Of a stretch of DNA of 64,000 nucleotides, positions 1-64,000 are shown in pieces (positions within the stretch are counted from its first letter, which is position 1; every line of letters starts with the position of its first letter). A program made the translations under genes and the position numbers. The stretch is taken from the NCBI GenBank assembly GCA_905181615.1, contig CAJIYH010000005.1, forward strand, positions 1 through 64,000. The letters are read 5' to 3'. Source of the stretch: an uncultured Flavobacteriaceae bacterium. GTDB taxonomy: Bacteria; Bacteroidota; Bacteroidia; Flavobacteriales; Flavobacteriaceae. The notes under the pieces are model-generated. The model searched no databases and had not been told where the DNA came from. It saw only the letters and a list, made by a program, of their open reading frames with translations.

Positions 1-1202
1 ATCTTCACAATAATTTTGTTTGGGCAAAGGAACATAGGTCAAGTTACTTCCTCCTACTATTTACTTCACCTTTGAGCCAAAGCATAGAGCATTTTTCGTT
101 TTGAAATTGGACCATGTTGGAAACCTGAAGAAAGAATCTTTGGAAAATAGTTATTCAAAACATAGGACACAAATCGACCTGTACAATACTCATGTAAGTG
201 ATAGACTACCTCTTTGGGGCTTACTTCCTTAAAAAGACTACAATAGGCGTTGAAGTACATTATCAGTCGTGGAATTTGGTAAGACGATAGTTGGAGTTCC
301 TCTTTCAATTGAATCTTCTAATCTAACTCCTTTGAAGTCGAAGGGGCTCTCTTTTAGTCATTTGATACTTTCTTTTTATGCTTCATAATAGGTTATGAAG
401 TGCGCTAAAAACAGCGCCAAAAGAAACATACAAATCTAAAAGATAGAAATTCTCTGTTTTCTGTTTTTGTCTCAGTTAAACTCAGATTGTCTTCTTAACA
501 AATTGATACGGGCTTTAAGTTTTGATGAAAGCCATCGGAAATTATAGTTAACAGTAAAGAAGACTCTTTTTCGTTTATTAATCCCACATACTTTATTTTC
601 CCTAAAGTCTTCATTGAAATGGTGCGGAAAACTGAGAAATATACAACTTGTCCTGTGGGGTTTTGTTTTTCTTTAAAAACAGCTTCAATAAAGCTAAATA
701 AACGAGGGCGGTTAAATAAAAAAGAATGTTCCTAGAGCTTGCCATATTCACCCTATTCGTATTTTGTTGCTTGTCTTTAGATTGAACGTTTGCCCTAAGT
801 TCAAACTTAATTGTGTTACTTCTTCAACTGAAAACCCTATGCAACTGACGGAATTGAACGAATTTTCCTTAAGGATATTTATTAATATTCTTAATATCTG
901 CTAATTTTTGTGCGAAAAACTCTGTGTTCTGGTCAAAAAGTATTAAAAGAATAGAGATAAATGTCATTGAAGATAATTTTTGATCAAGGAATAATTCGAT
1001 TTTTACTGTAAATAAAATCTGTATAATCTTGTTTTTCTACAAGTGCTAAATCGTTTAACAATTTAGCATTATTGAAATTTATGACTCCTTCAGAACAAAG
1101 CGTACCCTGTTTAAAATTATAGGAATACAGAATCTCATTAGGAGATGCCTGCAGGCGCATATCCTTTGTAGATTTAGTTATAACAAGTGATCTCTTCTTC
1201 AT
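1..1202 (-). pseudogene. Decayed surface-polysaccharide gene, unrecognised, cut by window start
   Basis: The reading starts at an ATG at 1202 that overlaps the stop of the preceding gene (TAATG), as in the rest of this operon. About 72 codons are open, then the protein-like sequence continues only by changing frame: one stretch near 850-990, another of about 70 codons near 490-710, and a last one at 66-308 containing GFQHGPISKRK. A 'QHG' motif is common in GT-B-like capsule and surface-glycan transferases. That resemblance and the position at the distal end of a glycan operon are the only clues to function. No domain can be named with confidence. Several frameshifts and stops make a working product unlikely if the sequence is correct. 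The gene runs off the left edge. Confidence 0.45.
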
Positions 1203-2587
1203 TATTGTTTTATAATATCTTTTAAAATTTCAGCGGTTGTCTGTCCTCCTAAACTAAAGGTGTTAATGTAATTAAACTGTCTTTGTTATCCAAAGAGAGA
1301 ACTGCTGATATCTGATCTGTAATGGCTGATCAAAGGCTATTTTTTGATAAAGGCTATCTTGTTTTAAACAATGAAGAGTCTTTGGATCCTATTTTCCTGT
1401 TACCTATATCAAAAAAAATAACTTTTTTGTGGGTAGCAAGAGTTTCTGTTAGAGCGTAGATACATAGTCTAAAATAAATCCATCATAGCAATCAAAACAC
1501 TTTTCTAAAGTTTCCTTTTCCAACTCATTTTCATGTAAGTGAGAGTAGATCGCGCTAGTTTTAGGGTGGGTTTTAATCATGTACTCAACATTATTCTCCT
1601 TTAATGTCTTCAATAGAGTTTTTTGCCAATCAATATAAAATGCGTCATAAAAATTTCGGTACGGAGCATACGTCTTATAAGATGAAAGACTTGTAGGGAT
1701 ATAAAGTAGTTTTTTAGTGGTGGTCTTATGCTTTTTGTTATGAATCTTTTGAATGTGAGCAGACTTTGTATTTATAACCGAATTACTATCGCTTAGTTCT
1801 TTTGCAGGAAATCCTCCATAATTTACATAGATGAATTAAATTTCCATTCTCCATATTCCACGATAGGTTCTTCTATAATGGCTATTGAAGCGTATCCGTG
1901 ACTAAAAGAAATGACATTCCCTTTATCTTTTAAAAAGTTAGCTGAAGCTACTCTTTGCATTAATGAAGAATTACTCCCTGCAAGCAAAAATTCATTTTTC
2001 TTAGAGATTGGTTTATACCCTTCAAAACAAATGAATTGTTTAAAATAATTTTCTAGTGCTTGTATGTGTTTTTCTGAAAAAGGTAATTCTAAAGTCTTTG
2101 AGATTTGCGTAATTTCATTTACAAAAAATTGATAATGACTAATCTTAATAGTTAGTTTTTTTCTTTTTTCTTTTTTTATTTTAACCTTCCATGCTTTCTT
2201 GAAAAGGCTTATTTTTTCTTCACTTCTAAGATTAGGACCAACCCAAAGAGTTTTTTTTGACCAGAAATTTAATTTAAAAAATAAAAAATAAAAAGGAATA
2301 GATTCTTGTTTAAAAGCCTGAATTTGGAATGCATTAGGGTCTGTTATGAATCTAGAGTTCACAAAAGGAAAGCTTGTTTTTTTGTTACTTTTTATTTGGG
2401 TAAGAATAGTGATATAGGCTGACGAATAAAAACATACCAATTCATGAAAAAATAACTCAAATAGATCAACATTAGTTTGCTTTGATTTCTTTTTAACACA
2501 GTTTTGCAATAGTTTTATACATCGATACCCAAATGCATTGATCTTTTGTTGATTCTCACTATGTTTTAAAAACTTGTCATTACTCAT
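1202..2587 (-). pseudogene. Surface carbohydrate biosynthesis protein, GT-B-like, frameshifted
   Basis: The first 254 codons (2587-1823) are open and end in VEYGEWKFNSSM and a stop. The adjoining frame then continues the protein (VNYGGFPAKELS, then LLYIPTSLSSY) to about 1455. A one-base shift there restores DYVSTALTETLATHKKVIFF, which resembles the 'DS-STAL-E' donor-site loop of GT-B glycosyltransferases. The distal end reads GGQTTAEILKDIIKQ and stops at 1202-1204. The undamaged protein would be about 460 residues. SFSHGYAS near residue 235 resembles the SHG/QHG motif of surface carbohydrate transferases. The start overlaps the upstream aminotransferase by 8 bases, indicating translational coupling. 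Acceptor and donor sugars cannot be inferred. Confidence 0.55.
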
Positions 2588-3916
2588 GATAGGCCTGTAT
2601 TATTTTTTTTATTGCTCGATAAATATCATCTATGTCCTCCTGAGTATTCGGTAACCGGATATGCTCATTGATCGTCATTTCGTGATAATGGAGCTGTTCT
2701 GTATTTGGACATAACCCCTTATTATAGTCCATGTTTAGATGTTGATTTACTGGTGCTTTAAATGGATAACCCTTTTTAAAGAGTTGTTTTTCCTGATACA
2801 GGGGTTGTAAATATAGGGGCGGAGTATAACCCTGAAAAAAAAGAAATCCTTCTGCGTTTAAGGCAGCTACAAATTCATTTCGAGTGATATTGACCTTTTC
2901 TGGAAGGAAACGCATGGGGAAAACATAAAAGGTTGGCTTACACTTCTTGTTTTCCTCACAATTACAGTCTTTGCATTCTGGACGAGAAACTAGGGGCTGT
3001 AAAAAATCAATCTCTAAAAGTTGGTCTACAAGAGAATAAACCATACCTATCCTGGCTTGATTTAATGTGGGAAGTTTTTTTAATTGCACTGAAGCAACCG
3101 CTGCTAAAATCTCGGTCATCCGATAATTATATCCTGCGATATTAACAATGTTTTTATAACCTGCAGGACCAACTACCGCTTCACCATGGTTGCGAATTAG
3201 CTTTAAACGGTAGGCAAGATCATCGTCATTTGTAATACAAACTCCTCCCTCTCCAGTTTGAATTGTTTTGTTAACATTTAAGCTAAAGACTCCAATGTCT
3301 CCTATTGTACCTACTTCTTTTCCTTTATATAAACACCCATGTGCTTGAGCGCAATCCTCGATTATTCTGAGATTAAATTCCTCTGCAATATCCATGATTA
3401 CATCCATATTTGCTGGAATGCCAAATTGATGAACTACAATAATTGCTTTTGTATTTTTTGAAAAGCGACAATCAAACCCTCCAGGTCCAAACTTCCAGTC
3501 TCCAATTCAACATCTGCAAAAACAGGAATAGCACCATAAATAAGTGGAGCCAGTGCGCAGGCTGTCATTGTAAAGGGAGATACAATTACTTCATCACCAT
3601 AACCAATTCCCAGGGCACCAATAGCAGCATATAGACCCGAAGTAGCACTGTTGATTGAAATTGAATGTTTAATGTTATAGTAAGCAGACCATTCAGTTTC
3701 AAATTTTTGTACATAAGGCCCTCCTTCAAAAGAAAAAGGAGCATCAGGTGTATGAGAACCTTCAAAAAGAGATAAATAACCTGACTCAATTACTTCAATG
3801 GCAGCAGCTTTCTCTTCTTTCCCAGTGGTGAAATTATCTAGCCATCTTTTGTGTTCGTTTCTCAGAGGGTTTCCTCCATTTAGCGATAGTTCAGTATTTG
3901 TAAGATCAATCTTCAT
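2580..3916 (-). pseudogene. DegT/DnrJ/EryC1 sugar aminotransferase, one frameshift
   Basis: This is a PLP-dependent sugar aminotransferase of the DegT/DnrJ/EryC1/StrS family, which converts keto-sugar nucleotides to amino sugars. The N-terminal part (3916-3434) carries the SATSGLYAAIGALGIGYGDEV cofactor region. The C-terminal part (3407-2580) carries IIEDCAQAHG and the FSLNVNKTIQTGEGG loop with the PLP-lysine. The two parts join through SKNTKAIIVVHQFGIPAN in a shifted frame. Loss of one G from a GGGG run near 3472 would explain the break. A cysteine-rich insert (CKDCNCEENKKCK) is unusual for the family. It sits after a Gfo/Idh dehydrogenase gene, the usual partner for making an amino sugar. 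Substrate is unknown; the family call is firm. Confidence 0.8.
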
Positions 3917-3970
3917 AGTAAGGAATCATTTTAAAGTATAATTTCATTGATTTTTCAATCCATTTAGTCA

Positions 3971-4911
3971 TTAATCAGCTAAGGTAGTTTTGTTTTGAAA
4001 AAAAAGTTCCATCTCCTGAATTAATCCAAACATATTTGAGACCTCCTGAGTTGGCAAATCATCTGATGAAAGTTTAAGAATGTTTTCATTCATTGTGTTA
4101 ATTGTCTTTTTTTCTATAGAAAGTCGTTGCTCAAAATCTTGAAAATGAATACGGCCTTAAAAAAACTTAAAATCCATTTCAAAAAGTTGATAGAATTGTT
4201 CAGGAACATAATTAATGGTAACAATAAATTCATCATTGAACCGGATTAAAACATCTGTCCAATTAACTTTTTTAAGAGTGATCTTTTTTGCTTCGATACG
4301 AATATCTTCTTCCTTTATTGATTTACCAAACAAGTACATTAAAGTATCTATCGTATGAATTCCATTTTTTTCCCAATCACCATAAGTATAAAAATCCAGG
4401 CGAAAAGGAGCTCCATATTCTTCTTTAGCTATTTGTTTTTTTAACATCTTAAAACGAGCGTTAAAGCGTCTCGATTGGTTAATAATATATCTAAACCATT
4501 TTTTAGCTAATTGTTTTAACTCTCTCTAATTCATCCAACGAAAGGCAAAGGGGTTTTTCAACAATGATCAGTTTTGGGCAATTTACTGAAAGAAGGATTT
4601 CCTTGCTTATTTGAAAATGAGTGTGGTCTGGGGTAGCTACAATAACAAATTCGGGGCTTAGTTCTGCTTAGGGCTCTCGTGGTAATCCGTATAGGTGTGT
4701 GGTATTGAATAGAGGTTTGCTATTTTTTTTGCTTTTTTCTCGTCAACCATGAGCTGCAACATCCTTCTAGGATCTAAAAACTACTGGTGTGCATAGCTCC
4801 TGCATAACTATAGACTGTGGATGGAGATTGAACAAGATTTTGATCAAAAAAACCCGCAATTTTACCACAGCCAATAATAATACCTTTTATTCTTCTCTGA
4901 ATTCTTTCCAT
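3971..4911 (-). pseudogene. Gfo/Idh/MocA-family sugar dehydrogenase, heavily broken
   Basis: The start at 4911 opens with GIIIGCGKIAGFFDQN, a Rossmann NAD(P)-binding G-x-G-x-x-A/G segment typical of the Gfo/Idh/MocA family. The frame is then lost over roughly 4450-4780. It returns at 4447 with the C-terminal domain: YGDWEKNGIHTIDTLMYLFG contains the family's catalytic-type H-T-I-D segment. An in-frame TAA at 4157 interrupts the last 60 codons, which end ...QNKTTLAD at 3971. Intact length would be about 313 residues, normal for the family. The start lies inside the 3' end of the cytidylyltransferase gene. The likely role is oxidation of a nucleotide sugar before transamination by the DegT protein downstream. 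That role is inferred. Confidence 0.65.
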
Positions 4912-5640
4912 CTTCGGTGAACTTTAGTGTTAATTTTTGTGATTTCAGGGTTTTTTATAGCGGTCTCGATTAAGTTTTCTGTGCTAAAATCTTCTCCGTA
5001 TTGTGCCACAATAACTTTAAGAAGCTGTGTCAACATCAAAAAATCTTCTTGAGTGTCTATTTCAAAATAAAACTCTGGATAATTAAATTTTATAGGTGCT
5101 TCTATTAAACAGCAATGTTAAATTTGTTGAATGTTAGGCCCAACATGTTCTCGTAATGGGTCATCAATGGCTGTGCTTTTTTGAGCTTCCAAAAGGCATG
5201 AAGCTTTGTAAACGGTTACCTCCAAACCTGGTGGATAAGTAGTTTTTATTGCATTACTCACATAGTCTAGAGAGGAGGTGTTTTTCAATAAATAACCAAT
5301 CATTTGATCAACTTGAAAAAAATCGACAAACGGGGAGTCTCCATAAAACTCAACGTGAATATCAGCACAAGTGGAAAAAAACGCATCGTGTACTCTGGAC
5401 AAAACATCTTCTTCACTGCCACGCCAACAACTAACATTTAATCGTTTTGCTTCTGCTTCTAAAACGTCATCTTGCGGCTGGTCTGGTTGTTGCCACAATT
5501 ATTTCATCAATCAGCAAGTGATTTTTTAATACGCTGTATTTGCCACTCCAAAATCGATTGTTCCTTCAATTTTTTTCAATACTTTTCCAGGAAGACGGTT
5601 GTATCCCATGCGCACTTGGAGCGAATTGCTCGATTCTCAT
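4887..5640 (-). pseudogene. SpsF/NeuA-like cytidylyltransferase, frameshifted
   Basis: The N-terminus contains QVRMGYNRLPGKVLKKIEG, the nucleotide-binding QxRxGSxRLPGKVL signature of CMP-sugar synthetases and the SpsF family. One or more indels around 5500-5560 shift the frame. The rest (5498-5118) includes QPQDDVLE, GSEEDVLSRV, HVEFYGDSPFVD, ending GPNIQQI at an in-frame TAA. The same frame continues past that stop to VHRRWKEFREE at 4887. The predicted product activates an acidic nonulosonate-type sugar with CTP. It starts inside the stop of the previous gene (ATGA, 5637-5640) and its end overlaps the Gfo/Idh start. With NeuB and the GNAT it forms a nonulosonic-acid block. The exact sugar is not evident. 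Confidence 0.65.
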
Positions 5641-6587
5641 TCCGACTTCGATAATCTCTTTAAAATGTTATGTTTAGAGCCAAGAAAGGATACCGATGAA
5701 ATCGTGGATTTGAAGTAAGCCTTTTCTTGCAAGAGACTGGCCAATTCGTTCTCTTGAAGGTTATACGATAAATGGAGTTCTTCTCCAATAAAGCGCTCCG
5801 TTTGATTCGGCCTATAGGTATACACTGTACTCCCCATTAGCGCTAATTCGATCAATAAAAAAGAATTCATCCCAATGATAATTTCATATTTTCCCATCGC
5901 TTCTTTGGTAGCTTCTTGGAGGAGCTCTACACCATGTGCTTGACACAGGGTTTTATATTTATCCTTTTTTTCTTCTGGATGTAGCTTAATAAAAAGTGGG
6001 GTCTGTGGGGGTTTATATTTCAAAATAGCTTCTAAAACACAATGTTCATCAAAACCATATTTTTGTTTTAATTGAAAGTGAGGGTCACTCATGTGTTCTG
6101 AAACAAACAGAATGGCATTATTCTTTGATTGTTTCATTTTTGGACTTTGTTCTAGTTTCTCCAAAGTTGGATTTCCAACAGAACATATACTATTTTGGTT
6201 TATACCCAATTCAATCAATTTCTGTTTACAGCTAACATCATTAACCCAAAATTCTAACGGAAAGTTACTTTCGTCCAATGCCGTGATTCTTTCCTTAAAA
6301 TTGGTCCAATGTTCAATTATCATGATTGTTTTTATCTTATTTTGCTTTCCCCATTTCAATAATTGAAAATCAATTGACATATTAGATAAAGGACTTCCAA
6401 CGATGATTTGACTCACTTTTTCTTTCGGTATTCGATCTGATTTGTAGGCTATTGCCTTGATATTATTTTTAGTAAAAACCTTTGCCGAAATGACGGAGGA
6501 AAAACACAAATAGGGAGTACTAATCGAATGGATTACTTCCGATAAATATTGAGCCGGACCGGCATCTGCTGTACCAAATACAATCAC
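5637..6587 (-). CDS. GT-B-like surface glycan protein
   Basis: An intact 316-residue soluble protein. I do not recognise a named family with certainty. Alternating beta strands and helices, SEHMSDPHF in the middle, FIKLHPEE and the later MGKYEIIIGMNSFLLIELALMGSTVY fit the C-terminal half of GT-B folds related to polysialyltransferase or capsule-synthesis proteins. There the HPEE and S/N-S-x-x-x-E-A positions line the nucleotide-sugar pocket. It lies between the GNAT and cytidylyltransferase genes, with 4-base ATGA overlaps at both ends, so it is made as part of that block. It could instead be a 2-epimerase-like or SpsG/PseG-like enzyme. It is one of only four intact genes in this operon. Confidence 0.6.
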   Translation of the reverse strand: MIVFGTADAGPAQYLSEVIHSISTPYLCFSSVISAKVFTKNNIKAIAYKSDRIPKEKVSQIIVGSPLSNMSIDFQLLKWGKQNKIKTIMIIEHWTNFKERITALDESNFPLEFWVNDVSCKQKLIELGINQNSICSVGNPTLEKLEQSPKMKQSKNNAILFVSEHMSDPHFQLKQKYGFDEHCVLEAILKYKPPQTPLFIKLHPEEKKDKYKTLCQAHGVELLQEATKEAMGKYEIIIGMNSFLLIELALMGSTVYTYRPNQTERFIGEELHLSYNLQENELASLLQEKAYFKSTISSVSFLGSKHNILKRLSKSE

Positions 6588-7159
6588 TGTTGTTGTTTTA
6601 TTTTTTTACTATTTTTCCCGTCCTCAGGATTTAATAAAAAGCCTTGAACTAAATCAGCCCAATGCCCATTAATTAAAAATCGTTTTGGAAAAATCACGCA
6701 TGGATTCATTCCTAATTTTTCCATTAACCGAATCATCCCTAGGTTCAAGCTCGCAGTTCCACAACTAATCAAATTGATCCGTTTTTTTTTAAATAGATAA
6801 TTACTTAGATTCTTTATTGCCAATAAACCGATCCCTCTCCCCCAGAAATCTTTTTCTCCAATCAGAATAGAAATGTCTGCATATTCATTCATTGCATCAA
6901 TACTTATCCCTAGGTTGCCTATGTGTCTATATTTGTCTGAATAGTTATTTCTTGCCTCAAGTGCAAAGAATAAGTCATCACTCTGCGATTGTTCCTCATA
7001 ATAGTTTTGACAACTTGCTAGGGTGTGAGAAAAATGACGCTGTTCCGAATACTTTACCGCAACCGGATCATTGAGCCACGCAACATACTTTTCTGTAAGG
7101 TGCTGGGGGCTAAAGTCGATAATTCTCAACTGGTCATTTTCAAAATATATTTCACTCAT
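6584..7159 (-). CDS. GNAT-family N-acetyltransferase
   Basis: An intact 191-residue protein with the layout of RimJ/RimL/PseH-type acetyltransferases. The N-terminus has YFENDQLRIIDFSPQHLTEK-type strands, followed by VAWLNDPVAVKYSEQRH. The acetyl-CoA loop is IGEKDFWGRGIGLLAIKNL (Q/R-x-x-G-x-G/A motif) near residues 118-136. CGTASLNLGMIRLMEKLGM follows, equivalent to the usual 'N-x-x-S-x-x-x-x-E-K-x-G-F' element. In nonulosonate pathways such enzymes N-acetylate an amino sugar before NeuB acts. Its start overlaps the end of the neuB-like gene by 8 bases and its stop overlaps the next start, which supports that role. The C-terminal lysine-rich tail is unremarkable. Family assignment is secure; substrate is inferred from context. 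Confidence 0.8.
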   Translation of the reverse strand: MSEIYFENDQLRIIDFSPQHLTEKYVAWLNDPVAVKYSEQRHFSHTLASCQNYYEEQSQSDDLFFALEARNNYSDKYRHIGNLGISIDAMNEYADISILIGEKDFWGRGIGLLAIKNLSNYLFKKKRINLISCGTASLNLGMIRLMEKLGMNPCVIFPKRFLINGHWADLVQGFLLNPEDGKNSKKIKQQQ

Positions 7160-8207
7160 TTGTTACCGTTTTTAGCATTTCCCATACAATTTGTTCATCT
7201 TCTTTTATTGCCCTGGTTGTTTCTTTTCCGATGACTTGGTCAATGTCTTTGGGACTAATGCCCGATGCGGGACGCTTAAAGGTTAGATGTGCTTCAGTAA
7301 TTGTTGTTCCGGCTGGAATATCTAAAGAAGAAACTAGGCTTCTACGTGCATTTTCAATGGCTTTCGCTTGACTCGATAGATCATCGAAATCAACAGATTT
7401 ATAGAGTGTTGAGACTAGGGATAAGGACTCTGTAAATTGTTTTAAATCGTTTAAATCCATCGCGTGATAATGATCATTACCGGGCAAACTCTTATCAAAG
7501 GTAAAATGTTTTTCAATCACTCTAGCCCCAAGAAGAACTGCTGCAATACAAGGCAGCATGTCTTGTGGATTGGTATGATCCGAATAACCAATCAAGTATT
7601 GGGGAAACAGTTCTTTTAAAGTTTTTATTTTTTGAAGACTCGCAAATTCATTTGGGGTAGGATAGTTTAACACACAGTGCAAAAGTGATAGATGAATGTT
7701 ATAGGGGGATATCCAATCAATTGCTTCTTGGATTTCTTTTCTAGTACTAGCACCAGTTGAGAGAATAATGGGTTTGTTGAACTGACACAGATATTGGATA
7801 AAAGGTTTGTTGGTAATGTCCGAAGAAGATATTTTATAAACATCCATCAAATCATTTAAAAACAATGCCGACTCTATATCGAAAGGAGTAGACATGAATT
7901 CTATATCTACCTGATTGCAATAAATTTTTAAGTCTTGAAATTCTTTTTTCCAAAAGGAGTCATTCTTTTTAAATAATTCAAATTGAATTACTTAGACACA
8001 AGTTGTCACAAAAGCTGGAGAATTCTTTGAAGCTAATGTTTCGGCCTTATAGGATTGAAATTTAACCGCATCTGCGCCGCCTTCCTTGGCTTGATCAATC
8101 ATCAACTTCGCTTTATCCAGAGAGCCTTCATGGTTTACTCCAATCTCGGCAATTATAAAAGGACGTAAAGATTGATCTTCTCTTTCAATAAATTCGTTGT
8201 GTTTCAT
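7152..8207 (-). pseudogene. neuB: NeuB-family N-acetylneuraminate/nonulosonate synthase, interrupted
   Basis: This family condenses phosphoenolpyruvate with an N-acyl amino sugar to make a nonulosonic acid. The N-terminus has IIAEIGVNHEGSLDKAKLMI and GGADAVKFQSYKAETLAS. The reading then hits TAA at 7992-7994. The same frame resumes with QFELFKK and continues through MSTPFDIESA (PFD motif), IGYSDHT, ARVIEKHFT and the C-terminal SAF (antifreeze-like) domain GTTITEAHLTFKRPASGI. The interrupted stretch is about two codons shorter than usual and lacks the W-D-T-T motif, so it looks like several small indels rather than one nonsense change. Total length matches the family (about 350 residues). Sialic, legionaminic or another product cannot be separated from sequence alone. 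Confidence 0.8.
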
Positions 8208-8276
8208 ATTCTTGTTTTTATACTTTAACGCTTATGTATATTTAAATGATTTTAATAAAAAATAATGTATTGCCTT

Positions 8277-9576
8277 TCACATATTAAAAAATAGTGTTAG
8301 TTGAATTAATAAAAAGACTAAAATTATGAACAAGGTAATCCAGGCACTGAAAAATTTTGAGAAAATTAAAAACTGCTTAAATGAATAACTGTCTTTTTTT
8401 AATTTAATGTTACATAAAAGGGTTTCAAAATGACTAATATAGATATTGCGTATATTCCAATCACCAAAAAACGAATAAAACAGATAATGTAGACTGGAAT
8501 AAAACGGTCTACCCCTTTTGTCAAGAGTAAATAACCGGAAATCGATCCTACACCGTAACAAGGAATTAACCATTTTATTACTGAAAACACTTCTCCAAGA
8601 GCCAAATAGATTATTTCGTTTCCTATAAAATTGATAATGATTTGCGCAATATAAATTATGGGAAAGAAAATAAACAAAAAGAAGATGGATAATTTTTTCA
8701 TGATTAGTTTTGGAATTGCTTTTATTCTAGTCAAGATTGTTTTACCCTAATTGAAATTGGTTTAATAAGTTCATCTAAAAGCCCGGTACCTAGTTTTAGA
8801 AGAAATAGACAAGCAGCATAAAGACATGCATCTGCCAAGGAAAAATAATGTGTGATCAAGTAACGCTCAAAAAATATCCACAAACCCAATAGGATGGAAA
8901 TTCCTGAAAAGAACAAACCAAATTTTAGTTGTCGCTTTAACTCTATGTGATCAAATTTAAAATCAAATCCAATCTCGTATTTATTGTAAAAGTAGGCAAA
9001 GATTAAAAGTAAAGCGAATGACTTAACCACCAAAGGGGCATAAATCCCAATAAAAGCAACAGTTGATAAAATAAGCATGTTTTGAACAATAATTAACACC
9101 AAAGAAAATTTGGCAAATTGCTGGAAATTTTTATTTAGGATCATGTCCATTCCAATAACTTTTATTCCTTTTGTAAGAAGAAAAGAAACTGCGCCAAAAA
9201 TAATTCCAACCTTTACTTGGAATGATTTATCAATAAAGAATAAGGTGAAAAATAACAGGGCAAATAATATCAACGTAATAAGCAACTCAAATCCATAAGC
9301 AGTTTTCTTTCTGTTCTTTGCTAAAGTTGGGTTGTTTACTAAGTCATAGTTGTATTCTCTCTGAACATTGCTTAACAAGCCTATATCTGCGTGTTTTGAA
9401 AGGGAAATGATTTGGTTTACAATGTCAATAATCCCAAAATCTGCAGGTGAAAATATTTTTAAAAAAACAGCTCCTCTTAATAAATCAAAAACTTTCCCAA
9501 TAGAAGATGCAACAAAAAGATAACTACTCTCTTTGAGGAGTTTATTCGATTTTATGGAAAATAATGAACTGGTCAA
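8277..9576 (-). pseudogene. Wzx-type polysaccharide flippase, frameshifted
   Basis: This is a multi-spanning membrane protein of the MATE/Wzx polysaccharide-export family. The first 281 codons (9576-8731) hold about eight hydrophobic helices and the early signature SSYLFVASSIGKVFDLLRG, typical of lipid-linked oligosaccharide flippases. The reading stops at 8731. A second frame (8734-8399) carries a further three or four helices (IPKLIMKKLSIFFLFIF onward) and a third (to 8277) carries the terminal helices. The parts overlap as expected from single-base shifts. Together they give about 430 residues and 12-13 helices, the normal size. It would move the repeat unit across the inner membrane. It is placed 2 bases after the glycosyltransferase gene in the same operon. 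Confidence 0.7.
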
Positions 9577-9578
9577 AA

Positions 9579-10235
9579 CTAAGTATTTTTAAGACGTTTC
9601 ACATTGTATTTATCCATCATTTCATCATTTTTAGTCATGTTCTTATCGTGTTGTCTGTAACGATATAAGGGAAACTGTAAATGAGAAACACCAAACTTTT
9701 TCAAAAAACGATCCATTAACTCCCGCTCTTCATTCCATAATTGGTCTTCATTGTATAAACCAATTTCTATGAGTTGTTCTATTCTAAACATAACGCCACA
9801 ACCTATTGGCTTTTCTTCATATGAATGACGCTCAATGATCTCTTCTTTATCATCAACTTCCAAATAATCGCAACTAACTGCGTCAACATGGCTATTCATC
9901 TTCATGAAGAGGCTTAAAATATTTAAATACTCAAAATGTACATAATCATCCGAATCTAGGCGGATAATAAACCTACCTTTAGCCTTTTTGATTCCTGCAT
10001 TTAAGGCAGATGGTAACCCTTTATTTTGTGGCTGTTTTACAAGGATTATTTCCTCTAAAAATTTCTTTATTACGCTTAGAGTATTGTCGGTAGAACAATC
10101 GTCTATAACAATTATTTCATAATCCTTTTGATCCATCGATTGGTTGAGTATTGAACGTATACAACGCCCAATAAATCGTTCTTGATTAAAAACGGGAATA
10201 ATTACACTAATATGAATATTATTTTGAACAGGCAT
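9579..10235 (-). CDS. Family 2 glycosyltransferase
   Basis: An intact 218-residue GT-A protein. HISVIIPVFNQERFIGRCI at residues 8-26 is the classic GT2 N-terminal strand. IVIDDCSTDNT provides the first Asp pair, NKGLPSALNAGIKKAKG is the helix that precedes the metal site, and FIIRLDSDDY carries the DxD-like metal-binding motif. LWNEERELMDRF supplies the acidic region that usually contains the catalytic base. At 218 residues it is short but includes the complete catalytic domain and no membrane anchor. It starts within the last codons of the kdnA-like gene and ends two bases before the flippase, so it belongs to the repeat-unit assembly module. Donor and acceptor sugars are unknown. Confidence 0.85.
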   Translation of the reverse strand: MPVQNNIHISVIIPVFNQERFIGRCIRSILNQSMDQKDYEIIVIDDCSTDNTLSVIKKFLEEIILVKQPQNKGLPSALNAGIKKAKGRFIIRLDSDDYVHFEYLNILSLFMKMNSHVDAVSCDYLEVDDKEEIIERHSYEEKPIGCGVMFRIEQLIEIGLYNEDQLWNEERELMDRFLKKFGVSHLQFPLYRYRQHDKNMTKNDEMMDKYNVKRLKNT

Positions 10236-11362
10236 CTTGTATGCTTTTAAATATAAAATTGACGTTTTCCGGGTTTAAAGTAATTGAAATGGGCAAGGAA
10301 ACTGCTCTCGAGATAATTTCTTTCGAAGGTTCAAGCGAGCTTTCAAATTCATCCCAATTGGAATATAGCTCAGGGATATGTTTCCAGGTTGCTGCAAAAT
10401 GCCAAGTATACGCCTCAGGTAAAATCTTAGTTGAAATACCTCGGTTTAGCAAGTTTTCTCTACATTTTAAAGCTGTGGCTTTATCTTTTACATAAAAAAT
10501 TAATTACCCGCATTAGTTATAATTCGATTCTTTAAATTTTCAGATCTAGACTCTTTTATTTTTTGAATAATAGTTTCCTTATTTCTTTGATGACTAGCAA
10601 TTATTTCATCGAGTTTCTCCAGTTGAGCTAGTCCAACAGCTCCTTGCATTTCTGTCATTCTATAGTTAAATCCACTTCTAGATCTACTATCTTCCCAACG
10701 AGGCAAAGAAGGGTTATTTTCGTGACCATGATCATGATAAGCTTTAGCGGCTTCTAAAATTAATGGGTCTTTTGCAATAACCATACCTCCCTCACCAGTA
10801 GTTATTGTTTTGGCAAAGTCGAAACTAAATGTGCCTAGATCTCCAATAGTCCCTAAATATTGATCATCATATTTCCCTCCACATCCCCAAGCTGTGTCTT
10901 CAATCACTTTAAGGTTATGTTTTTTTGCTGTATATGGAGATAGCCACAAGGAATTCCTAACATATGAACTACTATAATAGCTTTAGTTTTATTTGTGATT
11001 TTAGCTTCTAAATCTTGAGGGTTTATATTAAGCGTCTTATCAATATTTGCAATTACTGGTTTTGCACCAGCTTCAACAATCGATTCAACAGTTGCTACAA
11101 AAGTAAAGGCTTGCGTGATCACCTCATCACCTTTGCCTACTCCGATTGCTTCTAAGGCAACTTTTAGTGCTGCTGTCCCCGAGCTTACGGCTAATGAATC
11201 AGCAACACCTAGTTTTTTTGAAAATTTTTTCTCAAAATCCCTTACTTTGTAGATGTCATTTCGCATCGCATCAAACCCATGCCGAAAGAGTATTCCGCTA
11301 TTTTCAAATAAATCTTGAATTTCTTTGTATTCTTCTTTTCCTATAAGTTCAAATCCTGGCAT
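10219..11362 (-). pseudogene. kdnA: KdnA-like sugar aminotransferase, two frameshifts
   Basis: This resembles KdnA, the PLP enzyme that transaminates 8-oxo-Kdo to 8-amino-8-deoxy-Kdo. Shared traits are the N-terminus MPGFELIGKEEYKEIQDLFE followed by RHGFDAMRND, the AVSSGTAALKVALEAIGVG cofactor site, FDFAKTITTGEGG with the PLP-lysine, and YHDHGHENNP. The C-terminus has YTWHFAATWKHIPEL. Three reading segments are needed (11362-10904, 10949-10500, 10452-10219). A missing C in GGCC near 10935 and a missing T near 10487 would restore one frame of about 380 residues. It follows the kdnB-like gene with no gap, the same pairing as in Shewanella. The assignment rests on remembered family features and on the pairing. 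A generic DegT enzyme is the alternative. Confidence 0.7.
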
Positions 11363-12443
11363 TTAAGAAAGTATTTTATGAAAAAGCTCACTTACTTTAT
11401 CAAAGGTTAATATTGTTTTAAAATCGTCACCCAAAGCGTTAGATAACGGTTTTTCGTGAACTAAAGTTGCGTCATATAGTTTCTGAAGAATTGATTCATT
11501 AAGAATTTGTTCTGTTATTTTAGGAAGAAAAATGTTATGCTTCTCAACAAAATTATTAAACTCGTTTACTTCCGTTGGATAAAACTCTTCCATCGCTAAC
11601 ATTACAACACAGTTAGACACACAATGATGGCTTCCAAAAACTGAAGACAACCCAGCTGAAAAAGGGTGGATTATACCAACCATGCTGTTGGCTATAGCGA
11701 CTCCTCCAAAATAAGACGCTAACATGATTTTTTCTCGATTTTTATCGGACATTGGATCATTTGAATCAAAAACTTCTTTACAGATATCAAGTGCACTATT
11801 TGAAAATGAATCTGAAAAAACATTTTTAAGTTTTCCGTTTAAAGATTCAATACAATGAATATATGTATCCATTGCCGAATAAAAATATTGATTAAAAGGA
11901 ACACTTTCTGTTAGATTAGGATCTAAAATCAATTCATTATAAACAGAAAAATGACTGTTCATTCCCATTTTGATATTTTTCCTTTTATTAGAAAGCACAC
12001 ATGTTCGAGAAGATTCAGCCCCAGTTCCTGAAAGAGTTGGGATGCCAATTTTATAAACCCCTGGTTTTTTAACCAAATCCCAACCCTGATAATCTTCAGC
12101 TTTCCCAGTATTTGTTAGCATATTGGAAACGGCTTTTCCAACATCATAGGGTTGCGCCACCTCCAATTGAAACGATTAATTTAATCTCTATATTTTTATC
12201 AAAAATAGATTGAGTAAAGAAATCAATAAGTTCAACTGTTGGCTCGTTTTCTGTATCATTAAAAAACACATTTATATAAGAACTAAAGTCAAATGGCAAA
12301 ATATTTATTTTGTCTTCAAAATACGAATCGATGAAGAAAACTGTAGACGCTGCTGTTGCTCCAATTTCCTTTATTTTGGGAGCGAGTGATGAAAACGCTC
12401 TTTGATGAAAATAAATTTGATTTATATTTTTTATGGATGTCAT
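11363..12443 (-). pseudogene. kdnB: KdnB-like iron-containing alcohol dehydrogenase, one frameshift
   Basis: This is a group III metal-dependent alcohol dehydrogenase. It has SIGGGATL + DVGKAVSNMLTN (the GGGS-x-D-x-A-K nucleotide motif), GIPTLSGTGAESSRTCVL, and metal-ligand segments DTYIHCIES and GIIHPFSAGLSSVFGSHHC. KdnB oxidises the C8 hydroxyl of Kdo; the phrases TNTGKAEDYQGWDLVKKPGV and HPFSAGLSSVFG match what I recall of that protein. The reading breaks after GGGATL at about 12155, where one extra T would explain the shift. The corrected length is about 355 residues. It sits 7 bases after ugd and directly before the kdnA-like gene. The dehydrogenase family is certain; the Kdo-8-oxidase role is likely but not proven. 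Confidence 0.7.
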
Positions 12444-12450
12444 TGCTTTT

Positions 12451-13853
12451 TTAATTTCCTATACCTTCAACTATATTAGTTAAATGGTTGTTTTTTTTAA
12501 TGATATTTCTTCCATCATAAATTTTTGAAGGGCGCATCATTCCATCATATATTTTTTGCCAATCATAGGATTTAAATTCATCCCATTCGGTTAGAATTGC
12601 TGCTGCAAAAGAGCTCTCTAAAGCTACATATGTTCTTGATGAACAATACAACGTTTTAGTTTGGATTCTATTTCTTTTTTTGAATCATTTCTGGCTTCCC
12701 ATAGATGAGTTAGATCTTGATGAATTCTGGCTTCTTTTACCATAGGATCAAAAACATGTAGCTCGGCTCCTTCTTCAAGTAATACATCGGCTACATAAAT
12801 GGCTGCAGATTCTCTTGAATCATTGGTGTCTTTTTTAAACGCCCATCCCAACAGAGTTATTTTTTTTTGATTGACAGTTCCGTTTAGCCCTGCAATTATT
12901 TTTTTAGCAAATCGGTTTTTTTGATAGTCGTTTATTTTAACTACCTGATGCCAATACTCGGCTACTTCATCTAAACCAAAATGCTTGCACAGATAAACTA
13001 AATTCAAAATGTCTTTTTGAAAACAACTTCCTCCAAAGCCAACCGATGCTTTTAGGAATTTTGGTCCTATTCTTGAGTCCATTCCAATTGCTTTGGAAAC
13101 TTCTTCAATGTCAGCACCTGTCTTTTCGCAAAGTGCAGATAAACTATTAATCGATGATATGCGCTGAGCTAACATCGCATTTGACGCGAGTTTTGAAAGT
13201 TCGGAAGACCAAACGTTTGTAGTAAGTATTTTTTCTTTTGGAATCCAATTTGAATAAATTGAAACTAAAGCAGCTACTGCAGCTTTTCCCGTTTTTGTAT
13301 CATCACCACCAACAAGAACTCTGTCGGACTTAAATAAGTCTTGAATCGCAGTTCCTTCTGCCAAAAATTCAGGATTGGAAAGAACTTCAAAATGAACTCC
13401 TTTTGTATTTGAGCTGAGAACTTCTTTTATTTTTTCGGCTGTACGAACGGGTAAAGTCGATTTTTCGATTACAATTTTATCGGAAGTAGCAACTTCGGCT
13501 ATTTGTCTTGCACATTTTTCTACAAAAGTAAGATCGGCTGCAAATCCTTTCCCTTCTCCATAGGTTTTGGTAGGGGTATTAACTGCCATAAAAATCATTT
13601 GAGATTCTTCTATGGCTTTCTCCACATCTGTGGAGAAAAATAAGTTTCTTCCGCGTGCTTCTGCAACTACTTCTTTTAGTCCCGGTTCATATATTGGTAA
13701 CTGGTCTAAATCAGCATGGTTCCATGCAGCAATCCGTTGCTCGTTTATGTCTACAACAGTGACTTTAATGTTTGGGCATTTAAGCGCAATAACAGCCATT
13801 GTTGGGCCGCCAACATAACCTGCTCCAATACAACAAATGTTAGTGACGTTCAT
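12451..13853 (-). pseudogene. ugd: UDP-glucose 6-dehydrogenase, single late frameshift
   Basis: This enzyme oxidises UDP-glucose to UDP-glucuronate with two NAD+. Residues 6-20 carry [15 protein letters not shown] for NAD binding. [20 protein letters not shown] and STLPVRTAE follow, then [21 protein letters not shown] and the catalytic-cysteine loop [11 protein letters not shown] near residue 275. The domain order and about 465-residue length match the eukaryote-like Ugd subgroup. The first 409 codons are open; the reading shifts after KRCIVHQEH near 12658. The remaining [19 protein letters not shown] lies in the next frame, consistent with loss of one base. The start overlaps the upstream wHTH gene by 14 bases. 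Its product feeds acidic sugars into the surface polysaccharide. Confidence 0.85.
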
Positions 13854-14352
13854 AGAGTAGAATGTTTTTTTGATTTGGATTGGGTTTAAACGCTAAAGAA
13901 AAATTTACTTTTCGCTCAATTAACCCTTCCACCTTTTCTTCTAGGGCTTCTATATATTCTGTATTGAGTTTGTTTCCGATCAAAACAACGTCTATTGTTC
14001 CGGAATCTAAGCCTTGGGCATAGTCGCCTACTAATAATATCTTTTGAACGGGCCCCATACGCTCTAGGACGCGCTCTACGATCTCCTCTAGCCCAAGGTG
14101 TTTATATACCACCTTTTGGAGTATATCGAATAAGGGGTGCTTTATATTGGCTTTGTAGCCAACTTTATTATGGTCTTTGTATTTTTCTAAGTATCCCGCC
14201 TCTGAAAGATGATTCAGCTCTTTGCGGATTGAGTTTGTAGATTCGTTAAACTCGGATGCTAATCCATTCAAATACCCGCTATTCGCCTGATTGATAAAGA
14301 ATTTAATCAATAGGCGAAGACGAGTTTTGGATGTAATCAGCTTATTAAGCAC
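13840..14352 (-). CDS. Winged-helix / nucleotidyltransferase-fold regulator-like protein
   Basis: An intact 170-residue protein with two parts. Residues 1-75 form a winged-helix domain ([20 protein letters not shown] is the recognition region, [18 protein letters not shown] the wing). Residues 95-165 resemble a minimal nucleotidyltransferase fold ([22 protein letters not shown], where the G-D-x-A-x-G-x-D-S-x-x-I-D-V spacing is like the GS...DxD of MNT/Polbeta proteins). This architecture is common directly upstream of ugd and polysaccharide operons in flavobacteria. It is the first gene of the long minus-strand array and overlaps ugd by 14 bases, so a regulatory or assembly role in the glycan operon is plausible. 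Direct DNA targets are not evident. Confidence 0.7.
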
Positions 14353-14472
14353 TATAAATGTATTAATCTAAGTAACAAATGTACTTGAAATACATTAATA
14401 TGCAACTTAATTACTGCAATATTTGTTAAATTCTTGTCTATACATACGTTTTGGGTAGGTATTCATTAAGCT

Positions 14473-16726
14473 TCAGAATACGGCACAAGACTCTGATTGT
14501 GCACCAATTTTGTAAAAAGAAAGCGCTGTATATCGCATCGCTTTTTCCTTTACAATACTTTTTTGAGAATTACCAGCCATCTTAAAGTAGGTAATCGCCT
14601 GCTGATATTGTCCGTTTTCATAAAGTGCTAATCCAGAATTTAAAGCATAGGTATATTCTAAAGGGTCTAAATCAAAGGCTTGATTAAATAAATCAAAAGC
14701 TTCTTCGAAATTTTCTTTATTATAAGTCAATTCCTTGTTTATATAGCTGTTCTGCTTGAACTACGCGTTGTTGACCATAAGTCATGATCGATAAGAGTAA
14801 AAATCGTTCATCTCTGAGGGAAATAGTTTAAATGCTTCGGCTGCTTTGCTCATCGGCATAAGCATCTCCTAAGGCAGTAACCTGGGCAAGTGAACTTAAA
14901 TAAATGTTCCAAATAATCTGAGTATCGCCTGCTAAGAACGAACATATTCAAATGTTTTATTGATTTCTGCAATGTCTTTTCTGCCACTAATGTATTCATG
15001 TATATGTTATAGTGCGGCATGTTGTTGGGTAAATTATCAAAAGCTAGTTTGGAATAATAGTAGGCACTATCTTGTTTTTGTTCTTGTAAATAAAATTGGG
15101 CTTTTAAGCTTTCTCCAAAATAAATCTGCGGGTTGTCTTTAGCTCCCAAAAGGCATACTTGATGTGCTCTTTCTTTTTGATTATTTAAATAAAAATAACG
15201 CGCTTTCATTGCTTTTATAGGCATCGCTGTTTCTGTTAAATTCGGAAAATCGTCTTCAATTTGATCTAGTTCTGCTAGAGTTAATTTATAATCTCCGTTA
15301 TTGAACTCATAAAGTAAACGCCCTTGCTGAGTTAAAGATTGATACGAAAGTATATGAATTATTATTCCTGGAATTAACAAGCATAATGAAAGCCCTAGAA
15401 TTACTCGAGAATATATCGGCTTAACTGGACTTATGTCTTTTGATGTAAATCGATTAAGATAAATAGAAAGTAAGAGTCCCATGTAAAGCGCCAGTGAAGA
15501 CTGCATAAGGGGTCTTGCGATTGGAAAGTTTAAGTCCTGCATCAATTCCATAAATTATAAAAGGCAAAACAAGTAAGAATAGAGAGAAATCTGTATTTCC
15601 ATCTTCTTTACGTTGAACGTATAATAAACGAAAAAGAAAGAACGTCAGGATTATAAATAAACTCAAATAGGCTATTCCTCCCAAAATACCGACTTCTGTA
15701 AATATATGAATAAAGTCGTTGTGTGCATGATAAGGGACGGTATATCCCTTTATATGGTCCTTACCATACGAAATAGAAGCAATCTTCCAATTTCCCTAAA
15801 CCAGCTCCTAGTATAGGATGATCTGAGACTTGCTCATAAGCATCGGACCAGTATTGGAAACGACCGTTAGACGATTGTTCGGTAAACTCTATGTCACCTA
15901 GTTGACTGGTTATATCTCCTTTATTTTGTGAACTTGTGAAAGCTAAGTTTAGAAGAATAGCAGCAACATAAGGCACTATAGTTAATAGAAAATTAGGCAA
16001 ACCCTTAACCAAATTGGAACGATTAATGACCAAATTATAAAGAGAATAGGACAAGAAGATTATAAACACAATAAAACTACTTAAAATAGCAGCACGTGCA
16101 TAAAGAACCGATATAGAAAATAAAGCTGCAAAAAGAATGAGGCTTAAAATAATTTTTAGAAGGCCTTTTCTAACCGTTACGATAGAGTATAAAACAAAAG
16201 GCACTTTAAACGCAATGGATGCTGCTGTAATGTTTTTGTTTCCTGCAACCCCTTTTAGATTCATAGCATTAAAATCTTTAGTTTCTAGCTGAGTAAAAAA
16301 GTCACTGTAAAAAGATAATAGCTCGAAACATAAGAAACCAATAAAAATTCGACTGATAAGAACAACTTTGTTTTCTAGATTATTGAGTAATAAAAAGCAA
16401 AAGAAAACAGCGAAAAAGGTATTCCCAAGCCTAGGCAGATTGAGTAGTGTTTCGGTTGGGTTTATGGCATAGAAATAAGACAATCCAGACCACAAGAAAT
16501 AGAACAGATAGATATAAATAAAAATTGACTTAAAAAGTTTACTAAGTCCAACTTGAGCAGAAGAATTATTAAAAAAAAGAAAATAAAGACAGGCCAAAAT
16601 ATTAACAGCTCCCAAGAATATCCATTGTGGAGCTAGGATGTCAATGGCTTTAAAATTACTTAACGAACCGGTTATAATATATAAAACAAGTAGTATGTAA
16701 TTCGGTAAATGATTGTAGAGCCTCAT
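14473..16726 (-). pseudogene. O-antigen ligase/polymerase (Wzy/RfaL-like) with TPR tail, multiply frameshifted
   Basis: The first 321 codons (16726-15761) hold about ten membrane helices and the ligase-type periplasmic segment SSNGRFQYWSDAYEQVSDHPILGAGLG, a hallmark of the Wzy_C/O-antigen ligase domain. The reading breaks after GLGK. Removing one A from an AAA run near 15780 continues it as NWKIASISYGKDHIKGY and VPYHAHNDFIHIFTE, the conserved H-x-H-N-D-F-I-H. A second extra A near 15530 shifts it again, into LNFPIARPLMQSSLALYMG. The C-terminal part (15551-14473) is soluble and TPR-like: YTYALNSGLALYENGQYQQA is a clear repeat. Two further breaks lie around 14730-14870. Predicted role is polymerisation or ligation of the glycan. 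Confidence 0.65.
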
Positions 16727-16750
16727 GAAATTAATTTAAAATCCAAATAT

Positions 16751-16783
16751 AAAAAAAACCCTCGCAATGCGAGGGTTTTTTAT
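16751..16783 (-). terminator. Rho-independent terminator after the surface lipoprotein gene
   Basis: CCCTCGC and GCGAGGG pair around an AAT loop (16759-16775), flanked by A8 on one side and T6 on the other, so it can act on both strands. It sits 24 bases past the lipoprotein stop on the minus strand and just before the O-antigen ligase start. Confidence 0.85.
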
Positions 16784-16806
16784 AAATGTATTTGAAGTAA
16801 TATAAA

Positions 16807-18998
16807 TTACTCAGCAGTAACCATAGCTCTTGTTGCATTGTCTGCAATTGGAGCAGCAGCAGCTCCAGAAGCACCGTCTCCGGTGATAGCAGCAGATAAA
16901 GCTCCTTTTAATACTACGGTTGGTGCAGCACTTGTAGAATATGTGATGTTTTCAATATCAATACTAGTAGAAGTAGCAACACCAGCATCAGCATTAGCAG
17001 CAGCAGCATTCCACCATGTAAGTAAAGAATTAACTGAATCAGAAGCAATAATAGGAAGAACAGCAGCAACAGCTGGAGTTGTCTCAGTTGCAGCAACAGC
17101 AGCAGACCCATTTGTATATGTTCCTGTAAAACTGTTAGTTCCAGTTGTTATCGCAATTGCTGCACCAGCTTCAGGCAGTACAGTTGAAGACGGAGCAACT
17201 ACTGATGTTAAACCACCATTCCCTGATAGAGTAATCGATTTAACTTTTGTAATTGCACTCATATCTATTGCAGAAGCTGCAGAATTCTGAATGTCAATTA
17301 CAACAGCAGTATCACCGGTAATATAAGTATGACCTAGAGCAAATGTTGCAAGAGAAGTTGCTGTAGTAGTAAGACCAGTAATATTCCCAGATGTTGTTAA
17401 GCTAGTTGGACCAGCTCCAGCAACAGTTAATGCACTAACTTCACCACCAACTGTTACAGTTGTAAGTGTAGCAGCAGAAGTTAAAGAGATAGCTAATGTA
17501 GTTACACCTGTAACATCTTTTCCAGTAATATCTACAGTAGTTAAGTCATCAAATTCAGTAGTTAATGTGAAATTTTCCGCCAGTGCAGTCAAAGTCAAAG
17601 ACGTTGCTTTAGGGAGAGAAAGATCAGCTACAGCAGCAGAAACCATATTTGCAGATGTTGCAACAGCTGCAGATACTCCACTTCCAGCAGAAGTTGAGAA
17701 TGCAGGTAAGTTTGCTGTAGTTGCGTTAGGTAAAGTAAGTGTACCTGTTGCAGCAGCTAAATTTGTAAGTATAACAGTAGCTCCTCCAATAGAAGCAGCA
17801 GCATCAGTATCAGTAAGTGCAGCGAAATTTGCAGCAGCAGAAGCGGCAATAGCTAAAGTTCCAGCTTGAGTAAGAGCTCCAAAATGAGCCTCACCTACAG
17901 CAATAGTAGTAATGTCACCTGAAGTTAGCAAGCCCATCAAAGTGAACTATAGTTGTAGTACCAGCACCAGTAACACTAATATTACCAGTAGAACTAGTCA
18001 TTTGGTTTACGTTAATTGCAGTTGCAGATGTAGCGCTAATAGTAATACCAGCAGCAGTAACCATTCTTGTTTCAACTGAAGTTGCAGCGTTAGCTGTAAC
18101 ACTAGTAACAGGAGCAGTCCCTAAGTTTACAGAAGTTGCTGAAGGGAAAACAACAACTCCAATGCTTCAGTACCATCGTCAAAACTGGCAACAGTAACTC
18201 CAGTAAAGTCTACTAAAGTAGCACTTCCAGAGTCGGTTATTACAACAGCACCAACACCGTCTGAAAGGTGAGTATAGTCATTGATCACCAGGATAATCAG
18301 TTGTTAAACTTCCTGAGATAGTAGCTAAATTTGGATCGTTAGCATCAGAACCTGAAACGCTATAATTTCCATTAATAAATGATAAGCTTTCTAAGTTTAA
18401 AGCTACTGCAGCAGTAACAGCTACATTTCCTATTACAGTTCTGATTTTTCCTGCAATTGCATTAGCAGTGATTGTTTCAGAAGCAGTTAAAGCAGTCGTA
18501 TTAATTGTTACAGCTCCGTTAACTATTACGTTTGGATCATCTATAGCGTATCCTATAAGAGATGAAACATACTCTAAATTTGCAGAGTTAGTTATAGTAA
18601 CTGGTTGATTGATTACAGCATCAGCTTCAAGTAATGTTGTTACATCGGCTTGAACAGCAGCAAGTGCAGCACTTACAGCAGCTAGTTCATCAGCAGTAGT
18701 TACGTTAGCTAGTAATGCTTCAATTGCAGTCAATATCTGCTTGAGCTGCAGTAAGAGCAGTAGTAAGAGCAGTTAGAGCCGCAGTACTATCGGTAGTTGG
18801 AATAGCAGCAATTGCTGAAGACAGACCATTTACTGTAGTGTTAAGAGCAGCAACAGATGCGTTAACAGTAGATAATCCAGCTACTTCAGTAGATAGACCA
18901 TTAACAAGACCAGTAAGCTCAGCAAACTGATCATCATAATCTTGACAGCCAACCATCGTTAGAGTAACCGCCAAAAGACTTAATAAACCTTTTTTCAT
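16807..18998 (-). pseudogene. Low-complexity Ala/Thr/Val-rich surface lipoprotein, frameshifted
   Basis: The start at 18998 gives MKKGLLSLLAVTLTMVGCQD, a lipoprotein signal with Cys18 followed by acidic residues (YDDQF), typical of export to the Bacteroidota surface. Residues 25-110 form an Ala/Leu/Thr-rich coiled-coil-like heptad region. The rest is an imperfect repeat of short beta-rich units such as SITLSGNGGLTSV and SLTTSGNITGLTTT, suggesting a beta-solenoid or LRR-like array. Breaks occur near 18730, 18285, 18155 and 17935. The pieces read on in shifted frames with the same composition. Reconstructed length is about 730 residues with very few aromatic residues. It may be an abundant surface or matrix protein; I cannot assign a family. 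An independent terminator follows. Confidence 0.6.
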
Positions 18999-19189
18999 TT
19001 TGATAAAATTTAAATTAAAATTAATAATGCTTTTATTTTTTAGATTAACATTTGTTTGCAAATATAAATATATAATTGAACTTTCAAATAGTTTTTACAA
19101 AAAAATATATAATTTATTATGGTCGAAATCCTACAAACAGCAACGTTTAGAAGATTTTTAAGGATAAATTTTGGTTATATCTTCAAAAA

Positions 19190-19214
19190 AAAACCTCCGC
19201 TTTTGGCGGAGGTT
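19190..19214 (-). terminator. Rho-independent terminator downstream of the PBP4-like gene
   Basis: AACCTCCGC and GCGGAGGTT form a 9-bp stem (19192-19214) with a 5-base loop. Read on the minus strand the stem is followed by a run of nine T. It lies 120 bases past the peptidase stop and upstream of the lipoprotein start, separating the two minus-strand units. Confidence 0.8.
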
Positions 19215-19333
19215 AAAGATTTTTAAGACTTTCTAAGAAGCTTATAACGATATAGTACAAATATATAAAAATTACAGTTCGCTCGAGTTGTTTGATAAGT
19301 TACTTATTAACAACAGCTGTTGATTAGCCTCAT

Positions 19334-20608
19334 TTAACGAAGCTTTCCTTTGAGAATAAACAGTTCTTTTACTATTGCTTGCTTTACTTTTTGGACACTT
19401 TTAGTGTGGTTATTAACAGAGATTACAAAAGCATATGGTCTTTTTGACTCTGAATATAAATAACCTGCCAAAATATGATTGTTCTTTAAACTTCCTGATT
19501 TTGCGTAGACCGTTTTGATGTCAATATTTGGGGCATAACTTTTTAATGTTCCTGATGAATTTAATTGTGGAAAATATGCTTTAACCCCATTATTTCCCAA
19601 TTCATCATATAATTCTTTCAAAATTCCCATGATCGCATTCGGGCTAACTAGGTTATATCTAGATAAACCTGAACCATCCACTTGATTGATTTCTTTTAAA
19701 AGAACTTTATTATTTAGTTTTAATATATCTAAACCTACTTGAGTGTTTAATTCCCATTGAGTAGTTCCCGAAAGCATAAGCAATAGGGATTCTGCTATAT
19801 GATTGTCGCTGTTTCGAAGAAGCGCTTCATATGAGGTGCTTTTGGTAGTAGATAGGGTCTTATATTCTAATTCTAAAGAATCAAATTTATTAGCTATATA
19901 TATAGGAGTACTTAGTTTGTCTTCTAAAACCTTCAAAACTATCCCGTCTGATGGAGTAAAAGGAACATAAAGCGTGTCCGCTTTATCTGCCCTTAAACGG
20001 TACTTATGCTTATTTACATTAATGTTGTAAAATAGGGAGTCTTTTTTATACCCAACGGACTCATTAAAAATAGGCGGATAAACCCTAAGGGTATCCTTAG
20101 ACGGGTTGGCAATAACTTGAATGAGATTTCCATGAATTGGAAAACTAGATTTCTTAGCCGAAAATCCAAACCCTTCATCATCCCATGCCCAACCAGAACC
20201 AAGCGCTGGTGAACTCATAGGCCTTGGAACAAAAAAAAGAGAATCTTGTTGCTCTGCCAAAAACTGAAGCACCTCACCAGAATCATATTTTGGATGATTA
20301 ATCAATGGGTAACCCGAAGACCAAAAATAAAAACGACCTTCTTGTTTGATGTAATGTAACATTGGAAGAGATTCTTGGAACGCCTGAAAAGCTCCAAGAA
20401 AGGTAACTAACTTTATAGTAGATGCGGGGAGTATATTAATGTCCGATCTGAAAGACACCTTTTGTTTTTGTTTCTTGAGGTCAAATACACTTATGGAAAC
20501 TTGAGCCCCACTAAATGCGGGCTCCTTGGCTATGGTGCGTTCAATTTTTCTTTGAGCATTAACAGCTAAAGAAAATAACAAGCAATAAAATAACATCTGG
20601 CTTTTCAT
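19334..20608 (-). CDS. dacB: D-alanyl-D-alanine carboxypeptidase/endopeptidase, PBP4 (S13) family
   Basis: This is a periplasmic serine peptidase that trims or cleaves peptidoglycan cross-links. All three active-site motifs are visible: SxxK as ASTIKLV (Ser63, Lys66), SxN as NSDNHIAES, and KSG as YAKSGSLKNNHILAGY. I start it at 20608 because MKSQMLFYCLLFSLAVNAQ is a good cleavable signal peptide. A start at 20680 would add 24 residues and overlap the DUF2147 gene. At 424 residues it is at the short end for PBP4, whose extra domains vary. GLSRYNLVSPNAIMGILK is the usual segment before the KSG loop. Co-directional with the DUF2147 gene 54 bases upstream, probably one transcript ending at the hairpin near 19200. 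Confidence 0.9.
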   Translation of the reverse strand: MKSQMLFYCLLFSLAVNAQRKIERTIAKEPAFSGAQVSISVFDLKKQKQKVSFRSDINILPASTIKLVTFLGAFQAFQESLPMLHYIKQEGRFYFWSSGYPLINHPKYDSGEVLQFLAEQQDSLFFVPRPMSSPALGSGWAWDDEGFGFSAKKSSFPIHGNLIQVIANPSKDTLRVYPPIFNESVGYKKDSLFYNINVNKHKYRLRADKADTLYVPFTPSDGIVLKVLEDKLSTPIYIANKFDSLELEYKTLSTTKSTSYEALLRNSDNHIAESLLLMLSGTTQWELNTQVGLDILKLNNKVLLKEINQVDGSGLSRYNLVSPNAIMGILKELYDELGNNGVKAYFPQLNSSGTLKSYAPNIDIKTVYAKSGSLKNNHILAGYLYSESKRPYAFVISVNNHTKSVQKVKQAIVKELFILKGKLR

Positions 20609-20661
20609 AGAACGAATATAAGACATCCCTAAAGAGAGCCACATCAATAAAAGAAGAACGG

Positions 20662-21078
20662 CTAATTTAATCGTTTCCATTTTTGAGTTCTACCTATAAA
20701 AGAAAAACCAATAAAACCCCGAACATTCAATTCAGATTTTCCGTTTAGGGTTAGTGTACAATCATACTCTTTTCCATTTGCTGGATCCAAGATGGTGCCT
20801 CCAGTCCAACTTCCATTTTCTTTAGACAACCCTTTTAAGATTAGAAGTCCTTCTATGGGGGTGTTTTTTTCAGAGCCTCTGCAATTACTACACAAACCTC
20901 CTTTGTCTTCTGGGAGTAAGAGCTTGTCAATTCGGCCGTATAGCTTATCATTCTCAATATACAATTTGATTATTGACTTTTCCACCCCTGTTTCGTCGTC
21001 TATTGTTACCCACTCCCCCTCAAAACTTGGAGTTTGTATTATAAAAGAAAGTATAAGATAGTAAACAGAAAGTGTCAT
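20662..21078 (-). CDS. DUF2147 exported protein
   Basis: A 138-residue protein: a short hydrophobic leader (LSVYYLILSFIIQ) followed by a DUF2147 beta domain. Diagnostic pieces are GEWVTIDDETGVEKSIIKLY, YGRIDKLL, GLLILKGLSKENGSWTGG, ILDPANGKEYDCTLTLNG and LNVRGFIGFSFIGRTQKW. The 'I-x-D-P-x-x-G-K-x-Y' and 'L-x-V-R-G-F-x-G' elements define the family. A Cys pair in LCSNCRG is typical of the Bacteroidota version. The function of the family is not established; a lipocalin-like envelope role is assumed. It precedes the PBP4-like gene in the same direction. Divergent from the small membrane ORFs to the right, with a candidate promoter for those in the gap. Confidence 0.85.
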   Translation of the reverse strand: MTLSVYYLILSFIIQTPSFEGEWVTIDDETGVEKSIIKLYIENDKLYGRIDKLLLPEDKGGLCSNCRGSEKNTPIEGLLILKGLSKENGSWTGGTILDPANGKEYDCTLTLNGKSELNVRGFIGFSFIGRTQKWKRLN

Positions 21079-21136
21079 GCTTTTTTGATTAAATATAAAG
21101 AAAAAATTCAGAACAGTTTTTCGTACATTAGTTGAA

Positions 21137-21166
21137 TTGTAACTATATAAAACAAAAATAATTTTG
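21137..21166 (+). promoter_or_regulatory. Bacteroidota-type promoter TTG-N19-TAATTTTG
   Basis: A TTG at 21137-21139 and TAATTTTG at 21159-21166 match the -33/-7 consensus (TTG / TAnnTTTG) with a 19-base spacer. It faces the two small membrane-protein ORFs, with transcription expected from about 21172. Sequence match only. Confidence 0.5.
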
Positions 21167-21343
21167 AGAATTTTAAAAATCCTTTTACTTATTGTATTAA
21201 TAGTTTTATGCCTATTATGTTTCGGAGTAGTAATTTTTATGCAATATTTTTCCAGTTATATTGAATACATATACCTAGGACTTGGAATCCTGTTTTTTAC
21301 CCTCTCCTATATTTTGCTTAAAAACATAAAAAACTCTAAATAG
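21164..21343 (+). CDS. Possible small membrane protein (TTG start or shorter ATG form)
   Basis: A 59-codon reading from TTG encodes two hydrophobic stretches (ILKILLLIVLIVLCLLCFGV and YIYLGLGILFFTLSYILL) and a basic tail, as in small inner-membrane proteins. The TTG falls inside the -7 box of the candidate promoter, so if that promoter is used translation would have to begin later, for example at ATG 21239 (34 codons with one membrane segment). Another in-line membrane ORF follows 36 bases later. I do not recognise a family. Treat as a tentative gene. Confidence 0.3.
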   Translation: MRILKILLLIVLIVLCLLCFGVVIFMQYFSSYIEYIYLGLGILFFTLSYILLKNIKNSK

Positions 21344-21379
21344 TTTTAAACAGAAATTCAGTAATCAAAAAAGAAACAA

Positions 21380-21613
21380 ATGTATTTTAGCGATAGTGAA
21401 GAATGGTTAGTAATACTTGCTGCTTCAGTAATTATAATTGGCTTGTTAGTAAAAACTTATCGTGATTATAAATCCATGACTTTTGATATGAATAAGAAAG
21501 TTGCTAAGCAAGAAGAAGATGAAGCTTACGTGAGAAAACTTAAGAAAGTAGTAGATGAAAAAAATCAGCAGCTCAAAAAAGTAATTGAACAAAAGAATAA
21601 GGCTAAAAAATAA
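21380..21613 (+). CDS. Small membrane-anchored coiled-coil protein
   Basis: A 77-residue protein with one N-terminal membrane helix (WLVILAASVIIIGLLV, residues 9-24). A charged stretch rich in Lys, Glu and Gln follows (residues 38-77, for example EDEAYVRKLKKVVDEKNQQL), which should form a cytoplasmic coiled coil. No enzymatic motif is present and I do not recognise a family. It is co-directional with the smaller ORF before it and the pirin gene after it. The pirin gene has its own -7-like box (TATATTTG at 21643-21650), so they may be separate transcripts. Sequence regularity and normal composition suggest a real gene. Confidence 0.6.
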   Translation: MYFSDSEEWLVILAASVIIIGLLVKTYRDYKSMTFDMNKKVAKQEEDEAYVRKLKKVVDEKNQQLKKVIEQKNKAKK

Positions 21614-21675
21614 AATAGGGTTTTTAAATAAAGAAAATCAGTTATATTTGTACCTACAAATGTTAAAAAAACTAT

Positions 21676-22389
21676 ATGCAAACTGTTTTTCATGCTGCAA
21701 AAAGCAGAGGCAATCAAAATCATGGGTGGCTGAACGCCAATCATTCTTTTAGTTTTGCTAATTACTACGATCCATCGCGAATGAATTTTGGAGCCCTAAG
21801 GGTTCTAAACGATGATGTTGTTGCTTCGGGAATGGGTTTTGGAACACACCCTCACAGTAACATGGAGATCATTACGCTTGTTCTAAAAGGAGATCTGGAG
21901 CACAAGGACAGTATGGGGCATTCAGAAGTAATTAAAGAAGGAGATATTCAGGTATTGAGTGCTGGAACTGGAATTGAGCATAGCGAGTATAATAAGAATG
22001 CAGATCGGCCGATTAACCTATTGCAACTTTGGATTTTCCCAAACAAACAAGAAGTAACCCCACGCTATGATCAAATGTCAATTAGAGATTTAAAGAAAGA
22101 AAACGAGTTTTATCAAATTCTATCACCTAATCCCGATGACGCCGGTGTTTGGATTCATCAAAATGCTTGGATGCATCTTGGAGATTTTATAGACAATAAA
22201 GAACAAACCTATACTTTGAAGGATAAAAATAATGGCGTGTATATTTTCATGTTAGCAGGTGAAGCCAAAGTTAACAAACAGGTCCTTGAAAAAAGAGATG
22301 CCTTAGGCGTTTGGGAAACAGAAACAATAAACTTTGAACCTAATCCTGGTGCAAAAATATTTTTAATAGAAGTACCCTTAAATTTTTAA
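21676..22389 (+). CDS. Pirin family protein (quercetinase-like bicupin)
   Basis: A 237-residue pirin. The N-terminal cupin carries the metal site: GTHPHSNMEIITLVLKG provides His-x-His and Glu-x-x-x-x-x-x-x-G, and GTGIEHSEYN supplies the third His. The leading SFSFANYYDPSRMNFGALRVLND is the family's most conserved segment. The C-terminal cupin (from about residue 150) is degenerate and lacks a full metal site, as usual in this subfamily (YhaK-like). Members bind Fe or another metal and some have quercetin 2,3-dioxygenase activity; the physiological role is mostly unknown. TATATTTG at 21643-21650 is a probable -7 element. A 44-codon ORF follows 9 bases after the stop. Confidence 0.9.
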   Translation: MQTVFHAAKSRGNQNHGWLNANHSFSFANYYDPSRMNFGALRVLNDDVVASGMGFGTHPHSNMEIITLVLKGDLEHKDSMGHSEVIKEGDIQVLSAGTGIEHSEYNKNADRPINLLQLWIFPNKQEVTPRYDQMSIRDLKKENEFYQILSPNPDDAGVWIHQNAWMHLGDFIDNKEQTYTLKDKNNGVYIFMLAGEAKVNKQVLEKRDALGVWETETINFEPNPGAKIFLIEVPLNF

Positions 22390-22398
22390 TTTCATCCT

Positions 22399-22533
22399 AT
22401 GAATAAATCAATTACAGCAGCAGAACTTTTAGAAGAACTGATTCAGAGAGTTGAATCGAATGACGTGAAAGACTCTGTTCACAAAATTAAAATCATGACT
22501 GCCATTGATATCATCCGAGAGAGGATACGATAA
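22399..22533 (+). CDS. 44-residue small acidic/helical protein
   Basis: A short ORF 9 bases after the pirin stop, same strand. It begins MNKSITAAELLEELIQRVES and ends AIDIIRERIR. It is predicted to be two amphipathic helices with no signal or membrane segment. Codon choice resembles its neighbours and the spacing suggests co-transcription with pirin. I do not recognise the family. It has the look of a small regulatory or scaffold protein, but nothing in the sequence states a function. Confidence 0.5.
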   Translation: MNKSITAAELLEELIQRVESNDVKDSVHKIKIMTAIDIIRERIR

Positions 22534-22578
22534 GACCCATAAAAAACCATACACTTTTCATTAAAATAACTTCGTTGA

Positions 22579-22613
22579 TTTTGTAGATAATGAATGTAAT
22601 TCAATTACATTTG
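22579..22613 (+). promoter_or_regulatory. Candidate promoter for the glucan-locus regulator
   Basis: TTTTG at 22579-22583 and TACATTTG at 22606-22613 match the Bacteroidota -33/-7 pattern with a 22-base spacer. Transcription would begin near 22619, which favours the ATG at 22644 over the one at 22590. Confidence 0.45.
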
Positions 22614-22643
22614 TTTACAAATTGTCTTCAATTACAGTGTTTT

Positions 22644-25430
22644 ATGAGGTTTAATGGCTTATTATTCTTTTGTTTTTTATCAAGTTTATTCTTGAACAGT
22701 CAAGAGATTCCACCTATACAAAAATACACTCCTCAGATTACAGGTTCTGGTAATCAAAACTGGATGATTACCCAAGGTGCTAATGAAAACATCTACTTCG
22801 CTAACAACAAGGGCCTACTCGAATTTAACGGATCTAAATGGAGTTTATACTCCAGTCCTAACGGTACAATTTTTAGATCGGTAAAAAGAATTGAAAACAG
22901 AGTATATACCGGAGCTTATATGGATTTTGGGTATTGGGTTCCCAAAGAAAACGGATTGTTAACTTATACTTCGTTGGTAGATGAGCTGGGAATTAATGTA
23001 TTAGAAGATGAGCAGTTTTGGAATATTTTAGAATTTAATACCCTTGTAATATTTCAATCTTTGGACCGCCTTATCATTATAGACCTCATAAATAATTCAG
23101 TCAAAACCATTGACCCGGAAGGCACCCTTTTGAAGTCTTTCAAAGTTGCCAATCAATTGTATTTTTTTGAAAACGGAAAAGGACTTTTTATAATTGAAAA
23201 AGGAAAGCCCAAATTAGTGACAGACTCCCCCCTATTTAAAAATCAAATTATTCTGGGCTTGTTTATCATAGATAATAAAAAAATCGTGGTTACCAATGAA
23301 TCTCAATTTTACAACATTACAGACCCTAAAAATATCACAAAATGGAATATTGCTGCTCAAAGCACATTAGCCCCTTACACGCTCTATAGTGTCCAAGAGT
23401 TGTATAATGGCAATCTTATCCTTGGGACTATTTCAAATGGTGTTTTTGAATTGAACCCAAAAGGGGAAATTGTTCAGGCATTAAACCAGAATAGAGGACT
23501 TTCAAACAATACCATTCTAAGTGTTTTCGAAGACAAACAAAACAATACCTGGGTTGGGCTTGATAACGGAATTAACTGCATTAATAATGCCGCTCCATTC
23601 TTTGAGTACAAAGAAGAGTGGGATGCACTTGGAACGGTTTACGGCTCGCGAAGCTTCGAAGGATACGATTATCTTGGAACAAATAGAGGACTATATGCTA
23701 AAAAGAAATCTGAGAAAAACTATACCATAATTCCAGAAACATCTGGGCAGGTTTGGAATTTACAATTAATTCAAAACACCTTATTCTGTGGACATGACAA
23801 AGGAACTTTTGTGATTAATAAAAGGAAGGCGGTAAAAGTTGGCTCAGTTGGAGGTTCTTGGATTTTTAAAGAACACCCTTCTAACAAAAACTTGGTGTTG
23901 CAAGGAAATTATAACGGAATCCATGTGCTCGAGCAGAAAAACGATACCTGGGAGTATCGAAACAAACTGGAGGGTTTTGATATTTCTTCCCGTTTGTTTG
24001 AATTTGTTAACGACACCACTATTATAGTAGGGCATGAATATAAAGGAGTTTATAAGCTAAAGCTAGATTCGAGTCTTTTGAACGTGACAAATCTAACCAA
24101 AGAGGAGTCCGTTAAAAAAGGAGTAAATGCTGGACTTACGTCTTTTGATCAGGAAATCTATTATTATTATAAAGAAGGAGTGTATAAGTATAATGTAAAG
24201 GAGGAAAAATTCATAAAAGACCTTGTGATTTCATCAATACTTAATAAAGAGGAATATGACACGGGTAAAATGGTAGAGGATGATCAGGGAAATCTATGGT
24301 TTATGACCAAAAATAAAATGCATTATTTCACAAAAGATGTATTTACAAATAAATTAATCCACCAATCCTTTTATTTAGATCGTAAAGACAGAAAAAGTAT
24401 TTCCGGGTTTGAGCACATTGCCCCAATTAATAGAACAAACTATTTGATTGGGTCTAGCGAGGGTTATATCGCAGTCAACCTAGAAAAAGTAAAGAAAATA
24501 AAACCACAGGTTAAGATTGACGCAATAACAACTAAAGACAGTTCGCGCGTTTCTTTAAAAACAACATTAAGTGTAAAAAATAAAAACAACAACCTTCTGA
24601 TCGAATACAGTGCAAATACATACCAAAAATATTATCCAGTTAACTTTCAATATAAATTAGAAGGAAATCAAGAAATTTGGAGCTCCTGGAGTGAACAGGC
24701 TTTTGTAAAATTTGAAAATTTAAATGCAGGGACCTATGTTTTTATGGTAAGAGCAAGAGTGCGTGATGAAATTTCCGAAACGCAAAAAACCGAGGAAATC
24801 TCGATTCTTCCTCCATGGTATTGGTCCAATACAGCAAATACAACTTATGTGTTTAGTTTTTTCTTGTTTGTGGGACTACTAAGAGGTTATTACGGCTGGA
24901 AAAACAGAAAAGAACAACTTAAAATAATTAAAAAGAACAATCAAAAAGCTGAATTACTAGAACTAGAAAATCAAAAAGAACTTATTCGGATCCGAAATGA
25001 ACAATTACAAAATGATATACAAAGTAAAAATAGAGAGCTTGCAATTGCGACCATGAGTACTTTAAAAAGAAATGATTTTCTTAATAAAATAAAGAAAGAT
25101 TTAGCCGACATGGAAGCACTTCCAAAAGTGGAGCAACTTATTAAAAAAATCAACAAGAATCTAAAAAAGAATGATGACTGGGAGTTTTTTGAAGATGCTT
25201 TTAACAACGCAGATAAAGGTTTTTTTAAAGAAGTTAAAGCCAAACATCCAAAGCTCACAAATAACGACCTTAGGCTATGTGCTTTCTTGCGATTGAACCT
25301 TTCTTCTAAAGAAATCGCACCTTTACTTAACATCTCTGTTCATAGCGTAGAAATTAAACGGTACCGCCTCAGAAAAAAGATGAATCTCTCTCGAGATCAA
25401 AGAATTGTAGATTATGTGATGACTTTGTAA
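22644..25430 (+). CDS. Membrane one-component sensor-regulator: propeller, Y_Y_Y, LuxR-type HTH
   Basis: About 928 residues. The signal peptide MRFNGLLFFCFLSSLFLNSQ is followed by a large periplasmic propeller of repeated strands (NIYFANNKGLLEFNG, NNTWVGLDNGINCINN, NLWFMTKNKMHYF). A Y_Y_Y (triple tyrosine) domain comes next (NFQYKLEGNQEIWSSWSEQ, LNAGTYVFMVRAR), then one membrane helix (YVFSFFLFVGLLRGYYGW). A cytoplasmic coiled coil and a C-terminal LuxR-type HTH (LTNNDLRLCAFLRLNLSSKE, ISVHSVEIKRYRLRKKM) complete it. There is no histidine kinase or receiver domain, so it links glycan sensing directly to DNA binding. It stands immediately upstream of the glucan genes and probably controls them through the repeats at 25462-25603. 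A start at 22590 is possible but would spoil the signal peptide. Confidence 0.9.
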   Translation: MRFNGLLFFCFLSSLFLNSQEIPPIQKYTPQITGSGNQNWMITQGANENIYFANNKGLLEFNGSKWSLYSSPNGTIFRSVKRIENRVYTGAYMDFGYWVPKENGLLTYTSLVDELGINVLEDEQFWNILEFNTLVIFQSLDRLIIIDLINNSVKTIDPEGTLLKSFKVANQLYFFENGKGLFIIEKGKPKLVTDSPLFKNQIILGLFIIDNKKIVVTNESQFYNITDPKNITKWNIAAQSTLAPYTLYSVQELYNGNLILGTISNGVFELNPKGEIVQALNQNRGLSNNTILSVFEDKQNNTWVGLDNGINCINNAAPFFEYKEEWDALGTVYGSRSFEGYDYLGTNRGLYAKKKSEKNYTIIPETSGQVWNLQLIQNTLFCGHDKGTFVINKRKAVKVGSVGGSWIFKEHPSNKNLVLQGNYNGIHVLEQKNDTWEYRNKLEGFDISSRLFEFVNDTTIIVGHEYKGVYKLKLDSSLLNVTNLTKEESVKKGVNAGLTSFDQEIYYYYKEGVYKYNVKEEKFIKDLVISSILNKEEYDTGKMVEDDQGNLWFMTKNKMHYFTKDVFTNKLIHQSFYLDRKDRKSISGFEHIAPINRTNYLIGSSEGYIAVNLEKVKKIKPQVKIDAITTKDSSRVSLKTTLSVKNKNNNLLIEYSANTYQKYYPVNFQYKLEGNQEIWSSWSEQAFVKFENLNAGTYVFMVRARVRDEISETQKTEEISILPPWYWSNTANTTYVFSFFLFVGLLRGYYGWKNRKEQLKIIKKNNQKAELLELENQKELIRIRNEQLQNDIQSKNRELAIATMSTLKRNDFLNKIKKDLADMEALPKVEQLIKKINKNLKKNDDWEFFEDAFNNADKGFFKEVKAKHPKLTNNDLRLCAFLRLNLSSKEIAPLLNISVHSVEIKRYRLRKKMNLSRDQRIVDYVMTL

Positions 25431-25461
25431 AGGTGTTTTTGTTCGTAAAAATACTTTACAA

Positions 25462-25477
25462 AAACTATACATAAACT
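25462..25477 (+). promoter_or_regulatory. Operator-like repeat, copy 1
   Basis: The 16-mer AAACTATACATAAACT contains two AAACT half-sites 11 bases apart, one helical turn. An almost identical copy (15 of 16 bases) lies inverted at 25588-25603. Both are in the 295-base gap between the sensor-regulator and the first glucan-locus gene, the natural place for its binding sites. Function is inferred. Confidence 0.4.
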
Positions 25478-25587
25478 TAAATATTTTGATATATTTAATA
25501 CCAACTACTTGTTTTGTAGCAATTTAATAATTAAACGGTTTTTAATACAAATAAAATAACAAAAAGCTATTTATTTTTAAACAGTTG

Positions 25588-25603
25588 AGTTTTTGTATAG
25601 TTT
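25588..25603 (-). promoter_or_regulatory. Operator-like repeat, copy 2 (inverted)
   Basis: Read on the minus strand it is AAACTATACAAAAACT, differing from copy 1 only at the variable eleventh base. The pair is in opposite orientation, with start-to-start distance of about 126 bases, roughly 12 helical turns. The rest of the 25431-25725 gap is very A+T-rich and shows no ORF. Confidence 0.4.
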
Positions 25604-25725
25604 ATTTTAAAAGCTAGTAAAGCATATTATTAGTAAATTTAACAACTTAAAAAGATTGATGCATTCATATTGAAATTTTAAATATAAATGAAAGTCAACA
25701 AAAAAACAACCAATAACAAAAAACC

Positions 25726-27189
25726 ATGAACCTAACTAAAAACTTATTTTACAGTCTATTTGCATCACTAATTATAATGGGATGTAGCAAAGATGACGAT
25801 GTTGCGCAAATAACAGGTCTCGACTTCACCATCACAGCAAACGCTGATGATCAATTACAGATTGATGTATTGCCTTCTGCAACTGGAGCAGCAACTTATG
25901 ATGTGTATTTTGACGCAGTTGGTGCGCCTACATCATTTTTAGCAACAACTGGGGATGCCATAACAAGCACTTATCCTGAAGCTGCTGCAACTTACACCAT
26001 CAAGGTAATTGCAAAAAACACAAACGGAGCTTTAGATGTCGAGTTGACTAAAAGTCATACTGTAGAATATGTTGCTCCAAGATCTATTTCTAATTTTGAA
26101 GGAAGCGATGATGTAACACTTGTAGACGCTACATCGGCAATAACAATTGTTGCCAATCCTGATGCATCTGGAAACAACACATCTGCTAACGTAGGTCAAG
26201 TTGTAAACGGAAGTGATTTATACGAAGCTTTTGTCTTTGCACCTAATACAACAATCAATATGACCGCTTCTAGTAATCAAGTAATCAAAATGGACTACTG
26301 GCAAGAAACTGCTGGAGATGTTCAGCTTTTAGCAAAACTTGAAGGGCAATCTAGTGATGATTCTACATTTTTACCCCTAGAAGTAGAAGTAACAGCTTCT
26401 GAAGCTGGATGGCAAACAGTAACTTTTGATTTTGCAAACAACAGAAGAAATAGCTATCCAAACGGAGATGCTGCTTTGGCAGACTTAGGTAACTACTATA
26501 AGTTAGCAATCTTTATTGGGTTTGGAACTGCAACACCCGGTACGTTCTACGTGGATAATATAACTGGTGGAATTGAGGGAGCTGCTGTTCCTGACACAGA
26601 TGGAGATACAGTAGTTGACTCTGTTGATACTTGTCCAAATGATGCTGGAGAAGTTGATAATGGCGGGTGTCCGTCAGTTAGTGCGCTTCCTGCTGATAAT
26701 TTTGAAGGTACTGGAAACATTGCTTGGAATGCTAATAATCTTGGAACTCTTTCGGGAGATGCAAATTTAATTACAGAAACTAACCCAAGTTCAACAGGAA
26801 TAAATACTTCTGCAAATTCTGCTAAATATGAAGATTATGGAGCTGGACAATATGCAAATGTTTCTTTTGATGTTTTATCACCGTTTGATCTTTCTATTAA
26901 TAATGTTATTACAGTAAAAGTATTTGTACCAACTCCATCAACTGCTTTTTCAGCACCAGCTCAACTTGAAATCAAACTTCAAGATAAGACTAGTTCTGAA
27001 CCATGGAATGGACAAGTATCTGTAATACAAAATTATACTTACGACACATGGCAAACACTAACGTTTGACTTTTCTGATCATGCATCTGCTACTAACTTCA
27101 GTAGGGTTGTTGTTCAGTTTAACGGAGAGGCAAACAACGAAGCAGTTACAGCTTATATCGATGATTTCGTTATGGGACCTGCTAACTAA
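25726..27189 (+). CDS. Surface glycan-binding-protein-like lipoprotein
   Basis: A 487-residue lipoprotein. The signal ends in LIIMGC (Cys20), followed by SKDDD, a surface-export signal in Bacteroidota. Residues 28-120 resemble an Ig/FN3-like module. Two carbohydrate-binding-like beta domains follow: residues about 122-285 (ISNFEGSDDV, GWQTVTFDFANN, GTFYVDNITGG) and about 325-487 (DNFEGTGNIAW, DTWQTLTFDFSDH, AYIDDFVMGP). They are internal duplicates joined by a thrombospondin type 3-like calcium repeat (DTDGDTVVDSVDTCPNDAGE). It has no catalytic motif. Placement before GH16/GH3 genes suggests it captures beta-glucan at the surface. It is the first gene after the regulator, where SusC/SusD would normally be found. 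A hairpin terminator lies 17 bases past its stop. Confidence 0.8.
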   Translation: MNLTKNLFYSLFASLIIMGCSKDDDVAQITGLDFTITANADDQLQIDVLPSATGAATYDVYFDAVGAPTSFLATTGDAITSTYPEAAATYTIKVIAKNTNGALDVELTKSHTVEYVAPRSISNFEGSDDVTLVDATSAITIVANPDASGNNTSANVGQVVNGSDLYEAFVFAPNTTINMTASSNQVIKMDYWQETAGDVQLLAKLEGQSSDDSTFLPLEVEVTASEAGWQTVTFDFANNRRNSYPNGDAALADLGNYYKLAIFIGFGTATPGTFYVDNITGGIEGAAVPDTDGDTVVDSVDTCPNDAGEVDNGGCPSVSALPADNFEGTGNIAWNANNLGTLSGDANLITETNPSSTGINTSANSAKYEDYGAGQYANVSFDVLSPFDLSINNVITVKVFVPTPSTAFSAPAQLEIKLQDKTSSEPWNGQVSVIQNYTYDTWQTLTFDFSDHASATNFSRVVVQFNGEANNEAVTAYIDDFVMGPAN

Positions 27190-27205
27190 TTTCAATTTCA
27201 TATTA

Positions 27206-27233
27206 AACCCCCTTTTTTCAAGGGGGTTTTTTT
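27206..27233 (+). terminator. Hairpin terminator between the lipoprotein and GH16 genes
   Basis: CCCCCTT and AAGGGGG pair around a short T-rich loop, followed by seven T. It is 17 bases after the lipoprotein stop and 40 bases before the GH16 start. It may give partial termination, so that the binding protein is made in excess of the enzymes. Confidence 0.75.
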
Positions 27234-27273
27234 ATGAAAAAAAACAATTATAATTCACTTATCTCCAACGGTA

Positions 27274-28086
27274 ATGAAACTAAAAAACTTAACAATATTA
27301 AATTTATTTGTTGTTCTCCTATTAATCTCTTGCGGTTCAGGTGACGATTCTACAGTTCCAATTGAAATAGATGATGAACAGTTGAATGACACTTTGGTTT
27401 GGACGGATGAATTCACTGATAATGGATCACCAAATAGCTCTAAATGGACTTATGATATTGGAAATAATGGCTGGGGAAATAATGAAGTACAATTTTATAC
27501 AGATAGAACTCAAAATGCTGTTGCCAGGGATGGAATTCTTTCAATAACCGCTAGAAAAGAAAATTACAATGGATCTAACTACACTTCGTCAAGGCTAAAA
27601 ACACAAGGGAAATATTTTTTCACCTATGGTAAAGTTGAAGTTCGAGCAAAATTACCAGCTTCTGCAGGTACATGGCCTGCAATCTGGATGCTTGGAGCAA
27701 ATTTTCCGTCAGTTGGTTGGCCAGCATGTGGTGAAATTGATATTATGGAACAAAAAGGATGGGATAAAACTAAAGTAGCCTCTACTTTACATAATCTTTC
27801 AAGTTCTGGAGATAGTAGAAATACTAGAGAAACCAGTCTGCCGGATTCATCTTCTGAATTTCATGTATATGGAATGAACTGGACCAGAGAAAAAATAGAA
27901 TTCTCAGTTGATGGGACTATTTATTACACCTATAGTCCATCTAATAAAACTAGTGAGAATTGGCCTTATAATGAACCCCAATTTATAATACTGAATGTTG
28001 CAATGGGAGGTACTCTCGGTGGAGATATTCCAAGTGATTTCTCAGAAAGCAAAATGGAGATTGACTATGTCAGAGTATACCAATAA
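27274..28086 (+). CDS. GH16 endo-beta-1,3-glucanase (laminarinase), lipoprotein
   Basis: A 270-residue GH16 enzyme. The lipoprotein signal ends LLLISC (Cys20) and is followed by GSGDD, so it is probably surface-anchored. The catalytic motif E-x-D-x-x-E is GEIDIMEQKG, with Glu154 as nucleophile, Asp156, and Glu159 as acid/base. NNGWGNNEVQFYTDR and TWPAIWMLGANF are typical of the laminarinase subgroup, and the lack of an extra residue in the motif (EIDIME) also fits. The last strand MEIDYVRVYQ closes the beta-sandwich, so no extra CBM is attached. It should cut beta-1,3-glucans such as laminarin at the cell surface. The GH3 and second GH16 genes follow within 30 bases of each other. Confidence 0.92.
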   Translation: MKLKNLTILNLFVVLLLISCGSGDDSTVPIEIDDEQLNDTLVWTDEFTDNGSPNSSKWTYDIGNNGWGNNEVQFYTDRTQNAVARDGILSITARKENYNGSNYTSSRLKTQGKYFFTYGKVEVRAKLPASAGTWPAIWMLGANFPSVGWPACGEIDIMEQKGWDKTKVASTLHNLSSSGDSRNTRETSLPDSSSEFHVYGMNWTREKIEFSVDGTIYYTYSPSNKTSENWPYNEPQFIILNVAMGGTLGGDIPSDFSESKMEIDYVRVYQ

Positions 28087-28111
28087 GCACAGCACAATTA
28101 AAAAAACTAAA

Positions 28112-30388
28112 ATGTTAAAAAAACATTATTTATATATACTCCTAATTGGGAGTCTTATTGCTTGTAACCCAGAGTCTCAACTCAGCGAAACAGATACAAA
28201 AGTTGAAGTATTATTGGCGAAAATGACCTTGAAAGAAAAAATTGGTCAGATGAATCAATACAACGGGTTTTGGAACGTAACCGGACCAGTCCCCGAAGGT
28301 GGTGATGCTCAAGTAAAATATAATCATTTAGCGGAGGGATATGTAGGTTCTATGCTTAATGTAAGAGGAGTAAAAGAAGTTCGTGAAGTACAAAAAGTAG
28401 CGGTCGAGAAGTCGAGGCTTGGTATTCCACTAATTATAGGTTTTGATTTAATTCACGGGTACAAAACAATCAGTCCAATTCCACTCGCAGAATCTGCAAG
28501 TTGGGATCTAGATGCCATAAAAAAATCAGCAGCAATTGGAGCTAAAGAAGCGGCAGCTGCTGGAATCAACTGGACCTTTGCTCCTATGGTAGACGTTACA
28601 CGCGATGCCCGTTGGGGAAGAGTAATGGAAGGTGCAGGAGAAGATCCGTATTTAGGAAGTAAAATTGCCGTTGCTCGTGTTCTTGGTTTTCAAGGAGATG
28701 ATCTTTCTTTACCTCACACAGTTGCTGCCTGTGCTAAGCACTTTGCTGGCTATGGTTTTTCTGAAGGTGGTCGAGATTACAATACTGTAGATGTTGGTTT
28801 AAATACACTTCATAATATTGTTTTGCCACCGTTCAAGGCTGCAGCTGACGCTGGCGTTAAAACTTTCATGAATTCATTTAATGATCTAAACGGTATTCCT
28901 GCAACAGCCGATAAATACTTACAACGTGATATTCTTAAAAAAGAATGGAACTTTGAAGGGTTTGTTGTTTCTGACTGGGGATCTCTTCGTGAAATGATGG
29001 ATCATGGGTATGCTAAAGACAGAAAACATGCAGGCGAATTAGCCTTAAATGCTGGCTCTGACATGGACATGGAGTCGTATATCTACTTTGAAGAACTGGA
29101 AGGCTTACTGGGAGAAGGAAAAGTAAAATTAACAGACATCGACGATGCTGTTAGAAGAATTTTAAAGGTAAAATATGAATTGGGCTTATTTGATGACCCT
29201 TACCGTTATTTAGACGAGGAGCGCGAAAAAGAAGTTACCGGTTCTAAAGAGATTATCGACGGTGTTTTGGACATGGCAAAAAAGTCAATCGTATTACTTA
29301 AAAACGAAGATAAAATACTTCCCTTAAAGAAAAAAGGACAACGCATTGCTCTAATAGGCCCTTTGGCTGCCGACAAAAACAGCCCTCTTGGTAACTGGAG
29401 AATTGGAGCCGATGATAATACTGCAATTTCTGTCCTGGAAGGCTTACAAGCTTACAATGGGAATAACATTAAACACCAACAGGGAGTTAAACTTGCAAAT
29501 AAAATACCAGCTGGTTTTCATGAAGAAGTATCAATAAACGAAACAGACAGAACTGGTTTTGCTGCCGCCAAAAAAGCAGCTGCAAGAGCAGATGTAATTG
29601 TAATGGTTTTAGGTGAATATGGTTTTCAATCTGGAGAAGGTCGAAGTAGAGCTAATTTAGATTTACCCGGACTTCAACAAGAACTGCTTGAAGAGGTTTA
29701 TGCTATTAATCCAAACATTGTACTTGTTTTAATGAACGGAAGACCTTTAATTCTTAATTGGGCTTCGGAAAATTTACCTGCTATTGTTGAGGCTTGGCAT
29801 TTAGGGACTCAAAGTGGAAATGCTATTGCACAAGTTCTTTATGGTGATTATAATCCAGGCGGAAAGTTACCAATGAGTTTTCCTAGAAACGTTGGTCAAA
29901 TGCCCTTATATTATAACGTTAAGAGTACTGGTCGTCCTGGTGCTGATGGAGAAGATCAAGGAAGTGTATTTTGGTCTCACTACACAGATGAAAAACATAC
30001 AGCACTCTACCCTTTTGGATATGGACTAAGCTACACAACCTTCGGTTATTCAGACATAGAGCTTAGTGCTTCAGAAATGACTGCTGAAGGCGTTATAGAG
30101 GCTTCTGTTGTGTTAACTAATACTGGAGAAGTGGAAGGAAAAGAAGTAGTACAATTGTATCTTCAAGATCCCTTTGCAAGTGCAGTTAGACCGATACGTG
30201 AATTAAAAGGATTTGAATTGGTTTCACTTAAACCTGGTGAAACTAAAAAAGTAATCTTTACTATAGACGAAAAAATGCTTCAGTTTTATAGTGCTAATAA
30301 TACCTGGGAGTCCGAAACAGGTGATTTTAATATTTTTATTGGAACCGATTCTACTACAAAAAGAAAAGCTACTTTCGTTTTAAACTAA
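28112..30388 (+). CDS. GH3 beta-glucosidase (BglX-like), lipoprotein
   Basis: A 758-residue GH3 enzyme releasing glucose from beta-glucan oligosaccharides. I start it at 28112, where MLKKHYLYILLIGSLIAC is a lipoprotein signal; the longer reading from 27995 overlaps the GH16 gene. The TIM-barrel domain includes AARWGR-type TRDARWGRVMEGAGEDPYL, AKHFAGYG (substrate Lys-His) and GFVVSDWGS with the nucleophile Asp288. The alpha/beta sandwich domain has GEYGFQSGEGRSRANL, which supplies the acid/base region. A C-terminal FnIII-like domain (GKEVVQLYLQDPFASAVRP, RELKGFELVSLKPGE) is complete. Length and domain order match BglX. It lies 25 bases after the first GH16 and 6 bases before the second, clearly one operon. 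Confidence 0.93.
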   Translation: MLKKHYLYILLIGSLIACNPESQLSETDTKVEVLLAKMTLKEKIGQMNQYNGFWNVTGPVPEGGDAQVKYNHLAEGYVGSMLNVRGVKEVREVQKVAVEKSRLGIPLIIGFDLIHGYKTISPIPLAESASWDLDAIKKSAAIGAKEAAAAGINWTFAPMVDVTRDARWGRVMEGAGEDPYLGSKIAVARVLGFQGDDLSLPHTVAACAKHFAGYGFSEGGRDYNTVDVGLNTLHNIVLPPFKAAADAGVKTFMNSFNDLNGIPATADKYLQRDILKKEWNFEGFVVSDWGSLREMMDHGYAKDRKHAGELALNAGSDMDMESYIYFEELEGLLGEGKVKLTDIDDAVRRILKVKYELGLFDDPYRYLDEEREKEVTGSKEIIDGVLDMAKKSIVLLKNEDKILPLKKKGQRIALIGPLAADKNSPLGNWRIGADDNTAISVLEGLQAYNGNNIKHQQGVKLANKIPAGFHEEVSINETDRTGFAAAKKAAARADVIVMVLGEYGFQSGEGRSRANLDLPGLQQELLEEVYAINPNIVLVLMNGRPLILNWASENLPAIVEAWHLGTQSGNAIAQVLYGDYNPGGKLPMSFPRNVGQMPLYYNVKSTGRPGADGEDQGSVFWSHYTDEKHTALYPFGYGLSYTTFGYSDIELSASEMTAEGVIEASVVLTNTGEVEGKEVVQLYLQDPFASAVRPIRELKGFELVSLKPGETKKVIFTIDEKMLQFYSANNTWESETGDFNIFIGTDSTTKRKATFVLN

Positions 30389-30394
30389 ACTAAA

Positions 30395-31159
30395 ATGAAA
30401 TCCATACTCCTATCTATATTCCTTTTGGGAGGTGTCCTTCTTCAGGCACAATCGAAAGAAAGAAAATTAGTCTGGGCTGATGAGTTCAATCAGCCCGAAC
30501 TAAATCAAAACTTTTGGACTTTCAAATTAGGCGACGGTTGTCCCGATTTATGCGGTTGGGGAAATAACGAAAGACAAATCTATACGGATAGTAACCATGT
30601 TATACGTGATGGAAATTTAGTCATTCAAGCCCGCTTAAAAGACGGAGTATATACCTCGTCCCGAATCACAACAGAGAATCAAATACAATACACTTATGGG
30701 CGCTTTGAGGTGCGTGCTAAGCTTCCAGTTGGTCAAGGGGTTTGGCCGGCTTTCTGGATGTTAGGAAGTAATATAAAAGAAGTTGGTTGGCCACTTTGTG
30801 GGGAAATTGACATTTTGGAATATGTGGGTAAAGAGCCCCATGAGGTTTTTACTTCTTTACACACGCAAGCCAGTCACGGAGAAACTATCAATACCAAAAA
30901 AACTAAATTCCCTAAAATTGAAGAAGGTTTTCATATCTATACAGCCGATTGGGATGAAAATCAAATCGAATTTTTTGTAGATGGAATGAGCGTTTATACT
31001 TTTATTCCTAAAAACAAAAGTGAAGCAGAATGGCCTTTTGATCAGCCATTTTATGTGTTATTGAACTTAGCTGTCGGCGGAAATTTCGGTGGCCCTGACG
31101 TTGATGATTCTATTTTTCCTCAGGAATTTATAATTGATTACGTTCGGGTTTATCAATAA
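30395..31159 (+). CDS. GH16 endo-beta-1,3-glucanase, secreted
   Basis: A 254-residue GH16 enzyme with a cleavable signal (MKSILLSIFLLGGVLLQAQ) and no lipobox, so it is periplasmic or released, unlike the first GH16. Catalytic motif GEIDILEYVG: Glu137, Asp139, Glu142. GWGNNERQIYTD, GVWPAFWMLGSNI and VLLNLAVGGNFGG mark the laminarinase subfamily. The sequence ends at IIDYVRVYQ, the closing strand, so there is no appended domain. GDGCPDLCGWGNN contains a Cys pair absent from the paralogue. It probably works on a different chain length or location than the surface GH16. It ends three bases before the convergent symporter gene, with no obvious terminator between. Confidence 0.92.
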   Translation: MKSILLSIFLLGGVLLQAQSKERKLVWADEFNQPELNQNFWTFKLGDGCPDLCGWGNNERQIYTDSNHVIRDGNLVIQARLKDGVYTSSRITTENQIQYTYGRFEVRAKLPVGQGVWPAFWMLGSNIKEVGWPLCGEIDILEYVGKEPHEVFTSLHTQASHGETINTKKTKFPKIEEGFHIYTADWDENQIEFFVDGMSVYTFIPKNKSEAEWPFDQPFYVLLNLAVGGNFGGPDVDDSIFPQEFIIDYVRVYQ

Positions 31160-31161
31160 GA

Positions 31162-32979
31162 CTAATCTGTAAACATCAGTTTCTTCATTAATTTTCTTAA
31201 AATTATAAAGGATAAAAGTGTTACAGCCAGTAAGATCGACCCTTCTTTATATTCACCATAAATAAAATATCCGGTGCTAAATAAAGCTCCGTATATTCCT
31301 ACAGATCCGACTACCATGCATAATATTCCAGTAGGAACGTTCCAAGCTCGCTTTTCGGTAATTAAATCAACACCATCTGCTTCTGCTTCAGCAACTACTT
31401 TGTTCCAACCTGGCCCTCCAGGTTGTGTGATTTTATAAAACTCGTTGAGCGTTTTCTTATCCGAAGGAGACGTTACTAAAGTAACCACCACCCAAGATAA
31501 AGTTGTAATTGCTACTCCTAAAACTAATTGAATGTCATCAGCTATTGGGTCAAACCCTAGTTTTGTGTGAATTAATTTAAAATAAAGTGCCAATACAAAG
31601 GATACAGTCATCGCCGTTATTTCACTGTAGGCATTAATGCGGTACCAAAACCAGCGCATTATAAAAAGCAAACCTGTACCTGCTCCTATTTGTAGTAAAA
31701 TTTGAAATGCTTCAAGAGCGTTACTCAATAATAGTGCAAAAAGTGCTGAAGCTATCATCAAAATCAAGGTACTCCAACGCCCTACCCTAACCAATTCTTT
31801 TTCGGAAGCTTCTGGCTTAACAAAACGTTGATAAAAATCATATACGACATAAGAAGATCCCCAGTTTAGGTGTGAAGATATGGTTGACATAAAAGCCGCT
31901 ATAAGCGAAGCAACTATAAGTCCTATTAATCCTGCTGGTAAAAAGGTCATCATGGCTGGATACGCTAAATCGTCTTTTACAATACTTGGATCAATGTCTG
32001 GAAATGCAGCCTGAAGGGATTGCAAATCTGGAAAAATAATTAAACTTGCCAAGGCAATCAAAATCCAAGGCCAAGGTCGTAAAGCATAATGGGCAAAGTT
32101 GAATAATAAGGTTGCCCAGACTGCATTTTTCTCATCTTTTGCAGACAACATGCGCTGTGCAATATACCCTCCACCACCTGGTTCAGCGCCGGGGTACCAA
32201 ACACTCCACCACTGAATCGCAATAGGTAATATAAAAAGGGTTATAAATACTTCTCTTTGTTGAAAATCGGGGATAAAATCTAATTTTGGAATTACGTTAG
32301 GATGAGTCAATAAAGCATCTAAACTCCCTATCTGTGGTAGATCAATTATATAATAGGTTGCCCAGAAGGTAGCACCCATTGCTAAAATAAATTGAAAGAA
32401 ATCTGTAATAACCACACCTTTAAGGCCACCAAGCGAACTGTATAATACGGTAATAGTTGATGCAATTATGAGGGTTTCTACAGCAGTAAATCCAAGTAGG
32501 ACACTCCCTATCTTAATAGCCGCTAAACAAACTGAAGCCATAATCATGATGTTGAAAAAAACACCCAAATACAAGGCGCGAAATCCACGTAAAAAGGCAG
32601 CTCCTTTTCCACTATAACGCAATTCATAAAACTCTAAATCCGTTACTACTCCAGACTTACGCCAAAGTTTTGCATAGACGAAAACAGTAAGCATTCCGGT
32701 AAGCAAAAATGCCCACCAAACCCAGTTTCCAGAAACTCCATTTTTTCTTACAATGTCGGTAACTAAGTTGGGAGTATCTGCCGAAAAAGTAGTCGCTACC
32801 ATTGAAATTCCCAGAAGCCACCAAGGCATATTTCGGCCTGATAAGAAAAATTCTGTGGAACTAGTTCCTGCCTTTCTTGATACTAATAACCCGATAACTA
32901 AGGTTAAAACAAAAAATAAAATAATAATACCCCAGTCTAAGGTTGAAAGTGTCATAGTTGATTCCATTTGAGGCTTCAA
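31162..32979 (-). CDS. Sodium:solute symporter (SSS family)
   Basis: A 605-residue inner-membrane transporter with about 14 helices. The start region (DWGIIILFFVLTLVIGLLV, then AGTSSTEFFLSGRNMPWW) is the usual SSS beginning. VATTFSADTPNLVTD corresponds to the Na+-site loop, and PGAEPGGGGYIAQRMLSAKD and AFMSTISSHLNWGSSYVVYDFYQRF are family signatures. The C-terminal extension fits the large SGLT-like subgroup that carries sugars or polyols. ATG codons at 32979 and shortly after are all possible; I keep the first. It is the last gene of a minus-strand cassette after the GHMP kinase and nucleotidyltransferase, which suggests it imports the sugar those enzymes activate. Confidence 0.85.
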   Translation of the reverse strand: MKPQMESTMTLSTLDWGIIILFFVLTLVIGLLVSRKAGTSSTEFFLSGRNMPWWLLGISMVATTFSADTPNLVTDIVRKNGVSGNWVWWAFLLTGMLTVFVYAKLWRKSGVVTDLEFYELRYSGKGAAFLRGFRALYLGVFFNIMIMASVCLAAIKIGSVLLGFTAVETLIIASTITVLYSSLGGLKGVVITDFFQFILAMGATFWATYYIIDLPQIGSLDALLTHPNVIPKLDFIPDFQQREVFITLFILPIAIQWWSVWYPGAEPGGGGYIAQRMLSAKDEKNAVWATLLFNFAHYALRPWPWILIALASLIIFPDLQSLQAAFPDIDPSIVKDDLAYPAMMTFLPAGLIGLIVASLIAAFMSTISSHLNWGSSYVVYDFYQRFVKPEASEKELVRVGRWSTLILMIASALFALLLSNALEAFQILLQIGAGTGLLFIMRWFWYRINAYSEITAMTVSFVLALYFKLIHTKLGFDPIADDIQLVLGVAITTLSWVVVTLVTSPSDKKTLNEFYKITQPGGPGWNKVVAEAEADGVDLITEKRAWNVPTGILCMVVGSVGIYGALFSTGYFIYGEYKEGSILLAVTLLSFIILRKLMKKLMFTD

Positions 32980-32998
32980 TGTATGAAAAAAAAGGATT

Positions 32999-33850
32999 TT
33001 ACAGAAGTGTATTCCGATTCTTTAAAAATTCTTCAATTGCTAATATGTCTGTTTTAGTTGTTAAATCTGGCACGTGTTCTCGCATTGGTATTCCATGAAC
33101 GGCTTCTAAACCTAATGCTATCAGGTTAGAGATAGCGTTTGGTAGTTCTTTTTCATTACGAACAGGGTGGAGTGGACATTCTTTTAAAAAAGAATAAAAA
33201 GTGGCTCCATTGAACGTAAAACAATTCATACTTACATAAACAGTTCCATGAGTTTCCTCTAAAGCTCTAAACTCTTCTGAAGATGGTTTTTCGACAATAC
33301 TTAAAAGCTTAAAGTCTGGATCAAAAACTAGGAGGGCAAAACCCGCAATTTTTTCTTTCGAAAAATTTAAATGGTTTAAATCATATGCAATCAATCCATG
33401 ATTTTCTTCAATACTTCGTAGGTTTTGAAATGCTTCTACAGAATATAAATTGTCGCTGTTACAAACTGAAAAATAAGTCTTCTTTAACTCGGGAAACTGA
33501 TCTAATGCTTGTTGAATTGAATCCGCAGTTCCAAGTGGTTTTATTCTGCCTTCAGGGATAAATTGGGTTGCAAATTTAAATTCGAGGTGTTCTAAATTTG
33601 GAAGTTTCTCAATGGTTGATCGAAAAAAGGAAGCGTCTCTTCCCGTAACAAAATAGACGGTCTTATAACCTGCATCTTGGACGTTTCTCAGTAAATAATA
33701 CAATAAGGGTTTGGCATCATCACCAATCTCAATAAGACCTTTAGTTCTGCTATTTGCTTGCTCATTTATATGTTCATCAACCAGACCCGAAACCGACGAT
33801 TTCATTCGAGAAGAAGCGCCCGCCGCCATAATAATTAAATTTTGGGTCAT
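32999..33850 (-). CDS. Nucleotidyltransferase (sugar-1-phosphate NTP-transferase-like)
   Basis: A 283-residue GT-A-like nucleotidyltransferase. The N-terminal signature is IIMAAGASSRMKSS, a variant of the G-x-G-T-R-x pyrophosphorylase motif, followed after an unusual insertion (VDEHINEQANSRT) by KGLIEIGDDAKPLL, where the motif lysine sits. YFVTGRDASFF, PLGTADSIQQAL and SVCNSDNLYS provide the nucleotide-sugar pocket, with SDN in place of the common G-D. IVEKPSS is the downstream conserved element. It overlaps the GHMP kinase gene by 4 bases (ATGA), so the two are translationally coupled. The likely reaction joins an NTP with the sugar-1-phosphate made by the kinase; base and sugar are unknown. 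Confidence 0.75.
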   Translation of the reverse strand: MTQNLIIMAAGASSRMKSSVSGLVDEHINEQANSRTKGLIEIGDDAKPLLYYLLRNVQDAGYKTVYFVTGRDASFFRSTIEKLPNLEHLEFKFATQFIPEGRIKPLGTADSIQQALDQFPELKKTYFSVCNSDNLYSVEAFQNLRSIEENHGLIAYDLNHLNFSKEKIAGFALLVFDPDFKLLSIVEKPSSEEFRALEETHGTVYVSMNCFTFNGATFYSFLKECPLHPVRNEKELPNAISNLIALGLEAVHGIPMREHVPDLTTKTDILAIEEFLKNRNTLL

Positions 33851-34935
33851 GCTGATGTGGTTTTTACAGAACTTCCCTCTGCTTGTGAAACTATAAAGGC
33901 ATCTATAGTCCCTGCTTCTTTTAAGGACTGAACGATTTTATTGGTGTTGTGCTTGTGGGTCATTGCAACAATGCATCCACCGCCGCCTGAGCCAACTATT
34001 TTTGCCCCATATGCGCCTGCATTTAAAACAGCGTTTATCATAGCGTCAATTCTTGGGGGGGTTATTTTTAGATTTCTTTGTAATTGTTCGTGGTGTTGAT
34101 TCATCAAATTTCCAAGTATTTCTGGATTCGGGTTTGCTTTTAAAAATTCAACTTTAGCTTGTTTTGTAATGGAGTGGTTTATAAGTGCTGCAGTAAAAAA
34201 TGGCAGCAAATCAGATGAAATATATTTTAAATACAAATCCAAGTCGGTGCTTTTTGCTTCTGCAATTTCAAAGGAAGGGATTTGGTTTTTTACTTGCTCA
34301 ATTGCTTTAAGGGCATGACCTTTTAAATGAGACAAACTTCCAAAGGTGTCTTTTGCAATTCCAGAAACCCCAACAACCAAATGTCCAATTGGTTTTGAAA
34401 GTTTTAAAACAGAATTATCTGTTGTTTTTAAAAAAATCAACCCTCCCAAAGCAATGGTGTATTGGTCCATAGATCCTCCCGAAGTTCCGTGCTCCAAAAC
34501 CTCTGTTTCATATGCGCGTTGAGCAATCCATTCTGGAGTTACCTCAGCATCGACTCCAAAGGCTTCAACCAAGAATTGAATCCAAGCTATAGTCAATGCT
34601 GTTGAACTTGATAATCCTGCATTAATCGGAATGGTTCCTTCAATAATAATATCATATCCCTCAGATGGGATACAGCCATATTTTAATAAAACCTTTAGGG
34701 CTGTTCTTAAAAAATCTTCTTTTCGAATAGTACTTTTAGACGGTTCAATCAAAATGGTTTCTTCTTTTCCCAAATCCTTCATATAAATGACAAATTGATT
34801 GGTATTATTTGGTGTTCCTTTAATTCGAAGGGATCGATCTATAGCGCATGCAATTATAGGAAGCTTTAGATAATCTTGGTGATCTCCAAAAAGACAGATG
34901 CGCCCAGGCGCTTGAGATGAAATAATTTTGCTCAA
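33847..34935 (-). CDS. GHMP-family sugar kinase (galactokinase/fucokinase-like)
   Basis: A 362-residue small-molecule kinase. The GHMP motifs are in order: APGRICLFGDHQDYLKLPII (motif 1, sugar binding), IPINAGLSSSTALTIAWI (motif 2, ATP-binding P-x-x-x-G-L-S-S-S) and AKIVGSGGGGCIVAMT (motif 3). EVLEHGTSGGSMDQYTIALGG holds the catalytic Asp in M-D-Q. The D-H-Q-D-Y variant resembles galactokinase (E-H-T-D-Y) but the first residue differs, so another hexose or 6-deoxyhexose is likely. Coupling with a nucleotidyltransferase and an SSS transporter points to salvage of a free monosaccharide into a nucleotide sugar, like a split version of the fucokinase/GDP-fucose pyrophosphorylase pair. That last point is inference. 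Confidence 0.8.
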   Translation of the reverse strand: MSKIISSQAPGRICLFGDHQDYLKLPIIACAIDRSLRIKGTPNNTNQFVIYMKDLGKEETILIEPSKSTIRKEDFLRTALKVLLKYGCIPSEGYDIIIEGTIPINAGLSSSTALTIAWIQFLVEAFGVDAEVTPEWIAQRAYETEVLEHGTSGGSMDQYTIALGGLIFLKTTDNSVLKLSKPIGHLVVGVSGIAKDTFGSLSHLKGHALKAIEQVKNQIPSFEIAEAKSTDLDLYLKYISSDLLPFFTAALINHSITKQAKVEFLKANPNPEILGNLMNQHHEQLQRNLKITPPRIDAMINAVLNAGAYGAKIVGSGGGGCIVAMTHKHNTNKIVQSLKEAGTIDAFIVSQAEGSSVKTTSA

Positions 34936-35054
34936 TCGGTTGATGATTTAAAAGTACAAGGTAGTCAAATCATGAAACTGTTATGACGGTGATGGATCTT
35001 AAAAAGTTAACTAATCCAAAAAATTACATATCTTACTGGAAGTAAAAACCTACC

Positions 35055-36446
35055 ATGAAAAAATTTGACAGAAGATCCTTTCTAAAAACTTCCTCTTTAT
35101 CAGCCGCTGCGATAGCATCAACTTCTTTACTAAGCAGTTGTGTTGAGCCAAAAGTAGCCTCAAAAGGGATTTATATGGGAGGCTTTGCCGCACCGAAAAT
35201 AGACTATCTCCGAGCTGCATTCATTGGAGTTGGCGCGCGAGGAGGAAGTCATCTTAGGGTAGTTGCTTCTATGGATAATACAGAAGTTGTTGCTGTTTGT
35301 GATCTGTATGAAGACCATGTAAATCGGTGGACTAAAATTGCTTCAGATATAGGAAAAGGAGAACGACATCAAAAGGCAGCTGCCTATTTTGGAGATGAAA
35401 ACTTATGGAAAAAGATGCTCGAAGAGGTAAAGCCCGATGTTGTTTTTATAGCCACCAATTGGGACAATCATGCTCCCATGGTAATTGAGGCAATGAAAAA
35501 AGGAGCGCATGCTTTTGTAGAAGTTCCTATTGCCAAAACTTTAGAGGATATGTGGGAAATTGTTCGCACCTCCGAAGAAACTCAAAAACACTGCATGATG
35601 ATGGAGAATGTTAATTACGGAAGAACGGAATTGATGTATCTCAACATGTGTCGCCAAGGAGTAATAGGAGATCTTATGCATGCAGAGGCTGCATACATTC
35701 ATGAACTCCGTTTTCAAATGGAAGAACAAGAACGAGGAACGGGGTCTTGGAGAACTCATCATTACGCTAAGGGAAGAGGGAATTTATATCCAACTCATGG
35801 GCTCGGTCCAGTTGCTCAATACATGAATATTGGTCGCACGGATGACTCCTTTAAGAGTATTGTTTCTTACTCTACTCCAGCAATGGGAAGAAAGCTTTAT
35901 GCCGAAAAAAATTATGCGTCGGATCATAAATGGAACCAATTGGATTATCAAAATGGAGATTTAAACACCTCTATAATTAAAACACAAGTCGGGAGAACCA
36001 TAATGATTCAATGGGACGAAACCAGTCCTCGCCCCTATACACGTCATAATTTAATTCAAGGGACAAAAGGAATTTTAGCTGGCTTCCCAACCCGAATAGC
36101 ACTCGAAGGTGGATTTGAAGGGTTTACTAAAAACCACCATTCCTGGGTACAAGGTGAAGATTTAGAGGCGCTTTATGAAAAATACGATCACCCTTTATAT
36201 AAACGCTTAAATCAAAAAACTCAAAACAGCGGACATGGAGGTATGGATGGGATTATGGTGTATCGCATTGTAGAGTGCTTACAACAAGGTTTGCCCCTCG
36301 ATCAAAATGTATATGAAGGTTGCTTTTGGAGTTCCGTTAGCCCACTTAGTGGAGCTTCTATCGCTCAAGATGGAGCACCGCAGCAATTTCCTGATTTCAC
36401 AGCCGGTAGATGGAAAGAAACTCCCCCTTTGCAGATTATAAGCTAA
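35055..36446 (+). CDS. GH109-like NAD-dependent glycosidase / Gfo-Idh-MocA protein, Tat-exported
   Basis: A 463-residue protein. The twin-arginine signal DRRSFLKTSSLSAAAIAS ends in LLSSC (Cys29), so it is probably a Tat-exported lipoprotein that folds with its cofactor before export. The Rossmann motif is AFIGVGARGGSHLR, followed by AVCDLYEDHV. The second domain carries EVPIAKTLEDMWE, MMMENVNYGRTELMYLNMC and GRGNLYPTHGLGPVAQYMN, which I associate with GH109 alpha-N-acetylgalactosaminidases that use tightly bound NAD. YASDHKWNQLDYQNGD is also typical, and the length is normal. It is divergent from the GHMP kinase operon and downstream of the glucan locus. The natural substrate could be another alpha-linked sugar; the family is sound. 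Confidence 0.85.
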   Translation: MKKFDRRSFLKTSSLSAAAIASTSLLSSCVEPKVASKGIYMGGFAAPKIDYLRAAFIGVGARGGSHLRVVASMDNTEVVAVCDLYEDHVNRWTKIASDIGKGERHQKAAAYFGDENLWKKMLEEVKPDVVFIATNWDNHAPMVIEAMKKGAHAFVEVPIAKTLEDMWEIVRTSEETQKHCMMMENVNYGRTELMYLNMCRQGVIGDLMHAEAAYIHELRFQMEEQERGTGSWRTHHYAKGRGNLYPTHGLGPVAQYMNIGRTDDSFKSIVSYSTPAMGRKLYAEKNYASDHKWNQLDYQNGDLNTSIIKTQVGRTIMIQWDETSPRPYTRHNLIQGTKGILAGFPTRIALEGGFEGFTKNHHSWVQGEDLEALYEKYDHPLYKRLNQKTQNSGHGGMDGIMVYRIVECLQQGLPLDQNVYEGCFWSSVSPLSGASIAQDGAPQQFPDFTAGRWKETPPLQIIS

Positions 36447-36521
36447 GTTAACTTTGTGTTAGTTGGATTAAAAGGCTGTTAAAAAATTTCTTTAAAGATA
36501 AATTTATAGTAGGTTTGAAGC

Positions 36522-37187
36522 ATGAAATTCGATTGTAAATTTTTCGGTTTTTTAACTCCTTTATTATTTAGCTCCATTGTTTTATTGGGTCAAACTAATG
36601 AGGTAAAACCTCAAACCTATAAGAGTGATGGTCCAAAAAAAACCCTTTTATTACCAATAAAAGATCCCAACAAACTGCCCGAGTATTTAAAAAAAGATTT
36701 TTTAAAGAATACCCCTGAAGTAGATGGTGATAATAAATATTTCGATCGTCCCGAAATCGACATGAGCAAGCAGGAAACTTTCATGGATAATCGAGATTAC
36801 TTCCTCAATAAACTGAAAACTCCTGAAAACAATCGAAATCCAGTTGATTATATGGTGGATGAATATTTAGGGGATTTTAAAAGTAACGCCCCTTTCGTTC
36901 AGGTGATTTTTAGGGATCATGAAGTAGCAGACGGAGATCGTGTTCGAATCTTATATAATGACCGTGAGGTTGAAGCTAATGTATTGCTTCAAGAACGATT
37001 TAAACGATTGAATATTGACCTTATCCCGGGGTTTAATAAAATTGAATTCATTGCACTAAATCAAGGAGAATCTGGACCTAATACTGCAGAGGTTAGGGTT
37101 TATGATAATGTTGGAGGTCTAATTATGGCAAACCAATGGAATTTAGCTACCGGAAATAAAGCTACTTTGATTGTTGTAAAAGAATAA
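36522..37187 (+). CDS. Conserved exported protein of unknown function
   Basis: A 221-residue protein with a signal peptide (FGFLTPLLFSSIVLLGQT). A charged linker (residues 25-100) is rich in Lys, Asp and Pro. The C-terminal beta domain (residues about 110-221) has VQVIFRDHEVADGDRVRILYN, NIDLIPGFNKIEFIALNQGE and ATLIVVKE. The latter looks like an Ig/beta-sandwich module found in flavobacterial exported proteins; I do not know its function. TAGGTTTG at 36510-36517 is a -7-like box very close to the ATG, which would give an almost leaderless message. It stands alone between the GH109-like gene and the amino acid symporter. Confidence 0.65.
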   Translation: MKFDCKFFGFLTPLLFSSIVLLGQTNEVKPQTYKSDGPKKTLLLPIKDPNKLPEYLKKDFLKNTPEVDGDNKYFDRPEIDMSKQETFMDNRDYFLNKLKTPENNRNPVDYMVDEYLGDFKSNAPFVQVIFRDHEVADGDRVRILYNDREVEANVLLQERFKRLNIDLIPGFNKIEFIALNQGESGPNTAEVRVYDNVGGLIMANQWNLATGNKATLIVVKE

Positions 37188-37257
37188 TTTTTTTCAGCAC
37201 CTCTCTTTTTTATTAATTACAACTCAAATGTCAAGGCTTTTTCTATCTTTAAACCTC

Positions 37258-38607
37258 ATGGATTTATTAAGTTCCTTATTTCAAAAATTGCTCAGCTCTA
37301 TTGAGCTTATAATGTTTATACTTGTTATAGGGGGTGGTTTTTTTTTACTGATTCAGGCTAGAGCAAAACCTTTACTCTTAATTAAAACTTCCTTCAAATT
37401 ACTCTTCAGTAAAGAGGACGGTGAAGGCATTTCAAGATTTCAAGCATTATCGGCAGTTTTGGCGTCAACGGTTGGTTTAGGTAATATTTCTGGAGTTGCT
37501 ATAGCGATTCATATGGGAGGGCCCGGTGTTTTGGTTTGGATGTGGGTAACTGCAATTATCGGAGCTGTTATTAAATTTTATTCTTGTACCCTAGCCGTTC
37601 TATATCGCGAAAAAGAAGTGGATGGAAGTCCATTAGGAGGGCCCATGTACTATATGAGAATAGCCTTGCCAAAATTTGGGAAGCCATTTGCAATTTGGTT
37701 TTCTGTTGCCGGTTTATTTGGTGTGCTTCCCGCTTTTACTGCCAATCAACTTACCCAAACCTTAGTCAGTGTAATTGAGCCCAATCAGTTTTTTAATATT
37801 GGTGACTTAAACTGGAAAATAATAATTGGGCTGTTCTTAGCCCTAATCAGTGGATTGGTTATTTTAGGTGGATTGAGAAAAATAGTTAAAGTAACCTCCA
37901 TGTTAGTGCCCATAATGGTAGGGCTCTATTTTGGGATTGGAGTAACCATGTTGGCCCTAAATTATGAGGCAATTATTCCAGCTTTAAGTGAGATTTTTAG
38001 TCAAGCTTTTTCCCTTCAAGCTGCTGCAACCGGAGGTTTTTGGGCTTTGGTAATTATTGGGGTTAGAAGGGCTGTTTTTTCTAATGAAAGTGGAATTGGT
38101 AACGCGCCTATGTATCACGGCCAATCGAATACTAAGAATCCAATTCATGAGGGTCTTGTCGCTTCTTTAGGGCCGTTGCTAGATACTGTTTTGGTTTGTT
38201 CTATTACTGGACTGATTATTATAATAAGCGGAGCAACAGAAAATCCCGATCTTAACGGTATTGATCTTACCCTCGAAGCCTTTAATCGCTTATTCTATGG
38301 TATAGGAGATGAATTACTCTTACTCATGGTTTTTGTGTTTGGAATTTCTAGCCTCTTTACTTATTCTTATTATGGGGTTAAATGTTTGGGGTATTTGACC
38401 AGTAAAAAATGGGGCCCTTGGTATAACTATATATATATTGTTAGTATAGTTTTCTCGGCAGTAGCAACAGTTGATCTTGTAATTGGAATCATTGATGTTT
38501 CATTTGCTTTAATGGCCATTCCAAACATGATTACGCTGATTTTGCTGTCTAAAAAAGTAAATTCCTTGCTATTTCCTAAGTTTGAATCAAAAAAAGCTAA
38601 CGCTTAA
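37258..38607 (+). CDS. AGCS-family sodium:amino acid (alanine/glycine) symporter
   Basis: About 449 residues, roughly 10-11 helices. Family signatures are clear: GGGFFLLIQARAKPLLLIKT, SRFQALSAVLASTVGLGNISG (the AGCS N-terminal motif G-L-G-N-I-x-G), GPGVLVWMWVTAIIGAVIKF, DGSPLGGPMYYM, and RRAVFSNESGIGNAPMYH. They indicate Na+-coupled uptake of alanine or glycine. I choose the ATG at 37258, whose product begins MDLLSSLFQKLLSSIE; an in-frame ATG at 37228 would add ten residues. It is a single gene, with no evident partner. The following gene starts 53 bases later and may be transcribed separately. Confidence 0.9.
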   Translation: MDLLSSLFQKLLSSIELIMFILVIGGGFFLLIQARAKPLLLIKTSFKLLFSKEDGEGISRFQALSAVLASTVGLGNISGVAIAIHMGGPGVLVWMWVTAIIGAVIKFYSCTLAVLYREKEVDGSPLGGPMYYMRIALPKFGKPFAIWFSVAGLFGVLPAFTANQLTQTLVSVIEPNQFFNIGDLNWKIIIGLFLALISGLVILGGLRKIVKVTSMLVPIMVGLYFGIGVTMLALNYEAIIPALSEIFSQAFSLQAAATGGFWALVIIGVRRAVFSNESGIGNAPMYHGQSNTKNPIHEGLVASLGPLLDTVLVCSITGLIIIISGATENPDLNGIDLTLEAFNRLFYGIGDELLLLMVFVFGISSLFTYSYYGVKCLGYLTSKKWGPWYNYIYIVSIVFSAVATVDLVIGIIDVSFALMAIPNMITLILLSKKVNSLLFPKFESKKANA

Positions 38608-38659
38608 TGGGAGATTTTTTTTTAGTACATTTATTAAACTAACTCAATAATAAAGTATT

Positions 38660-41600
38660 ATGAAAAAGTTTATTCTCAGTTTATTAAGTTTCATGTTTTT
38701 TCTAAGTGGCTTCAGTCTTGAGGCTCAACGCAAAAAAAAGAAAGTAGAAAAAGCACCTGAAATTTCTTTAAATGCATTTAAATTTAGAAATCTAGGTCCT
38801 GCTTTTTTATCTGGTAGAATTGCTGACATCGCTATTCACCCTGACAATGATAACGTTTGGTATGTTGCGGTTGGATCCGGCGGCGTATGGAAGACAGAAA
38901 ATTCTGGAACCACTTGGTCTCCAATCTTTGACAAAGAAGCATCCTATTCAACAGGATGTATAACCATTGATCCCAATGATCCATCTCGAATCTGGATGGG
39001 TAGTGGAGAAAATGTTGGAGGGCGCCATGTTGGTTATGGAGATGGCGTGTATTTAAGTCCAGATAGTGGTGCTACCTGGAAAAATATGGGACTTAAAAGC
39101 TCAGAACATATTTCAAAAATCATAGTGCATCCAGACAATTCGGATGTAGTTTGGGTTGCTAGCCAAGGACCTCTTTGGAAAAAAGGTGGTGAGCGTGGAG
39201 TTTACAAAACAACAAACGGTGGTAAAAGCTGGAAAAGAGTTTTAGGAAATTCTGAATGGACTGGAGCAACTGATCTTTTAATTGATCCTAACAATCCTTT
39301 AGTACTCTATGCAGCAACTTGGGATCGTCATCGCACAGTAGCCGCTTATATGGGTGGAGGACCAGGCTCTGGAATTCATCGTTCAAAAGACGGAGGAGAA
39401 ACTTGGGAAAAATTAGCCAATGGACTTCCAAAATCTAACCTGGGTAAAATAGGATTAGCAATTTCTCCTCAAAAATCAAATGTAATCTATGCGGCTGTTG
39501 AGGTAGATAGAAAAAAGGGAGGACTATACCGATCAGAAGATGGAGGTAGCTCTTGGAGCAAAATGTCTGATACCGTTTCTGGTGGAACTGGACCTCACTA
39601 TTATCAAGAACTGTATGCAAGTCCACATAAATTTGACCGCTTGTACCTAATGAATGTTCGCGTATTAACCTCCGAAGATGGAGGTAAATCTTTTACTCAG
39701 TTAAAAGAAGAAAAAAAGCACTCGGATAATCATGCCATAATTTTCAAAAAGGATGATCCAAACTATTTAATGATTGGAACAGATGCTGGAATCTATGAGA
39801 GTTTCGATTTAGCTCAAAACTGGCGTTACATCAAAAACTTACCCTTAACCCAATTCTATAAAGTAGCGGTAAATAATGCTGAGCCTTTTTACAGCATTTT
39901 TGGAGGAACTCAAGATAATGGATCTGTCGGTGGACCCTCTGCAACAGACGAAAGAGAAGGAATTGCAAACAAGCATTGGTATAAAACCTTATTTGCCGAT
40001 GGTCATCAGTCCGCAACCGACCCTGTTCATAATGACATTATTTATGCCGAAACGCAACAAGGAGGTCTACACAGAGTTGATTTAACAACAGGTGAGCCTG
40101 TTCTTATTCAGCCACAACCCCAAGAAGGGGATCCTTTTGAGCGTTTTAATTGGGATGCTCCTATTTTGGTAAGCCCACACAATCCTGCGCGGCTATATTT
40201 CGCTTCCTATAGAGTATGGAAGTCGGAGAGCCGAGGAGATGATTGGGAGCCCGTTTCTGGTGATTTGACACGAAATGAAGAGCGTATTACGCTTCCGATT
40301 ATGGGAAGACAGCAGAGCTGGGATAACGCATGGGATATTGGCGCAATGTCAAATTATAATTCCATCACTTCCTTGTCAGAATCTCCAATAAAAGAAGGTG
40401 TTCTTTTTGCAGGAACAGATGATGGATACATTCAAATATCTAAAAATGGCGGACAGCAATGGAGCCAAATTCCTGCGAGTAAACTTGGAATACCAAGTCG
40501 TTCTTTTGTTAATGATATTAAAGCCGATTTGTTTGATGAAAATACAGTATTCGTGGCTTTAGACAACCATAAAGAAGGTGACTTTAACCCGTATTTATTT
40601 AAAAGTACTGACCTCGGTGTAACTTGGAAATCGATTAGTAGCAACCTTCCAAAGCGTACTTTAGTTTGGAGAATTGTTCAAGATCATGTTAATAAAGATC
40701 TTCTTTTTGCAGCAACCGAGTTTGGAATTTATGTCAGTCTAAATGCTGGAGATGCATGGCAGAAGTTACCTGGAACACCAACGCTTTCTTTTAGAGATTT
40801 AACAATTCAGAAAAGAGAAAATGATCTTGTTGCAGCATCTTTTGGTCGTGGATTTTATGTACTAGACGATTACAGCGCTTTAAGAGAAATGACGCCGGCA
40901 AACCTAAAACGAAAAGGAAAACTTTTTGCGCCTCGAACCGCCAAATGGTATGTTCCTAGAAGTAATGTTGGAAATACTGGAGCAGACTATTATTTCTCTA
41001 AAAATCCAACCTTTGGAGCTGTTTTTACCTACCATCTCTCTGGTGATTTTTCTAATTTAAAATCTAATCGTATAAAAAATGAAAAAGCATTAAACAAAAA
41101 GAATATGGATGTTCCATTCCCAGGATGGGATGCTTTGGATAAAGAAAACGAAGAACAGTCTGTTAAGGTGTTACTAACCATTCAAGATCCAGATGGAAAT
41201 ATTGTTAGAAAACTAAGCACAAAAGCTAAAAAGGGAAGTAACCGAATTGCTTGGGACTTGAAACATTTTAATCCAGCATCGATTCCAGAAAATGGAAAAA
41301 TAAGACGCAGAGGCTTTAACTCTGGGGCGCTTGTTATTCCGCAGAACTATACCGCAACACTTTATCTAGATGATAATGGAGCAATCACTCAATTAGATGA
41401 GCCTGTTACTTTTGAAGTAAAGTCGATTCGTGATGGGGTTCTTCAGGGAATATCTCATCAAGACTACGACGCCTATAGAAAGTCTTTATCTGCTTTAGTA
41501 AAAGAACTCGATGTAATTGAAGACGTAATGGATCGTAGTGAAATGAAATTAATGGCTTTGAAAGCGGCATTAGATAATTCTAGCATCGCTCCAGGGAAAA

Positions 41601-41914
41601 TAAATAGTGAAATTCAAAGCCTGCAACAAGAAGTTGTGGCACTCATGAAGTCTGTTCAAGGAAACCCATCGAAAGGTGAAATAGGTGAACGAAACTCTCC
41701 GAGTGTTCAAACCCATCTCAGAGTAGCTTATAGAGGAATGGGATCGACTTATGGTCCAACACCTCTTCACAAAAAGAGCATGGTTTTGGCTCAAAAGATG
41801 ACCAAACAGCTTGGCGAAAAAGTTAAAACCCTTTCAGAAAATAAGATTAAAGCTTTGGAACAAAAATTGAAAGACCAAGACGCGCCTTACATTAAGGGGC
41901 AAGGGTTGGAATAA
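38660..41914 (+). CDS. VPS10/BNR-repeat beta-propeller exported protein
   Basis: A 1084-residue protein with a signal peptide (FILSLLSFMFFLSGFSLEAQ). Repeated sortilin/BNR elements (S-x-D-x-G-x-T-W) are visible: SGTTWSPIF, SPDSGATWKNMG, TTNGGKSWKRV, SKDGGETWEKL, SEDGGSSWSKM and STDLGVTWKSI. They form two consecutive propellers across residues about 40-740. The remaining 340 residues contain a beta domain (VLLTIQDPDGNIVRKLSTKA) and a helical end (ALKAALDNSSIAPGKINSEI). Such proteins are often labelled 'glycosyl hydrolase' in flavobacteria, but no catalytic motif is visible. A role in binding or processing exported polymers is possible. It ends with basic and acidic helices and no type IX sorting domain that I recognise. 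Confidence 0.8.
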   Translation: MKKFILSLLSFMFFLSGFSLEAQRKKKKVEKAPEISLNAFKFRNLGPAFLSGRIADIAIHPDNDNVWYVAVGSGGVWKTENSGTTWSPIFDKEASYSTGCITIDPNDPSRIWMGSGENVGGRHVGYGDGVYLSPDSGATWKNMGLKSSEHISKIIVHPDNSDVVWVASQGPLWKKGGERGVYKTTNGGKSWKRVLGNSEWTGATDLLIDPNNPLVLYAATWDRHRTVAAYMGGGPGSGIHRSKDGGETWEKLANGLPKSNLGKIGLAISPQKSNVIYAAVEVDRKKGGLYRSEDGGSSWSKMSDTVSGGTGPHYYQELYASPHKFDRLYLMNVRVLTSEDGGKSFTQLKEEKKHSDNHAIIFKKDDPNYLMIGTDAGIYESFDLAQNWRYIKNLPLTQFYKVAVNNAEPFYSIFGGTQDNGSVGGPSATDEREGIANKHWYKTLFADGHQSATDPVHNDIIYAETQQGGLHRVDLTTGEPVLIQPQPQEGDPFERFNWDAPILVSPHNPARLYFASYRVWKSESRGDDWEPVSGDLTRNEERITLPIMGRQQSWDNAWDIGAMSNYNSITSLSESPIKEGVLFAGTDDGYIQISKNGGQQWSQIPASKLGIPSRSFVNDIKADLFDENTVFVALDNHKEGDFNPYLFKSTDLGVTWKSISSNLPKRTLVWRIVQDHVNKDLLFAATEFGIYVSLNAGDAWQKLPGTPTLSFRDLTIQKRENDLVAASFGRGFYVLDDYSALREMTPANLKRKGKLFAPRTAKWYVPRSNVGNTGADYYFSKNPTFGAVFTYHLSGDFSNLKSNRIKNEKALNKKNMDVPFPGWDALDKENEEQSVKVLLTIQDPDGNIVRKLSTKAKKGSNRIAWDLKHFNPASIPENGKIRRRGFNSGALVIPQNYTATLYLDDNGAITQLDEPVTFEVKSIRDGVLQGISHQDYDAYRKSLSALVKELDVIEDVMDRSEMKLMALKAALDNSSIAPGKINSEIQSLQQEVVALMKSVQGNPSKGEIGERNSPSVQTHLRVAYRGMGSTYGPTPLHKKSMVLAQKMTKQLGEKVKTLSENKIKALEQKLKDQDAPYIKGQGLE

Positions 41915-41965
41915 AATAATCTAAAGCCTCTATTGACCAAACAGTAGGGGCTTAATTAAAAAAAC

Positions 41966-42412
41966 ATGATCTTTAAGAATATTAATGGAACACTGATTGA
42001 CCCTATCTCTTATACCAAAGCTATGGTTGCTAAACACCCTTATGTTACTATACACATAGGTACTGACTCGCAAAGCATAGCAAAAAGAACGCTTTATGCA
42101 ACGGTAATTGCTTACCGTCTAGGCAATAGAGGGGTTCATTATATTGTTCATAAAATTGGGTTTCCTAAAATACAAGATCTTTGGACACGATTGTGGAAGG
42201 AAACGGAAATGAGTATTGACATTGCTGAACAAATGAAACAGACTCTTGATGTTGAAATTCAGATAGATATGGATTATAATGAAGATGAAAGCTTTAAGTC
42301 TAATCGACTTGTAAATGCGTCTCGAGGTTGGGCAAATTCATTGGGTTATCGCGTAAATATGAAGCCCAATATTCAAGTAGCTACTCGTGCTGCAGATCAC
42401 CATTGTAGATAA
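41966..42412 (+). CDS. DUF458 (YkuK-like) ribonuclease H-fold protein
   Basis: A 148-residue cytoplasmic protein. VTIHIGTDSQSIAKRTLYATVIAYR holds the G-T-D-S-Q segment of the RNase H-like DUF458/YkuK family. Later acidic residues in IQIDMDYNEDESFKSNRLVNA and the AADHHCR end match the family's other conserved blocks. The Asp/Glu pattern suggests a metal site, although activity of the family is not established to my knowledge. Length is normal. It follows an imperfect hairpin after the BNR protein and precedes the pgmB promoter-like box, so it may be a single-gene unit. Confidence 0.8.
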   Translation: MIFKNINGTLIDPISYTKAMVAKHPYVTIHIGTDSQSIAKRTLYATVIAYRLGNRGVHYIVHKIGFPKIQDLWTRLWKETEMSIDIAEQMKQTLDVEIQIDMDYNEDESFKSNRLVNASRGWANSLGYRVNMKPNIQVATRAADHHCR

Positions 42413-42514
42413 ATAAAAGCTTTTAATATTTCCGTCTTTTTATTGCAGTTCTTCTCCAATTAAAAAAAGGATTATAATATATTTGTTTTTATTCAAAACT
42501 ATTGACCTTAATTT

Positions 42515-43165
42515 ATGAATGCATTTATATTCGATCTAGACGGAGTGATTGTCGATACAGCCAAGTACCACTTCATTGCATGGAAAACGATAGCAGAAAC
42601 CTTTAATTATAATCTTACAGAGAGTCAGAATGAAAACCTAAAAGGGGTTAGTAGGTCAGATTCATTAGATTTGCTGCTTCAGTGGGGTAAAAAAGTTCTG
42701 ATACAAGAAAAAAAAAACATGCTGTTAAACCAAAAGAACAAGCATTATCTGCAACTGATTCAAGAAATGGGATCGGAAGAAATCCTTCCAGGAGTATTGA
42801 ATATCTTAGATTTTACAAAAAATAATAATGTGCCTGTTGCTCTAGGGTCTGCTAGTAAAAATGCCCAGTTAATTTTAGGAAAATTAAACCTTACTCCCTA
42901 CTTTAGTAGCATTGTAGACGGAACTCATGTTAGGCATTCAAAACCCAATCCTGAGGTTTTTTTATTAGGTGCCAAAAACCTAAACACCCCTGCCAAATCA
43001 TGTGTTGTTTTCGAAGATGCAAGCGCAGGTGTTGCTGCAGCCAAAACAGCTGGAATGACCGCTATTGGTATAGGTAATCCTGAAGAACTTAAGGCAGCAG
43101 ATTATGTTTTCGAATCGCTTGAACAAATAAACATTTCCCTACTCAATAAACTAGCAGCTATTTAA
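42515..43165 (+). CDS. pgmB: Beta-phosphoglucomutase
   Basis: A 216-residue HAD-superfamily enzyme that converts beta-glucose 1-phosphate to glucose 6-phosphate. FIFDLDGVIVDTAKYHFIAWK carries the nucleophile Asp8 and acid/base Asp10 plus the cap-domain hinge. LKGVSRSDSLDLLL is the pgmB-type phosphate clamp region, VALGSASKNA is motif II with Ser, KPNPEVFLLGAK is motif III with Lys, and VVFEDASAGVAAAKTAGM is motif IV. All catalytic elements are present and the length is normal. The stop shares one base with the next start (TAATG), so it is coupled to the GH65 phosphorylase, which produces its substrate. TATATTTG at 42478-42485 is a likely -7 box. Confidence 0.93.
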   Translation: MNAFIFDLDGVIVDTAKYHFIAWKTIAETFNYNLTESQNENLKGVSRSDSLDLLLQWGKKVLIQEKKNMLLNQKNKHYLQLIQEMGSEEILPGVLNILDFTKNNNVPVALGSASKNAQLILGKLNLTPYFSSIVDGTHVRHSKPNPEVFLLGAKNLNTPAKSCVVFEDASAGVAAAKTAGMTAIGIGNPEELKAADYVFESLEQINISLLNKLAAI

Positions 43166-45471
43166 TGAACGCATCTCACTACCATCAAAATCCTTGGAAA
43201 ATAATAGAACAAGGATGGAACCCTGAAAATGTTAAATCTTCCGAGAGTATATTCAGCATTGGAAATGGCGCTATGGGTCAGCGTGCAAATTTTGAAGAAG
43301 ATTATTCTGGACCTAGCTTTCAAGGAAGTTACATTGGGGGAGTTTATTATCCGGATAAGACTAGAGTTGGTTGGTGGAAAAATGGGTATCCCGAATATTT
43401 TGCTAAAGTATTAAACGCACCCAATTGGATAGGAATTCATGTAAAAGTAAATGGTCAAAATTTAGACCTGAATTTATGTAAAGAAGTTACTGAATATGAA
43501 CGCGAGCTTAATATGCAAGAAGGAACTTACACAAGAACTTTTAAGTGTAAACTTCAAGACGAAACTAGGATTCATGTCAAAAGCTTACGATTTCTTTCTT
43601 TAGATCAAATAAATCTAGGTGCAATCCACTATACTGTAACTGCAATTAGCGGAGAAACAAAGCTTGATCTAATCCCTTATCTTGATGCAGGAATAACAAA
43701 TCAGGACAGCAACTGGGAAGATCAATTTTGGGAAATTGACCAGGTTTCAACAAAAGAAAGCAAAGCTTTTATTCATTCACACACCCTCAAAACAGATTTT
43801 CATGTGTGTACCTTTATGGATACAGAATTTTGGGCTGGTGAGACGCAGATAAAACGGAAGGAAAAGCCTCAAAGAGAAATCAATAAAACTACTTTAAATT
43901 ATAGCCATCATCTATCTGAAGGAGATAGTGTTACGTTGATTAAATATGGAGGTTATATTACCGATCGTAAGCACCCAAAAGCTGAATTAAATAAACTAGC
44001 AGATACTGAGCTTCAAAAGGCAAGCAAACTCGGTTTCGACAGGCTTCTTCATAATCATAAAGCAGAATGGGCAAAAATTTGGGAACGGGCCGATATTAGG
44101 ATTGGCGGTGATGTAAAAGCCCAACAAGCAATTCGGTTTAACATTTTTCAGCTGAATCAAACGTATACTGGTGCTGATGCAGGCCTAAATATTGGCCCTA
44201 AAGGCTTTACAGGAGAAAAATACGGTGGGAGTACCTACTGGGACACAGAGGCGTACTGCATCCCATTTTATATGGCTACCAAAAAGCAAGAGGTAGCCCG
44301 AAATCTGTTGGCATATCGTTATCATCAAGTTGATCGTGCCATTGAAAATGCTGCTAAACTTGGATTTACTTCTGGAGCTGCGCTTTATCCAATGGTCACT
44401 ATGAATGGGGAAGAATGCCATAACGAATGGGAAATTACTTTCGAGGAAATTCACAGAAACGGAGCAATTGCATTTGCAATTTTTAATTATGAACGCTATA
44501 CGGCTGATGCTTCTTATATACCGGAAATGGGCCTCGAAGTGCTTATCGGGATTAGTCGATTTTGGGCACAGCGCTTCAATTTTTCGGAAGACAAAAATTC
44601 CTATGTTATGCTCGGAGTAACTGGGCCTAATGAATATGAAAATAATGTAAACAACAACTGGTACACTAACTATATTGCCAAATGGTGTTTGGAATATACA
44701 GCCGAGCAAGTTGAAAAAACTAAGGAGAAATCCCCTGAAAATTTTAAACGCATTGCGGAGAAGACAAAAATAAACCTTGAGGAAGTTCGTGAATGGAATG
44801 TTATATCAAAAAATGTATATTTCCCATACAACGAAGAAAAACAAGTGTTTTTGCAGCAAGACGGATTCTTAGACAAACAGCTGCTTCCTGTTTCTAGTCT
44901 TGATTCTTCTGAACGCCCCATTAATCAAAATTGGTCTTGGGATCGAATTTTACGATCTCCATATATTAAACAAGCTGATGTTTTACAAGGGTTTTACTTT
45001 TTTGAAAATCATTTTGATCTCGAGACTCTTAAGCGTAACTATAACTTTTATGAGCCGTTAACCGTTCACGAATCTTCATTATCTCCTTGCGTACATTCTA
45101 TTTTAGCATCTAGGCTTGGAAAAGAAGACCAAGCATACGAATTTTATTTACGAACAGCACGCTTAGATTTAGATGATTATAACACTGAAATTGAAGAAGG
45201 ACTTCATATTACGAGTATGGCTGGAACCTGGATGAGTATTGTCGAAGGTTTTGCTGGGATGCGTATTCAAAACGACCAGCTTTGTTTTCGCCCAAGGTTG
45301 CCAAAGGCATGGAACGAAATAGAGTTTAGGATAAATTTCAGAAACGTCATCTTATCTGTTACAATTTCCCAGAAAAACATATCTTTTTCTACAAATTCTA
45401 ATGCGAGCTTGAGCTTGTTTGTCTATGACAAGGAGATTCAAATAAAAGGGGAAACCAGTGTCGCGTTATAA
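43165..45471 (+). CDS. GH65 disaccharide phosphorylase (maltose phosphorylase-like)
   Basis: A 768-residue GH65 enzyme that splits an alpha-glucoside with phosphate to give beta-glucose 1-phosphate. The N-terminal beta-sandwich domain begins ESIFSIGNGAMGQRANFEED. The (alpha/alpha)6 barrel has YWDTEAYCIPFYMATKKQEV, MNGEECHNEWEITFEEIHRN and VTGPNEYENNVNNNWYTNY; the Glu in G-P-N-E-Y-E is the general acid. FDLETLKRNYNFYEPLTVHE and SSLSPCVHS form the phosphate-site region. A small C-terminal domain completes it. The E-C-H-N-E-W segment favours maltose phosphorylase over kojibiose or trehalose phosphorylase, but specificity needs assay. It is coupled to pgmB, and the MFS transporter converges from the right with 9 bases between stops. 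Confidence 0.9.
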   Translation: MNASHYHQNPWKIIEQGWNPENVKSSESIFSIGNGAMGQRANFEEDYSGPSFQGSYIGGVYYPDKTRVGWWKNGYPEYFAKVLNAPNWIGIHVKVNGQNLDLNLCKEVTEYERELNMQEGTYTRTFKCKLQDETRIHVKSLRFLSLDQINLGAIHYTVTAISGETKLDLIPYLDAGITNQDSNWEDQFWEIDQVSTKESKAFIHSHTLKTDFHVCTFMDTEFWAGETQIKRKEKPQREINKTTLNYSHHLSEGDSVTLIKYGGYITDRKHPKAELNKLADTELQKASKLGFDRLLHNHKAEWAKIWERADIRIGGDVKAQQAIRFNIFQLNQTYTGADAGLNIGPKGFTGEKYGGSTYWDTEAYCIPFYMATKKQEVARNLLAYRYHQVDRAIENAAKLGFTSGAALYPMVTMNGEECHNEWEITFEEIHRNGAIAFAIFNYERYTADASYIPEMGLEVLIGISRFWAQRFNFSEDKNSYVMLGVTGPNEYENNVNNNWYTNYIAKWCLEYTAEQVEKTKEKSPENFKRIAEKTKINLEEVREWNVISKNVYFPYNEEKQVFLQQDGFLDKQLLPVSSLDSSERPINQNWSWDRILRSPYIKQADVLQGFYFFENHFDLETLKRNYNFYEPLTVHESSLSPCVHSILASRLGKEDQAYEFYLRTARLDLDDYNTEIEEGLHITSMAGTWMSIVEGFAGMRIQNDQLCFRPRLPKAWNEIEFRINFRNVILSVTISQKNISFSTNSNASLSLFVYDKEIQIKGETSVAL

Positions 45472-45480
45472 AGGATTCTT

Positions 45481-46749
45481 TTATTCTTTATTATGCGTTA
45501 CTAATTTCGAAAATCGAATCGCGGCGAATAATCCTAAGACAGAAAAAACTGACAACATCATAAATACCTGCTGATGACCAACAATTCCTGGCGAACGATC
45601 CAGTAAGTACCCCATTACGGGTCCAACAAAGATATCTGGAGTGTATCCAATAACGGATATCAAACCAATGGCTGTTCCTGTAATTGCTAGAGGTATTTTA
45701 CCTTCTTGTAAAACCGCAAAGTAAAGTGTACGAATGGAATAAACCCCTGTTGCTGTAATAGTTAGTGACAAGAAAAACAAGAAGTTTAAATCTGATTGAA
45801 CTACACCAGAAGCAAAAATTAAGGAACCTAAAAGCATCACTATAAAGCCTATAATGATCCACAGAGAACCTTTTGTTTTGTCTGCCATAATACCAATTGC
45901 AACCCCTAAAATCGGTCTAATATAGAGTTGAAAAGTTCCGATTTGAGCCGCTTTTATTTCATCGAATAGCATAATCTCCTTAGCGTATAAAGAGAATATT
46001 CCGGTTAATTTATATCCAACATAAGCAGAAAGCACAATAAACATTAACCACCAAACCGAGGGTATTTTTAAAACTTTTTTGATGTTTACAAGGGAAGAAT
46101 CAAGGCTTTTTACTGGCATATTTGTTTCTTCGGGATCTTCCATGAAAAAGAAAACTAAAAGACCAACGGAGATAGCCAGTGAGGTCGCAAAAAGAATTAC
46201 ATATCGAAAAGCATCTTGACGCTCGACAAGTGAGGCGTTAGCAAGATTTTCGGGTAATATCATTGAAAAAATATAAACCCCAATAGCGCTTATGGAAGCT
46301 GCAACAAAACCTCTTCCACCTTCTAAGAACCCAAAAGCCTTTCCTTGTTTTGAAGTTCCACCCCAGACTCGGGTAGCTTTGATCATTGCTCCCCAAAATA
46401 AAAAAATTGTAGTGAACCCCCAATATCCATAAACAACCTTTAATACTTGAATAGAAGGAAAAGTAGAAAGAACAACACCGCCAAAGGCAGTTAAAAGCAA
46501 AGAGGCTGCAATAAGTTTTCTGGGAGAATATTTATCTGCAATAGCCCCTCCATATAGATAAGATAAAAGTGCTATAATTCCGTAAATCGACAAACAAGTA
46601 CCCAGCTCAAGATTATTAAGAGTAAAAACATCTAAATAGGTAGGTCTAAAAATCCTCGGTAAAACAAAGGGAAGTATAAAAGCAGATTCCCCTGCTAATA
46701 TTAGAAGTATAATTTGATGAATTGAAGCATTAGATTTTAGAGTCTGCAT
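45481..46749 (-). CDS. MFS transporter, probable sugar or glycoside importer
   Basis: A 422-residue 12-helix major facilitator. The loop 2-3 motif is GGAIADKYSPRKLIAAS (G-x-x-A-D-x-x-x-x-R-K), repeated at the midpoint as GIMADKTKGSLWI. It opens AGESAFILPFVLPRIFRPTY and contains FWGAMIKATRVWGGTSKQGKAFGFLEGGRG, a region typical of the flavobacterial sugar-phosphate/glycerol-3-phosphate-like and YihN-like MFS subgroup. Its convergent position against the pgmB-GH65 unit suggests import of the disaccharide to be phosphorolysed. It does not share a transcript with those genes. The substrate is inferred from context only. Confidence 0.8.
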   Translation of the reverse strand: MQTLKSNASIHQIILLILAGESAFILPFVLPRIFRPTYLDVFTLNNLELGTCLSIYGIIALLSYLYGGAIADKYSPRKLIAASLLLTAFGGVVLSTFPSIQVLKVVYGYWGFTTIFLFWGAMIKATRVWGGTSKQGKAFGFLEGGRGFVAASISAIGVYIFSMILPENLANASLVERQDAFRYVILFATSLAISVGLLVFFFMEDPEETNMPVKSLDSSLVNIKKVLKIPSVWWLMFIVLSAYVGYKLTGIFSLYAKEIMLFDEIKAAQIGTFQLYIRPILGVAIGIMADKTKGSLWIIIGFIVMLLGSLIFASGVVQSDLNFLFFLSLTITATGVYSIRTLYFAVLQEGKIPLAITGTAIGLISVIGYTPDIFVGPVMGYLLDRSPGIVGHQQVFMMLSVFSVLGLFAAIRFSKLVTHNKE

Positions 46750-46786
46750 GTCTTATTTGAAATTATAAAGTAGTCTTACTCTTTAT

Positions 46787-48340
46787 TTAATCGCATGAAT
46801 ATTTTGCAACAACAAGCCCATCTGATTTACGAATCTCTAAAATCCTATTAAATCCTCGAAGATGAAAATACCCAAAATCAGACCCATCTAACATTGTTGA
46901 AGGATAAGAGTATCTATTATTGTATATCATATAATTCCCAACCTGAGGCTCTAAAATAGTGCCGTCGTGATATGCTTGGTTATAGTTGTTATAAGAAACG
47001 TCATCACATAAAAAGCTTTCTGAAGCAACAACTATTGAGCCTGAAACCGTTGAAGTTTTATATATATTACTCAAGTAAATCGGACCTGTTTTTGGGGGAT
47101 TAAAATTCACAACGTTATTAAATTGAACTGACGAGGCTACATTGCTTGCTACATCAAAAACGATTCCAGCAGAAGGTAAGATTGTTAGGACTTCTTTTCC
47201 TGTAATTGGTAGTCCATTCATTGGAAGAAGTAGATCAAACACATTATCTCCATAATTAGCTATAGAAGTTGGGTTAACAGAGTTTAAGTCTGCTGCACTT
47301 CCGTTTTGAACTAGACTTAGTGTAAAGTCAGAATTAAGAAGAGGATTACCGGCTGCATCAGTAAAAATATCCTCATTAAAAACAACACGAACCTTGGTGT
47401 TGTCATCAGTGATTGAAGAACTAACTATATAAGGATCTAACTTATCATTTAAATATACCTGATTAAGTCCATTTACTTGGGTAACTGCAGATACTCCTTC
47501 ACAACTAAAAACAGAAGCTGGAGCTGTAATGGGATTAATTGTAACTAATTCGTCTCCATTTGGAACTCCATTTAAAGCTATTGTAATTTGATATTTGAGT
47601 TTTGAAGCACTGTTATCCATGGGTGTTCCGTCATCCCAATACCATCCGCCTGAAGGTTCGCTATAGTCGGCGGCTCCTGTATATTGGCGTAAGCCAATCC
47701 AAGTATTTGATACTTTAGTATTTTGATTATTAAACATATATTCAAATTCTTCTTGCGAATTATAAACCAGCAAATCAGCTCCTATACCTAAAGCAATTCC
47801 GGCATTGGTGGCATCAGCTTTTGAGTCTGACCAAGATTTTGCAGTATTTGCCTTGTAGTAAGAATGCGCGCATTCAGAACCTAAGGGCCAAGAAGCAAAC
47901 CATGTATAGCCAGGAATTACTTGGGCTATTGGATTAATTACTTCTAATATACCATTTAAATTATTAAAATTCGACAAATCATTTAACTGGCCATCACTTC
48001 TATGTTGAGCATAATTTTCGTTACCCGCATTATTTGGCTCACCTGGGCCCCACCTGGAGGTAAAATCATAATTACCTAATCTTGTAATTGTTATTGGAGT
48101 ATTTGAATTAAGCGTGGCACTTCCTCCGGTTATACTAAGACCAAAATCAGATATTTCAATACAGGTAAGGGTACTACAAGATGAATTTGAATAGATATCT
48201 TCATCAAAAGTAAGATCAATTTTAAGGTTATTATTATCAATGCTAGTAGCGGTGACGCTTGAAAATTGAGCTTGAACATTAATCCCTGACACAATAATTA
48301 TCAGAAAAAGAATTAAAGGTAAGCAGTTGCTTTTACGCAT
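46787..48340 (-). CDS. Exported Ig-like/C-type-lectin protein with swapped lectin halves
   Basis: A 517-residue exported protein (signal LILFLIIIVSGINVQAQ). Two SbsA-type Ig domains are recognisable: Ig2 at 303-412 (NTKVRVVFNEDIFTDAAGN), and Ig1 split into 27-90 (NNLKIDLTFDEDIYSNS) and about 244-300 (YQITIALNGVPNGDELVTIN). Between the two parts of Ig1 lies a C-type lectin domain in the wrong order. First comes the usual C-terminal half (WGPGEPNNAGNENYAQ, LNDLS, residues 91-135). The usual N-terminal half follows (WSDSKADA, ADLLVYNSQEEFEYMF, TWIGLRQY, GGWYWDDGTPM, residues 155-243). The C-terminal 95 residues are an unassigned beta domain. The lectin probably binds glycan with the E-P-N triad. 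No type IX sorting domain is obvious. Confidence 0.75.
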   Translation of the reverse strand: MRKSNCLPLILFLIIIVSGINVQAQFSSVTATSIDNNNLKIDLTFDEDIYSNSSCSTLTCIEISDFGLSITGGSATLNSNTPITITRLGNYDFTSRWGPGEPNNAGNENYAQHRSDGQLNDLSNFNNLNGILEVINPIAQVIPGYTWFASWPLGSECAHSYYKANTAKSWSDSKADATNAGIALGIGADLLVYNSQEEFEYMFNNQNTKVSNTWIGLRQYTGAADYSEPSGGWYWDDGTPMDNSASKLKYQITIALNGVPNGDELVTINPITAPASVFSCEGVSAVTQVNGLNQVYLNDKLDPYIVSSSITDDNTKVRVVFNEDIFTDAAGNPLLNSDFTLSLVQNGSAADLNSVNPTSIANYGDNVFDLLLPMNGLPITGKEVLTILPSAGIVFDVASNVASSVQFNNVVNFNPPKTGPIYLSNIYKTSTVSGSIVVASESFLCDDVSYNNYNQAYHDGTILEPQVGNYMIYNNRYSYPSTMLDGSDFGYFHLRGFNRILEIRKSDGLVVAKYSCD

Positions 48341-48460
48341 CGATACAAATAAAATTTAGTGTCTTGACAATAAAATAATTAACTAATAATTTCAAATATA
48401 AGTAAATATAAGAGAAGAACCATCTGTCGTTAAAGAGGTTTCACTAGAATGTAAAATGAT

Positions 48461-49195
48461 TTAATAATTTCTGAGAAGCTGTTTAAACCCATAAACCTGA
48501 GCTAGAATAGATATCATAAAAGTAAGTACAATCGATTTTTGGGCTATAACCTGTAACATCAATTCATTTTCGGTAAAAATTTTGCCCGGTCCAATTTGTG
48601 GCCCAAAAAATATAATCCTGAGGTAAACAAACAGAACAACACAAAAAAGGAGGTACCCAAAAGCATAACGATTGCTCAAAAATTTTGAATGGTAAATGCT
48701 TATGCTGTGAAAAACACAAAGGAAGAAAAGTACTAAAAAAGCACCATTAGCAAAGAAAACATGTCCTCCAAAATGTAAATCATGGGGTACAAAACCAACC
48801 CCAGCATAAAGTATACCAGCCAAAATCCCTAAGGGCTTTGTAAGTGCTCCATATTTTTGGGCTTTATCGGTATCATTGATCTGAATAAAAACTTCTTTAA
48901 ATTGAATGTAAAAAAGAACTAATGTTGCTCCTATAAAGATTAGACTTCCATTAAAAAGAAGCATAGAAGGTGTGTTATCCTCTTGAATAATCAAAGGATT
49001 TGTTTCGTCTGTATTGGTTTTGAAACTCCCCAATTCACTCAAAAAATTATGTGTAAACGAATAACGATCCATCTTAAAGTCAATGATTTCTTTTTCTGAC
49101 CCTGGATGAATTAGTGCAGCAACTAAACAGCAGCAAAAAAATAAAGTAATTGAAATTACAGGTAATTTTACAAGAGCAAAGTGTATTTTTTTCAT
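48461..49195 (-). CDS. DUF998-like integral membrane protein
   Basis: A 244-residue protein with about six helices (PVISITLFFCCCLVAALIHP, LLFNGSLIFIGATLVLFYIQ, LGILAGILYAGVGFVPHD, VFFANGAFLVLFFLCVFHSI, FGYLLFCVVLFVYLRIIFFG, SIVLTFMISILAQVYGF). A periplasmic loop between helices 1 and 2 includes YSFTHNFLSELGSFKTNTDE. S-x-T-x-N-x-x-S-x-L-G and G-x-x-P-x-D-x-H are the conserved features of the DUF998/FrpC-like group, whose function is not known. The four-Cys/Phe run FFCCCL in helix 1 is unusual. It is a single gene, with an A+T-rich region and no clear terminator at its 3' side. Confidence 0.65.
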   Translation of the reverse strand: MKKIHFALVKLPVISITLFFCCCLVAALIHPGSEKEIIDFKMDRYSFTHNFLSELGSFKTNTDETNPLIIQEDNTPSMLLFNGSLIFIGATLVLFYIQFKEVFIQINDTDKAQKYGALTKPLGILAGILYAGVGFVPHDLHFGGHVFFANGAFLVLFFLCVFHSISIYHSKFLSNRYAFGYLLFCVVLFVYLRIIFFGPQIGPGKIFTENELMLQVIAQKSIVLTFMISILAQVYGFKQLLRNY

Positions 49196-49303
49196 AGATT
49201 TTTCATAAAATAGTAAATTAAATATAAAGTAAAATAATTAAACTATTACTTGCAGACCAAAATTAATTTTGATATTTTCGGATAAATTAAATTATTATAT
49301 TTT

Positions 49304-50434
49304 ATGAAAAAATTACTTTTTATTTTAGTCTTAGGCACTAGTATTGCGAGTGCTCAGTGGGTACAAAAAACTTCTTGTAACAAAAAGGCTGCACAAATTT
49401 CTAATCAAGCAATTGAATCGATGGCAAACTTAGAATATTTAACTGCGCTAGGAATGGCTAAAGCAGCACTTATTATAGATTCTGATTGTGGTTGTGCTCA
49501 ATTAACTATTGCAGCAATTAGTGGCTCAAATCCAAATTGGGGAAGCCAAAAAACTAAACTTGAAGCAATTGATGTTTCTAAACTAAGTGCTGAAGAATCA
49601 GCTTGGTATGATGTTTTAATGTCTACACCTGAAAATAAGGAAACGGTTTTAAAATCTGCAATAGTGACGAACCCAAAGAGTCCAATCCTCAACTATCTTG
49701 CTACCTCTCCTGCAGACATGAAAACGTATTCAGGATTTGCGGAAAAATTTCCAGAGCAAGCTGCTTCTTCTTATAACATGATGTCATACGGATATCTAAG
49801 AGGAGATTTTGGTGAGACCAATCAGGATATGGCAATGAATTATGTTGCTAAGTCTCAAAATCTTCACGATGGACCAAATTCTTATGACTCAATGGCTGAG
49901 CACTATGCTTCATTAGGAGATTATGATAAGGCATTTGAATTACAATTAAAAGCAGTAGATTTTGCAGCTTTTGGATCTCCTTATGGGAATCTTGCTCGAG
50001 TTTATTACGCAAAAATTAATCGAGATGATCTTTCAGAAAATTTAATGAAAATTCAGAGAGAAGCTCAAGATGCTATTACGAGTCAGGATTACAAAACTTT
50101 TTCAAAGTATGAGCATCCAGAGATTACACATACTACTGGTGACTCAAATTTATCTCCATTTTATGAGTTCAACAAGTCTTCATTTGAAGAGGATCAAGGA
50201 ATCACTTGGGACAGATTAGACATGAACGACATGAAAGTAAATTACTCTCCTGACATGAAAACGGCTGTTTTAACCTTTTATGGATCTGGAAGCTATACTT
50301 TCAATGAAACCAAAGAAAAGGTAGCCTACAGTACTAGAGGATCTTCAGTTTGGGTTAATACCACAGATGGATGGAAAATCATGCATAGTTCCTGGGCGCC
50401 AAACAAAGATGGAGTAGGAATTCCACAACAATAA
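49304..50434 (+). CDS. Exported TPR plus NTF2-like protein
   Basis: A 376-residue protein with a cleavable signal (KLLFILVLGTSIASAQ). Residues 25-240 are helical with TPR-like units (LEYLTALGMAKAALIIDSD, SMAEHYASLGDYDKAFELQL, SPYGNLARVYYAKI). Residues about 245-376 form an NTF2/SnoaL-like domain (AITSQDYKTFSKYEHPEITH, SPDMKTAVLTFYGSGSY, TTDGWKIMHSSWAPN), of the ketosteroid-isomerase-like type without an obvious catalytic Asp pair. TAATTTTG at 49264-49271 is a likely -7 box. The gene for an ABM-like exported protein starts 17 bases after its stop, so they form a two-gene unit that ends at the strong hairpin at 51191. Confidence 0.75.
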   Translation: MKKLLFILVLGTSIASAQWVQKTSCNKKAAQISNQAIESMANLEYLTALGMAKAALIIDSDCGCAQLTIAAISGSNPNWGSQKTKLEAIDVSKLSAEESAWYDVLMSTPENKETVLKSAIVTNPKSPILNYLATSPADMKTYSGFAEKFPEQAASSYNMMSYGYLRGDFGETNQDMAMNYVAKSQNLHDGPNSYDSMAEHYASLGDYDKAFELQLKAVDFAAFGSPYGNLARVYYAKINRDDLSENLMKIQREAQDAITSQDYKTFSKYEHPEITHTTGDSNLSPFYEFNKSSFEEDQGITWDRLDMNDMKVNYSPDMKTAVLTFYGSGSYTFNETKEKVAYSTRGSSVWVNTTDGWKIMHSSWAPNKDGVGIPQQ

Positions 50435-50451
50435 TCTATAAAATTTATATT

Positions 50452-51180
50452 ATGAAAAAATTATTTTTAGTATTCGCTATGCTCGCTTCTATGGCAGTAT
50501 CAGCACAAATTATCGTATTTCATCCCGTAAAAGTACCGGCTGAATTGAACGAAAAGTTCTTAGACATTGAGCTAAATTACAGTCAAAAAACAGCTCAAGA
50601 TGCTGTAAATAAAGGACAACTTGAAGGTTGGGCATTACTCAAAAACACCAATCCAAAACCCGATGGATATAATTACATGTGGGTAAATGTTTACAAGGAC
50701 ATTGCTTCTGCTGTAAACGAAGGGGGTTGGTGGAATAATTCCAAGGATGTTGTTGGTGTTGAAACCCCTTTATTGTTTAGCATTTTCGATTACATAGAAA
50801 TGGACAGAAGGTATTTTTACAAACAAGACATCACGCTGCCATCAATTGCAGCAGCAGGTTATGTAATTCTAAATTTCTCTAACAGTGATCAAGTAGATAC
50901 ACATTTAAAAGAACTCGAAAAATACGTTCTCCCACATTTTAAAAAGGAGATGCGTAAACATGGAATGGTTGGTTTTGGTGTTGCTTCTAAGGTTACTCCG
51001 CAAGGAGAAGATGTAGCAACGATGATGACTTATGACTCTTACGACTCTTTAGAAAATGCCATGATACACTTATCAGGTGGTGGTGTTATTTCGGGCTTAC
51101 CGTCAGATAAAATAACGAACATCCCTTGGACTATGCGTCCCTTAATGAAAGTTATGGGATCTACAGTTCCAAAAGAGTAA
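50452..51180 (+). CDS. Exported ABM-like protein, paralogue of the 63394 gene
   Basis: A 242-residue protein with a signal peptide (FLVFAMLASMAVSAQ). The mature part looks like tandem alpha/beta ferredoxin-like (ABM-type) modules: EKFLDIELNYSQKTAQDAVN, GQLEGWALLKNTNP, YNYMWVNVYKDIASAVNE, then in the second half LKELEKYVLPHFKKEMRKHG and MMTYDSYDSLENAM. The order of elements and the G-x-L-x-G-W...N-P...Y-x-x-V-x-x-x-K-D-x-A-S pattern match the partial gene at 63394. No catalytic residues can be named. It shares a transcript with the TPR/NTF2-like gene and is closed by a bidirectional terminator. Confidence 0.7.
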   Translation: MKKLFLVFAMLASMAVSAQIIVFHPVKVPAELNEKFLDIELNYSQKTAQDAVNKGQLEGWALLKNTNPKPDGYNYMWVNVYKDIASAVNEGGWWNNSKDVVGVETPLLFSIFDYIEMDRRYFYKQDITLPSIAAAGYVILNFSNSDQVDTHLKELEKYVLPHFKKEMRKHGMVGFGVASKVTPQGEDVATMMTYDSYDSLENAMIHLSGGGVISGLPSDKITNIPWTMRPLMKVMGSTVPKE

Positions 51181-51190
51181 CCTACATTAT

Positions 51191-51235
51191 TACAAACAAA
51201 AAAACCCTGCCAATGGCAGGGTTTTTTTGTTTGTA
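51191..51235 (+). terminator. Bidirectional terminator, 21-bp perfect stem
   Basis: A perfect inverted repeat: CCCTGCC / GGCAGGG core with AAT loop, extended by A-rich and T-rich arms to 21 base pairs. It lies between the plus-strand gene ending at 51180 and the minus-strand NTF2-like pseudogene ending at 51280, so it can stop transcription from both sides. Confidence 0.9.
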
Positions 51236-51279
51236 GTTCTATTCCTTTAATTTGGGTCTGTAATATTGATTTACTGTAA

Positions 51280-51810
51280 TTATTTTACCGTCTTTAATTT
51301 TGAACCCTTCATGAGCATAGTGAGAATCGATTGATTTGTCATAGCAGTAACTTCTGCATTAAGACTAGTGGGATCAAAGTAGTATAAAGCGGTAACTATT
51401 TTGTCGTACTTCCATTCGTAGGCAAAATGACCCGGAACTTCACTAGCAGTTCCTGTGAAATTACCTTCGCCTTTCCATAAGGCCCATGCCATGGTCCATT
51501 TACTTCCACTTTTATAAGTTGCAGTTTCTTAACTAAAGTTATCCCAGCTTATGTTTTTATATAATTGATGGTGAGACTTAAACCCTTCAATTAAATCTTT
51601 TTTGTTAAATTTCACAGTTGATCCTAAATAAATAGAAACGTCGTCAGCCATCAAGCTTTCAAATAACTCAAAGTTATTATCAGCATAGTTGTTGTGCAGC
51701 TCTTTTATAAGCTCTGCTTTTTTATCATAACGAATTTTTCCGTTACTGTTAGGCCCTTGAGCAAATACAAACCCTCCGAATAGAACGAATGCAACAATTA
51801 ATTTTTTTAT
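51280..51810 (-). pseudogene. Exported NTF2-like protein with lost start codon and in-frame stop
   Basis: The signal peptide is intact after the first codon (KKLIVAFVLFGGFVFAQG), and the NTF2/SnoaL fold follows: RYDKKAELIKELHNNYADNN, FELFESLMADDVSIYLGSTV, SHHQLYKNISWDNFS. The initiating codon is ATA (51810-51808) instead of ATG, and no other start exists between it and an upstream stop. An in-frame TAA at 51531-51529 cuts the domain. The same frame resumes with ETATYKSGSKWTMAWALWKG and HFAYEWKYDKIVTALYYFDP to 51280. Two independent lesions in one 177-codon gene indicate a true pseudogene rather than a frame error. It belongs to the exported NTF2-like group of this region. Confidence 0.8.
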
Positions 51811-51939
51811 GATTTTTTAAATAATAATTAAAGCTAATGTAATTACTTGCAATAAGCAATACAAAAATATATGAAAAATACAATTGCTTTTACAGTGCCC
51901 AAAAACAATAGTTTATATTTGATAAAAAAGTAGACCCTT

Positions 51940-52809
51940 ATGAAAATTATCATTCAAAGAATACTTGCATCAGCAACTGTTGTTTTTTTAAGTGTAGGCC
52001 TAAATTACGCAACCACCTTAGAAATTGTTTCTCCAGAAGCAGCTGTTGTTGGCTATCATGTGCTGCTTATTATTTATGCGATACAACTCTTGGTTTTTCT
52101 GATTTCTTATGCGCTAAAAACTGAACACTATTACGACCTTACTGGAGGCATTACCTACATCTCCGTTATGGTATATGCACTCTATCAAAACGAGTTACAA
52201 GACCGATTAGATTATCGTTCAATTGTCTTGGGATCTCTAATTTTATTATGGGCAATTCGATTGAGCTCCTTTTTGTTTATGCGAGTTAAAAAAGTAGGAA
52301 AAGACAGCCGTTTCGATAAAATAAAGACCAATTTCACCCGCTTTATGCTTGCGTGGGCTCTTCAAGGGTTTTGGGTCTTTATGTGCACACTCCCTGCCAT
52401 TACAGCAATTGCTTCGGAATCGAAAGAAGTAGATTACTTTTTAATTGGTGGAGCAATCCTATGGGTTTTTGGGTTTTTAGTGGAAGTTATCTCCGACCGT
52501 CAAAAATCAAAATTCAATCAAGATCCTAAAAACAAAGGAAAGTTTATGTCAACTGGCTTTTGGGCATTATCTAGGCACCCAAACTATGTGGGCGAAGTAT
52601 TGTTGTGGACCGGAATTGCTGTTATTTCTTTACCGACCTTTAGTGGGTGGCAATACCTTGCCTTAATTTCACCTGTTTTTACCTATTTGTTGTTGACTCG
52701 TGTAAGTGGTGTGAACTTACTCGAAGCAAGCGCTGACAAAAAATGGAGTGCGGACAAAGACTACATTGAATACAAGAAAAAAACATCAGTTTTCTTTCCA
52801 TTCTTATAG
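51940..52809 (+). CDS. DUF1295 membrane protein (steroid-reductase/ICMT-like)
   Basis: A 289-residue integral membrane protein with about eight helices. The C-terminal signature FWALSRHPNYVGEVLLWTGI is that of DUF1295 and related isoprenylcysteine methyltransferase and 5-alpha-reductase proteins, where the R-H-P-N-Y-x-G-E residues bind a nucleotide cofactor. ASADKKWSADKDYIEYKKKT is the usual tail, and FMRVKKVGKDSRFDKIKTNF the preceding conserved loop. The reaction of the bacterial members is generally unknown. Single gene on the plus strand, divergent from the NTF2-like pseudogene and followed by the proline operon about 100 bases later. Confidence 0.85.
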   Translation: MKIIIQRILASATVVFLSVGLNYATTLEIVSPEAAVVGYHVLLIIYAIQLLVFLISYALKTEHYYDLTGGITYISVMVYALYQNELQDRLDYRSIVLGSLILLWAIRLSSFLFMRVKKVGKDSRFDKIKTNFTRFMLAWALQGFWVFMCTLPAITAIASESKEVDYFLIGGAILWVFGFLVEVISDRQKSKFNQDPKNKGKFMSTGFWALSRHPNYVGEVLLWTGIAVISLPTFSGWQYLALISPVFTYLLLTRVSGVNLLEASADKKWSADKDYIEYKKKTSVFFPFL

Positions 52810-52909
52810 AAGTTTTTAGTCGTTAAAATTTACATTCAACTGGCATACTATATTTGATTTTATCTGTACTTTTGAAAGTATAATAAATAATTAGGATAAA
52901 AAAAATGCC

Positions 52910-54538
52910 ATGTCAAATAGTTTTTTAAAATCGCCTTTACCAATAAATGAGCCCGTTAAATCTTACGGACCAAACACACCCGAACGAGCTGCCGTAACTG
53001 CAGCCTATGATGCTTTTTTCTCAAAGAAAATCCACATTCCAATGAAAATTGGCGGCGAAGAGGTAAGTTCTACTGAGGCTAATACCATGCATCCTCCACA
53101 CGACCATAAACACAGTATGGGGACCTATAGTTTAGCTTCAGAAGCACATGTTGAGCAAGCCATAGCTGCCGCCATAGAAGCCAGAAAAACATGGGCATTG
53201 ATACCTTTTGCTGCTCGTGCAGCTGTATTTCTTAAAGCAGCCGATTTAATTGCGGGACCTTACCGCGCAATAATTAATGCTGCAACGATGATGGCGCAAT
53301 CCAAAACAGTACACCAAGCAGAAATTGATGCTTCGTGTGAGTTTATTGACTTTCTTAGATTCAACGTTCGCTTTGCCGAAGAAATATATCAAGACCAACC
53401 TACCTCTTCCGGAGGAGTTTGGAATCATGTACACTACCGCCCTCTGGAAGGTTTTATTTATGCAGTAAGTCCTTTTAATTTTACAGCCATTGCAGGGAAC
53501 CTTTCTGCTGCTCCTGCATTAATGGGGAATACAATTGTTTGGAAACCAAGCGATCATCAAATGTTCTCTGCCAAAATAATCATGGATGTTTTTGAAGAAG
53601 CCGGATTGCCTAAAGGCGTAATTAATATGATTAATGGAGATCCAGAAATGGTAACCAATACCGTATTAAAAAGTCCTGATTTTGCTGGAATTCATTTTAC
53701 AGGTTCAACCCATGTGTTTAAAAACATCTGGCATAAAATAGGGAGTAACATCCACCGCTATAAAACCTACCCTAGAATTGTAGGAGAAACAGGCGGAAAA
53801 GACTACATCGCAGTTCACAATTCAGCTAATGCTGAAGAAGTAGCTACTGCAGTGGTTCGTGGAGCTTTTGAATATCAAGGACAAAAATGTTCTGCAGCTT
53901 CCAGGATTTACCTTCCAAAATCTACCTCTAAAGCCATTTTAGACAAAGTAGCTGCCGATGTTAAAACCATAACCCTCGGCTCTCCAAGAGAATTAAAAAA
54001 CTTCATGACTGCGGTGATTAATAAAGGCTCATTTGATCGACTTGCTTCAGCAATTGATCAAGCTAAAAAAGACTCAGACGTTGAGATTTTGTTAGGAGGA
54101 ACTTACGACAATTCTAAAGGGTACTTTATTGACCCAACAGTTTTAGTAACTACAAATCCGACTTACGACACCATGGAAAGAGAGTTATTTGGACCTATTG
54201 TAACCATTTATGTTTATGAAGACGACCAATGGGAAGAAACCCTCAAACTAGTCGACTCAACTTCAGAATATGCCCTTACGGGAGCCGTTATGGCGAAGGA
54301 CCGTCTTGTGATCGAAAAAGCACGTTTGGCTTTGGAGAACAGTGCCGGGAATTTTTATATCAATGATAAACCTAGTGGAGCTGTTGTAGGACAACAACCT
54401 TTTGGTGGAGCTCGTGCTTCGGGAACCAATGATAAGGCTGGATCTAGACAAAACCTTTTGCGATGGGTGTCCCCTCAACTCGTGAAAGAAACATTAAACC
54501 CACCTACAGATTATCGCTATCCATATATGGACGCTTAA
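52910..54538 (+). CDS. pruA: L-glutamate gamma-semialdehyde dehydrogenase
   Basis: A 542-residue aldehyde dehydrogenase that oxidises glutamate semialdehyde to glutamate with NAD+. The catalytic Cys is in YQGQKCSAASRIYLP, the general-base Glu in VGETGGKDYIAVH, and the NAD site in FTGSTHVFKNI. SGAVVGQQPFGGARASGTNDKAGS is a pruA-specific anchor, and SPFNFTAIAGNLSAAPALMG the nearby structural segment. Length matches the monofunctional P5C dehydrogenase. It is transcribed with proline dehydrogenase and arginase. Two -7-like boxes precede it (TATATTTG at 52849-52856 and TACTTTTG at 52867-52874). Confidence in function is high. Confidence 0.95.
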   Translation: MSNSFLKSPLPINEPVKSYGPNTPERAAVTAAYDAFFSKKIHIPMKIGGEEVSSTEANTMHPPHDHKHSMGTYSLASEAHVEQAIAAAIEARKTWALIPFAARAAVFLKAADLIAGPYRAIINAATMMAQSKTVHQAEIDASCEFIDFLRFNVRFAEEIYQDQPTSSGGVWNHVHYRPLEGFIYAVSPFNFTAIAGNLSAAPALMGNTIVWKPSDHQMFSAKIIMDVFEEAGLPKGVINMINGDPEMVTNTVLKSPDFAGIHFTGSTHVFKNIWHKIGSNIHRYKTYPRIVGETGGKDYIAVHNSANAEEVATAVVRGAFEYQGQKCSAASRIYLPKSTSKAILDKVAADVKTITLGSPRELKNFMTAVINKGSFDRLASAIDQAKKDSDVEILLGGTYDNSKGYFIDPTVLVTTNPTYDTMERELFGPIVTIYVYEDDQWEETLKLVDSTSEYALTGAVMAKDRLVIEKARLALENSAGNFYINDKPSGAVVGQQPFGGARASGTNDKAGSRQNLLRWVSPQLVKETLNPPTDYRYPYMDA

Positions 54539-54543
54539 TTGAG

Positions 54544-55719
54544 ATGAAGAGTATTTTCGAAAATACACAAATTGCTTTTGCGTCAAAATCCGATGCTGAA
54601 TTAAAGAAGAGTTTTGTCCTCTTCAAGCTTATTTCATCTCCAGTTTTGACTAAAGTAGGAAGTGCTTTTATTCAGTTTTTAATCAAAGTAGGTTTACCTA
54701 TTAATTTTTTGGTCCGCAAAACCATGTTCGATCATTTTTGCGTAGGAACAAACCTCGAAGAAACTGAGATTACAGTCAAGAAACTTCGTGCTAATGAAAT
54801 GGATTCCTGTTTAAACTTCTCTATCGAAGGAATTAATTCTGAAGTAGGTTTTGATGCTACACTAAATGAAATTCTCAGAACGATGGACGCATCTAGTCCA
54901 GATGCAGGAACCCCTTTTGCAGTTTTCAAACCAACAGGATACGGAGCTACAGCACTGTTCGAAAAGGTCAGTGCCAAACTGCCCTTAAGTACCGAAGAAA
55001 ACAAAGCTTGGGGTCGAGTAAAAGAACGTTTCCACACCAGCTGTAAAAAGGCAGTTCAACGCAACCTTAAGTTGTTGATTGACGCTGAAGAAAGCTGGAT
55101 TCAACCCGCTCTTGATCTTCTTCTAGAAGAAATGATGGCAACCTATAACCAAAAAGAAGTGGTGGTTTATGCAACCCTGCAGTTGTATTTATCGGAACGA
55201 TTACCTTACCTCAAAACCTTGATAGAAAAATCAAAAAAGGAAGGCTACCAGATAGGTGTTAAATTGGTTCGCGGCGCATACATCGAAAAAGAAACTGCAC
55301 GCGCATTAGACCGCAAGCTTTCCAATCCCGTTTGTCCTTCTAAAGAAGCAACCGATCAAAACTTTGATAACGGCCTACAACTGTTGCTCGAGAATTTAGA
55401 TCAGGCCGCTGTTTTTGTCGGAAGCCATAACGAACTCAGTACGCTAAAAGCTATGGAGCAAATGAAACAAAATGGAATTGCTTCAAACCATCCGCGTGTG
55501 TGTTTTGCACATTTGTTCGGAATGAGCGATAACATTTCGTATAACCTTTCGGATCATGGATATAATGTTGTGAAATACCTACCTTATGGTCCTGTCAAAA
55601 AAGTAATTCCTTATTTAATTAGGCGTGCAGAAGAAAACAGTTCCATTGCCAGCCAAACATCACGCGAAATGGAATTGCTTCGTTCGGAAATAAAAAGAAG
55701 AAAACAAGTTCAAAAATAA
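54544..55719 (+). CDS. putA: Proline dehydrogenase
   Basis: A 391-residue FAD-dependent (beta/alpha)8 enzyme oxidising proline to pyrroline-5-carboxylate. I start it at ATG 54544, five bases after the pruA stop; an earlier ATG inside pruA would give a nonsense N-terminus. VKLVRGAYIEKETARAL holds the conserved R-G-A-Y, GSHNELSTLKAMEQM and FAHLFGMSDNISYNL supply FAD contacts, and YLPYGPVKKVIPYLIRRAEE is the family's final signature. This is the stand-alone form common in Bacteroidota, here separate from pruA. The product passes to PruA. Confidence 0.93.
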   Translation: MKSIFENTQIAFASKSDAELKKSFVLFKLISSPVLTKVGSAFIQFLIKVGLPINFLVRKTMFDHFCVGTNLEETEITVKKLRANEMDSCLNFSIEGINSEVGFDATLNEILRTMDASSPDAGTPFAVFKPTGYGATALFEKVSAKLPLSTEENKAWGRVKERFHTSCKKAVQRNLKLLIDAEESWIQPALDLLLEEMMATYNQKEVVVYATLQLYLSERLPYLKTLIEKSKKEGYQIGVKLVRGAYIEKETARALDRKLSNPVCPSKEATDQNFDNGLQLLLENLDQAAVFVGSHNELSTLKAMEQMKQNGIASNHPRVCFAHLFGMSDNISYNLSDHGYNVVKYLPYGPVKKVIPYLIRRAEENSSIASQTSREMELLRSEIKRRKQVQK

Positions 55720-55723
55720 ACGC

Positions 55724-56668
55724 ATGAAACCCATCACAATAGTTAAAAATCGATCAGATATAGGGGCAGGAACCCGAGGTTCCGATTTGGGGGTAGATGC
55801 AATTGAAATTGCAGCAATCAATCAAAAAAATGGCTTCTTTAACGCCCATGAACACGTTGATGTTCCTACACATAACGAAACTATTTATAACAAGAATTTC
55901 CTCAAAATAGAGCACCGTTTGGGCTTTGTTTTGGAACAATGTGAGCGAGTATGTACTGCAGTTTCTAAAGTTTTAGGCCAAAACCGATTTCCATTAATCC
56001 TTTCTGGAGATCATTCATCTGCCTTTGGGTCGCTTGCTGGGATTCAAAAAGCAGCACCCGAAAAAACTCTGGGTGTGATTTGGATCGATGCCCATGCCGA
56101 CTTACACTCCCCTTTAAGCTCTCCTTCGGGCAATGTACATGGAATGCCTTTAGCTGCTGCCTTAGGATATGATAACGAAACTCTAGACGTAAATCAAGTA
56201 AACGATAAAACGCTTCAACTTTGGGAAAATCTTAAAAAAGTCGGAGGCGATAAACCAAAAGTTGCTCCCGAGCATTTAATCTTTTTTGGGGTGCGCGATA
56301 CCGAAGAACCTGAAGATAAAGTGATGGAGCAAAGTAACATCAAAAACTATCCGGTACACGAAATCCGACATCGAGGTTTGTCTTTATGCGTATGCGAAGC
56401 CCTCGAAAAACTCAAAGATGTAGACGAAATTTACATCTCTTTTGACGTTGATAGTTTGGACTGTGACTTAATTTCTAAAGGAACCGGAACTCCGGTTTCA
56501 AAAGGTTTTGACATAGACGAAGTGGTTGCGATTATTCAAAAAATAACTGCTTCTCAAAAAGTACTGGCCCTCGAGGTAACCGAAGTAAACCCCCTTTTGG
56601 ACAACAAAGGAAACCGCATGGCAGAAGCTGCTTTTGAAGTGATTCACAGACTCTTTCAAAAAAAGTAG
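55724..56668 (+). CDS. Arginase
   Basis: A 314-residue ureohydrolase. The Mn2+-binding motifs are LILSGDHSSAFGSL (first His), VIWIDAHADLHSP (D-x-H-x-D) and YISFDVDSLDCDLI (D-x-D). SGNVHGMPLAAALG includes the G-x-x-H-G-M-P of the substrate pocket. The N-R-S-D-I-G-x-G-x-R-G-S start is like that of arginases rather than agmatinases. It lies 5 bases after putA, so arginine can be split to ornithine and urea, with ornithine entering the same glutamate semialdehyde pool that PruA drains. Ornithine aminotransferase is not in the window. A formimidoylglutamase role is a less likely alternative. Confidence 0.85.
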   Translation: MKPITIVKNRSDIGAGTRGSDLGVDAIEIAAINQKNGFFNAHEHVDVPTHNETIYNKNFLKIEHRLGFVLEQCERVCTAVSKVLGQNRFPLILSGDHSSAFGSLAGIQKAAPEKTLGVIWIDAHADLHSPLSSPSGNVHGMPLAAALGYDNETLDVNQVNDKTLQLWENLKKVGGDKPKVAPEHLIFFGVRDTEEPEDKVMEQSNIKNYPVHEIRHRGLSLCVCEALEKLKDVDEIYISFDVDSLDCDLISKGTGTPVSKGFDIDEVVAIIQKITASQKVLALEVTEVNPLLDNKGNRMAEAAFEVIHRLFQKK

Positions 56669-56739
56669 TTCGCCATACAGCAACTTTTACCTTCAAAAAA
56701 GAACTACCTTGCGGCCACTATAATCTTTAGCTTAAAACC

Positions 56740-57171
56740 ATGGAATACGAAATAGGAGACCGCGTACAATTAACCATCCAAAGAGCAACCGACCTGGGGT
56801 ATGTTGTGCTTATTGATGACGAATTTGAAGGACTCTTATTCCGCAACGAAGTCTTCCAGCCGTTGAATCGTGATGCAGAAATTAGAGGTTATATCAAGAA
56901 CATTAGAGAAGACGGAAAAATTGATGTTTCGCTTCGCCCACAAGGGTTTCTAAACGTTATCGACGTAGATTGTGATGCTGTGATGGCCGCTCTAAAAGAG
57001 CAAGGCAGCTTGATGCTCACCGATAAAAGCTCCCCAGAAGCAATTAAGCGCGCACTCAGTATGAGTAAAAAAGCGTTTAAAAAAGCTGTTGGTTTTCTAT
57101 ACAAACGCAAACTGATTGTTTTGTTAGACGACCGAATTGAATTGGTGCAAAGCGACAAGAAGCCAAATTAA
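56740..57171 (+). CDS. S1-type/CvfB-like RNA-binding protein
   Basis: A 143-residue protein. Residues 1-75 form an S1/OB domain ([51 protein letters not shown]). Residues 80-135 form a winged helix ([40 protein letters not shown]). That is the C-terminal half of CvfB-type proteins, which usually have three S1 repeats, so this is a short version. Nucleic-acid binding is likely, perhaps in translation or RNA turnover. It precedes the DEAD-box helicase by 77 bases with a -7-like element between. It has no signal peptide. Confidence 0.75.
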
Positions 57172-57248
57172 AAACCCAAATTTATTACCCGATAAAGATA
57201 TTGTATCTTTGTGCACTTAGGAGCAAGAAAACAAGCTCCCCCCCCCTT

Positions 57249-58484
57249 ATGAAATTTACTGATCTCGGCCTAGCACCATCGCTTTTAAAAGCAATACAAG
57301 AAAAAGGATATACAGAGCCTTCACCCATACAAGAAAAAGCAATCCCGCAAATCCTTCAAGGAAAAGACGTGCTTGCGTCTGCCCAAACAGGAACTGGAAA
57401 AACAGCTGGTTTTACACTGCCGCTGCTTCAGCTTTTATCGAAACAACAAAAATCGGGACACCGCAAAGTTCGCGCATTGGTACTTACACCAACTCGGGAA
57501 TTGGCTGCTCAGATTTATGAAAATGTAAAAGAATACAGTACCCACATCGACATCCGTTCTTCGGTAATCTTTGGTGGGGTAAACCAAAATCCACAAATAG
57601 CAACTCTACGCAGAGGTGTTGATGTGTTGATTGCAACCCCAGGACGTTTGCTTGATTTACACAACCAGAAAGTACTTTCTTTACAACACGTAGAGATTTT
57701 GGTTTTGGACGAAGCCGACCGTATGCTCGACATGGGGTTCCAACGCGACATCAATAAAATAATGGGTTTCTTGCCTAAGAAAAGACAGAATCTGTTGTTC
57801 TCGGCAACCTTTTCTAAAGAAATAAAAACCCTTGCTCAGGGGATTCTAAATCAGCCGGTACTGGTTGAAGCAACTCCCGAAAACACAACCGTTGATGCGA
57901 TTATTCAGCGGGTATATAAAGTAGACAAGACTCGGAAAACGGAGCTCATCATCAAGCTGATTAAAGATGGGAATTGGAATCAAGTTTTGGTGTTTACAAG
58001 AACCAAACACGGAGCCAACAACCTCACCAAACGCATGCTGAAAGCAAACATTGAAGCTGCAGCAATTCACGGAAACAAAAGTCAAGGTGCGCGAACCAAA
58101 GCCCTTGCAGGTTTCAAAGACGGAACTGTTGAAGTATTGGTAGCTACCGATATTGCAGCCCGTGGATTGGACATTCCGTTACTGCCACATGTAATCAATT
58201 TTGAACTTCCTAACATTCCTGAAGATTACGTTCACCGTATCGGAAGAACGGGTCGTGCAGGAGCAAAAGGGGAAGCCATTTCTTTGGTTTGCATCGACGA
58301 AAAAATATATTTACGCGACATCGAAAGAGTCGTAGGTATGCGCATTCCGTCGGAATTAAAAGAAGGCTTTGAACCCGATCCGAACATCAAGCCGGAACCG
58401 GTTAAGAAAAAAGGAAACAGCCGTCAAAAAGGAAGTTTCAATCGCTCTGGTGGTGTTGGCAGAAGCAGCAACCGAGGCCGTTAG
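57249..58484 (+). CDS. rhlE: DEAD-box RNA helicase (RhlE-like)
   Basis: A 411-residue ATP-dependent RNA helicase. All core motifs are present: Q-motif ([15 protein letters not shown]), I ([13 protein letters not shown]), Ia ([11 protein letters not shown]), Ib (ATPGRLLDL), II ([12 protein letters not shown]), III ([10 protein letters not shown]), IV ([14 protein letters not shown]), V ([11 protein letters not shown]) and VI ([10 protein letters not shown]). The tail is basic and low-complexity ([17 protein letters not shown]). I start at ATG 57249, the first Met before the Q motif; 57201 would add 16 unrelated residues. TATCTTTG at 57204-57211 is a likely -7 box. Role in RNA remodelling at low temperature or in ribosome assembly is usual for the family. 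Confidence 0.93.
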
Positions 58485-58729
58485 GACAGCCCCGCAGCCC
58501 TTTTTATAAAGGTTAAATAGCGACGATAAATGCCTCTGGTTTTGGCATTTCGTGCATATTTGGTGCGGAACAATTCGTGGATTATAAGCAGTTGAGGTTC
58601 CGATGAACGGTTCACCGCTTCGGAAGTTATTACATCATCCCATTCAAAATCCAGCTCGCCTGTATCTTTGTCGTAGAACCCAATAATTTCCGTTTCCATA
58701 TCGTATTGAACCGATACCCGTCTTTTCAT
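58481..58729 (-). CDS. Small protein of unknown function
   Basis: An 82-residue soluble protein. [21 protein letters not shown] suggests a short beta hairpin and the rest is helical with a basic end ([18 protein letters not shown]). I do not recognise a family. Its start is 6 bases after the oxidoreductase stop on the same strand, which supports a real, co-transcribed gene. Its 3' end overlaps the helicase 3' end by 4 bases. The reading is open for its whole length and composition is normal. Confidence 0.5.
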
Positions 58730-58735
58730 TAAAAA

Positions 58736-59740
58736 TTAAGGTTTGATTTTTAGTACAAGTTTACCGAGTTTTTCTCCGCTAAACAAACGGTAAAACGTAT
58801 CTCTAAAATTCTCGATCCCGTCGTACACATCTTCTTTGGCTTTTAGTTTTCCTTCTTGCATCCAGCCCGCCATTATTTGCATGGCTTCGCGGTAGTGGTC
58901 TACATAATCCAAAACAACCATTCCTTTCATACTTCCACGATTAACCAACAGCGACAAGTAGTTTTTAGGTCCCTGCATGCCTGTAGTGGTGTTGTATTGT
59001 GAAATGGCTCCACAGATAACAATACGTGCGTTTTTACGGATAAAAACCAAAGCAGCGTCCAAGATGTCTCCTCCTACATTATCAAAGTATACGTCGATTC
59101 CTTTTGGGCAGTTTCTTTTGATTCCAGAAACAACATTTTCATTTTTATAATCTATGGCACCGTCAAATCCGAGCTCATCGGTCATGTAGGCACATTTTTT
59201 TGGACCACCGGCAATTCCGATTACAGTACAGCCTTTTATTTTAGCTATTTGTCCTACAACAGAACCTACTGCTCCAGCACCACCAGAAACTAAAACTACG
59301 TCTCCTTCTTTTATTTCACCTACTTCCAAAATTCCAAAATAAGCGGTCATTCCGGGCATTCCCAGAACACCAAGATACTTGGTGTGGTTGTCGGGATTCG
59401 ACTCAATTTGAACAAAACCAGATCCATCACCCACATAATATTGTTGCACACCACCCCAACCGGTTACATAGTCCCCGACCTTAAATTTGGTGTCTCCTTG
59501 GGTGTCAATTACTTTTCCAACACTTCCGGCACGCATTACTTCTCCGATACCTACTGGAGGGATATACGAACGGGCATCGTTCATCCACCCACGCATAGCT
59601 GGATCTAGTGATATGTGGCTTTGCTCAATTAGGATCTCGCCGTCTTTGAGGGCAGGAACTGTTTCTTCTACAAAGGTCCAGGTGCTCTCGTTTGGCATTC
59701 CTTTTGGGCGTTCGGCTAATAGTTGTCTTTTATTAATCAT
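58736..59740 (-). CDS. NADP-dependent oxidoreductase (MDR, CurA/LTB4DH type)
   Basis: A 334-residue medium-chain reductase without zinc. The cofactor-binding Rossmann motif is VLVSGGAGAVGSVVGQIAKI, and GIAGGPKKCAYM includes the NADP-selecting loop. The N-terminus (QLLAERPKGMPNESTWTFVE) and ISLDPAMRGWMNDARSYIPP are characteristic of the leukotriene-B4-dehydrogenase/CurA group of alkenal and ketone reductases. VYFDNVGGDILDAAL and GKLVLKIKP complete the fold. Length is normal. It reduces alpha,beta-unsaturated carbonyls in known members; the substrate here is unknown. The next gene starts 6 bases downstream. Confidence 0.9.
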   Translation of the reverse strand: MINKRQLLAERPKGMPNESTWTFVEETVPALKDGEILIEQSHISLDPAMRGWMNDARSYIPPVGIGEVMRAGSVGKVIDTQGDTKFKVGDYVTGWGGVQQYYVGDGSGFVQIESNPDNHTKYLGVLGMPGMTAYFGILEVGEIKEGDVVLVSGGAGAVGSVVGQIAKIKGCTVIGIAGGPKKCAYMTDELGFDGAIDYKNENVVSGIKRNCPKGIDVYFDNVGGDILDAALVFIRKNARIVICGAISQYNTTTGMQGPKNYLSLLVNRGSMKGMVVLDYVDHYREAMQIMAGWMQEGKLKAKEDVYDGIENFRDTFYRLFSGEKLGKLVLKIKP

Positions 59741-60040
59741 AAGGGTTGTTTTTTTTAAGGTCTAATATACTCGGAATATTTATTCTTATCAAGAGCGGCG
59801 CGCCTAAAAAAACACAAAACATAAACGTTGGTTTTTATACCATCTATTACATAATTCCTCCCGATTGTATCACCAGAGCTACCAACAACAAACCCATTAA
59901 CTCTTCCCTTTTTACTCAGCCTTGGCACAATTGAAACTAGATTTTTCTTCGATCAAGGTAAATAACAGAAGATAATACACAATATCAATTGTATTTAGCA
60001 ACTTATATTCTATATTACACTTCAACTATAAATTTATGTA
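59741..60040. other. 300-base gap without a recognised gene
   Basis: Divergent intergenic region between the oxidoreductase and the NTF2-like lipoprotein. It is A+T-rich in its right half, with short readings on both strands that look random. I see no RNA gene, repeat or strong hairpin. It probably holds the two divergent promoters. Confidence 0.5.
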
Positions 60041-60556
60041 ATGAAAAACTTAATTAAAGTATGCGTACTTGCCCTGGTATTGAATTCTTGTGCAACACAA
60101 ACAGATTCTGAAGCTAAAGAACGTATGATCGGGTTTCATCCAAATCTAGAAATACAAGACTTAAAATGGCATTTGGGAACTCAAGAAGCCATCGACCATG
60201 TTATTTCTTTAGACAAACTTTGGGTTGCTAAAGATTTTGAAGCAATGCGAGGTCATTTTGTTGACACCCTAAAAGTGACCAACTGGGATGGAGTAACGTT
60301 TACCAATTTTGATGCTTTCAAAGCGTCACAAGAAGCGGATAGTGCCGAAGTAAGTTGGACCTTCGATTATGCGTATTCTGTGGATATCAATCCTTCTATG
60401 GGAGGGGAACACGTGCAAGCAGGTTTTTCAATCAGTTCACCAAAAGAAGACGGAACTGTTGAAAAATATCTAGTTCACGAAAGCTACTACATTATAGACC
60501 AAAAGATTGTAACGCTGAGTCAATACAAACAAGCAGCTGCTCAATCTGAAGAATAA
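60041..60556 (+). CDS. NTF2-like lipoprotein
   Basis: A 171-residue exported protein. The signal ends LVLNSC (Cys17) followed by ATQTDSE, a lipoprotein pattern. The mature part is an NTF2/SnoaL-like cone: VISLDKLWVAKDFEAMRGHF, VTNWDGVTFTNFDAFKAS, VSWTFDYAYSVDINPS and KYLVHESYYIIDQKIVTLSQ. No catalytic pair can be identified with confidence. It resembles the exported genes at 49304, 51280 and 61770 in size and fold but is not a close copy. It is a single gene followed by two hairpins on its 3' side. A carrier or ligand-binding role is possible. Confidence 0.75.
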   Translation: MKNLIKVCVLALVLNSCATQTDSEAKERMIGFHPNLEIQDLKWHLGTQEAIDHVISLDKLWVAKDFEAMRGHFVDTLKVTNWDGVTFTNFDAFKASQEADSAEVSWTFDYAYSVDINPSMGGEHVQAGFSISSPKEDGTVEKYLVHESYYIIDQKIVTLSQYKQAAAQSEE

Positions 60557-60571
60557 GGTTTTATAAAAACT

Positions 60572-60618
60572 ACTCCCTTGGGAGTTTTGGACCCCTCTAG
60601 TTTGCTCTAAGGGGTTTT
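60572..60618 (+). terminator. Terminator region after the NTF2-like lipoprotein
   Basis: Two tandem hairpins: ACTCCC/GGGAGT (60572-60585) followed by TTT, and ACCCC/GGGGT (60591-60615) followed by TTTTG. They lie 16-60 bases past the stop codon. Confidence 0.6.
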
Positions 60619-60649
60619 GTTTGGGGTATTAACAAATGTAGGTCTAAGC

Positions 60650-60680
60650 AAAAAATTCCCGATCCTTTAAGAACCGGGAA
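60650..60680 (-). terminator. Terminator for the 60713 gene
   Basis: TTCCCG and CGGGAA bracket a partly self-paired interior; read on the minus strand the stem is followed by six T. It lies about 30 bases past the stop of the minus-strand membrane protein. Confidence 0.6.
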
Positions 60681-60712
60681 GCATTAGGTAATCTAAAAAA
60701 TGCTGGTAGTAT

Positions 60713-61138
60713 TTATTTACTTGCTGGAGCTTTACCCCAAATAGAAACAAGAAACATAACCGAAATAGTAGCATACATTACAATATATGGGAGGTCTGGC
60801 ATAAGTGTAGCCGGCCCTTCTGCAACGGTATGTCCTACATTTGAAATATAAGACTCTGCTATAGTTGATATTTCTTTTCCCATTTCTTTAAGTTCCGACA
60901 ATTGGAACGAGGTGTTTTTCTGATTCATCGAAAAATAAGCACCTACTTGTAGTCCAAAGAAAATAGGAAACGAACAAAACAAAGTAAGGATTGCTTTCCC
61001 ATAGGTTGGAAAATTAAGCTCATTGGATCTTCTTATTAAATAAAAAGCAAGAGTAGTCATCAATATAACTGCAATCGTGTAGATGGCATTATTAATGTAA
61101 ATTTGGTTGGAGAGCTGAAAAATTTCAAATTCATTCAT
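60713..61138 (-). CDS. Small membrane protein of unknown function
   Basis: A 141-residue protein with three hydrophobic helices (INNAIYTIAVILMTTLAFYL near residue 16, AILTLFCSFPIFFGLQVGAY near 50, YIVMYATISVMFLVSIWG near 117). A loop between helices 2 and 3 (LSELKEMGKEISTIAESYIS) is amphipathic. No family is recognised and no enzyme motif is present. It is a single minus-strand gene with its own terminator. The open reading and membrane topology support a real gene. Confidence 0.6.
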   Translation of the reverse strand: MNEFEIFQLSNQIYINNAIYTIAVILMTTLAFYLIRRSNELNFPTYGKAILTLFCSFPIFFGLQVGAYFSMNQKNTSFQLSELKEMGKEISTIAESYISNVGHTVAEGPATLMPDLPYIVMYATISVMFLVSIWGKAPASK

Positions 61139-61258
61139 AATATGGTTTTAAATTATTTTAGCTAAATGTAACAATATTAATTGTTTTTTGCAAGCCGTAA
61201 AATTTTCAAAACCCTAAACAAAGGGTCAATAATTGCAGTTTGTTTTGGATTTGTAGGG

Positions 61259-61546
61259 CTAGAAATTATCTTTTTCGAAATCTTCTAAGCTCCAGACCAC
61301 GTCTGGATTTTCAATAGAATCTGGTTCAGTATCCGTTGCTTTTGCATGAATATCTATGTCCTGATCGTCGAATTTCACGACCCAATAATCAATTTTATTG
61401 ATCTTAGAAATGCCCTCCAACAGCTCTGCATCTATGTTGTGCTTATGCTTTAAGTGGTGTGTAAAAAAATAGCAGCTTTTCCAACTCTGATCTTTTTTGG
61501 GTTTGAAGTCCAAAAGAAACTCATCGATTATATCCTGTCTGTTCAT
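61259..61546 (-). CDS. Small acidic soluble protein of unknown function
   Basis: A 95-residue cytoplasmic protein rich in Asp and Lys. It starts MNRQDIIDEFLLDFKPKKDQ, has a His-rich stretch (CYFFTHHLKHKHNIDAE), then a beta hairpin (DYWVVKFDDQDIDIHAKA) and an acidic end (VWSLEDFEKDNF). I do not recognise a family. It has its own position between two convergent or divergent genes and no close operon partner. It could be a small adaptor protein, but no function can be stated. Confidence 0.5.
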   Translation of the reverse strand: MNRQDIIDEFLLDFKPKKDQSWKSCYFFTHHLKHKHNIDAELLEGISKINKIDYWVVKFDDQDIDIHAKATDTEPDSIENPDVVWSLEDFEKDNF

Positions 61547-61769
61547 AAATTCAAATTATTTAAAAAGCAAAGAAAGACAATATTTATGAAAAACTAGAGG
61601 CTAATGTTTTTTGATGTTCTAATGAACTGTGTTAATATTCATAGAGTCGCTTGTTTTGTAGTTTCTAAATTAAAATCCTTTTATCTTAAAAAAAGCAATA
61701 CTCAGAAAATCAATTGTGGTTTGCAATATATAAGGCTATATTTAGATCTTATTAATCAAAACTATATTT

Positions 61770-62300
61770 ATGAAAAAACTAGTACTAAGTACATTGCTTG
61801 CAGGTTGTTTAATTTCTTGCCAAACTCCCGCAGAAAACGGATCAGATCATGCACATGGACCAACTGTTATTGGTTATGAAATTAGTGAGACTGGAGAAAA
61901 ACAAAATTTAATTGCTGGAGACATTGCAGTTATTGAAACCTATATGGAATTTATAAAAGCTCACAACGACAGAGATATTGATAAAATCATGGGTATGGTT
62001 CAAGATTCAATATTAATAAAAACTCAAGATGCACAGGAATTAAAAGGAAAGGCAATGCATAGACAAGCCTTGGAAAAATGGTTTCCAGAAAGTAATCCGA
62101 AGTGGGTCGTGAGATGGATGGCTGCCAATACCGTTGAAGTTAAAGACGGAGAAAACAGACATTGGTTAACTACAGGAATCGAAATTACGGAGACCCTAAA
62201 CGGTAAAGAGAGAAAAAGAGAACAAATACTTGATGTTAATTTTGTAGGTAAATTGATAAAAGAAGCCAGCATCTTTGAAAGGTCAAAGCCCATAGAATAA
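61770..62300 (+). CDS. NTF2-like lipoprotein
   Basis: A 176-residue exported protein. The signal ends LAGCLISC (Cys17) followed by QTPAENGS; a lipoprotein is likely. A His-rich linker (GSDHAHGP) precedes the NTF2-like domain (VIETYMEFIKAHNDRDIDKI, GMVQDSILIKTQDAQELKG, ALEKWFPESNPKWVVRWMAA). The last strand VNFVGKLIKEASIFERSK matches the usual SnoaL ending. It is the fourth protein of this fold among the exported genes at 49-62 kb, all probably envelope proteins. A clear terminator follows 11 bases after the stop. Confidence 0.75.
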   Translation: MKKLVLSTLLAGCLISCQTPAENGSDHAHGPTVIGYEISETGEKQNLIAGDIAVIETYMEFIKAHNDRDIDKIMGMVQDSILIKTQDAQELKGKAMHRQALEKWFPESNPKWVVRWMAANTVEVKDGENRHWLTTGIEITETLNGKERKREQILDVNFVGKLIKEASIFERSKPIE

Positions 62301-62311
62301 CTGATTTTTTA

Positions 62312-62336
62312 AGCCCTCCTTTGCGGAGGGTTTTTT
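62312..62336 (+). terminator. Rho-independent terminator
   Basis: CCCTCC and GGAGGG pair around a TTTGC loop (62314-62330) and are followed by six T. It ends the NTF2-like lipoprotein transcript. Confidence 0.85.
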
Positions 62337-62364
62337 ATTGTATGGAAACTTTATTGGACTTCTT

Positions 62365-63039
62365 CTATGAATCAAAACCAGTTTTCTTCCAAAGAATCAA
62401 ATCTCGATTTTCGACAACTTCATTTCCAAAAGGAGAATTTTTTGAAACATGAATCATCGCTTCTGCAACAAAAGATCCTAGTATCGGTTTCAATTTGTTT
62501 GGAAAAAGAAAAGCTAAAAATGGCATAATAAACTGCGCTATTTTTTCGCCAAATCTATACTCCTTTCTTTTGCCAATTAAAAGTGAAGGTCTAAACGTTA
62601 CAGCTGAAATTAAATTAAGCTTGAAAACCGCTTCATCTATTTTTCCTTTAAGTTTCATATAAAAAGAAGCGCTTGAGCTGTTTGCTCCCGAAGACGAAAC
62701 AAATAAAAAGGATTTTATATTCATTTTTTTACAAGCCATAGCAATGCTGAGGGTAATGTCAAAATCAATTTTTCTATACGCACTTTTATCTCCCTTTACT
62801 TGTGCTTGAGTTGTTCCAATGGCTGAAAAAACAAAGTCGCTGTTGGCAATACTTTGTTCAATTTGTTTCGTGGTGGAAAAATCAATAATACGGGTATCCA
62901 TTTTTGGATGCTTTTTGGAAAACGGCCTTCTGCTTACAACAATAACATGATTAAAGTATGGGTCTTCAAGAATAATGTCCAAAAGATAACCCCCTATTAG
63001 TCCCGTTGCTCCAAAAAGAGTTGCTTGTTTTCTTTCCAT
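62365..63039 (-). CDS. Atypical short-chain NAD(P)-binding protein (HTATIP2-like)
   Basis: A 224-residue Rossmann protein. ATLFGATGLIGGYLLDIIL is the G-x-x-G-x-x-G nucleotide motif, SDFVFSAIGTTQAQVKG the second cofactor segment and FLFVSSSGANSSSASFYMKLK the active-site-like stretch, in which Tyr and Lys are spaced as Y-x-x-x-K. It resembles the HTATIP2/oxidoreductase group of atypical SDRs. RPSLLIGKRKEYRFGEKIAQ is the usual C-terminal conserved region. Substrate is unknown. It is a single minus-strand gene. Family assignment is good. Confidence 0.8.
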   Translation of the reverse strand: MERKQATLFGATGLIGGYLLDIILEDPYFNHVIVVSRRPFSKKHPKMDTRIIDFSTTKQIEQSIANSDFVFSAIGTTQAQVKGDKSAYRKIDFDITLSIAMACKKMNIKSFLFVSSSGANSSSASFYMKLKGKIDEAVFKLNLISAVTFRPSLLIGKRKEYRFGEKIAQFIMPFLAFLFPNKLKPILGSFVAEAMIHVSKNSPFGNEVVENRDLILWKKTGFDS

Positions 63040-63152
63040 AGTAAAGTTCGTTTTTAATAATTTATTGTTTGGTAATACTTAAATCGGCAAACAAAATCTC
63101 CTCATTTCTCAAATCATGTGGCAAGTTTTTTTCATTACTTCAAAATGGAATT

Positions 63153-63284
63153 CTATTTCTTCTTACGTCTGTTGGCGTTTTTATCTCCTTTACGTTGTGG
63201 TTTGCTGTACTTCTTAGCAATCTTAAATTTATATGATCCGCCTAAGTTAACTTTTTTGTTTTTTGATTTCTTTTCTTGTTCCAT
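63153..63284 (-). CDS. 43-residue very basic protein
   Basis: A short ORF on the minus strand starting MEQEKKSKNKKVNLGGSYKF and ending in a run of Arg/Lys (DKNANRRKKK). About 40 percent of its residues are Lys or Arg. It resembles small ribosome-associated or nucleic-acid-binding proteins but does not match ones I can name, such as THX. It lies between the SDR gene and the last gene. Codon pattern is plausible; tentative. Confidence 0.4.
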   Translation of the reverse strand: MEQEKKSKNKKVNLGGSYKFKIAKKYSKPQRKGDKNANRRKKK

Positions 63285-63393
63285 TACTTCAAATATAAAA
63301 ATCTTTTGAACTTATTATATAAAGGCTTTTAAAGTTTTAGTTTTAAAAATATTTTTATAGCTTGCATATCACAATCATTAATACTATTTATTA

Positions 63394-64000
63394 TGAAAAA
63401 ACTATTAAGCCTACTCGTATTATTTTTTACTTTTATTCAAGTTCAAGCACAAAATGATGAGCCCATTCTTTTGATGTGGTATGGTCAAATAAATTCTGCA
63501 GACGCAGCAGAACATGTGCAATTAGAAAAGGACTACTATCTTAAATACCATCAGCAAAGAGTTGCAAACGGAGATATTTTAGGTTGGGATATGTGGCAGA
63601 TAATTAACCCTGATGTTAATGAAATGACAACAACTTACCTCTATGTTTCTTTGGTTAAAGATTTTGCTTCTATTGGAAAAAACACTCCGATTAACTCGCT
63701 TAAGGGAGTTCCTCAAAAAGAATGGGAAGCTGCACAAGACAAAGCAATCAGTCACTACATTAAAAACTACCAGCTGGTAACGTCAATTAAAGGTTCTTAT
63801 GGTACACAAGAAGCAACGGGTCCTGCAGATTATGCCGTTATTAATTATATGGAAGTAGATCCATATCAAACTGAAGCATATGAAAAATTAGAGTTGGAAA
63901 CTTTTTTGCCAATGTTCAAAGATGATAAAGTAAGAGCTGGTTGGGGACTACATAAGGTTTTAAACCAATTTGGAACAGATAAGCCGGTAAACTACATTAC
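63394..64000 (+). CDS. Exported ABM-like protein, paralogue of the 50452 gene, cut by window end
   Basis: At least 202 residues, 3' end missing. The signal peptide is KKLLSLLVLFFTFIQVQAQ. The mature part has LEKDYYLKYHQQRVANGDIL followed by GWDMWQIINP, then TTTYLYVSLVKDFASIGKNT and a second module DYAVINYMEVDPYQTEAYEK, LETFLPMFKDDKVRAGWGLH. These correspond in order to the elements of the protein at 50452. I infer two copies of a dimeric alpha/beta-barrel type domain. Function is unknown. It is divergent from the small basic ORF and has an A+T-rich upstream region. Confidence 0.7.

Follow-up and report, generated by a model that had tools for sequence, protein, structure and literature searches.

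C-type lectin domains (CTLDs) are built in the order beta1-alpha1-alpha2-beta2-long loop-beta3-beta4-beta5, and EPN is their mannose-type motif. The closest described family is Lectin_C (PF00059), represented by mannose-binding protein C (PDB 1rdi), to which both halves of the domain described here are homologous, with EPN, EN and ND aligned. Here, however, the halves are reversed, the natural ends are joined, the new ends lie in the long loop, the whole is inserted in an Ig-like loop, and no column that is invariant or almost so in the module alignment (A4) holds a cysteine. Marine Bacteroidota also have CTLDs of standard order (L019, L066, L082 and L088). These belong to the same sequence family, and in them the GGWxWxDG hairpin is followed, after a few to about 12 residues, by NWxxxEPN. 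The host domain resembles the Ig-like domains of the S-layer proteins SbsB and SbsC (Z 11.0 each, 15-19% identity for the intact second domain, Ig2), in which we know of no lectin insert. Two families of Ca2+-dependent carbohydrate-binding modules, presumably CBM36 and CBM60, are reportedly related by circular permutation, according to the title of a study; their fold differs from that of the CTLD. Swaposin, the plant-specific insert, sits inside another enzyme. It is likewise a circular permutant (a permuted saposin), attributed to permutation by duplication in the accessible part of PMC3320104, but its helical fold and its organism are unrelated. Among the matches listed for circular permutation in the literature, most subscription papers and preprints being out of reach, no permuted CTLD was found, and a search for HYR domains with C-type lectins found no papers. 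The accessible parts of PMC4444583, PMC3779223, PMC7824862, PMC8206207, PMC9122927, PMC12667903 and PMC3320104 describe no permuted CTLD; what comes closest is the segment-swapped NC1 domain in a table of PMC3779223.

The window, a stretch of 64,000 nucleotides, comes from an uncultured Flavobacteriaceae bacterium. The lectin gene is the open reading frame at 46787-48340 on the minus strand; an NCBIfam search of its 517 aa product gave no credible match. Its features, in the order of the protein, are:

48269..48340, minus strand: putative signal peptide, residues ~1-24 with the cleavage point estimated, recognised by inspection (charged start, hydrophobic core, VQA-Q end)
48062..48271, minus strand: first part of the first Ig-like domain (Ig1), residues 24-93, from its profile match to Ig2 (37.5 bits alone)
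47930..48061, minus strand: C-half of the CTLD, first in order, residues 94-137, beta3-beta4-beta5, from the C-half profile match to 1rdi (1e-10)
48032..48040, minus strand: EPN motif E101-P102-N103, from conservation and alignment to EPN of mannose-binding protein C (MBP-C)
48017..48019, minus strand: E108, from conservation and alignment to E of EN in MBP-C
47978..47983, minus strand: N120-D121, WND-like motif, from conservation and alignment to WND of MBP-C
47606..47929, minus strand: N-half of the CTLD, second in order, residues 138-245, beta1-alpha1-alpha2-beta2 and start of the long loop, from Lectin_C and PDB profile matches
47438..47605, minus strand: second part of Ig1, residues 246-301, which continues the Ig2 alignment after removal of the insert
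47099..47437, minus strand: Ig2, intact, residues 302-414, from VIA-align matches to SbsB 4aq1 and SbsC 4uj6
46790..47098, minus strand: C-terminal region, residues 415-517, from matches to ~419-517 in other proteins of the genus

The C-terminal region of the window protein is without a Pfam or NCBIfam match. This stretch of ~100 aa was found on other proteins in 13 of the 18 other same-genus genomes, and matches were absent from the 41 genomes of other genera. It ends otherwise different, signal-peptide-bearing proteins of the genus, in which, where read, it is often preceded by a DxDxDG...CP..G...LNGCPW repeat; possibly it is a domain for sorting or anchoring that is specific to this lineage. 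A glycoside-phosphorylase-like gene and an MFS-type transporter gene (presumably GH65-like and MFS, as named by inspection) adjoin the lectin gene at 43165-46749 of the window. Only 4 of the 14 homologous loci show these neighbours again, namely L031-L033 and, for a fragment, L036 (flanks were limited, and some were cut by contig ends), so no functional link with them is claimed.

The insert is very probably a circularly permuted CTLD in an Ig loop with its Ca2+ site kept, and the exported protein most likely a Ca2+-dependent, glycan-binding surface protein. The natural ends of the CTLD (beta1 and beta5) would be joined via a short linker, the cut would fall in the long loop, after the W-x-W-D-G hairpin and before the EPN loop, and a single Ig-like loop would receive both new ends. 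The halves would refold as one CTLD with the predicted Ca2+ site retained; because of the permutation, the lectin would meet its host via the edge of the binding loop and not via the usual stem. Export would proceed via the signal peptide, the C-terminal region would display or release the protein, and glycans would be bound through Ca2+ held by E101, N103, E108, N120 and D121, as predicted.

Residues 94-137 (W..GEPNN...ENYAQH...LNDLS...GILEVI) form the C-terminal half in usual CTLDs and residues 138-245 (GYTWF...SYYKAN...SWSDSKADA...LLVYNSQEEFEYMF...TWIGLRQ...GGWYWDDGTP) the N-terminal half. Half-profiles place the C-half of the window at residues 95-136 and the N-half at residues 142-240 (ORF numbering less 5), with 5 residues between them. 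The preliminary description had read a C-half followed by an N-half, and both halves do match solved CTLDs by profile. A profile built from 11 C-halves finds MBP-C (1rdi) at 1e-10 and places GEPN, EN and ND opposite its GEPN, EN and WND. The profile of the whole module matches many solved CTLDs (DEC-205, PLA2R, DC-SIGN); the best stretch is the N-half in most of the 60 listed rows and the C-half in others, e.g. 1kmb and 4wqq. Among the matches listed, three rows of the tandem-CTLD mannose receptor 2 span both halves, which would fit the end of one CTLD followed by the start of the next. The Pfam Lectin_C profile scores 20.3 bits in the natural order, against a gathering cut-off of 22.6, and covers residues 187-245 (profile 16-67 of 107). 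The preliminary description held that exchanging the halves restores a normal lectin; on exchange in the window module, Lectin_C rises from 20.6 bits in the natural order to 32.1 bits, above the cut-off, and the match reaches profile 16-95 of 107. The same exchange raises the L058 module from 13.6 to 21.2 bits, still below the cut-off of 22.6, and the L067 module scores 33.5 bits in the exchanged order, the only one scored. Each segment is present once, the order is reversed and the natural ends are joined via a short linker, as in a circular permutant; the elements run beta3-beta4-beta5-beta1-alpha1-alpha2-beta2 and not in the standard CTLD order.

All 14 close homologues (L031-L044; 13 genomes) have the C-half ahead of the N-half and leave 4-5 residues between the profile matches; none has the standard order that would have contradicted the preliminary reading. 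Two of them, L031 and the longer protein L034, share a genome. Matches were found in 19 of the 60 genomes searched, the window's own included, and the lectin region was covered at E 4e-88 or better in 10 of the 18 same-genus genomes besides the window's; this search and the set of 14 homologues overlap in genomes, and their counts are not additive. The window stems from a 7-contig assembly and its relatives are mostly MAGs, which would favour an artefact of assembly or frame concealing a standard order. The order is identical, however, in 14 of 14 homologues from 13 genomes, among them one on the chromosome record NZ_OU342399.1 of Candidatus Arcticimaribacter forsetii, and the module recurs within other host domains of other families. 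According to the accessible part of PMC9122927, the A. forsetii genome is complete and was obtained from an isolate in culture that belongs to the NS5 marine group. Assembly error is rejected as the source of the permuted order because all close homologues share it in independent genomes, and an artefact has practically no probability left. In L038 (the same gene as L010/L030) a change of frame interrupts the second Ig-like domain, which may reflect a sequencing error or a pseudogene.

An AlphaFold2 model of residues 24-517 has a mean pLDDT of 78.6 and a pTM of 0.65. Most ten-residue blocks of the Ig-CTLD-Ig part lie at 83-98 and none is under 72; over most of the last ~100 residues the score is ~50 or less. 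The module alone (residues 88-244) is modelled as a single compact domain (pLDDT 89.0, pTM 0.86) with the elements beta3-beta4-beta5-beta1-beta1'-alpha1-alpha2-beta2. The strands of the C-half are YAQH, LNDL and LNGILEVI; the N-half consists of YTWFASW, HSYYKA, the helix WSDSKADATNAGIAL, a short strand, a further helix and the strand TWIGLRQ. The near-full model matches mainly Ig folds. Foldseek and VIA-align keep sequence order. Foldseek with the module gave no match at E <= 0.001 against the PDB (best 0.64) and no CTLD in the best 50 rows, and VIA-align against 999 PDB chains reached a maximum Z of 4.4, with ferredoxin-like and similar folds and no CTLD in the best 50 rows. A viral-library fold search of the module likewise had no CTLD in the best 50 rows. 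Such searches are limited for circular permutants, according to the accessible part of a preprint (PMC12667903). Structural support for the proposal that the two halves form one CTLD comes from the compact model and not from the order-dependent fold searches; a CTLD fold of the refolded halves is strongly suggested.

The searches without a CTLD in their best 50 rows would suit halves that are remnants of two tandem CTLDs without a proper domain, or that pair between chains as a domain-swapped dimer. Some relatives carry a C-N-C-N stretch in one host domain, in which the pairing is ambiguous, and collagen IV NC1 is a recorded segment-swapped case in the CTLD superfamily, as the accessible part of PMC3779223 has it. 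This reading is nevertheless improbable: a single C-N pair with 4-5 residues between the profile matches is present in 14 of 14 close homologues, each half conserves its residues of the core and the Ca2+ site and evolves under purifying selection, and in the AlphaFold2 model (pTM 0.86) a single chain packs together.

In the permuted CTLD the expected Ca2+-site residues E101, N103, E108, N120 and D121, which we take to be the Ca2+ ligands, are all invariant in 12 close homologues (alignment A2), as is P102. In the 28 rows of alignment A3, E101-P102-N103 and D121 are invariant, and E108 and N120 are at least 90% conserved. Both lectin halves are under purifying selection. Over 55 pairs of 11 sequences, pN/pS averages 0.40 in the C-half and 0.30 in the N-half, and the median dN/dS is 0.199 for the C-half (28 unsaturated pairs) and 0.107 for the N-half (25 unsaturated pairs); medians are from unsaturated pairs, synonymous sites being near saturation in this set, which comprised the window's gene and all homologous loci except L034, L038, L040 and L044 (10 of 14). 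One point against the permuted-CTLD reading is that, in other proteins, the C-halves of several modules are degenerate; EPN is degenerate in L047 (first module) and L133.

The insert probably binds Ca2+ and sugar, judging from these residues, and by the EPN rule its specificity would be of the mannose type. The likeliest role of the protein is that of a surface lectin or adhesin, with binding, surface display and orientation all presumed. The accessible part of PMC9122927 predicts that laminarin and alginate are used by the genus, and algal surface glycans are therefore plausible targets. It is rather unlikely that the permuted CTLD binds no sugar and serves as a structural spacer stabilised by Ca2+ or as a knob that binds protein. 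In its favour, the CTLD fold does not imply sugar binding (PMC4444583, accessible part), the permuted topology would hold the Ca2+ edge near the host domain, and EPN is degenerate in some relatives, e.g. the two named above; the invariance of all five expected site residues in the 12 close homologues argues against it.

The preliminary description also held that the lectin splits the first Ig domain and that the parts align to the second. Against an Ig2 model built from 13 rows, Ig1 scores 48.9 bits without the insert and 40.5 bits with it, and its parts alone score 37.5 and 12.3 bits. The parts in swapped order still reach 41.5 bits, so that the gain from the correct order is only modest; the best shuffle reached 11.4 bits (2000 shuffles, 1981 scored). 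In hhalign, insert-free Ig1 and Ig2 are collinear over 103 columns with a probability of 98.8%, and the split stands. By VIA-align, Ig2 matches S-layer SbsB 4aq1 (Z 11.0, rmsd 2.2, 89 aligned) and SbsC 4uj6 (Z 11.0, rmsd 2.9, 99 aligned). The joined Ig1 of the window and the excised Ig host of L046 were both without a Pfam match. The permuted CTLD in an Ig loop, as proposed at the outset, is supported by the order in 14 of 14 homologues, by the compact model and by restoration of the host on excision.

The permuted lectin is a recurring module rather than a single oddity. When a genome collection was scanned with a single conserved peptide, relatives proved to be encoded at 66 loci. By half-profiles, flanks and eye, the order is C-then-N in 40 and standard in 26; profiles gave 34 permuted and 18 standard, 6 with an N-C-N pattern were counted as permuted, and 8 were read as standard by eye. 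Because the query was itself permuted, 40/66 is not a natural frequency. In a sample of the phylum, 34 of 395 genomes had matches, the window's included, and none of the 29 loci from the other genomes had a profile-detected C-half before an N-half without an earlier N-half, L099, L102 and L108 showing an N-half alone by profile (not read by eye) and L106 an N-C-N pattern; permuted order is therefore uncommon in that sample.

The hosts of the permuted module are of several kinds. It stands in a different loop of a similar Ig-like domain in the giant proteins L045, L046 and L049, and also in L024 and L026. In Chitinophagaceae it lies in HYR domains at six loci, and excision restores HYR in L058, the one examined (47 bits, 8-81 of 81). 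DUF7507/DUF11 repeats carry it in L052, L055 and others; for one L052 module, excision restores DUF7507 at 53.2 bits (5-96 of 105). Cadherin-like/Big_9 regions host it in Flammeovirgaceae, in Marinoscillum, and in one Flavobacteriales and one Rhodothermaeota MAG, with scores of 19.8 and 20.0 bits after excision, both below the cut-off (L067 only). L053 and L056 carry it in a host of no recognised kind. In flanks of 16 loci and others, the module runs from near NWxxxEPN to near GGWxWxDGT; these limits drift somewhat (GGWI.VDGK closes it in L052 and L055), and standard-order relatives run straight through this boundary (DGSPLSYSNW in L066, DGTSLSYSNW in L082). Three permuted modules lie along DUF11-like repeats in L052 (ORF residues ~1154-1804), two of their C-halves seen by eye only. 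A viral or plasmid origin of the module has no support: the 21 pattern-matching stretches in viral contigs encode no relative, and none was found in phage records or plasmids.

According to the accessible part of PMC3320104, duplication models of permutation predict partly duplicated forms. In L022/L047, from one genome, one DUF11-like host contains a C-half, then an N-C pair with standard spacing, and last an N-half. The N-C-N profile pattern is also present in L050, L051, L054, L057 and L073; the leading C-half was recognised, by eye, in L022/L047 only. The pairing of halves in C-N-C-N stretches is ambiguous. Tandem duplication with loss of the outer halves, suggested in the preliminary description, fits these forms in relatives and is not proved by them. 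A tree was built from 68 domains (41 permuted, 27 standard), in which the six inner domains of C-N-C-N stretches are not independent rows, because their C-half is shared with permuted rows. Left out were 20 N-halves without a profile-detected partner; 10 of them are taken to be permuted, their C-half being divergent, and the other 10 to be standard (from flanks for 14 of the 20, from a flank elsewhere for one more, and by likeness for the rest). At least 3 order changes are required on the tree, against a mean of 21.4 with shuffled labels (0 of 500 as low); the starred branches force at least 2, and permuted rows form one clade in 0% of 200 bootstrap trees. One main origin of the permuted order would fit this tree, and the origin from a tandem pair is presumed. 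Tentatively, and with somewhat less than even confidence, the module may be regarded as a permuted-lectin cassette of the Bacteroidota that arose mainly once by cuts of a tandem CTLD pair at one and the same place in the long loop and was transplanted, with near-constant boundaries, into at least four kinds of host (SbsC-like Ig, HYR, DUF7507/DUF11, cadherin-like) at at least five sites; its Ca2+ edge would lie at the host loop, so that lectin and host might together make up a composite site for binding.

Profile searches of fixed order detect only half of a permuted CTLD. The module also marks likely surface lectins of NS5 marine flavobacteria (PMC9122927, accessible part) that annotation partly misses. 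One module recurring across host domains, together with C-N-C-N forms and relatives of standard order, offers a case in which permutation by duplication and the reason for turning a binding domain round both become directly testable. The window's own genome encodes two giant multi-domain proteins with further permuted modules, L026 and L133; in the module of L133, EPN is degenerate and the C-half was recognised by eye.
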